A stretch of 32,124 nt of DNA from Chloroflexota bacterium. GTDB taxonomy: Bacteria; Chloroflexota; Dehalococcoidia; Lucifugimonadales; Lucifugimonadaceae. The translations under genes and the position numbers were made by a program. The first letter of the stretch is position 1, and the number at the start of each line of letters is the position of its first letter. Shown here piece after piece: positions 1 through 32,124 of this stretch. The notes beneath the pieces were generated by a model that saw only the letters and a list, made by a program, of their open reading frames with translations, searched no databases and was not told the DNA's origin. The DNA is taken from contig JAQBVG010000017.1 in assembly GCA_027623655.1 (NCBI GenBank), forward strand, positions 1 through 32,124. Direction: 5' to 3'.

Positions 1-197
1 GCACTACCGCCACCAGTGGCGGGTTTCGCCGTGGCTGCGGGTGCTGCGGTAGCGGCCGCGATTGGCGCTCCTCCACCTGCGGGAGCGTCGCCGTCACTGC
101 TTTCGTCGCCACCACAGGCAACCGCAGCAACAACGAGCAAGCTACCGAGTGCCAGAAGCATCGGCGCCCATCGCTTTTTGAGCAAACTAAGATCCAT
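1..197 (-). CDS. Lipoprotein, probable transporter solute-binding protein (5' end only)
   Basis: The gene runs off the left edge; only the first 65 codons are visible. Translation begins MDLSLLKKRWAPMLL, followed by a hydrophobic stretch ending in a lipobox (AAVAC, Cys28), then CGGDESS and a Gly/Ala/Pro/Thr-rich linker. This is a type II signal peptide with a flexible tether to a membrane-anchored extracellular domain. The ATG at 197 is preceded by a strong GGAGG ribosome site (205-209) at normal spacing. Such N-termini are common in Chloroflexota ABC-transporter solute-binding lipoproteins, but the binding domain lies outside the window, so the substrate and even the family are inference. 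It has its own promoter, operator-like palindrome and structured leader with terminator (entries below), so expression is probably tightly controlled. Confidence 0.75.
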   Translation of the reverse strand, partial: MDLSLLKKRWAPMLLALGSLLVVAAVACGGDESSDGDAPAGGGAPIAAATAAPAATAKPATGGGS

Positions 198-241
198 GCT
201 ATTTCCTCCGAAAGGCCAAATATAGAAAGACCCCGTCCTCC

Positions 242-284
242 AAAAAAAAGAGAACGGGCCCCATCTAACACCAGGGGCTACCCG
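242..284 (-). terminator. Intrinsic terminator inside the leader of the lipoprotein gene
   Basis: Read on the minus strand: CGG, a 3-nt bulge, GCCCC, an 11-nt loop, GGGGC, CCG, then TTCTCTTTTTTTT. The pairs are 274-278 with 258-262 and 282-284 with 255-257; the eight-T run is at 242-249. No minus-strand gene lies upstream, since the next gene is on the plus strand. The terminator sits between the promoter (371-399) and the start codon (197), so it most likely acts as an attenuator for the lipoprotein gene. Confidence 0.6.
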
Positions 285-365
285 GCGACTCGAGCGAAAG
301 GAAGAACCTTCCTACTTGCAGCCAGCCGTGCCCCGGCTAAGTAATTGCCTCGCTCTGACAAGTGC
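285..365 (-). promoter_or_regulatory. Structured leader RNA (three-way junction), riboswitch candidate
   Basis: Downstream of the predicted transcription start (near 365) the minus strand can fold into a closing stem of 6 bp (350-355 with 292-297) holding two hairpins. One is AGCCG/CGGCT (324-328 with 334-338, loop 329-333). The other is AGGAAG/CTTCCT (299-304 with 308-313). The first hairpin shows GGGGC (330-334), identical to the 3' arm of the downstream terminator. It could therefore pair with the terminator's GCCCC arm (274-278) as an antiterminator. I do not recognise a known riboswitch consensus (no TPP, SAM, cobalamin, FMN, glycine or T-box hallmarks). The fold was drawn by eye and is not supported by covariation. 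Confidence 0.4.
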
Positions 366-370
366 CAAAC

Positions 371-399
371 ATGATAATTTAGCCCAGTCTAGATGTCAG
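371..399 (-). promoter_or_regulatory. Sigma-70-type promoter of the lipoprotein gene
   Basis: On the minus strand, -35 CTGACA (394-399) and -10 TATCAT (371-376) are separated by exactly 17 bp, each matching five of six consensus bases. The predicted start is near 365, giving a leader of about 170 nt before the ATG at 197. Confidence 0.65.
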
Positions 400-402
400 G
401 AG

Positions 403-425
403 CAGCCGTGAAATATACACGGCTG
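403..425 (-). promoter_or_regulatory. Operator-like palindrome upstream of the lipoprotein promoter
   Basis: CAGCCGTG, 7 nt (AAATATA), CACGGCTG form a perfect 8-bp inverted repeat ending 3 bp before the -35 box. There is no U-tract on either side, so it is more likely a protein-binding site than a terminator. Its position fits an activator or repressor of the lipoprotein gene. Confidence 0.45.
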
Positions 426-465
426 ACCCGAAAAGTCAACGTCGACTCACCTTTAATCAATCACG

Positions 466-531
466 GTTCACGGTAGTGGCCGTTTGTTCGAGTAATCACT
501 ACCAACGACTGGGCAAAACGACGCCGTGAAC
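466..531 (+). repeat. Nested inverted repeats upstream of the first enolase-family gene
   Basis: GTTCACGG (466-473) pairs with CCGTGAAC (524-531). Partly inside it GGTAGTG (472-478) pairs with CACTACC (497-503). These two pairings are competing or cruciform-like arms, 50 to 110 bp ahead of the ATG at 584. No convincing -35/-10 pair was found on this strand. They could be operators or a leader structure for the downstream gene. Confidence 0.35.
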
Positions 532-583
532 GAGTAACATTTCGGTCTAATTTTCAGCTTGGCCATCCAATCAGCGAGACTAC

Positions 584-1774
584 ATGACTCCAAATACGAG
601 CTTTAGCATCAAGTCGGTCGAGTCGATTCATCTCGCGTTCAGGAACTCGGCATCGTACTGGGAGTCTTACAGAGCGAACGAAGGAGACAGGCTCACCGAG
701 CGTTTTGAGTTCAAGCAGGGATGGCAGACTGTCTACGCTCGCTATATCGAAACCCCGCTCGTAATAGTGACGTTGTCTGACGGTTCGGTCGGATGGGGGG
801 AGGCGAACGCCGGCATTGGCCCTGAAGTCGTCTGCCTGATCGTCACCGAACTAATCGGGCAGATGATCGAAGGTCAGGAGTACGAGAATCCGGCCGCCCT
901 TTGGGACTTTCTTTACGACACCCAGCGGGGTCGCGGATATTCCTCGGGATACTGGCTCGACGCACTGGCTGCAATCGACATTGCTGTGTGGGATGCGATT
1001 GGGAAGCGGGAACAATCACCGGTGGCTGCCCTTCTGGCGCCAGACCCTCGGGCTGGGTTCGACGTGTATTTGTCAGGTGTGCGTCGCTCGACCCTCGAGG
1101 AGCGCGTCGAACACGTCAACCGCTGGATAGACACTGGTCTCAAAGGCGCCAAGATATTCCTCACCGGCGATGTTGAAGCTGGCACGAACGAGTTGGATGG
1201 ATTGATGCAGGGCGCCCCGGGTCTTGAACAGTGGATGGTCGACACGTTGTGGATGTGCACGCACGAGTCTGCTGAGCTGGGCAAGGAGGAGTACGGCAAA
1301 CGCAACGTTCGCTTCTTCGAATGCCCGTTACAGCCGGAAGACCTGGACGGGCATCGAGAACTCGTAGCGAAACCGGGTGCCAAAATCGCGCTGGGTGAAC
1401 ACTTTCGATCGCGTTACCAGATGGAGTCATGGGTCAGGCAACCCCGCGCCCTCGACGTTTTTCAGCCTGATATAGGTCGCACAGGATTTACGGACTACAT
1501 GCTCCAGATGGAAATAGCCGCAAGGGCCGGGATTCCCACAACCCCCCATATGGGGAGCGGAGTCTCAGTGTTCCAGGCAGCTACCCTGCAGTGCGCTGCG
1601 GTCGCACCGCCTGAATACCTGCAAGAGTTCCAGGGTGGTCTATCGGACCGCCTGGAGCAGGCCTCGGACACCGCGTGGAAGTACGCTGACGGTGGTTTCA
1701 GGCTGCCCGATCGTCCGGGTATTGGCGTTGAGATAGACGAGTCGCAACTTGAGCAGTTCATCGTCAAAAAATAG
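584..1774 (+). CDS. Mandelate racemase / muconate lactonizing enzyme family protein (enolase superfamily)
   Basis: 396 aa, a full-length enolase-superfamily protein: N-terminal capping domain (about 1-150) then a (beta/alpha)7-beta barrel. Visible active-site elements are Lys190 in GAKIF on the second barrel strand, metal ligands Asp220 (MVD), Glu246 (FFECP) and Glu272 (LGEHF), and a likely Asp296 (QPDI) / His322 (TPHMG) acid-base pair. The usual second lysine of the KxK motif is replaced by Phe192, and the Asn that normally follows the Asp metal ligand is absent, so known substrate assignments should not be transferred. The family removes an alpha proton from a carboxylate and often dehydrates acid sugars. 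It stands alone on the plus strand, divergent from the lipoprotein gene. The ribosome site before ATG 584 is weak. Substrate unknown. Confidence 0.85.
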   Translation: MTPNTSFSIKSVESIHLAFRNSASYWESYRANEGDRLTERFEFKQGWQTVYARYIETPLVIVTLSDGSVGWGEANAGIGPEVVCLIVTELIGQMIEGQEYENPAALWDFLYDTQRGRGYSSGYWLDALAAIDIAVWDAIGKREQSPVAALLAPDPRAGFDVYLSGVRRSTLEERVEHVNRWIDTGLKGAKIFLTGDVEAGTNELDGLMQGAPGLEQWMVDTLWMCTHESAELGKEEYGKRNVRFFECPLQPEDLDGHRELVAKPGAKIALGEHFRSRYQMESWVRQPRALDVFQPDIGRTGFTDYMLQMEIAARAGIPTTPHMGSGVSVFQAATLQCAAVAPPEYLQEFQGGLSDRLEQASDTAWKYADGGFRLPDRPGIGVEIDESQLEQFIVKK

Positions 1775-2040
1775 CGTGACCATCGAACACCCGAGTCGTG
1801 TTACTGGAGTCTTCGCTCCACTCGCCACCAGATCGGGGTCTCGTCTGCGACACTGCATATCGAACGGCGTAATCCCCAGGGTTAGCGACCAACTACTTAC
1901 TCGAACGCGTTGAGGACGACCTCCTGAAAGATAAGACTGGTGACGTAGCCGACACGCACCCGATAGGCCAGACTCCAGCAAGTAGCGCCAGGAGTGGCGG
2001 TGCATTCAGCATCCTGACAATCCGCGACTACCGTTTACTG

Positions 2041-3189
2041 GTGCTGTCGAATCTCGCAACATTTGCCGGATATCAGATTCGAAACATGGCACAGGCGTGG
2101 ATAGTTCTCGACAAGACCGACTCCGCGACACTGATGGGCCTGGTAAACGCCATGCCGGGCATAGCAATCATTTCGATTTCGCTTGTGGGAGGGGCGATGG
2201 CCGACAGGACCGAACGATGGCAACTTTTATGGCGGACTAAAACGGTTATTGCCTCGATGGCGCTACTCACCGCGGTGTTGCTCACCACCGGGGTTTTCCA
2301 GTGGTGGCACCTGATTCCGATCTCGCTGATGACCGGCTCGATGTTCGCCCTCCACAATCCAACAAGCCAGGCTTTCGCGGTCGATGTCGTGGGTCGCGAT
2401 CGGTTGATATCGGCATCCAGTCTGAACACCGGAATATCAATGACGGCTACTATCGCCGGGCCAAGTGTCGGCGGTGCGCTCCTGTTGCTTGGATTCGACA
2501 TGGCCTTCTACGTCCTGGCCGGTCTGTACGGGTTCTCCGCGATCATGATCTACAGGGTCCGTACCCGCCACGTGCCAGTACCGAGTGGCCGGAACATGTT
2601 TTCAGATATCCGCGAGGGCATCGGCTACGCATATCGCACACCCATAATTCGAGCCCTGTTGATCGTCGGCTCGGGCGCGCTATTTATGGGCATGTACCAG
2701 CCAGCAATCCCTGTAAAGGTTCAGGACGTGCTGGGCCTTGGCGAACTTGGATACGGAGTAATGCTCGGTCTAAATGGCGTCGGCGCCCTCGTAGGGTCGT
2801 TCGGGTTGTTTGCCCTCAGTACCCGCGTACGTAAGGGCTACCTGCTCATATTCGCGATGTTGACGTTCAATGGATCGATTGCCCTCTTCGCGCTGGCCCC
2901 GAACGTTTTCATATCGGGATTGGCGATGGTAACGCTTGGTCTGGCCTTTTCGGGGTGGATGATTTCGGTTCCGGTGCTACTCCAAACTGCCGCGTCAGAA
3001 GAGATGCGCGGGCGCGTGTTGAGTCTCTACTTCATGGTTGTCCTGACGCACCAGTTGGGATGGTTGATTGGCGGTACCGGAATCGAACTATGGGGCATCC
3101 AGACGACCATGTTCATCGGTGTCGTTGGCGGGCTGACCATCGCCGGCGGGGCGATCATCATGACGCCTGAACTCCGCAGGGCCCGATGA
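2041..3189 (+). CDS. MFS transporter (MFS_3 / enterobactin-exporter-like)
   Basis: 382 aa from the first canonical in-frame start (GTG 2041), with about 11-12 hydrophobic helices and the MFS loop motif GGAMADRTER near residue 60. It resembles MFS_3 multidrug or siderophore exporters. The start is doubtful. The open frame continues upstream to 1873 and encodes FSILTIRDYRLL directly before residue 1. This is the conserved N-terminal pattern of these transporters, so the true protein begins earlier. No ATG, GTG or TTG lies in that extension; a CTG at 1924 has GAGGA seven bases before it and is the best candidate. Otherwise a frameshift hides the start. The 3' neighbours are two more MFS genes of the same class. 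Substrate not predictable. Confidence 0.8.
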   Translation: MLSNLATFAGYQIRNMAQAWIVLDKTDSATLMGLVNAMPGIAIISISLVGGAMADRTERWQLLWRTKTVIASMALLTAVLLTTGVFQWWHLIPISLMTGSMFALHNPTSQAFAVDVVGRDRLISASSLNTGISMTATIAGPSVGGALLLLGFDMAFYVLAGLYGFSAIMIYRVRTRHVPVPSGRNMFSDIREGIGYAYRTPIIRALLIVGSGALFMGMYQPAIPVKVQDVLGLGELGYGVMLGLNGVGALVGSFGLFALSTRVRKGYLLIFAMLTFNGSIALFALAPNVFISGLAMVTLGLAFSGWMISVPVLLQTAASEEMRGRVLSLYFMVVLTHQLGWLIGGTGIELWGIQTTMFIGVVGGLTIAGGAIIMTPELRRAR

Positions 3190-3346
3190 CACCGGATTTG
3201 TCCTGTTTCACGGGGCTGATCCCCCCGGCTTCCCGGATCCCCACACCGGAGCCCCGGCAGCGTCGGCCGCCGGGCTTCCGGGTACGGCGTTCTCGCACTG
3301 GCGTTGGCGATACCCGAAACCGCACGGGCGTGAGAAAATCGCCGAC

Positions 3347-4705
3347 ATGGTCGAATCCACTCCCGTAGCAGCGGCAGGAACTGCATCAGAAACACTGCCC
3401 GGCCCTCAAACCACCTTTAATCCCAATTCGTTTCGGCCCAATCCATTCCGGCCGCTGCGGTTCGGCGACTACCGATACGTCTGGTCGTCGGAAGCGCTCA
3501 ACCTCTGGGCGTCCGAGATGGAAACCATCGTGCTGGCCATCTTCGTGCTGCGCGACACAAATTCGCCCCTGCTCGTCGGGCTGATCGGCGCGTTGAAATT
3601 TGGCGGCACCCTGCTCGGTCCTCTTTACGGACTGATGGTCGACCGTTTCGACCGCAAGAAGCTGCAGGTTGGTGTGCGTGTAATCGGAGTTTCACTGGCG
3701 ACTCTTCTCGCTTCCCTGGTCATCACTGACACACTGGAGTTGTGGCACGCCTACCTGATCGTCACCGCTGGCAGCATGGTGAGAATGCTCGACATCGTCC
3801 TCGTCCAGACACTGACTGCCGATGTCGTTCCCGGATACTCGCTTCACGGTGCAATCGGCCTTTCCCGCATTTCTCTTGATGGCGCCCGCGTGGCCGGGTC
3901 GATCGCCGGGGGCACGATATTCGAGTTGCTCGGCCTCGACTGGGCATACGTGATGATCGCTTCGCTTTACCTGCTGGCGACTCTGTTGTCGTTGAAAATA
4001 CGGTCCCGCAGTGGTCTACGTTCCGCCGCCGGGCCGGGTGAGCCAGTCAGAAGCAGCCCGGGCATTCGGTCAGAACTGGCTGACGGACTTCGGTACGTAA
4101 TGCGAAGCCCGGTTTTACCCGGGCTCGTTTTCTTTTCGTTCTTGATCGAACTTTCTGCCTTTCCAACTGTAAATGGGCTGATGACCGTCGTCGGAGACGA
4201 GTTGTACGGCCTCGGTGGCACGGGGATCGGCCTGCTCGCCGCAGCTGCCTCTGTCGGCGGGCTTGCCGGTGCGCTGGTGTTAGGGATGACGCGTAATGTC
4301 GGAACGCCTACGAGGGTCATGGTGCTGAGCTCGGTCGCCTGGCACACTCTGATGCTGGTCCTGGCACTCCCGCTCCCACTGTGGCTCTTTGTGATCGTTC
4401 TCATCGCCTGGGGATTTTGCGGTGGAATGACATTCGTGGCGATGGTCGTTGGGCTACTTCGAGCTGCGCCGCCGGAGGTACGGGGTCGGGTAATGGGTAT
4501 CCGCTCGCTCGGTATTTACGGACTGCCGATTGGCCTGTTGCTCGGTGGATGGATAGCCGAAACCTCCGGGGCGCGGGCGATGATTGGCATTCTGGGTGGC
4601 ATCGGTCTGTTCGCCACGGTCTCCGCAGCTGTTCGCTGGCCGGCGCTCCTCCGTGGATCACCGCGAAATCGCTCGGACCCGGGAGACGGAGGTACAGTGG
4701 CTTGA
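3347..4705 (+). CDS. MFS transporter (MFS_3 family)
   Basis: 452 aa with a Pro/Asn-rich cytoplasmic N-terminus (about 1-35), then the FRPLRFGDYRYVWSSEAL entry motif and about 12 membrane segments. The loop 2-3 motif is LMVDRFDRKK. Probably a proton-driven exporter of small molecules; substrate unknown. Its stop TGA (4703-4705) overlaps the TTG start of the phosphatase gene (4702), and that gene in turn overlaps the next MFS gene. The three are therefore almost certainly one transcript with coupled translation. The ATG at 3347 has only a weak ribosome site. Confidence 0.85.
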   Translation: MVESTPVAAAGTASETLPGPQTTFNPNSFRPNPFRPLRFGDYRYVWSSEALNLWASEMETIVLAIFVLRDTNSPLLVGLIGALKFGGTLLGPLYGLMVDRFDRKKLQVGVRVIGVSLATLLASLVITDTLELWHAYLIVTAGSMVRMLDIVLVQTLTADVVPGYSLHGAIGLSRISLDGARVAGSIAGGTIFELLGLDWAYVMIASLYLLATLLSLKIRSRSGLRSAAGPGEPVRSSPGIRSELADGLRYVMRSPVLPGLVFFSFLIELSAFPTVNGLMTVVGDELYGLGGTGIGLLAAAASVGGLAGALVLGMTRNVGTPTRVMVLSSVAWHTLMLVLALPLPLWLFVIVLIAWGFCGGMTFVAMVVGLLRAAPPEVRGRVMGIRSLGIYGLPIGLLLGGWIAETSGARAMIGILGGIGLFATVSAAVRWPALLRGSPRNRSDPGDGGTVA

Positions 4706-5541
4706 ATCTGCCAGATTTCTCCACCGATACACCGCTGGCCGTGGCGCTCGACCTCGACGAGACTACCCTCGATTCGAGTTCACGGCTGGCCGATCGCACT
4801 CGCATTGCAATCCGCGCCGTCAGAGACGCCGGTTTGCCGGTAATCATCGCTACTTCGCGACCTGAGCGGGTGCTGCCGGTTCTTGTAGGTGAAGAGATAA
4901 AGAGGATCACCTCACTTGTTCAAATGAACGGGACCGTCGCCACGGGCAGAGCCGGACTAAGTGGATCCTACCGCTGGCCCATCAACGTCGAAGACGCCGA
5001 GAAATGTTGGCACACGACGAACGAATTTGCTCCGTGGGCCAGGATGACAATGGAGATCGATGGCACCCGTTTTGCCGTCAACCACGAAGATGACGTGGAT
5101 TCATTGTGGGCGTTCAGCGCAGCCACGCCCACAATGGTTGTATCTCTTGAACAAGCGGTCGCGCTCGGACCAGCCAAGGTTTCGATTAACGGACTGAACC
5201 AAAACCTGGCACCTCTGGCGCAAAAATTGCAAGAGGTACTCTCGGCACATACCGAAGTAGTGCGGTCAGCGAGTGCGCAGTTCCTGAATGTCGTCCCGCG
5301 GCAGGCATCGAAGTCGGGTGCGGTGAAACAGCTGCTCGACCCGGTTGGGATACCTCTTAAAGATGTACTTTCGTTCGGTGACGACTATGTCGATCTCGAT
5401 CTGATTCGAGACTGCGGTTGGTCGGTCGCGGTAGCGAACGCCATCCCGGAAATCAAAGAGCTCGCGAGGTTTACGACGGCCTCGAATGACGAACACGGGG
5501 TCGCCATCGTTCTCGAGCGGCTGGTTTCGGCGCTCAAATGA
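4702..5541 (+). CDS. HAD-superfamily hydrolase, Cof type (sugar-phosphate phosphatase-like)
   Basis: 279 aa from TTG 4702, chosen because GGAGG (4688-4692) lies nine bases upstream and the codon overlaps the preceding stop as TTGA. HAD motif I is LDLDETTLDS (nucleophile Asp17, Asp19, Thr21). Motif II is the Ser in IIATSRP, motif III is in the KSGAVK region, and motif IV is FGDDYVDLDLI (Asp227/Asp228). The layout matches Cof/YidA-type phosphatases with a C2 cap, which act on sugar phosphates and related metabolites in the cytoplasm. It sits between two MFS genes and overlaps both. That suggests it handles a phosphorylated form of the transported compound, but this is inference. Confidence 0.85.
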   Translation: MNLPDFSTDTPLAVALDLDETTLDSSSRLADRTRIAIRAVRDAGLPVIIATSRPERVLPVLVGEEIKRITSLVQMNGTVATGRAGLSGSYRWPINVEDAEKCWHTTNEFAPWARMTMEIDGTRFAVNHEDDVDSLWAFSAATPTMVVSLEQAVALGPAKVSINGLNQNLAPLAQKLQEVLSAHTEVVRSASAQFLNVVPRQASKSGAVKQLLDPVGIPLKDVLSFGDDYVDLDLIRDCGWSVAVANAIPEIKELARFTTASNDEHGVAIVLERLVSALK

Positions 5542-6758
5542 GGTCATGGCGATATCGACCGAAAGTGATCGATGTTCTTTCTGACGCGCAGTTCCGCGCT
5601 CTTATTTTTAGCCAGGCGATGTTCGATCTCGGAATATTTATGCGGGGATCGGCAAACTCGTGGATTGCATTCGAACTGACAAATTCGCAACTCTGGATTG
5701 GCCTGGTTGCCGGCGTGCGTGCGATCCCAATCCTTGGGCTGACCCTGTTTGGCGGTGTCATCTCGGACCGCCTGGGTCGGCGAAACCTGATGGTCGTGTC
5801 CGGGGCGACCATCGCTGCAGCTTCGGCGGCCACCGCACTGCTCATCTCGACCGACACCCTGGAGCCATGGCATCTCGTACTACTGGCTGTTCTCGGTGGA
5901 GTGGGAGCGGCCCTGTATGGACCCGCGCTGTTCGCCCTGCTGGGCGACATCGTCAGCGCCGACCGGATGGCGAACGCCAACGGGATCCTGGCCATGGCTC
6001 AAACCACCGGCGAAATGCTGGGTCCGGTAATCGTCGGGGTGGTGATCGCCTCTTCAGGGGCGAGTACGGTCTTCTGGCTGGTGGTGGTCGGAAACGCACT
6101 TGGGCTGCTGCTATTGCTCCGTGTAAGCGAGCCTGAACGCGGAACAACAACACACAACGCATCAATCCTTAAGCAGCTGGGCGAAGGATTGCGCTTTGCC
6201 AGGGCAACGCCACCTCTGCCCTGGCTGACCCTGCTCGTGATGGCACAGAACATAGGGGCAGTGGCGATCTTTCCGTTGATGCCCGTCTACGCGGTCGATG
6301 TCCTTGACATCGGCCCGCGCGGGTTCGGCCTTATGGGTGGTGTGTTCGGGGCTGGCACGTTGGCTGGTGCTGTGCTTGTAGCGTTGTTTGGCATCCATCG
6401 ACGTCATGCGTACAACATGTTCGCCGTAGGGATTGTGTGGGACGTGTCGATGGTCGCGTTCGCATTTTCCCGTAGCGTCCCTTTGAGCATGACGCTGCTG
6501 TTTTTGATGGGGCTCGTCGCGATGCCGTGGGTTACGTCCGTTTTGACAATGTTCCAGCGGGCGGCGACAAAAGAGATGCGCGGCCGGGTGATGAGCCTCT
6601 ACGTTATCTCGATGAACATGTTCCCCCTGGGGTGGTTGTTTGGCGGGGCCATGGCCCAGTGGCTGGGTAACGAGGAGGCCTTGGTCATAAGCGCGTTGCT
6701 GGGCACACCGATCGCGGCGCTGGCACTGGTCATGTCGAGAGAACTCAGGCGCGCCTGA
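5538..6758 (+). CDS. MFS transporter (MFS_3 family)
   Basis: 406 aa. The ATG at 5538 overlaps the phosphatase stop (ATGA), so it is translationally coupled. The N-terminus VIDVLSDAQFRALIFSQAM matches MFS_3 proteins. The loop motif GGVISDRLGRR lies between helices 2 and 3, and a second-half motif is KEMRGRVMSLYVIS. It is more similar in motif layout to the MFS protein at 2041-3189 (EEMRGRVLSLYFMV, ending ELRRAR versus ELRRA) than to the one at 3347-4705. A tandem duplication of the first and third transporters is plausible. Likely an integral inner-membrane exporter; substrate unknown. Confidence 0.87.
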   Translation: MRSWRYRPKVIDVLSDAQFRALIFSQAMFDLGIFMRGSANSWIAFELTNSQLWIGLVAGVRAIPILGLTLFGGVISDRLGRRNLMVVSGATIAAASAATALLISTDTLEPWHLVLLAVLGGVGAALYGPALFALLGDIVSADRMANANGILAMAQTTGEMLGPVIVGVVIASSGASTVFWLVVVGNALGLLLLLRVSEPERGTTTHNASILKQLGEGLRFARATPPLPWLTLLVMAQNIGAVAIFPLMPVYAVDVLDIGPRGFGLMGGVFGAGTLAGAVLVALFGIHRRHAYNMFAVGIVWDVSMVAFAFSRSVPLSMTLLFLMGLVAMPWVTSVLTMFQRAATKEMRGRVMSLYVISMNMFPLGWLFGGAMAQWLGNEEALVISALLGTPIAALALVMSRELRRA

Positions 6759-6930
6759 TCCGCACAGTCCGCCTGCCATACCGCGGCCCGACGACCAGTC
6801 GTTCGAACAGATCGTGTTCGACGATTCCTGAAATCGCGGCTTGCAGCGGGTCGCCCCTGTTGCAAATAGCGCGAATCATGTCGTAGCGATTTCGCCCATC
6901 TGCGCTTAGTATCGCCATCGCCGAGAACAA
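6745..6930 (-). CDS. Possible small hypothetical protein (61 aa)
   Basis: Minus-strand frame starting at TTG 6930 and ending 14 bp inside the 3' end of the convergent MFS gene. It reads like a plausible helical, Arg-rich protein (it contains RYDMIRAICNRGDPLQAAI), has no membrane segment and matches no family I know. It is the most protein-like reading of this 240-bp gap. The start codon is weak and no ribosome site is evident, so it may be a gene remnant or a chance frame. Confidence 0.25.
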   Translation of the reverse strand: MFSAMAILSADGRNRYDMIRAICNRGDPLQAAISGIVEHDLFERLVVGPRYGRRTVRIRRA

Positions 6931-7000
6931 ACGCGAAAAGTGCAGACCCAGACATCGTGTCGGTCTGCCAGATTACAAAGTGATTGGAACCAGTTCACAA

Positions 7001-8143
7001 ATGAAAGTAACCAAAGTCACCCCGCTCATGCTCGACCGCTACCTGCTGGTTACGATCGAAACGGATGCCGGAATTACCGGTATCGGGGAGTCGGGGGCGT
7101 GGGGCTACCTGGAGGCGTCGAAGGCTGCGATAGAAAAGTACGGGCGTTACCTCGTCGGTGAAGACCCTTTGCGGATCGAGCACCACTGGCAGTACATGTA
7201 TCGCTTCTCACACTTCCGTGGCGCCGCGATCATGGGCGCGTTGAGCGCGATCGATATTGCCCTCTGGGACATCATGGGCAAACACTTCGACGCACCCGTG
7301 CATCAGTTGCTCGGCGGAAAAGTCCGCGACAAAGCACGCGTCTACTACCACGTTTTCGGCGACACCACCGAGGTGTTGACGACCGGTATTGTCGAGGCGA
7401 AAGAGCGGGGGTTCACCGCTGTCGGCCATCTGACCCCGTTCCTCGACGAGGCACGGGACGTGCCGTACTTCAAAACTCACGCCGACAAGATCGGCGATGC
7501 AATCGAAACCGTACGCGGTTACCGTAAGGCCGTCGGTACGGGCGTCGATCTCTGCATCGAGATTCACCGGAGGATGACACCGACCGAGGCGGTCCAACTG
7601 GGGCTCGGGATTGAAGAGTTCCACCCGTTCTTCTTTGAAGACCCGGTAACTCCCGACAATTTCGATGAGATGGCCTACGTAGCCGACAAGATCAATATCC
7701 CAATCGCTACCGGTGAGCGGTTTACGTCGCTCTGGGAGTTCGAGATGGCGCTGTCTCGCAACTCCGTCCAGTACGTACGCCCTGACGTGTGCCTGGTCGG
7801 GGGCATTTCCGGTGCCAGAAAGATCGCCGCGCTCGCAGAAGCTCGACACGTGGGAGTAGTTCCGCACAACCCACTGTCACCGGTCTCTACTGCCGCCTGC
7901 CTGCAGATAGCTGCAACGGCACCTAACTTTGCACTGCAGGAGTATCCGATCGGCGAAGACGTGGCACCGAAGACCGATATGGTCACAGGGATGGCCCGGC
8001 ACGACGGAAACGGGTTTCTCATAATCTCCGACGCGCCGGGAATCGGGTTAGAGCTCAAACCCGGAGCGATCGAGAACTGTCCCGAGGTGCCCCGGGAGGT
8101 CATCACTAGGCTGCACGCCGATGGATCGGTTATCGACCAGTGA
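7001..8143 (+). CDS. Enolase-superfamily dehydratase, mannonate/galactonate dehydratase-like
   Basis: 380 aa from ATG 7001 (MKVTKVTPLML, the usual family beginning; an in-frame GTG at 6980 would add seven residues). The capping domain is followed by a barrel with metal ligands Glu187 (CIEIHRRMTP), Glu213 (FFEDP) and Glu239 (TGERF), and with His189, Asp262 (RPD), His289 (VPHNP) and Glu314 (QEYP). The ExHRR segment parallels the DxHHR / DFHGR segment of ManD and DgoD dehydratases, but with Glu for the usual Asp. The KxK lysines of the second strand are absent (FTAVGHL), as in sugar-acid dehydratases that use a His as base. It probably dehydrates an aldonic acid to a 2-keto-3-deoxy acid; the sugar is unknown. 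The DapA-like gene follows 256 bp downstream. Confidence 0.87.
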   Translation: MKVTKVTPLMLDRYLLVTIETDAGITGIGESGAWGYLEASKAAIEKYGRYLVGEDPLRIEHHWQYMYRFSHFRGAAIMGALSAIDIALWDIMGKHFDAPVHQLLGGKVRDKARVYYHVFGDTTEVLTTGIVEAKERGFTAVGHLTPFLDEARDVPYFKTHADKIGDAIETVRGYRKAVGTGVDLCIEIHRRMTPTEAVQLGLGIEEFHPFFFEDPVTPDNFDEMAYVADKINIPIATGERFTSLWEFEMALSRNSVQYVRPDVCLVGGISGARKIAALAEARHVGVVPHNPLSPVSTAACLQIAATAPNFALQEYPIGEDVAPKTDMVTGMARHDGNGFLIISDAPGIGLELKPGAIENCPEVPREVITRLHADGSVIDQ

Positions 8144-8399
8144 TGTGGGTTTCGCGCCGTTACCGAACTGCGGGACGTCGACCGGTGCTTGATCGCTGAA
8201 CGATTTATCCTTTTGAAATCAGCTCCCTGGCCGGAGTGCGGTGGTTCGAATTGAAATACACGGATCGTCCTGCCACTATGCTTCGAAACTCTGGTCCCTC
8301 CGCTTCGTTCGGAGCGGTGGACTGCCACCATGTCGCAAAATTGCTTGCCGTTCCCGGTAACTTCCACTCGATAAAAAAGCTCGAAACGAGACGACTTTC
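8144..8399 (+). other. Intergenic region before the DapA-like gene
   Basis: No gene was supported here. Near 8305-8345 there are small adjacent hairpins (CCGCT/AGCGG and GGTGG/CCACC). A possible but weak -35 TTGAAA lies near 8250 with a poor -10 17 bp later. It may be the leader of the downstream gene. Confidence 0.3.
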
Positions 8400-9293
8400 T
8401 TGCCCATCCCAACTTCCAATCCCATTGTCGTTGCACCCAGTCCTACCCCGTTCAAGGCCGATGATTCGGTAGATCACGGCGCCATCGAGCGCAATGTTCA
8501 GAAGTGGTTAAAAACCCCGTTATCTGGATTTGTACTCAACTCCGAAAATGGCGAGGAACAGTTTCTATCGGAGGCTGAGCGACTCGAGATCGTGCGGACG
8601 GTGAATGCCGCCCGTAACGGTGAAAAATTCATTGTTGGGGGAGTCGACAGTTCGTCGGTCACGGACTCCATACGGATCGCCGAGGCGCTTGTCGACGCCG
8701 GCGCCGAAATGATCAGGATCAGGATTCCGCGACTGACCACGAACGTGAGCGGCTACTTCGAGCAGGTCGTTCCGCGGGTGCCGGCACCGGTCGTGATCAT
8801 TCACCAGATGGCGCCTGGCAAATTTGCCGGCGGCGATGCGCCCGTTGGGGCACCTGCCGAGGTGATCGGCGACCTGGTAGATATCGACAACGTTTTCGGT
8901 TACATAGCGTCCGGCAACGTGCGGTTCGAAACGCGAGTCCGGACGTTCGTAACGACCGAAAAACCGTTCTGGCTGGGGAACGGACTTCTACTTCTGGCGA
9001 TGAGTGCGATCGGGGCCAACGGGGCCTGTCTTATGTTCGGAAACGTAGCTCCAACCGAGTGTCACGCGATCATTTCGAGTGTCATGAACGGCGATCTCAG
9101 AGCGGCCCAGGAGATCCAGTCGCGTTGCATCGAGGCCGACTATCAAATACTCGATCGCGGCGCGGCGGGCATTAAGGCGGCGCTCGAAATTCTCGGCTAC
9201 GAGGGCGGTGCTCCGCGCCTGCCCGTTTCGCCAGTCTCAGCAGCCGAGCGCGAGATAATTCGAGCGGCCATGCAAAGTGCCAGGCTGGTCTGA
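8400..9293 (+). CDS. DapA / N-acetylneuraminate-lyase-fold protein with altered active site
   Basis: 297 aa, the normal length for the dihydrodipicolinate synthase family. The start is TTG 8400; the N-terminus SPTPFKADDSVDHGAIERN aligns with the family's TPF-x-DGSVD beginning, so little can be missing. The barrel landmarks are present: GGVDSSSVTDSIRIAE, GANGAC (205-210) and LEILGYEGGAPRLPVSPVS near the C-terminus. The catalytic residues are not. The GTTGE loop reads SENGE (48-52), the catalytic-Tyr strand reads IIHQMA (133-138), and the Schiff-base Lys strand reads GYIASGN (167-173) with no lysine. It may be a non-aldolase member or a binding protein. It lies between two acid-sugar dehydratase-like genes, so a role in 2-keto acid handling is possible but unproven. 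Confidence 0.8.
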   Translation: MPIPTSNPIVVAPSPTPFKADDSVDHGAIERNVQKWLKTPLSGFVLNSENGEEQFLSEAERLEIVRTVNAARNGEKFIVGGVDSSSVTDSIRIAEALVDAGAEMIRIRIPRLTTNVSGYFEQVVPRVPAPVVIIHQMAPGKFAGGDAPVGAPAEVIGDLVDIDNVFGYIASGNVRFETRVRTFVTTEKPFWLGNGLLLLAMSAIGANGACLMFGNVAPTECHAIISSVMNGDLRAAQEIQSRCIEADYQILDRGAAGIKAALEILGYEGGAPRLPVSPVSAAEREIIRAAMQSARLV

Positions 9294-9404
9294 ACGATAG
9301 CGAGACTCATTTCGAGCCTTTCAGCCTGGCCGATGGCAGGCAGGTCAATGACCCTGCCCAGCGATCTGCGACCTGGCGGCGCAAGGTAAGCATGGCCCCG
9401 CAGC

Positions 9405-10205
9405 TCACCAGATAGACCAGCCGCCATCGACACGGAATTCCTGGCCGGTTATCCATGTCCCCGCGTCCGAGGCCAGCAGGGCGACCGTTCCTTTCAGGTC
9501 TTCGGACAGGCCGGTGCGTTGAAGCGGAATCATGTTCCGAAACGTTTCGGTCTGGTCGGGATTAACAGCGCCTTTTGGAATCTGACCGGGACTGATGCAG
9601 TTGGCGGTGATCCCGTACTGGCCGAACTCAGCCGCAAAAGCCCTGGTGAGGTTCAGTACTCCGCCCTTTGCAGCAAGGTACGGTGGGCCCGAACGCCTGA
9701 ACTCGGCGTTGTAGATCCGTGGGTCCATCGACAACGTGGCACCGATCGAGCCGAGCGTGATGATCGAGCCCCGCTTCGCCGGGATCATCGCCCTGCCCGC
9801 CGACTGCGCGGTGATGTAAGTGCCCGTCAGGTTTATCTCGAGCGTCCGGCGAAACTCGTCGATATCTGCGTCTGGCGGGTAGCTGGTCGTGAACGATCCG
9901 CCAGCATTGCACACAGCAATATCCAGTCGGTCGTTCTCGTCAATGACGCGCTGTACAAGTGCGTCGACCTGCGATTCGTCGGTCACGTCGCACCCGGTGC
10001 CGGTCACGTCCATCCCGCGGCCTCTCAGTCCTTCCGCAACTTCCTGGCAGAGCCCGGCTCGCCGGGAAGCGATGTACACCTTCGCGCCGAGGTCGCAGAG
10101 CGCCTCGGTAAAGGCGGTCCCAAGATGGGTTCCACCCCCGGTGACAATAGCCGTGCGGCCTGTCAGATCGAACAACTCCTGGACTTTTCTTGTGCGATCG
10201 CTCAT
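9405..10205 (-). CDS. SDR-family oxidoreductase (gluconate 5-dehydrogenase / 3-oxoacyl reductase-like)
   Basis: 266 aa, a classical short-chain dehydrogenase. The cofactor loop is TGGGTHLG (22-29), with NAGG (100-103), INLTG (Asn124), catalytic Ser153 (GSIG), YxxxK as Tyr176-Lys180, and SPG after it. The tail VDGGWSIW is typical of this subfamily. The opening LFDLTGRTAIVTGGG resembles gluconate 5-dehydrogenases, which interconvert a keto and a hydroxy sugar acid with NAD(P)H. That would fit the sugar-acid setting, but SDR substrate calls from sequence are unreliable. Its ATG overlaps the stop of the metallophosphoesterase gene (ATGA at 10202-10205), so the two are co-transcribed and coupled. 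Confidence 0.88.
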   Translation of the reverse strand: MSDRTRKVQELFDLTGRTAIVTGGGTHLGTAFTEALCDLGAKVYIASRRAGLCQEVAEGLRGRGMDVTGTGCDVTDESQVDALVQRVIDENDRLDIAVCNAGGSFTTSYPPDADIDEFRRTLEINLTGTYITAQSAGRAMIPAKRGSIITLGSIGATLSMDPRIYNAEFRRSGPPYLAAKGGVLNLTRAFAAEFGQYGITANCISPGQIPKGAVNPDQTETFRNMIPLQRTGLSEDLKGTVALLASDAGTWITGQEFRVDGGWSIW

Positions 10206-11257
10206 TCGGTCGGGCCGGTAAATTTGTGGCGCAATTTTAGAACCCGCTCGGAAGGTTCATACCAGCCCCGGGGTGCGTGTTGATCCGTGTGGAGATAGCA
10301 CTGGACCCGAACCGTGTCGGAGCCTTCTGTAAACGTGAACAGGCGGCTCATCGGGATCGAATTTCGCCTGCCGTGGTAGCGCGTGATTGCCGAAACATTC
10401 ACGAAATTAGCCCCCCATTTCCGTTCGATGTGCGATCTGCCGCCGGTAGTGTCATCCGGGTGGGTATGTGTATGAGCGCCGAGCCACAGATCGATAGCTG
10501 GCTCGATTTCGGCAAGGAAGTTCTCGATGCGCCCGGAATCCCTCTGGCCTCCGACCCAGTAGATAAACGATGAACCGGGTGCACCGCCGTCCGGCATGCG
10601 GCCGTGATACCCCTCGTCGCAGCCTTCGTTGAGTCCTGAGGCCACAGTGGTCCCCTTGATCATGTGGTGGTGGGCCGTGATGACGATCCTGTCCTTGTTA
10701 TCGCGGACTTTACCCGTCCACCACTGGAATGTCTCCTCCGAAATCGCCCCGGCCGGATAGCCGCCGAACTTGCCCCGGCCGATCGGCGGACCGCCGTCAT
10801 TGCGGTCGGCCAGCATCAGGAAAACGATATTGCCGACCTCAAACGAGTAGTTCTCCCACGTTCCAGATGTTGGATACGGGCGCTTCGAGTTGTCGACACC
10901 CGAGTACTCCGTGCTTTCGCCGGTCGGGTCGATCCATTTCTTGAACCACCACTGGGTCGGTTCGTCGGCGCCCGACGCATCGTGATTGCCGATAACGTCG
11001 TAAAAATGTTCACGCCCGTGCGACCTGGCCGCTGCGTACTGCTCGACGACCAGCTCTCCTTCTTCATCGTCCGGGGGCAGTTGAGAGCCGGAAAAATCAC
11101 CGAGGTTCACTGCGATATCGAAGCCACCGGACTGCCCGGGACTGTTCGGCCATGCTTCAGCATGTGAAATCGCTTCTTCGAGCGAGCGTCGGCCAAATTT
11201 TATCTCTGTGCCAACGTGCGTATCCGAAAGCGCCCACAAACGTAGTGTTCGAGCCAA
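10202..11257 (-). CDS. Calcineurin-like metallophosphoesterase
   Basis: 351 aa. The binuclear-metal motifs are in the right order: DTH (12-14), GDF (53-55), GNHD (90-93), HHH (196-198) and GAHTHTH (260-266). No signal peptide is evident, so it is probably cytoplasmic. The family hydrolyses phosphomonoesters or diesters; the substrate cannot be read from the sequence. The start is TTG 11257 with AAAGG upstream. It is the first gene of a two-gene minus-strand unit with the SDR gene. A CGGGCC/GGCCCG inverted repeat (289-294 and 303-308 of the 11-kb block, i.e. 11289-11308) sits in the divergent 234-bp intergenic region between this gene and the dehydratase at 11492. Confidence 0.85.
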   Translation of the reverse strand: MARTLRLWALSDTHVGTEIKFGRRSLEEAISHAEAWPNSPGQSGGFDIAVNLGDFSGSQLPPDDEEGELVVEQYAAARSHGREHFYDVIGNHDASGADEPTQWWFKKWIDPTGESTEYSGVDNSKRPYPTSGTWENYSFEVGNIVFLMLADRNDGGPPIGRGKFGGYPAGAISEETFQWWTGKVRDNKDRIVITAHHHMIKGTTVASGLNEGCDEGYHGRMPDGGAPGSSFIYWVGGQRDSGRIENFLAEIEPAIDLWLGAHTHTHPDDTTGGRSHIERKWGANFVNVSAITRYHGRRNSIPMSRLFTFTEGSDTVRVQCYLHTDQHAPRGWYEPSERVLKLRHKFTGPTE

Positions 11258-11491
11258 AACTATTTCGCCTTTAGAATTTCGATCTACACGGGCCCCGATC
11301 GAGGCCCGGGTGGTTTGTGACCGTAGTTTGAACGAGCGGCCCGCATCATAGCCTCAACAGAATCTCTGGAGAAGGCAGTTGCTGCGAATTGGCATCTTCA
11401 ATCCTGCCGGATCGGCGTATACTCCCGCCGCGGCCGTTCAGGTCGCCCTCATACGGAAATACTTACCTGCAGCCCAGGAAATCTCGATTCT

Positions 11492-12649
11492 ATGCCAGCA
11501 ATTACTAACGTTGAGTTCAGAGAGTTTTCAGCCAATCATCACAATGCCCAGCGAAACTGGCTGCTGGTAAAACTCAACACGGACGACCCGGCCGTCTACG
11601 GACTGGGCGACGCATCGCCGATGCAGGACGAAACGCAGGTAACAGGCCTGATCACCGTATTCGTCGAAAAGTATCTGAAGGGCAAAGACCCGATCGAGTC
11701 TGAGGTGCACTGGACCAATATGTACCAGGACCCTCAGGCCAGGGGTGGACGCCTCGCAACCACCGCACTTTCGGGGATCGATATTGCGCTCTGGGACCTG
11801 AAGGGGCGCATCCTTGGACTTCCAGTGTGGAAACTCCTCGGCGGTGCGCACCGGCGGAGCATACGCGTGTATGCCAATGGCTGGTATTCGAATCCCGGCA
11901 CCGCCAAACAGAATGCCGAAGAGGCGAAAATCGTGACCGGGATGGGCTACACCGCCCTGAAGTTCGATCCGTTCGGGCAGACAAATTTCTACAAGATATC
12001 GCTTGAGGAACTGCAAAAAGCCGAGGATCGTGTTGCTGCGGTAAGAAAAGCGGTCGGTCCGTATGTCGACATCCTGCTCGAAGCGCACGCCAAGTTCGAT
12101 GTCATGAACGCGATACAGATCGGGAAGCGCATGGAGCAGTACTTCCCGCTGTTTTACGAAGAGCCGGTGTCGCAGGAACGGGTATCGGAGCTGCTCGAGG
12201 TACGGAACAAGGTGAACATCCCGATAGCGACCGGTGAGCGGCTGTATACGAAGTTCCCGTTCGCCGAGATCGTCGACCGGCACGCAGCCGACGTGCTACA
12301 ACCGGACATTGCCAACGCCGGTGGGATCACTGAACTCAAGAAGATCGCGATTATCGCCGAAGCCAAACACATCACGATGGCGCCGCACAATGTCTGCTCG
12401 CCGGTCGGTGCGATGGCCGAGATGCACCTGGACGCCTCGATCATCAACTTCGAGATTCAGGAATACCACGCCGAGTTTTACACGGCGCACTACTTCACTG
12501 TCCTGGAAGGGTTTACCCGGCAAGTAGACGGCTATGTGGAGCTTTCGGACGCTCCGGGACTGGGCCTTGAACTCAACGAAGATGAAATTGCAGCACACCC
12601 CCCCCTGGTAAAGGTGACCGCGGCAGGGGGTATGGTCCGCGGGATCTAG
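11492..12649 (+). CDS. Enolase-superfamily dehydratase, D-galactonate dehydratase-like
   Basis: 385 aa. Barrel motifs are Lys157-x-Asp159 (ALKFDPFG), Glu197-x-His199 (LLEAHAKF), Glu223/Glu224 (FYEEP), Glu249 (TGERL), Asp272 (QPDIANAGGITE), His299 (APHN) and Glu324 (QEYH). The ITE...APHN...QEY pattern is that of DgoD-type dehydratases, which convert aldonic acids to 2-keto-3-deoxy acids. As in the gene at 7001, the first metal ligand is Glu instead of Asp. The ATG at 11492 is the natural family start. A TATACT -10-like box lies at 11418-11423 without a clear -35. An HpaI-type aldolase follows, a sensible next step for a 2-keto-3-deoxy acid. The exact sugar is unknown. Confidence 0.88.
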   Translation: MPAITNVEFREFSANHHNAQRNWLLVKLNTDDPAVYGLGDASPMQDETQVTGLITVFVEKYLKGKDPIESEVHWTNMYQDPQARGGRLATTALSGIDIALWDLKGRILGLPVWKLLGGAHRRSIRVYANGWYSNPGTAKQNAEEAKIVTGMGYTALKFDPFGQTNFYKISLEELQKAEDRVAAVRKAVGPYVDILLEAHAKFDVMNAIQIGKRMEQYFPLFYEEPVSQERVSELLEVRNKVNIPIATGERLYTKFPFAEIVDRHAADVLQPDIANAGGITELKKIAIIAEAKHITMAPHNVCSPVGAMAEMHLDASIINFEIQEYHAEFYTAHYFTVLEGFTRQVDGYVELSDAPGLGLELNEDEIAAHPPLVKVTAAGGMVRGI

Positions 12650-12811
12650 TGCGTGCCACCGGCACCGTTATTGCGGTGAGGGATGTTGATCGAATGCGGT
12701 CGGCACGGGCGATACGGTTTCGGATACTAAAATGTCCAGTGCGACGGAACGGTTATTTTCAGGCAAAGTGGAAAGTGGAAGGAAAGCGCCCCACGGGGCA
12801 GGAGTAATCAG

Positions 12812-13561
12812 ATGATCGAAAATTCAATACTTAAGGCAAACAGGGAAGGCCGCAAGGCGACCGTCTTCGCACTCGCTCACCCGGCTCTCTACATGATCGA
12901 GATGGCTGCCCATGTTGGCTTCGATGCCATATCGATCGATGGCGAGCACGGCGGCTTTCCCGAGGAAGCGATCGACGACATTTGCCGTGTCGCAAACGGT
13001 TACGGAATGTCGGTAACGGCACGTGTTCCCGACAGCGTTGCCTACCAGATAAACCTGTACCTGGACCGCGGCGTCCAGGGTGTGACCGGTCCGCACATCA
13101 ACTCGGGTGCAGAAGCCCAGGCGTTTGCCGACGCGTGCCTCTTCCCAACCCGGGGTAAGCGCTCGTGGGGCGGCGGTCGCGGAACGGAGTTTAACGATCA
13201 GACAGTCCTCGACGAAAAATACGGCGGTAAGCTCGGATTCGCAAACTGGTCGAACGACAACATGCTGGTCGTGGCCCAGATCGAAGACAAGAGGGCGTGG
13301 GACAACCTGGACGATATCCTTGCCGTGCCGGGCCTCACGGGCGTGACCGGCGGACCGCACGACTTTGCCCAGTCGCTCGGGCACCCGGGCGAGCCGGACC
13401 ACCCTTCCCGAATTGCCGCAACGCTCGATGTCGAGACACGGGCACGGGCGGCCGGAAAGACTGCCGGAGGCGATCTCACGACCGGTATCGGCATTGCCGA
13501 GCTAATGCTCGGCGAGGCCCGCAGGTTCGTCGCGGCACACCGGAATGACAAACTGGGCTAA
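12812..13561 (+). CDS. HpcH/HpaI-family class II aldolase
   Basis: 249 aa from ATG 12812 with GGAG seven bases upstream (12801-12804). Metal-dependent pyruvate-aldolase motifs: IDGEHGG (Asp43, Glu45, His46), Arg71 in TARVP, Gln156-Ile-Glu158 and GPHDFAQSLG (181-190, with Asp184 as metal ligand). The family cleaves 2-keto-4-hydroxy or 2-keto-3-deoxy acids to pyruvate (or a related oxoacid) plus an aldehyde in the cytoplasm. Members acting on 2-keto-3-deoxy sugar acids (RhmA/GarL type) work with enolase-superfamily dehydratases, matching the gene just upstream. GVTGPH replaces the more usual GVxVPH, so substrate choice may differ. Confidence 0.88.
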   Translation: MIENSILKANREGRKATVFALAHPALYMIEMAAHVGFDAISIDGEHGGFPEEAIDDICRVANGYGMSVTARVPDSVAYQINLYLDRGVQGVTGPHINSGAEAQAFADACLFPTRGKRSWGGGRGTEFNDQTVLDEKYGGKLGFANWSNDNMLVVAQIEDKRAWDNLDDILAVPGLTGVTGGPHDFAQSLGHPGEPDHPSRIAATLDVETRARAAGKTAGGDLTTGIGIAELMLGEARRFVAAHRNDKLG

Positions 13562-13596
13562 CAGTTCGCGCCGGTCTTCCCGTAACCTCAACGCCA

Positions 13597-13622
13597 GCGC
13601 CGACGGCAATTTGCCCCGGCGC
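13597..13622 (+). terminator. Hairpin after the aldolase gene, possible weak terminator
   Basis: GCGCCG (13597-13602) pairs with CGGCGC (13617-13622), extended inward by GGCA/TGCC. It is followed only by TTTCAGG, so the U-tract is poor. It lies 36 bp past the aldolase stop and 50 bp before the next gene. Confidence 0.35.
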
Positions 13623-13672
13623 TTTCAGGCATCCGTTTTTACAGGAGGTCCTGCAGGCGAGGCGCATTCGTA

Positions 13673-15167
13673 ATGGCAGGTATGGCGTCTTACATCGTGA
13701 GAGCCCCCGGCTACGTGACGTATTCCGGGACTTTTGCGCGTGACGACGCAATCCCGGGCGTTGCCCCCACGGGAAATTCGTCTGCGGGACACTGGCACCT
13801 GGTCGAGAACATGCGGCCTGCCCGGCCCGGACTCCACTACCCGGCTCAACATCCCCGGTTGAATCCTGCAATGTGGGTTCGGGAGGCAAAGGGCCGCTAC
13901 CGGCCGTCAAAACGTCCTGCAGGACCGGAGGCGATTCTTCATATTGCATGGCGCAATGCGGGGTTGGAACGGGCCAGCGTACGTGGCCGTGACGGCCATA
14001 TATACCGGATCGTCTACGGTGGAAAACCGGGTGGATCGCTCGGCCCGGATTTTACGGACGCCGTGGTCGAACGTGATGACGGTACGGTGTTTAGGGGCGA
14101 TATCGAAATACATGTCAGGGAGTCGGACTGGCATGCGCACGGTCATCACGAAGATCCGCGCTACAACGGTGTCGTACTGCATGTCGTTGCGGCGACGTCG
14201 GACGGACGACCTGCGCTGAAGGCGATCGGGACGACGATCCCATTGCTGGCGCTCAACTGGAAGCGCCCGCAAGACCCGGTACTACCAGAGGCCGAAATCT
14301 CTATCAAAAACTGGGATCCATCGATGGCGGGATTGAGCACTCATGAGTCTCCCGGATCGCTGGGAACGCTCGACCTTACCGCGGCCGGGCTTGAACGGTT
14401 TCATTCGCAGGCTGCCGGAGTTGCGCTCGACATCGGTTCGTTCGGTCGTGATCAGGCCATGTGGCTGGGGATAATGGGCGCTCTTGGCTACCCCCGTAAC
14501 AAGCAGGCGTTCCGCCAACTCGCAGCGAGTGTCGACTGGAAGACCGCCGCCGCGTGTCGGACGTCACACGATCTCGACGATACGTTGACGAACACGGCAG
14601 GCCTCGGCGCTGAGGGTTCCTCAGGGTGGGAACGCACGCTCACCTGCAGTGGTGCACCGGGTGACACGGCCCCACTGGATCCGGCCCTGGGGGCGTCCTG
14701 TGAATTCGCCTGTCTTGCGGATCAGCGCAATCTCCGCTCTCGTGCCGCTCTGGGTGGCGCAGGGAGGCATCGCCAGCGTCTTCATGGACGGGGTCGCACG
14801 TGCCGCGAAACATGGCGATATGACGGCAATTTTCAGGCCGCCCGGACTCGTAGAAGACGCCGCAATCGCGGTACTCGGGATTGCTCGTTCCCAGGAGATC
14901 GTAGTAAATGTCCTGCTCCCGGCCGTGTTCGCACTGGCCGCACAGAACCGTGATGTGAGCTTGAGGAACCGTGCGCTCGCGCTCTTTGAAGCACACCCTA
15001 AACTAGCAGAAAACTCGCTGGTCCAGGAGGCAGTGATCGCTCTCGGGGTCGACTACTCGATTCCCGAAATCAACTCTGCCCTGGATCAGCAGGGACTTAT
15101 TACCCTTTACCGTGAGATGGTCCGAAGGGGTGTCAAAGCCCGTCAGCCCCGGCTTCCCGGGGTATAG
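13673..15167 (+). pseudogene. DUF2851 family protein, interrupted by a +1 frameshift
   Basis: The first frame (13673 to about 14600) carries the DUF2851 core: GPDFTDAVVERDDG, GDIEIHVRESDWHAHGHH, then YNGVVLHVV and MGALGYPRNKQAFRQLA. The family sense then stops, and this frame runs on as Arg-rich nonsense to 14953. The next frame (from about 14650 to the stop at 15167) resumes with RPVNSPVLRI, IVVNVLLPAVFALAAQ and LDQQGLITLYREM, the family's C-terminal half. The shift lies between about 14600 and 14693, where there is a run of five G (14689-14693). It could be a real inactivation or a sequencing/assembly error. The N-terminal 60 residues before MWVREAK (13871) do not look like the family, so the start is uncertain. 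DUF2851 function is unknown. Confidence 0.75.
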
Positions 15168-15264
15168 CAGGTGAGCTACAGGAAGGCCTGTGGAAATTCC
15201 TGCACGCGAAACGGTGTCGAATGACCTAACCCTGCCCGCATGATCCTGAGATAGGATTACTCCT

Positions 15265-15846
15265 ATGGCAGTTGAATCCAGTTCCAGTTCCCGACCGACA
15301 ACCCGCGTTCCAGATGGTACGACTGAAAATTCTTCTACCAGGGCAGGCAGCAGGTCCGGCAAACTGCTGCCCGGCGAGCGAATAGTGTCCGAGTTGAGCT
15401 CGACCGACACCGGCAGGTTTCAGTTGACGCATGCCCGCGTAATTTTTACAGGTGGGGCGGAAGACACTGCAATCTACTTCTCATCCCAGCTACAGGACAT
15501 CACTTCGGTCGTAATTTCACGGCGCCCGCGGGCACGCCGCAGCGCGGGATGGGGAGTCGTCGGCCTTTTCGCCGCCATTGGCGTCTGGCAGGTCACGCCC
15601 AGTTCGACCATCGGTCTTACGGCATCAGCCATTGTTGCAGTCATCTCGCTCGTACTAATGGCCGACTACTGGATCCGCCCCGCTGGTGTGCATATCGAAC
15701 TGCACACGACCGGGGGCAAGATTGGCGGAGAAGTGGGTGGCAGTGCCTCGTCGGCGCTCGATTTCGCTCGTGAAATCGAGGACGCACGTCGAAGACTTGT
15801 TCCCGGCCGTGTGAATACGCCGTTCAGGAACTATCCCTCGAGCTGA
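15265..15846 (+). CDS. Hypothetical membrane protein, PH-like domain
   Basis: 193 aa. A Ser/Thr/Arg-rich disordered N-terminus (1-34) is followed by a short beta-rich segment (GERIVSELSSTDTGRFQLTH...), two adjacent hydrophobic helices (about 95-112 and 118-133), a second beta-rich part and an amphipathic C-terminal helix (FAREIEDARRRL). This arrangement resembles bacterial PH-like (YdbT/YokE-type) membrane proteins, but I cannot name a family firmly. It follows the DUF2851 gene by 97 bp on the same strand and faces tsaD. Function unknown; likely at the inner membrane. Confidence 0.65.
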   Translation: MAVESSSSSRPTTRVPDGTTENSSTRAGSRSGKLLPGERIVSELSSTDTGRFQLTHARVIFTGGAEDTAIYFSSQLQDITSVVISRRPRARRSAGWGVVGLFAAIGVWQVTPSSTIGLTASAIVAVISLVLMADYWIRPAGVHIELHTTGGKIGGEVGGSASSALDFAREIEDARRRLVPGRVNTPFRNYPSS

Positions 15847-15967
15847 TCAGGACCGGTCGTGGAGGACCGAAAGCCGGGAGAGGGCACGTTGTTGTTGCAG
15901 CGACCCCAGTTTTCGAAGCGTTCCCCTGGTTTTGCCGATCGGGTCAAGAGGCCTGTCGGCCGCGCCA

Positions 15968-17098
15968 TCAGGACAACGAAGAGGTACCGATCCTCAGATT
16001 GGGGATTACATCGAGGTCCCAGTCGTCCCGGCGACCCAGCCGGTAGTTGACGAGGCCACTCATCGCTATCATGGCGCCGTTGTCTGTACACAGCGCAAAC
16101 GGCGGTATAGCGACGGGCAGTGGCGAGTCGCTGACGAGCCTCTCTCGCAAGGCCCTGTTGGCGGCAACACCGCCAACGAGCACGATTCCGGCACAGTTCT
16201 CACGCACCGCGGCGTCGATGGTCTTCGTCACCAGCACGTCCACGACCGAGTCCTGGAACGCTCGGGCCATCCCGGCCACGACCCCGGGATCCAGCACATG
16301 GTCCACGTCTCGTCGGGGGTATATCCCCAGGGAACGGGCACGGTTGATGACTGCGGTCTTGAGGCCACTGAACGAAAACTCGTCAGTACCGCTCATCCAC
16401 GCCCTCGGGAAGGACTCGATCGCAGGAGCGGCTTCGTCGGCCTCTGCCGCCACGCGCTGGATTTCAGGCCCTCCGGGGTAGCGCAGACCGAGCACCCTTG
16501 CCGCCTTGTCGAACGCCTCTCCGGCCGCGTCGTCCCTCGTTTCGCCAAGCAACCTCAACCGGCCATGGTCCTCGAGGAGCACCAGTTCGGTGTGGCCGCC
16601 TGAAACTACAAGACACATAATCGGCTGCTGACCGACCAGGTGCTGGAACGGCTGTAGTTCATCGTCGGCCCGACCGGCGTCGTTTGCCGGTGCCGGTCCG
16701 CTGCCGGGGTGCGGTCCAGCCTTTTTTTCCGATCTGGTCCATGCTGCGTACACGTGGCCATCCATGTGATTGACCCCAATCAGGGGCACATCGAGCGACG
16801 CAGAAAGGCCCTTTGCGAAATTCAGGCCGACGATTAGCGACCCGGCAAGCCCGGGTCCGTGAGTGACCGCAACGGCATCAACGTCTGGCCAGTCGATATT
16901 TGCCGCCATAATCGCCTGCTCGCACACCGGGCGTATATCCAGCACATGTTGTCGAGAGGCCACCTCGGGGACGATGCCCCCGTAGCGAGCGTGTATGTCC
17001 ACCTGCGTGGCAACCACGTTCGCCAGCACGCGGCCATCGTCATCGACGACGCCAACCGACGTTTCGTCACAACTCGTTTCGATTCCAAGGATATGCAT
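15968..17098 (-). CDS. tsaD: tRNA N6-adenosine threonylcarbamoyltransferase TsaD
   Basis: 376 aa. TsaD transfers threonylcarbamoyl to A37 of ANN-decoding tRNAs, with TsaB, TsaE and TsaC. Motifs: GIETSCDETS at the N-terminus, Fe ligands His111 and His115 (NHMDGH), VSGGHTE, DDAAGEAFDKAAR, GGVAANRAL and CTDNGAM (Asp339). Between GHVYAAW and CLVVSGGH lies an extra Gly/Pro/Asp-rich stretch (about 121-158) not seen in typical TsaD proteins of about 335-340 aa. It probably forms a surface loop. The gene is alone on the minus strand, divergent from the sortase gene with an 85-95-bp gap. Confidence 0.95.
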   Translation of the reverse strand: MHILGIETSCDETSVGVVDDDGRVLANVVATQVDIHARYGGIVPEVASRQHVLDIRPVCEQAIMAANIDWPDVDAVAVTHGPGLAGSLIVGLNFAKGLSASLDVPLIGVNHMDGHVYAAWTRSEKKAGPHPGSGPAPANDAGRADDELQPFQHLVGQQPIMCLVVSGGHTELVLLEDHGRLRLLGETRDDAAGEAFDKAARVLGLRYPGGPEIQRVAAEADEAAPAIESFPRAWMSGTDEFSFSGLKTAVINRARSLGIYPRRDVDHVLDPGVVAGMARAFQDSVVDVLVTKTIDAAVRENCAGIVLVGGVAANRALRERLVSDSPLPVAIPPFALCTDNGAMIAMSGLVNYRLGRRDDWDLDVIPNLRIGTSSLS

Positions 17099-17192
17099 AG
17101 GGTCACAACCAATTTAGCGAATCCAACCGGGAATTAGGCTGTCGCCCTTCCGGATTTTTCAGACGGGCGGTACTGCCCTGGAATTGGGTAGC

Positions 17193-18131
17193 ATGGATGT
17201 CATCAATCCAGGTAGACCTTTACACCGTACTCTCACCAAGATGACTCTCGAATCAACAGACCGGCGAAAAACACGATCACGCACTCCCCTCCTGACGTTG
17301 ACGGCCTACGCGGTGGCACTGATCGGGATTGTGTTGATCGTGGGCTCTGGGATTTATCTTTACGCCCGTGCACGCTCCGGCTCCGACTCAGCCAGGTTCT
17401 CTTATTCAGTACCTGACGAAGTCGTGCCGGGCCTGCTCGGAACCTCGGCTGAAGCCGCAACCAGGTCCAGACATCAACCCATCGGAGGGACAGAGCCGGT
17501 ACCGTTGGAGTTGAAATCGCCCGACGTGGCGAAGTTCGCGAACCTGTATCCGGGTGAGCACCTGAACCCAAAATACTGGTCCGAACCGGAATGGGCGGGT
17601 TCGGACCCCTACGGAGGACCGATGATCCCTGACGATTTCACCCCGGTCCTGTCCACAAACATTTTTCAGAGTTTTGATCCAGTCGCGACGGCCATCCGTA
17701 TGAAAATTCCAGCGATCAACGTCGATTCTTCCGTCGCCGAATTGGGAATCATCGACCTAGGCGACCAGCGTGAATATGAAACTCCAAACAACACTATCGG
17801 GCACATCCCGTCGACGGCGACTCCCGGGCAACAGGGCAGCGGCTGGTTCTTCGCGCATCTCGAGAGCTACGTCGCCCGCGAGGGCAATATCTTCCGACAC
17901 CTGCCAGAAATCACTGACCTGGTGAAGCAGGACCCGGTCGACGTGTACATTGAAACGATCGACGCAGAGTATATTTACCGTGTTACCGGTACGAGCCAGA
18001 TTCACCAGGACGAACTGCGTCTGTCCAGCGCCAGCGATGCACAGATCACACTGGTCACCTGCTGGCCCCCACGTGTATACGATCAACGGATACTGGTCGA
18101 TGCAACCCTCATTGCATACCGTCTTCTCTAG
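17193..18131 (+). CDS. Sortase family transpeptidase
   Basis: 312 aa from ATG 17193 (a TTG at 17184 and an ATG at 17241 are alternatives; ribosome sites are weak for all). A single N-terminal membrane anchor (about 33-58) follows a basic cytoplasmic segment. A 100-residue linker leads to the sortase beta-barrel starting near IPAINVDSSVAELG. The catalytic triad is His222 (FFAHLES), Cys290 (TLVTC) and Arg299 (YDQRILV). Sortases join or anchor surface proteins through a Cys thioester outside the membrane. The residue before the catalytic His is Ala rather than the usual Gly, and there is no substrate protein or pilin gene beside it. A class D/E-type housekeeping role is a guess. Confidence 0.85.
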   Translation: MDVINPGRPLHRTLTKMTLESTDRRKTRSRTPLLTLTAYAVALIGIVLIVGSGIYLYARARSGSDSARFSYSVPDEVVPGLLGTSAEAATRSRHQPIGGTEPVPLELKSPDVAKFANLYPGEHLNPKYWSEPEWAGSDPYGGPMIPDDFTPVLSTNIFQSFDPVATAIRMKIPAINVDSSVAELGIIDLGDQREYETPNNTIGHIPSTATPGQQGSGWFFAHLESYVAREGNIFRHLPEITDLVKQDPVDVYIETIDAEYIYRVTGTSQIHQDELRLSSASDAQITLVTCWPPRVYDQRILVDATLIAYRLL

Positions 18132-18270
18132 TCGACTCAGGCACTAACACAAGGTTCGGTGCCGTTCGAAGCCCGAAAAAGTCGACCGATCCCTCTCCGT
18201 CCCTGAAGCGAGCGCCCGATTCACCAACTTTTGTGCCATCATGAATTTCGTCTTTTGAACAGATGGTAAA

Positions 18271-18294
18271 TCCCCTGGTCCCCTGGTCCCCTGG
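18271..18294 (+). repeat. Short tandem repeat, three copies of an 8-bp unit
   Basis: TCCCCTGG is repeated three times without change, followed by a decayed TCTCCTGA. It lies in the 235-bp gap between the sortase and heme A synthase genes, where no other gene or clear promoter was seen. Possibly a slippage-prone spacer. Confidence 0.6.
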
Positions 18295-18366
18295 TCTCCT
18301 GACCGGCTGGCCGACTGGTATTACCGTCGATGACATGCCGCTCCTACCAGTACTCAACGGATAATC

Positions 18367-19440
18367 ATGGATTCGTCTGATCGCGCCCCGGATCAAATGA
18401 CAGATAAAACTCCTGTCTTTAGGGACAGGGTGCTTCTGATCCTTCTGGTGATCGCCGTGGTGGGCGTAGTTTTGCAGATAACTCTGGGTGGCGTGGTCCG
18501 TGTGACCGGCTCAGGCGACGGATGCCCTGATTGGCCAACCTGCTTCGGTAAGCTGTTGCCACCGCTCGATCAGGCGACTATCGACCGGTTGTACGACGGT
18601 CCCAGATCGACGACTCCCCGACCGCACAACGTGCTGCTTGAGTACAGTCACCGTTCTGTCGGAACGCTACTCGGCCTTACGATCGTTGCCAGCGTCATTC
18701 GGGTATGGATGCGACATAAACAGGACAGGGTCGTTGCATGGTTGTCGACCGCAACGCTCGTAATGATCTTCATTGTTGGCATGCTCGGCGGCGCCGTGGT
18801 GTTGAACGACCTGGACCCTGCGATCCGAACGATCCATCTGATGCTTGCAGAAATCGTTGCCATGCTGGTGATCCTGGCACTGGTGGCCGCCCGGTTTGCG
18901 CGCTATGACGGACCTGGCGAAAGTTCACCATGGATCTGGGGTCGTGTAAGTAGCGAGCACCGCGGAACGCTGAACGTGGCAGCCATCGCTGGAGCACTGA
19001 CCCTGGTCGCGTTGCTCTCTGGATCCTACGCGGTCTGGAAGGAGGCGGGCAGCGTGTGTGCGTCCTGGCCACTTTGCGGTGGCCGGATCGTGCCAGAATC
19101 GGGACTGACATGGATCCACATGTCTCACCGTGTGCTTTCGCTGCTGTCGATCGTCTTCGTCTTGCTGGCCGGTCACCGTGCCCGCAGGCTCGAGAAAGGT
19201 TCAAAGGCGTTACGACTCGCTGCGTATGCGTCGGCGTTGCTGATACTCGCACAGATGTTGATGGGAGCAGCCAACCCCTGGACGACATTCGCTGAGTGGG
19301 CCAGGGCAGGTCACCTGAGCATGGCCACACTTGTGTGGGTCAACATGGTCTTTTTGGTTGCCCTGATTCTCCGACCGGTTCCTCGTTCTGTGCATCAGGA
19401 AACTTCCAATACTGCTGCGGGAGTCGGTCCGAGCGGCTAA
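18367..19440 (+). CDS. ctaA: Heme A synthase (COX15/CtaA family)
   Basis: 357 aa integral membrane protein with about eight helices in two similar halves. It oxidises the C8 methyl of heme O to a formyl group, giving heme A for cytochrome c oxidase. Conserved features: GSGDGCPDWPTCFG with Cys53 and Cys59, EYSHR (Glu92, His95), His157, CASWPLCGG (Cys231 and Cys237), HMSHR (His251/His254) and His316. The paired cysteines in both halves are the usual redox pairs of the bacterial type. The farnesyltransferase that makes heme O starts nine bases downstream, so the two are one operon. The oxidase subunit genes are not in the window. Confidence 0.92.
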   Translation: MDSSDRAPDQMTDKTPVFRDRVLLILLVIAVVGVVLQITLGGVVRVTGSGDGCPDWPTCFGKLLPPLDQATIDRLYDGPRSTTPRPHNVLLEYSHRSVGTLLGLTIVASVIRVWMRHKQDRVVAWLSTATLVMIFIVGMLGGAVVLNDLDPAIRTIHLMLAEIVAMLVILALVAARFARYDGPGESSPWIWGRVSSEHRGTLNVAAIAGALTLVALLSGSYAVWKEAGSVCASWPLCGGRIVPESGLTWIHMSHRVLSLLSIVFVLLAGHRARRLEKGSKALRLAAYASALLILAQMLMGAANPWTTFAEWARAGHLSMATLVWVNMVFLVALILRPVPRSVHQETSNTAAGVGPSG

Positions 19441-19449
19441 CATTTCAAA

Positions 19450-20349
19450 ATGACTATAGACGAGTCAATCGAACACGGCTCACCGGCGACCCGGCTTGGC
19501 GATTTCATTGCGCTCACCAAGCCGCGGGTCATGTCGCTGCTTCTGGTTTCGGCGGTCGCAGGAGCGTTTCTTGGCGCTGGATCGACGCCATCTATTCAAA
19601 TACTGATTGCGGTGCTCGCCGGAGGAGCACTTGCGTCCGGTGGGGCTGCCTCACTCAATATGGCTTATGAGAGTGAGCTCGATCGGCAGATGGGCCGGAC
19701 CAGGCACCGGCCTGTGGCTGAAGGCAGGATTTCTCCACGGACCGCTATGATTTTCGGCATCTTGCTGAATGTGGGATCATTCATCGTGCTGGCGCTACTG
19801 GCCAATGTGCTTGCCGCGGTCCTCGCGCTGGTGGGAACGGCACTGTACTTCGGTCTTTACACCGTGATCCTGAAGCGGACAACAACACAAAACATCGTGG
19901 TGGGCGGTGCCGCGGGCGCCGTTCCCCCACTGGTCGGGTACGCCGCGGCATCTGGCACGCTCGATCTGGCCGCCTGGTACCTTTTTGTAGTGTTTTTTTT
20001 CTGGACGCCGCCTCATTTCTGGGCGCTGGCAATCATGATCAAAGACGACTACGCCCGCGCTGATATACCGATGCTGCCGGTCGTTCGCGGGGTTGAGCAT
20101 ACAAGCACGCAGATCCTGCTCTACACGGTCGTTCTCACGGCCCTGACACTACTCTTCGGGGCCGCGAGCGATGCACTCAGTTGGATATACATGATCGGTT
20201 CCGCCGTGTTGGGCACCATATTCATGTGGTACGCATACCGACTGACAAGGGAACCGGACCGCCCGGCAGCAGCCAGGCTTTACAAATACTCCCTGCTCCA
20301 CCTGGCGATATTCTTCGTTCTCGTGATGGTCGATTCGATAGTCGCCTAG
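19450..20349 (+). CDS. ctaB: Protoheme IX farnesyltransferase (heme O synthase)
   Basis: 299 aa, a UbiA-superfamily prenyltransferase with about nine membrane helices. It adds a farnesyl group to heme B to make heme O. Signature features: LTKPRVMSLLLVSA near the N-terminus, the first Asp-rich site NMAYESELDRQMGRTRHRP (about 70-88), YTVILKRTTTQNIVVGG, WTPPHFWALA and KDDYARADIPMLPVV. Length is typical. It begins nine bases after the heme A synthase stop, so co-expression is expected and heme O is passed straight on. Confidence 0.95.
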   Translation: MTIDESIEHGSPATRLGDFIALTKPRVMSLLLVSAVAGAFLGAGSTPSIQILIAVLAGGALASGGAASLNMAYESELDRQMGRTRHRPVAEGRISPRTAMIFGILLNVGSFIVLALLANVLAAVLALVGTALYFGLYTVILKRTTTQNIVVGGAAGAVPPLVGYAAASGTLDLAAWYLFVVFFFWTPPHFWALAIMIKDDYARADIPMLPVVRGVEHTSTQILLYTVVLTALTLLFGAASDALSWIYMIGSAVLGTIFMWYAYRLTREPDRPAAARLYKYSLLHLAIFFVLVMVDSIVA

Positions 20350-20382
20350 GAACTCTGCACCCTTTGTTATCGGTGGGGTGCC

Positions 20383-21504
20383 TTGGCGTGCCGGAAAATC
20401 CGGTTGGCCTGCCAGTCTCCCGACATTTTTGTCGTTCCGCCTGCCGCTAAGGCGTTACGATATGGGCATGGGCTTCGTAAGGACGACATTCACAGTTCGG
20501 GACTGGCCGCGGGCGGCTACGCTGGCGTGTCGGCGGCGATGGCATGGGGCCTGACGAGGACGGTTCGGGTGCGCCCCAGCGAAACCCCCGAATCAGTCGG
20601 TCTGAAATACAGCGATATAAGCTTCACGATCCGTGGCGGTGACGCGGCACTCTCTGGCTGGTTGATCCCCCCTGAAGCTCATTCCGACTCTCCGCAGGCA
20701 ACGGCACACAACAGCTCCTGGATCGTGATGGTCCATGGCGACAATTCAAATCGTGGCGATTCCAAAACCGGGATGCTCGGTATTGCGAACGCGCTCAGTG
20801 AGCGTGGCTTTGGAGTCTTTATGTTTGACATGCGGGGGCGCGGTGACTCTCCAGGCACAGTTACGTCGTCAGGATATTACGAACGGCTCGACCTCCAGGG
20901 TGCAGCTGACTACCTTGTCAGTAAAGGTGCGGACCGCGGTCGCATCGGTGTGCTGGGATTTTCGCTTGGCGGTGTTGCCGCCCTCATCGCAGGATCGAGC
21001 CCTAACAACTTCGGCGCGGTCGTGTCTGACAGCGCCTTCGCCGACCTTTCCATCGTGGTCAAAAGTTCAATGACCGGTGTCCGACGACTCCTCGCAGTGT
21101 GGCTACCGGGAATGCGGTTCATGGCGAAGGCACTTTATGGGATCGATATGACCGACGTGTCGCCCGCACGTGCGATCGCGAAGTCCGATACACCGATGTT
21201 CGTTATTCACGGAGAAGAGGACGGTGTTGTCCCAGTAGAACACGCCAGACTGCTCGGCCGTGCACTCGGGGCCAGCTTTAGCGAGATCGAGTCAGGCGAG
21301 GAGACGGTCTGGATCGTACCCGGCGCAGGTCATACCGGCTCATTCCGCACGCAACCGACAAGGTACATCGACACGGTCGCCCGTTTTTTCGATAACCACC
21401 TCGGGAAGCCTGGAATTCAGCGGGGCGAAGGGCATCGGACAGGGGCGTCACCGAACGGGGCCGGCGTAAAGCCCATTCAACTACCAGAGAACTCGAACAA
21501 CTAA
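20383..21504 (+). CDS. Alpha/beta hydrolase, membrane-anchored
   Basis: Up to 373 aa. The fold is clear: MVHGDNSNRGDS with the oxyanion HGD (118-120), nucleophile Ser194 in GFSLGG, Asp280 in HGEEDGVVP and His317 in GAGHTGS (numbered from TTG 20383). A short hydrophobic segment, LAAGGYAGVSAAMAWGL (about 41-57), would anchor it. The DNA before it offers only TTG 20383, 34 bp after ctaB, while the next in-frame ATG (20539) would cut the anchor, so the start is uncertain. Residues 1-30 do not look like a real protein. It resembles serine hydrolases of the BAAT/dienelactone type; substrate unknown. Its stop overlaps the rplT stop on the other strand by 2 bp. Confidence 0.82.
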   Translation: MACRKIRLACQSPDIFVVPPAAKALRYGHGLRKDDIHSSGLAAGGYAGVSAAMAWGLTRTVRVRPSETPESVGLKYSDISFTIRGGDAALSGWLIPPEAHSDSPQATAHNSSWIVMVHGDNSNRGDSKTGMLGIANALSERGFGVFMFDMRGRGDSPGTVTSSGYYERLDLQGAADYLVSKGADRGRIGVLGFSLGGVAALIAGSSPNNFGAVVSDSAFADLSIVVKSSMTGVRRLLAVWLPGMRFMAKALYGIDMTDVSPARAIAKSDTPMFVIHGEEDGVVPVEHARLLGRALGASFSEIESGEETVWIVPGAGHTGSFRTQPTRYIDTVARFFDNHLGKPGIQRGEGHRTGASPNGAGVKPIQLPENSNN

Positions 21505-21860
21505 GCCGGCAGAGCGGCCTGGGCGAGTTTCACGACCTCTGAAAAGCCTTCGGGTTCTCGTATTGCCAGTTCGGCAAGCGATTTGCGATCAAGCTCAATA
21601 CCTGCGACCGACATGCCGTGGATCAGGCTCGCGTAGTTGATGCCGTTCGCACGGGCCGCCGCATTGATTCGCACAATCTGGAGCGACCGGTTGGTACGCT
21701 TTTTCAGGCGGCGATGAGCAGTCGAGTAGGCAAGCGCGTGCGTGAGCGACTCGCGTGCGACCTTATAACGACGACTGCGAGAAGCCCTGTGACCCCGTGT
21801 TGCACTTAACACGGCATTGTGTCGTCGCCTCGTTGTAGTTCCGCTCTTGACCCTGGCCAA
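21501..21860 (-). CDS. rplT: 50S ribosomal protein L20
   Basis: 119 aa from TTG 21860, which follows an AGGAGA ribosome site six bases upstream and gives the standard beginning (M)ARVKSGTTTRRRHN. The frame could open further upstream at TTG 21875, but that codon is part of the ribosome site region. L20 binds 23S rRNA early in 50S assembly and, in many bacteria, represses its own operon. Conserved blocks: RGHRASRSRRYKVARE, LQIVRINAAARANGINYASLIHG. Last gene of infC-rpmI-rplT; its stop overlaps the convergent hydrolase stop. Confidence 0.96.
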   Translation of the reverse strand: MARVKSGTTTRRRHNAVLSATRGHRASRSRRYKVARESLTHALAYSTAHRRLKKRTNRSLQIVRINAAARANGINYASLIHGMSVAGIELDRKSLAELAIREPEGFSEVVKLAQAALPA

Positions 21861-21934
21861 CGTATCTCTCCTCAATCAAACGATTACCGGACCCAGTAAG
21901 TCCGGCAACGAATTCAACAAATATGCAGCAGTCG

Positions 21935-22138
21935 CTAATGTAACGCGCTAATTGCCTGCTTTATGGCCTTCGACATCGCCTTGGAGTCCAGGCCAACTTT
22001 CCCGCCGAACAGTCGCTTTACCCTGGCAGCCTTATTCCGGCGGAAGTGACTCTTTGGCCCCCTGGTACGCAGTACCTTGCCGGTCCCACTGATGTGGAAC
22101 CGCTTCTTGGCACCTTTATGAGTCTTCATTTTCGGCAT
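21935..22138 (-). CDS. rpmI: 50S ribosomal protein L35
   Basis: 67 aa, normal length. MPKMKTHKGAKKRFHISG at the N-terminus, then LRTRGPKSHFRRNKAARVKR, the family signature. Middle gene of the infC-rpmI-rplT operon, 50 bp after infC and 74 bp before rplT. Ribosome site weak. Confidence 0.97.
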   Translation of the reverse strand: MPKMKTHKGAKKRFHISGTGKVLRTRGPKSHFRRNKAARVKRLFGGKVGLDSKAMSKAIKQAISALH

Positions 22139-22188
22139 TTATAAATAGTTTCCGTTCTCAATTTTCAGTTCTAAGCACTGAGTTTCGC

Positions 22189-22827
22189 TCAGGCCGACTC
22201 TTCGATTTCGTTATCGCCATCCGCAACCGCAACGGCCGCAGGCGCTGCCGCTACCGGATTACCCGGCGCAGTCGCTCCTGCGCTCTTCTCCTGGCGGTCT
22301 CTTTCCTTTTGCTGGGCCGATGGCGCAAGCAAAATACTCAGTACTCGCCCTTCCATCCCCGGCGGCTTCTCGAGCTTTGCAACCGTCGCGACGCCCTCGG
22401 CAACCTTCCTCAGCACTTTCATTGCAATCTCGGGGTGCGCATGCTGACGACCACGGAACCGCACAAAAACCCTGACCTTGGCCCCTTCTGCAAGAAGGTG
22501 TTTGGTCGTTTTAATTTTAGTTTCGATGTCGTTGTCCGACATCACAGGGCTCAGCCTGACCTCTTTTTGCCTGCTCGCGCTGCGAGAGATCTTGCGAGCC
22601 TCTTTTTGTTTTTTATTCTGCTTGAATTTGAAGCGACCGTAGTCGAGTAGACGGCACACTGGTGGGACCTGGTTTGGGCCTACTTCTACAAGATCGAGCC
22701 CTTCACCGTCGGCCAACTCGAGCGCGTCACGTATCGACATCACCACCGAGTTGGTCGCATCCTCACCGCGAATAACCCGAACCTCTTCGGCACGTATTCG
22801 ACGATTCACCCTGAATTCTTTTGCTAT
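22189..22827 (-). CDS. infC: Translation initiation factor IF-3, AUA start
   Basis: 212 aa if begun at ATA 22827. Translation then reads (M)AKEFRVNRRIRAEEVRVI, matching the normal IF-3 N-terminus; the first canonical codon, GTG 22809, would remove six conserved residues. GGAG (22838-22835) lies exactly seven bases before the ATA. IF-3 binds the 30S subunit and rejects non-canonical start codons, and infC genes commonly use AUU or similar starts to sense IF-3 levels. The N-domain (about 7-80), Lys/Arg-rich linker and C-domain (from about 90; VRVFVRFRGRQHAHPE) are intact. A 40-residue Ala/Glu-rich tail after about residue 170 is longer than usual. Heads the infC-rpmI-rplT operon. Confidence 0.93.
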   Translation of the reverse strand: MAKEFRVNRRIRAEEVRVIRGEDATNSVVMSIRDALELADGEGLDLVEVGPNQVPPVCRLLDYGRFKFKQNKKQKEARKISRSASRQKEVRLSPVMSDNDIETKIKTTKHLLAEGAKVRVFVRFRGRQHAHPEIAMKVLRKVAEGVATVAKLEKPPGMEGRVLSILLAPSAQQKERDRQEKSAGATAPGNPVAAAPAAVAVADGDNEIEESA

Positions 22828-22837
22828 GTTCCCTCTC

Positions 22838-22889
22838 CCTCAGACACCTGGCAGACCAATACTGCCAAACTGCACCTGCTAGTCTGAGG
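22838..22889 (-). promoter_or_regulatory. infC leader stem-loop next to the ribosome site
   Basis: On the minus strand CCTCAGAC (22882-22889) pairs perfectly with GTCTGAGG (22838-22845), enclosing a smaller TGGCAG/CTGCCA hairpin. The 3' arm runs into the first bases of the infC GGGAGAGGG ribosome site. It could modulate IF-3 synthesis or the operon; drawn by eye. Confidence 0.4.
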
Positions 22890-22925
22890 TGCACCTGCTC
22901 TCAGTGTCCAAACGGTCGAACTTAA

Positions 22926-22954
22926 AATATACCAATCTCGCGACCGATACTCAA
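22926..22954 (-). promoter_or_regulatory. Promoter of the infC-rpmI-rplT operon
   Basis: Minus-strand -35 TTGAGT (22949-22954) and -10 TATATT (22926-22931) with a 17-bp spacer. The predicted start near 22919 leaves a leader of about 90 nt before infC. Confidence 0.6.
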
Positions 22955-23033
22955 TTGGAGGCCAGTACGAAACTCCACAGGCTTTCTTCACGTATTACCG
23001 GTTTACTCCTATGCGATGCCCTGTAACCCCTAT

Positions 23034-23143
23034 GTTACGATTACGAATCGTTACGTACGATTACTGGGCCCGTCTCGGGTTTTCGAACTTGATGAACGTA
23101 ACGAGTTTGATTGGCGTTACGAGAATGCACTCTGTCCGTAACG
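23034..23143 (+). promoter_or_regulatory. Cluster of CGTTACG/CGTAACG motifs upstream of ftsH
   Basis: The 7-mer CGTTACG occurs at 23049-23055 and 23115-23121; its reverse complement CGTAACG at 23097-23103 and 23137-23143. Related GTTACGA and TTACGA lie at 23034-23040 and 23041-23046. The copies at 23097 and 23115 form a perfect inverted repeat with an 11-bp spacer. This looks like a multi-site binding region for a regulator of ftsH (or of the divergent infC operon). No clear promoter was found between it and the ftsH ATG; a TAAATA box occurs near 23191. Confidence 0.5.
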
Positions 23144-23222
23144 GGGGACGCGGTTCTCATCCGGTTACCGGGCATGAATACGAATGCACGGTAAATAACA
23201 TACGAATGGACGGCCACGACTT

Positions 23223-25160
23223 ATGAGCAACCGCTGGATGCGGAACAGCCTCGTGTACCTGGTGATCATCGTAGCTGTGATCACTATTTTCTTCTTGTTT
23301 GTCGATCAACCGCTCGGTGGAGCGAAAGAGATCGGCGTCAACGAGGTTGTCGAGCTAGCAAAGAACAGTAGCAGGTCAGCCAGACTCGAAATTGAGGTCA
23401 AGGGCGACTCACTTACGATCACCGACGGCGTCAATGTTTTCAAATCACGCAAGGAAGAAGGGTCAAGCATTGCCGAACTCCTGAGCAATGCTGGCATAGA
23501 TAGCGCCAACTACACAGTCCGTGTGGATCCAGGTGGTGGATTCGGCAGCATCTTTGGCATCCTGATCGGTTTCTTGCCGTTGATCCTGTTCGGTGGAATC
23601 CTCCTGTTCATGATGCGTCAGGCCCAGGGCAACAGTAACCAGCAAATGGGGTTCGGGCGCAGTAAAGCCCGCCTGTTCGTCGGCACGAAGGCGACGGTCA
23701 CGTTCTTCGATGTCGCCGGTGTCCCGGAGGCCAAGGAAGAACTTGAAGAGGTCGTCGAATTCCTGAAATACCCTGAACGGTTCCAGGCACTTGGCGCAAG
23801 AATTCCATCCGGGGTGCTGCTCGTTGGCCCTCCCGGCACCGGCAAAACCCTGCTCGCCCGTGCTGTTGCGGGTGAAGCTGGAGTGCCGTTCTTCTCGATT
23901 TCTGGATCCGAATTTGTTGAAATGTTCGTCGGTGTCGGTGCATCGAGGGTTAGAGATCTGTTTGAGCAGGCGAGACGACATTCACCCTGCATCATCTTTG
24001 TTGACGAAATCGACGCAGTAGGTCGGCACCGTGGCGCCGGTCTCGGTGGTGGTCACGACGAACGCGAGCAGACACTGAACCAGATCCTGGTCGAAATGGA
24101 CGGCTTCGACTCGGCAACAAACGTTATTGTGATCGCCGCAACGAACCGACCCGACATTCTTGACCCGGCCCTGCTCCGTCCAGGTCGGTTCGATCGTCGA
24201 GTAATACTCGACACACCGGATATACGCGGTCGCACAGCTATCCTCGATGTTCACGCGAAGGGTAAGCCGGTTGATAAGGGGCTGGAACTCGCTGAAATTG
24301 CGAAGCAGACGCCAGGATTTTCAGGGGCGGACCTGGCCAACCTGATCAACGAAGCTGCCCTGCTGGCTGCTCGGAACAATCAGAAAACGATCAGTTTTGA
24401 GAATCTGACCGAGGCGATCGATCGCGTTTCTATGGGTCCGGCCAGAAAGAGCAAAGTTATCAGCGAGAAAGACCGCAGGACCACGGCGTACCACGAAGCG
24501 GGACATGCGCTTGTTGCGCACCTGATGCCCGGCGGCTCGCCGATAGGAAAGATTTCGATCATAGCTCGCGGCCAGGCAGGTGGATTTACTCGCTGGCAGC
24601 AGGAAGACAGGACCTACGCATCGAAAGAGCAACTGGAGGCTCAGATCGCTGCGGCGATGGGCGGCAGGGCCGCCGAAGTCCTGAAAATAGGCGACGTTAC
24701 GACCGGCGCCTCGAACGATTTCGAGCAGGCCACAAGCATCGCCCGTGAAATGGTTATGCGTCTTGGGATGAGCGACAAACTGTCGCACCGCTCGTTCGGT
24801 AAGCGCCAGGGTGGCGCAGTGTTCCTGGGACGGGAAATGTCTGAGGAACGCGACTACTCGCTAAAGACTGAGTCGATCATCGACGATGAGATCAACTTGC
24901 TGCTGAGAACGGGCGATGAACGAGCAAACGAACTGTTAAAATCGCACGACAAGGAACTCGAAGGCATAGCGGAGTTTCTGCTTGAGCATGAGACCATAAA
25001 CTCGGATCAGTTCATTGCGATCATCGAAGGCAAGAACCCCCTTGCGGTTAGTCCGATGATCAAGGACGACCCTGCTGGTACACCCGACGAAACTGCCGGT
25101 AATCCCGCAAAAAGCGACGAGCATCACGGCACGGTCAATCCGGAACCGCTGATCACCTGA
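23223..25160 (+). CDS. ftsH: ATP-dependent zinc metalloprotease FtsH
   Basis: 645 aa membrane-bound AAA+ protease that degrades misfolded membrane and regulatory proteins. Two membrane helices (about 10-28 and 108-131) flank an extracytoplasmic domain. The AAA module has Walker A GPPGTGKT (202-209), Walker B IIFVDEID (Asp261/Glu262), the pore motif FVG, and the second region of homology around RPGRFDRR. The peptidase has HEAGH (424-428) and a third zinc ligand Asp499 (ASNDFEQAT). The C-terminus is a hydrophilic tail. Single gene with a long upstream region carrying repeated motifs and a strong terminator after it. The ribosome site before ATG 23223 is weak. Confidence 0.97.
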
Positions 25161-25200
25161 TAAATACCTGTTCTGGTGAAGAATTAGTAAGAAAATTCTG

Positions 25201-25230
25201 GAAGCGGCGCAAAGTGCGCCGCTTCTTTTT
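25201..25230 (+). terminator. Intrinsic terminator after ftsH
   Basis: GAAGCGGCGC, loop AAAGT, GCGCCGCTTC: a perfect 10-bp stem followed directly by TTTTT. Textbook rho-independent terminator 40 bp past the ftsH stop. Confidence 0.92.
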
Positions 25231-25251
25231 GCAACGAAATGTCACCAACTT

Positions 25252-25276
25252 GAGCGATCGAGTCGCATGATCGCTC
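25252..25276 (+). promoter_or_regulatory. Perfect inverted repeat upstream of the metallo-hydrolase gene
   Basis: GAGCGATC (25252-25259), 9 nt, GATCGCTC (25269-25276). It lies between the ftsH terminator and the ATG at 25311 and has no U-tract, so an operator is more likely than a terminator. No clear promoter boxes were found around it. Confidence 0.45.
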
Positions 25277-25310
25277 GGATAGTTCCGGACTGATTGAAAA
25301 ACTAGATTTT

Positions 25311-26000
25311 ATGGGCACTGTATATACGGGTGAACGATGGTCAATTCAACGATTCGTTTCGGGCTTCGGTAATAATGCCTTTCTGATTACCTGCACACGA
25401 ACCCGCAAATCGGTAATCATCGACACGCCCGCCGATCCATTCGAGTTGATCGAGGCGGTCAGGCAAACGAGTGTGCACGCAGTCTTGATCACGCACGGTC
25501 ACAGGGATCATGTCGAAGGTCTCGAACCGGTGCTTGCCGAATTCGCGGTGCCCGTCGGGATTGGATACGCGGATAGAGCTTCCCTCCCCGTCTCGCTCCC
25601 TTCCGACAGACTGATCAACATCACCGCTGGTGACACCATGCCGGCAATTTTAAACGCGGGCAACATCGCACTCCGGCCGATGCCAACTCCGGGACATACT
25701 CCCGGCTCGACTTGCTTCATGTTGGAATCGGCCCAATTCGCGGGGCGTGGCACCGAAATCTCGCACGTTTTTACGGGCGACACCCTTTTTCCGGGAGGAC
25801 CAGGAAAATCCTCAAGTCACGAAGCGCTGAGACAGATAATCAACTCGCTTGAATCCCAGATTTTCAATCTGCCCGAGTCAACGGTGGTGCTCCCAGGTCA
25901 CGGTGAGTTCACAACCATTGGCCAATCGAAGCGTGAATACTCGATTTTTTCCAAAAAGAAACTTGATCCAGACCTGTTTGGAGATGTGACCTGGGCTTAA
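25311..26000 (+). CDS. Metallo-beta-lactamase-fold hydrolase (glyoxalase II-like)
   Basis: 229 aa. Zinc-site motifs: THGHRDH (His62, His64, Asp66, His67), PGHTPGS (His129), TGDTLFPGGPGKS (Asp157) and LPGHG (His197). The order and the GDTLF segment place it with glyoxalase II / YcbL-like thioester hydrolases of the cytoplasm. The exact substrate is unknown. It begins a plus-strand run into the CPBP protease gene 25 bp downstream. An operator-like palindrome precedes it. Confidence 0.88.
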   Translation: MGTVYTGERWSIQRFVSGFGNNAFLITCTRTRKSVIIDTPADPFELIEAVRQTSVHAVLITHGHRDHVEGLEPVLAEFAVPVGIGYADRASLPVSLPSDRLINITAGDTMPAILNAGNIALRPMPTPGHTPGSTCFMLESAQFAGRGTEISHVFTGDTLFPGGPGKSSSHEALRQIINSLESQIFNLPESTVVLPGHGEFTTIGQSKREYSIFSKKKLDPDLFGDVTWA

Positions 26001-26025
26001 AAGCCAGCTTCACCGCAACGAACTA

Positions 26026-26949
26026 TTGATACCACCGTCCCACGAACCCTTCGAAAATCGTCACAGGCTTACTACGCCCGATGTCCAGTGGGGAGGGTTC
26101 GACATAATGATTGCCACATCCGTCACGTTGCTGGTAGTTGTCGCGATATTCAGCCTCGGCGGCGTTGCAGGAACGAATGCCGGGTTTGAAACGCTCGTCA
26201 CGCGATCGTCAGGTCTTCTGCTCGGGGGATTGTCGGCGTTAGCGGCGCTGACGCTGGTCCGGGTGACGCGCTCCCCTATGCTGCCAGTTGCTTTGACACT
26301 CTTACTCGGAGTCGGTGTCGTCGTCATCGGTTACATGCTTGCAAGTGACGCGGGTGACGGTACCGCCGAAGTGATTGGAGTGCCCGTTTCAATCATCGCT
26401 GCGTCAGCCATGTCAGGATCGTTCGCTGTGACTGGCATAGCGTTCTCGACCATTCGATATCGAGAACCGCTCGGTTCGCTTGGGTTCGTCAGGACGGTCG
26501 GTCTAAAACCCTATTTCTTTGCCGCGGGAATCTGGTTGATCGGACTGAGTGTGCTGGTCGTCTGGGTTCAAATGTTGATGTGGCTCGAAGTAGACTTGCT
26601 CCTACCACCGGAAACCGCCCGAGGAGCCATCGAGCAGGCTGGTGGGAACATTGTTATCACCGTCCTGCTGGTGGGGGTTGCCGGTCCAATCGCCGAAGAA
26701 ATTTTCTTCCGTGGATTCGTCCTCACCGGCCTGCTAAAACGGTTCGGAGTCCGAAGGTCGCTACTACTTTCTTCGCTGATTTTCGGCCTGTTTCACCTCG
26801 ATTCTGGCGCCATCGTGCCAACTTTTGCACTGGGGCTTGCCCTTGGCTGGGTGTACCTTAAGACTGGTTCGATTTGGCCAGCGATGTTTGCGCACGGACT
26901 CCACAACACCGTGGCAGTCCTCATCGCCAGGTATGCAACCGCCGCTTGA
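26026..26949 (+). CDS. CPBP-family intramembrane metalloprotease (Abi/CAAX-type)
   Basis: Up to 307 aa from TTG 26026 (an ATG at 26107 is the alternative, but the preceding TPDVQWGGFDIM looks like the normal lead-in to the first helix). About eight membrane helices. The three CPBP motifs are present: EEIFFR (Glu224, Glu225, Arg229), FGLFH (His257) and HGLHN (His290, Asn294). Such proteins cleave substrates inside the membrane and in some bacteria mature bacteriocins or prenylated peptides; here the substrate is unknown. It is followed 79 bp later by trpA, which seems functionally unrelated. Confidence 0.85.
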   Translation: MIPPSHEPFENRHRLTTPDVQWGGFDIMIATSVTLLVVVAIFSLGGVAGTNAGFETLVTRSSGLLLGGLSALAALTLVRVTRSPMLPVALTLLLGVGVVVIGYMLASDAGDGTAEVIGVPVSIIAASAMSGSFAVTGIAFSTIRYREPLGSLGFVRTVGLKPYFFAAGIWLIGLSVLVVWVQMLMWLEVDLLLPPETARGAIEQAGGNIVITVLLVGVAGPIAEEIFFRGFVLTGLLKRFGVRRSLLLSSLIFGLFHLDSGAIVPTFALGLALGWVYLKTGSIWPAMFAHGLHNTVAVLIARYATAA

Positions 26950-27028
26950 TCTCGTGCGTCGGCCACCGTGGCCGATTGATTTCGCACCCGTAACAGAAAC
27001 AGGAAATCGTAGGGCAATCACCAGGTAC

Positions 27029-27847
27029 ATGACAGACGACAGAATTCGGGCAGCGTTCGAAAAAGCTCGTAAAAACGGCCGGATCGCGCTCGTGCCGTAC
27101 GTCACCGTGGGATTTCCTGAGTTGGGGATGACCACCGAGATCGTTCGAGCCATCGTCGACGCCGGAGCCGATGTCGTCGAGCTGGGCGTGCCGTTCAGCG
27201 ACCCACTTGGCGACGGCCCAACGATCCAGGCGTCCGGTCACCGGGCGCTTGAGAACGGCGTGACGCCTGAGACCTGCATCGAAGCAGTAAAAGATATTCG
27301 TGCGCATGGAATCGATGTACCGGTAGTTTTCATGGGCTACTACAACAACGTCATCGCCAGAGGTCTCGACAAGTACTGCGCCGACGTGAAAGATGCCGGA
27401 GTCGACGGTCTTATCGTGGCCGACCTTCCCACCGCTGAAGCAGGCCCGTTGCAGCATGCCGCAGACCGAGTAGGGCTGGCAATTATTCCGCTTCTTGCGC
27501 TCACATCGACCGACGAATCGATCGAACGATCGTGCGTTCGCGCGCGCGGCTTTGTCTACTGCATATCCGTTCTTGGCGTCACGGGCGCGCGTGCGGTGAT
27601 GTCGGGGCGGGTGGAGGGCCTGGCCGAAAAAATTCGTAAATACACCGACCTGCCCCTGGCGATCGGCTTCGGCATTTCGACCGCCGATCACGTTGCCGAT
27701 GTGGCGAGATATGCCGATGGCGCCGTGGTGGGCAGCGCTCTGATCAACAGTCTTGCCAGCGGGGATCCTGCAGGCGCTGCGACCCGGGCCGGCGACTACA
27801 TTCGTTCACTCACTCCCGGCACGCCGCGAAAAGTCGTGGCAAACTAG
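27029..27847 (+). CDS. trpA: Tryptophan synthase alpha chain
   Basis: 272 aa from ATG 27029 (MTDDRIRAAFEKARKNG, the normal start; the frame is open further upstream but overlaps the CPBP gene). TrpA cleaves indole-3-glycerol phosphate to indole and glyceraldehyde-3-phosphate, passing indole to TrpB. Catalytic Glu51 (VELGVPFSDP) and Asp62 (LGDGPTIQ) are present, as are GYYNN, VADLP, the SVLGVTGAR loop and GFGIS. No trpB lies beside it in this window. Next on the strand are chorismate mutase and DAHP synthase, so it is part of an aromatic amino acid cluster. Confidence 0.95.
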   Translation: MTDDRIRAAFEKARKNGRIALVPYVTVGFPELGMTTEIVRAIVDAGADVVELGVPFSDPLGDGPTIQASGHRALENGVTPETCIEAVKDIRAHGIDVPVVFMGYYNNVIARGLDKYCADVKDAGVDGLIVADLPTAEAGPLQHAADRVGLAIIPLLALTSTDESIERSCVRARGFVYCISVLGVTGARAVMSGRVEGLAEKIRKYTDLPLAIGFGISTADHVADVARYADGAVVGSALINSLASGDPAGAATRAGDYIRSLTPGTPRKVVAN

Positions 27848-27863
27848 GTCGCCATATTCGGCT

Positions 27864-27883
27864 GTACCGAAGACTCTCGGTAC
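27864..27883 (+). repeat. Inverted repeat between trpA and aroH
   Basis: GTACCGA, 6 nt, TCGGTAC: perfect 7-bp stem. No T-run follows on the plus strand, so it is not a classical terminator. It may protect the trpA 3' end or act as a protein site. Confidence 0.4.
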
Positions 27884-27918
27884 AAAACTATGCACCTGGG
27901 TTATTTACAGGGAGTCAA

Positions 27919-28287
27919 ATGGCTACGAAGGTTCGCGGTGTGAAGGGTGCGACGACAACCACGGGTGATTCGGCTGACGACGTGCTGAGGGCAACCGAGC
28001 AGTTGCTTCGCAAACTGATCGCTGAGAACGGGATTGATCAGGATGACGTTGCCGCGGTGCAGTTCACAACAAGCCCGGACCTCGTCTCTGAGTTTCCAGC
28101 TGTTGCCGCTCGAGAGCGGTTCGGTTGGAATTCTGTCCCACTGATGTGCAGCCACGAAATGGCACGACCTGGTGCACTTGAGCGATGCATACGTATACTT
28201 ATTTTGTGGAATACGGATAAGGCTCAGCGCGAAATAAAACACGCTTACCTCAACGGTGCTGCTAAACTCCGTCCTGACCTTTCATAA
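27919..28287 (+). CDS. aroH: Chorismate mutase, AroH type
   Basis: 122 aa, the length of the monofunctional trimeric Bacillus-type enzyme. It rearranges chorismate to prephenate, the step leading to phenylalanine and tyrosine. Active-site residues line up with the B. subtilis enzyme: Arg6 (VRGVKGATT), Cys77 and Glu80 (PLMCSHEM), Arg92 (RCIRILI) and Tyr110 (HAYLNG). FTTSPDLVSEFPAVAAR and LRPDL are also conserved. A good ribosome site, AGGGAG, lies seven bases before ATG 27919. Sits between trpA and DAHP synthase. Confidence 0.94.
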   Translation: MATKVRGVKGATTTTGDSADDVLRATEQLLRKLIAENGIDQDDVAAVQFTTSPDLVSEFPAVAARERFGWNSVPLMCSHEMARPGALERCIRILILWNTDKAQREIKHAYLNGAAKLRPDLS

Positions 28288-28381
28288 TTCAGTATGTAGT
28301 GACATGAGCGTACGCAATATGCAGATCAACTCTTTGCCTTACCAACGCTACTCGGGCGTGGCAGGGCTCGCGTAGTCGCGT

Positions 28382-28456
28382 ATGTCTGGGTACCAGTCGT
28401 CTTATTTTGGCTATACGAGCGGGCTGTTTACTTACGGGCGTTCATATCGCAGCTAG
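28382..28456 (+). CDS. Possible Tyr/Phe-rich leader peptide of the DAHP synthase gene
   Basis: A 24-codon frame (ATG 28382, stop TAG 28454-28456) with tyrosine at codons 4, 8, 11, 18 and 22 and phenylalanine at 9 and 16: seven aromatics in 24. It lies in the 309-bp gap before DAHP synthase, whose pathway makes Tyr and Phe, and is followed 30 nt later by a long hairpin. This is what an attenuation leader would look like. Against it: no good ribosome site, no U-tract after the hairpin, and another frame of the same DNA also reads protein-like (28303-28530, no start codon). A further 23-codon frame starts at ATG 28304. Confidence 0.3.
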   Translation: MSGYQSSYFGYTSGLFTYGRSYRS

Positions 28457-28485
28457 ATCTGCCTGAACGTCCTCAGCCCACCCCG

Positions 28486-28544
28486 GATTCACAAGGCATC
28501 CCCGTCTCGAAGTTACCGACTGCGACGGCCTGACCGAGTGAATC
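28486..28544 (+). promoter_or_regulatory. Long imperfect hairpin in the DAHP synthase leader
   Basis: GATTCAC (28486-28492) pairs with GTGAATC (28538-28544); nested inside, CCGTC (28502-28506) pairs with GACGG (24 to 28 of the 28.5-kb line, i.e. 28524-28528), with AGG/CCT between. No U-run follows. It could be a pause or antiterminator structure for the downstream gene. Confidence 0.35.
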
Positions 28545-28596
28545 ACGAACCCGAAATACTTCGCTAATTTACCCACGGAAAAGAAATAACCAGATC

Positions 28597-29655
28597 ATGT
28601 CTACGTCAAACATTCGAATCACAAACCTCCAGCCGCTGAGCCCTCCGCGCACCTACATCGAATCGCAACCGATTACGCCTGAAATCGCGCGAATCGTAAC
28701 CGAATCAAGAGCCACGATCGAAAATATCGGTAACGGGACCGATCCTCGAATGGTGATGCTCGTTGGACCGTGTTCGATTCACGATGAAGAGGCTGGAATC
28801 GAGTACGCTAAACGCCTCGTTACCCTCGCTGAACAGGTGAAAGAAACGATTTTTGTCGTGATGCGGGTTTACTTTGAAAAACCCCGCACAACAGTCGGCT
28901 GGAAGGGACTGATAAACGACCCCAACCTCGACGGCACGTTCGACATGCAGACCGGGCTGAAGCGGGCCAGGGCATTCCTTCTTGAAGTCGGCAACCTCGG
29001 GCTGGCAACTGGAACCGAATTTCTCGACCCGTTCACACCGCAGTACCTTGCAGACCTAGTGTCATGGGGAGCCATCGGTGCTCGCACGACCGAAAGCCAG
29101 ACGCACCGTCAAATGGCAAGTGGCCTATCGATGCCTATCGGGTTTAAAAACGGCACAGGTGGGAGCTGCCAGATCGCAGTCGATGCGATGGTGGCCGCAA
29201 GGTCACCCCACGCTTTTCTCGGCATCGATCTTGACGGTCGAGCGTCCGTGGTCAACACGGCCGGAAACCCCGCGCAACATCTGATTCTTCGTGGCGGGTC
29301 TTCAGGACCAAACTACGACACAGAATCTGTGGCATCGGCAAGTGCACTGCTGGAAATTGCGGGTCTGAAGCCTAACGTCGTTATCGATTGCTCGCACGCC
29401 AACAGCAACAAGGATCACCGGCGCCAACCGATTGTATTCCGCGAGACGATCCGACAGAGAATCAGCGGAAACAACGGTGTTGTTGGCCTGATGCTCGAAA
29501 GCCACCTGCACGAAGGCAATCAGCCGATGGTCGACCGTGCCAAATTAAAGTACGGCGTGTCAATTACCGATGCCTGCATCGACTGGGAGACGACCGAGGG
29601 GCTGCTACTCGAAGCGCATGCATCGCTAAGCAGGAAAGCCAGCGCGCTGGCCTGA
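28597..29655 (+). CDS. aroG: 3-deoxy-7-phosphoheptulonate (DAHP) synthase, class I
   Basis: 352 aa, the AroF/AroG/AroH (type I-alpha) form, which joins phosphoenolpyruvate and erythrose 4-phosphate as the first step of the shikimate pathway. Conserved blocks: GPCSIHD, VMRVYFEKPRTTVGWKG, NDPNLDGT, GARTTESQTHRQMASGLS, GFKNGTGG and DCSHANSNKDH (metal-binding His and catalytic region). The N-terminal extension that carries the feedback site in this class is present (about residues 1-50). The isozyme letter cannot be set from sequence by eye. A 309-bp leader region precedes it and ribF follows 35 bp later. Confidence 0.95.
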   Translation: MSTSNIRITNLQPLSPPRTYIESQPITPEIARIVTESRATIENIGNGTDPRMVMLVGPCSIHDEEAGIEYAKRLVTLAEQVKETIFVVMRVYFEKPRTTVGWKGLINDPNLDGTFDMQTGLKRARAFLLEVGNLGLATGTEFLDPFTPQYLADLVSWGAIGARTTESQTHRQMASGLSMPIGFKNGTGGSCQIAVDAMVAARSPHAFLGIDLDGRASVVNTAGNPAQHLILRGGSSGPNYDTESVASASALLEIAGLKPNVVIDCSHANSNKDHRRQPIVFRETIRQRISGNNGVVGLMLESHLHEGNQPMVDRAKLKYGVSITDACIDWETTEGLLLEAHASLSRKASALA

Positions 29656-29690
29656 ACGACCACCATCTCGACTGTGCGGTCAAACAATAA

Positions 29691-30620
29691 ATGGCGATAA
29701 CCGAACTGCTTGCACCAGTGGAGGCCAGTACGGGGCCGACGGTCGCTACTATCGGTACCTTCGATGGTGTTCATCTCGGACACAGGGCTCTCCTGCGGAA
29801 GGTTAAACTGGAAGCGGAGGCAAGGGGTGCGAGGTCGCTAGCGCTCGTCTTCAAACAGCAGCCCAGGTCGATAATCAAACCCGACTCGAAGACAACTTAC
29901 CTGTGCGATTTCGAGACTCGCCAGAAGTTGTTGTCAGAATTCGAGATAGACGAAATAGCGGCGTTGGAGTTCAGCCCCGAGTTCCAGAAATTGCCGTCAG
30001 ACGAGTTTGTCGGGAAGCTCCGAGAGCGGGTCGGCCTGCAGGCGCTGGTTCTCGGGCCGGGCGCGAAGATCGGGGCTGACCTGGCCGGAGTTAGCGATCT
30101 TTCATCGTCGGCTTCACGTGTACTGGACGGTGTGGAATTTATTGAGGTCGCAGGCGAAATTATCGACGGAAAAACCGTGTCCAGCTCGGCGATCCGCAGT
30201 GCTATAGCGGAGGGTCTCTGCGAGACAGCGGCAGCAATGCTGGGACGCAACTACGCGATCAGCGGCGTTGTTGGCTCCGGTGAAAAACGTGGTCGAGATC
30301 TTGGTTTTCCCACAGCGAACATCGAGCTGGAAAGCCCGGTTACCGTCCCGCAAAACGGGATATACGCGACCTACGCCCATGTCGATGGAAACAGGTACAG
30401 ATCTGCCACGAGCATTGGTGTTCGGCCAACATTCGAGACCGATGGCGGACGCACAATAGAAGCGTTCCTTCTAGACTTTAACGGCGACCTTTATACAAAG
30501 CGGCTCCGCCTGGAGTTCGTAACCCGGCTCCGCAGCGAGGTCGCATTTGAATCAGCCGAACAACTAATTGAACAGATGAACAGGGATGTGGAACAAACTC
30601 GTCAGCTACTGGCAACATGA
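29691..30620 (+). CDS. ribF: Bifunctional riboflavin kinase / FMN adenylyltransferase
   Basis: 309 aa, the standard RibF length. It phosphorylates riboflavin to FMN and adenylates FMN to FAD. The N-terminal nucleotidyltransferase half has GTFDGVHLGH (22-31). The C-terminal kinase half has GEKRGRDLGFPTAN, SIGVRPTF and IEAFLLDFNGDLY (catalytic Glu). The mid-domain flavin site, usually GxDFxFG, reads GPGAKIGADLAG, a divergent form. Probably co-transcribed with DAHP synthase and tyrS (gaps of 35 and 60 bp). Confidence 0.95.
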   Translation: MAITELLAPVEASTGPTVATIGTFDGVHLGHRALLRKVKLEAEARGARSLALVFKQQPRSIIKPDSKTTYLCDFETRQKLLSEFEIDEIAALEFSPEFQKLPSDEFVGKLRERVGLQALVLGPGAKIGADLAGVSDLSSSASRVLDGVEFIEVAGEIIDGKTVSSSAIRSAIAEGLCETAAAMLGRNYAISGVVGSGEKRGRDLGFPTANIELESPVTVPQNGIYATYAHVDGNRYRSATSIGVRPTFETDGGRTIEAFLLDFNGDLYTKRLRLEFVTRLRSEVAFESAEQLIEQMNRDVEQTRQLLAT

Positions 30621-30680
30621 CCGCCGGTCGCTCTCGAAAGGTTTGCCTGATTCCAACCTGGATCAGCCCCGAACAATCCG

Positions 30681-31994
30681 ATGACAACCAATACAGATTT
30701 CTCAAACGTAGCCGATGAGCTGGAATGGCGCGGTGCGCTTTTCGATGCAACACCAGGAGCAGCGCACGTGCTCGCGACCGAAAAGATTGCCTGCTACAAC
30801 GGTTTCGACCCCTCTGCCAGTAGTCTTCACATAGGCAACTTGGTTCCGATCATGGGGTTGGTCCGACTTCAACGACACGGCCACACTCCGATCGCACTGG
30901 TCGGTGGAGGTACCGGGATGATCGGCGACCCTTCCGGTCGCTCCGTAGAGCGGAACCTGCTGTCCCTCGAGGACATCGATGAAAATGTGGAAGCCATTCG
31001 TCTTCAACTCGAACCATTTCTTGATTTCACCACAAAAATAAATCCTGCTCGAATGGTTAATAACGCTGACTGGCTGCTGGAAACCAACCTGTTGGAGTTT
31101 CTTCGCAACATAGGCAAGCACTTCACAGTCAACACGATGATGGGTCGCGAGTCGGTGAAGGGGCGATTTGACCGAGATAGCGGAATTTCGTTCACCGAGT
31201 TCAGCTACCAATTACTCCAGGCCTATGACTTCCTGCGACTGTTCGTACGTGACAACTGTACGTTCCAGGCCGGCGGCAGCGATCAATGGGGCAACATTCT
31301 CGGTGGTGTCGATCTCATTCGCAGGATTCACGGCGCCGACGCTTCGGGTCTGCCGCGCGCACACGGCATCGTCTACCCGCTCGTGGTTAGTTCTAACGGC
31401 GAGAAATTTGGCAAATCGCTCGGTGGGGCGCCAACTCTCGACCCGAAACAGACGTCTCCATACAGGCTGTACCAGTATTTTCTGAATGTGGCCGACGCCG
31501 ATGCCGTCCCTTACATCAAGCTATTCACCCTGCTCGACAGGGCGCGCATCAGTGATCTCGATGGCGCAGTCAGGGTTGAGCCTGAAAAACGCGAGGCCCA
31601 GCGGTCGCTTGCTGAAGAGGTAACACGGACAGTGCACGGTCAGGGTGGGCTCGATCAGGCTCTCCGTGTGACCCGGGCGTTTTTCGGAGGAAATATGGCC
31701 GAGTTGTCCGCCGACGAAATGGAAGATGTGTTGGATGGCTCGTCTGTCACCGAAATCCGCAGGGATCAGCTCGCCGGCGATGGGATCAAGTTCTCTGACC
31801 TGGCAGTGAGTTCAGGTGCAGGAAAATCAGGTGGTGATGTACGTCGCACCGTCGAGCAGGGCGGCCTTTACCTGAACGGGGAACGAATCGAGGACGCTGA
31901 CCGTCCAGTTCGCATCGACGATCTTGTCGAGGGCAGATTACTGGTCATCCGCCGGGGTCGCAAGGGCTATACACTTGTGAAGCTGGCGGAGTAA
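30681..31994 (+). CDS. tyrS: Tyrosyl-tRNA synthetase
   Basis: 437 aa class I synthetase charging tRNA-Tyr. HIGH motif variant HIGN (50-53) within YNGFDPSASSLHIGNL. Tyrosine pocket elements: GGGTGMIGDPSGRS, SYQLLQAYDF and QAGGSDQWGNI. KMSKS-type loop KFGKS (242-246), the TyrRS form. An S4-like RNA-binding domain occupies about 370-435 (VRRTVEQGGLYLNGERI). No T-box element precedes it. It is the last gene in the window, in line with ribF. Confidence 0.96.
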   Translation: MTTNTDFSNVADELEWRGALFDATPGAAHVLATEKIACYNGFDPSASSLHIGNLVPIMGLVRLQRHGHTPIALVGGGTGMIGDPSGRSVERNLLSLEDIDENVEAIRLQLEPFLDFTTKINPARMVNNADWLLETNLLEFLRNIGKHFTVNTMMGRESVKGRFDRDSGISFTEFSYQLLQAYDFLRLFVRDNCTFQAGGSDQWGNILGGVDLIRRIHGADASGLPRAHGIVYPLVVSSNGEKFGKSLGGAPTLDPKQTSPYRLYQYFLNVADADAVPYIKLFTLLDRARISDLDGAVRVEPEKREAQRSLAEEVTRTVHGQGGLDQALRVTRAFFGGNMAELSADEMEDVLDGSSVTEIRRDQLAGDGIKFSDLAVSSGAGKSGGDVRRTVEQGGLYLNGERIEDADRPVRIDDLVEGRLLVIRRGRKGYTLVKLAE

Positions 31995-32043
31995 CTCCCT
32001 GCCGCGTGACGGGATCATGATAACTTGATCGACGAAAGCCCTA

Positions 32044-32124
32044 GCAGGGTGCTGAAGAATCCGTGTTTTCCCGTTTGAAACGTTGTTCGGGCGAAGTTGG
32101 TGGGGGCCGATGGCCCCACCGTGC
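32044..32124. mobile_element. Possible end of an insertion sequence at the window edge
   Basis: The string AGGGTGCTGAAGAATCCGTG (starting about 32046), about 50 bp past the tyrS stop, resembles terminal inverted repeats of several insertion sequences, which often begin GGGTGCTGAAAAAGTC. A strong G/C-rich hairpin, GGTGGGGGCC/GGCCCCACC, closes the window (about 32099-32121). No transposase is in view. The hairpin could instead be a tyrS terminator whose U-tract lies beyond the edge. Confidence 0.25.

Follow-up and report, generated by a model that had tools for sequence, protein, structure and literature searches.

At the edge of a SAR202 contig, the region upstream of a truncated lipoprotein gene raises the question of whether its transcript folds into an RNA that controls the gene behind it and, if so, by what means. 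The window analysed (32,124 nucleotides) is one entire contig of a 2.77 Mb genome in 216 contigs. The lipoprotein gene occupies positions 1–197 of the minus strand, with its ATG at 197 and only the N-terminal 65 codons present before the contig end; the rest of the gene matches contig G000:C127. Its earlier designation as a transporter binding lipoprotein is borne out by the orthologue in Candidatus Lucifugimonas marina JH1073 (G041; same GTDB genus as the window; leader locus L093, CP046147.1), which carries an SBP_bac_5 domain (Pfam PF00496, E 1.5e-34) and is an Opp/Dpp/Nik-type binding protein, with no equivalog-level assignment. This species is a cultured bacterium of SAR202 group I, and SAR202 bacteria are ubiquitous throughout the ocean (PMC10444878). 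A divergent enolase-superfamily (MR/MLE) gene (584–1774, plus strand) is a conserved neighbour of the lipoprotein gene, and BLAST and alignment give a gene order common to the window and its relatives on both flanks of the leader. Downstream, in Ca. Lucifugimonas marina, a strong intrinsic terminator lies 3' of the binding-protein gene. Next come two permease genes, which have a TTGACA promoter-like sequence of their own. The permease-gene leader (L036:11479–11794; L100, reverse strand) is ∼140–170 nt long; parts of it are conserved, and 6 of its 29 predicted pairs may covary. The same genome holds a second, diverged binding-protein copy (L098; G041:C1:3036973–3038937; 79% identity) that has one in-frame TAA near its N-terminal part and is not preceded by the leader RNA.

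Transcription is predicted to start at about position 405, behind a conserved promoter (412–439, minus strand) made up of a -35 TTGACT (439–434), a 16-nt spacer and a -10 TATATT (417–412), invariant in all 13 aligned sequences except for variation between TTGACT and TTGACA. The promoter suggested in the preliminary description, CTGACA-17-TATCAT, does match at five of six positions in each hexamer (399–371), but it is absent from all 12 orthologues and was set aside as a window-only feature. Likewise, the palindrome noted there is perfect in the window (8+8, 425–403) but falls to 0–5 of 8 in the 12 orthologues, and was rejected as an operator. The 13-sequence alignment shows conservation of the element TACCGTGAACCGTGAT (460–475, minus strand), two CCGTGNN repeats that read as the 7-nt direct repeats CCGTGAA CCGTGAT, ∼20 nt upstream of the -35 hexamer. 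It is found in four of six genomes, in a single copy and at this locus only (backward control, 0); since its sole site is here, it is a candidate local operator, or may be part of the divergent promoter region.

Between this promoter and the start codon lies a leader RNA of ∼205 nt (404–195, minus strand), which in the window folds better than shuffled sequences (z -2.7; 0 of 200). The fold was derived with MAFFT and RNAalifold followed by covariance-model realignment, P5 being aligned separately by its loop, and its elements run in the order P1, an unpaired linker, P2-P3-P4, P5 and the ribosome-binding region. P1 (353–401, minus strand, as are all the following) is a 5' hairpin of 10 + 8 pairs with a TTTTGTT-like apical loop in most orthologues, and 11 of its 18 pairs are changed on both sides. 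The linker CGAGGCAATTACTTA (338–352; 87% mean identity) is nearly invariant in the genus, and it leads into P2-P3-P4 (270–337), a long irregular hairpin with both-sided changes in 11 of 23 pairs and a conserved internal-loop strand between P2 and P3, CACGG (330–326; 93% identity). P5 (223–267) is a terminator-like hairpin with arms at 258–250 and 240–232, extended to TAGA/TCTA, and a T-rich stretch after it. The ribosome-binding region TATTTGGCCTTTCGGAGGAAATAG (199–222; 94% mean identity over all pairs) includes the GGAGG (209–205) that had been placed ahead of the ATG, and both are present in the window. A three-way junction had been proposed for this RNA; a structured RNA is indeed there, but its conserved fold has P1 and P2-P4 as two independent hairpins, one after the other. 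Pairing of AAGGC in the linker with GCCUU in the ribosome-binding region is also predicted; however, the near-invariance of both makes it uninformative.

The structure is supported by compensatory change. Across P1-P4, 22 of 41 pairs are changed on both sides, 87.7% of cells are paired (80.1% in shuffles and 38–50% in slid registers), and 44 cells are compensatory against 20.3 in shuffles, none of 500 reaching as high, although these counts come from an alignment fitted to the structure. For that reason a structure-free duplex scan was carried out on a sequence-only alignment, comparing the energy of all pairs of 12-column windows within and between species; its top signals were P5, P1, P2, the P1 upper stem and P4, and no other pairing. 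In P5, 90% of cells are paired and 20 are compensatory, a result reached by none of 1000 shuffles. Against a tree-based null of 300 AliSim alignments, simulated with equal base frequencies and with RNAalifold re-run on each, the observed RNAalifold energy was -34.3 (null minimum -22.5) and compensated pairs numbered 18 (null maximum 9). An R-scape-like per-pair test, which has little power with 11 sequences, gave no pairs at E < 0.05. A divergent orthologue (L014) that was left out of covariance model R1 nevertheless matches it at 24 bits. Covariation across homologues had been named beforehand as the check on this leader, and it came out positive by shuffling, duplex scan and tree simulation alike. 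The region does contain conserved elements at the DNA level, as would be expected if the fold were a chance product of a conserved divergent intergenic region under DNA-level constraint alone; such an origin is highly improbable, however, given compensatory changes in excess of shuffles, slid registers and tree-based simulation, and a P5 whose pairing is kept though its sequence is nearly free.

The conserved nucleotides and the conserved pairs lie largely apart. At fourfold-degenerate sites of the lipoprotein gene, the window shares 46–55% identity with its relatives. Conservation is far higher in the AGGCAAUUAC linker and in one strand of the internal loop: together these are 75–92% identical in species pairs whose fourfold sites are 38–64% identical, the closest pair (80%) being set aside. 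P5 identity is 45–80%, at or near the neutral level, yet the pairing is kept. Sequence conservation thus falls mostly on unpaired nucleotides, and in the hairpin preceding the gene it is the shape, rather than the sequence, that is constrained. Such an arrangement recalls an aptamer with an expression platform behind it, but it would suit a leader that binds protein or RNA just as well.

The leader is confined to one genus. A DNA search of 76 family genomes identified it in 12 further members of the genus (∼70–78% identity over longer matches), Ca. Lucifugimonas marina among them, always with the orthologous SBP_bac_5 lipoprotein gene downstream. By covariance model the full P1-P4 fold is present in the window and in 11 of these 12 genomes, one of them strongly diverged, in one copy per genome and at this locus only. 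Counting the window's own, 12 of 19 genus genomes match the model. The remaining seven comprise three with no lipoprotein match, three (G044, G047 and G055) in which the gene is a contig-end fragment lacking the leader region, and one with a deletion (G056). No convincing model match was obtained outside the genus in 76 genomes of the family, 250 of the order and 393 of the class, the large runs using stricter filters that may have missed weak relatives; with so many genomes searched, the matches in G025 (18.9 bits) and G213 (22.4 bits) are weak and were treated as chance, the latter also largely overlapping predicted ORFs. Motif matches in Bacteroidales, Firmicutes, Actinomycetota and a viral contig gave no convincing model score. 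No Rfam family out of 4227, among them the known riboswitch classes, reached its gathering cut-off in the window, and with permissive settings neither the window leader nor four orthologue loci gave anything above chance in the leader; permissive matches of eukaryotic miRNA and enterobacterial sRNA models fell in repeats of the lipoprotein coding sequence and reflect low complexity. The earlier statement that the leader matches no known riboswitch class thus agrees with the Rfam search, and in the literature searched we found no report of RNA-based regulation in SAR202. The preliminary description's undescribed structured leader, in which a terminator-like hairpin precedes the ribosome-binding site, is upheld by covariation and by the lack of an Rfam match: it is a real, undescribed, genus-restricted structured RNA, with compensatory helices and a constant place between a promoter and the same gene, as in structured cis-regulatory leader RNAs.

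Orthologues of the lipoprotein occur in eight genera. Three of the other genera were inspected, and there the orthologues have consensus promoters and leaders of 160–210 nt (L067, L068, L071–L083) that could not be aligned to the window leader and gave no match to the models; in their own alignments, two-sided changes affect 1, 6 and 6 pairs. These leaders have genus-specific conserved sequence and hairpins, for example GGCCCC...GGGGCC in one genus and CCACTGG...CTGGTGG right before the ribosome-binding site in another. On this comparison, a leader appears to be maintained before the orthologous gene while its sequence turns over. Unrelated leaders of such length before the same gene, together with the long permease leader, would suit a structured 5' UTR with a constitutive role, one that senses nothing and either keeps the mRNA stable or sets how strongly a highly expressed binding protein is translated. 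The hairpin at the extreme 5' end in this genus and the binding-protein gene's own strong 3' terminator, which is consistent with genes of the locus being expressed to different degrees, point the same way. We nevertheless regard a purely constitutive role as doubtful, as it leaves unexplained why the unpaired linker and internal-loop strand hardly vary.

As to how P5 may act, it is a GC-containing hairpin before the start codon, as in an attenuator. The preliminary description had called it an intrinsic terminator; the hairpin (258–232) is real and strongly covarying, but the T-tract behind it is interrupted in the window (TCTTTCTATATTT) and poor in several orthologues. The U-tract is good in L004 and L010, interrupted in L003 as in the window, and poor in L006, L007 and L012, and the lower stem of P5 pairs into it. 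Promoter, hairpin and U-rich stretch frame a unit of ∼180 nt, which could represent a small RNA ending at P5, with the lipoprotein mRNA as a read-through product of the shared promoter; this is very unlikely, considering the conserved ribosome-binding site a few bases downstream, the same gene always next and the weak U-tract. The proposed GGGGC/GCCCC antiterminator, which reaches -11.2 kcal/mol in the window, did not survive comparison: across orthologues the permutation p is 0.18 and pairing within species is no better than between species, so that it was rejected as a window-only coincidence. Among mutually exclusive alternative pairings, as expected of a riboswitch, none covaries (P2 3' strand with P5 5' arm, p 0.18), and the duplex scan revealed no covarying anti-Shine-Dalgarno pairing. 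Leader-peptide attenuation was also rejected: the window has no candidate short ORF with a Shine-Dalgarno sequence, and scattered, unrelated ones occur in a few orthologues, with none conserved. One orthologue has a natural deletion: in G056 (L013:114–200, minus strand) P1-P4 are lost while the promoter, a shorter hairpin and the ribosome-binding site are kept; the module is therefore dispensable in that genome, which suggests that the hairpin may not need P1-P4 to allow expression. Taken together, the antiterminator lacking covariation, the rarely continuous U-tract and the G056 deletion favour modulation of read-through, processing or translation.

We propose that a genus-restricted, cis-acting 5' leader RNA controls the Opp/Dpp-type binding-lipoprotein gene after transcription initiation, to which we would assign a probability of roughly 0.55 on the comparative evidence; a regulatory role of some kind is likely. 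Transcription would begin at the TTGACT-16-TATATT promoter, and the RNA folds into P1, the single-stranded linker, P2-P3-P4 and P5, the last right before an accessible ribosome-binding site. P1-P4, with the conserved unpaired linker and loop, would form a recognition module for a metabolite, protein or RNA partner, and P5 with its U-rich flank may serve as a leaky terminator or a pause or processing hairpin, so that read-through of P5, or the nearby ribosome-binding site, would set binding-protein output. A specific form of this proposal, overlapping with it, is a new ligand-sensing riboswitch in which P1-P4 are an aptamer for the substrate of the Opp/Dpp-type transporter or a related metabolite and P5 is the terminator. 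The aptamer-like conservation of unpaired linker and loop amid covarying helices, the terminator-like hairpin next to them, the transporter binding-protein gene and the failure of any known class to match are all consistent with it; even so, we consider it unlikely, as neither an antiterminator nor an anti-Shine-Dalgarno pairing covaries, the leader is restricted to a single locus in a single genus, and unrelated leaders before the orthologues in other genera argue against a common ligand pocket. More speculative still would be a one-genus SAR202 riboswitch class for a transporter substrate or related metabolite, in a clade where unrelated leaders have replaced one another before the same orthologous gene. 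Whichever partner is involved, Ca. Lucifugimonas marina is in culture and has a defined leader RNA whose fold is supported by covariation, so that this RNA is amenable to probing, and unrelated leaders of similar length across genera raise a testable question of leader replacement while the regulated gene stays in place.

Among known systems, the name potC points to a polyamine-transport gene. The potC motif RNA (RF01751) and the msiK motif RNA (RF01747) are putative cis-regulatory RNA motifs, the former found only in marine sequences and the latter in 5' UTRs of an ABC-transporter ATPase gene (PMC2864571); the SAR202 leader differs from both in sequence, architecture and lineage, and matches neither in Rfam. 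Orphan transcription attenuators and terminator-bearing leaders, the subject of an earlier survey (PMC2965389), likewise place a terminator-like hairpin downstream of the promoter and ahead of the start codon, and their sensing structures are described there as diverse and fast-evolving; compared with these, the SAR202 leader has no conserved antiterminator, and its U-tract is weak in several orthologues. Unlike metabolite riboswitches it occupies a single locus in a single genus and has no covarying alternative pairing, but like those with terminator platforms it places a conserved unpaired core within covarying helices, followed by a hairpin of variable sequence.
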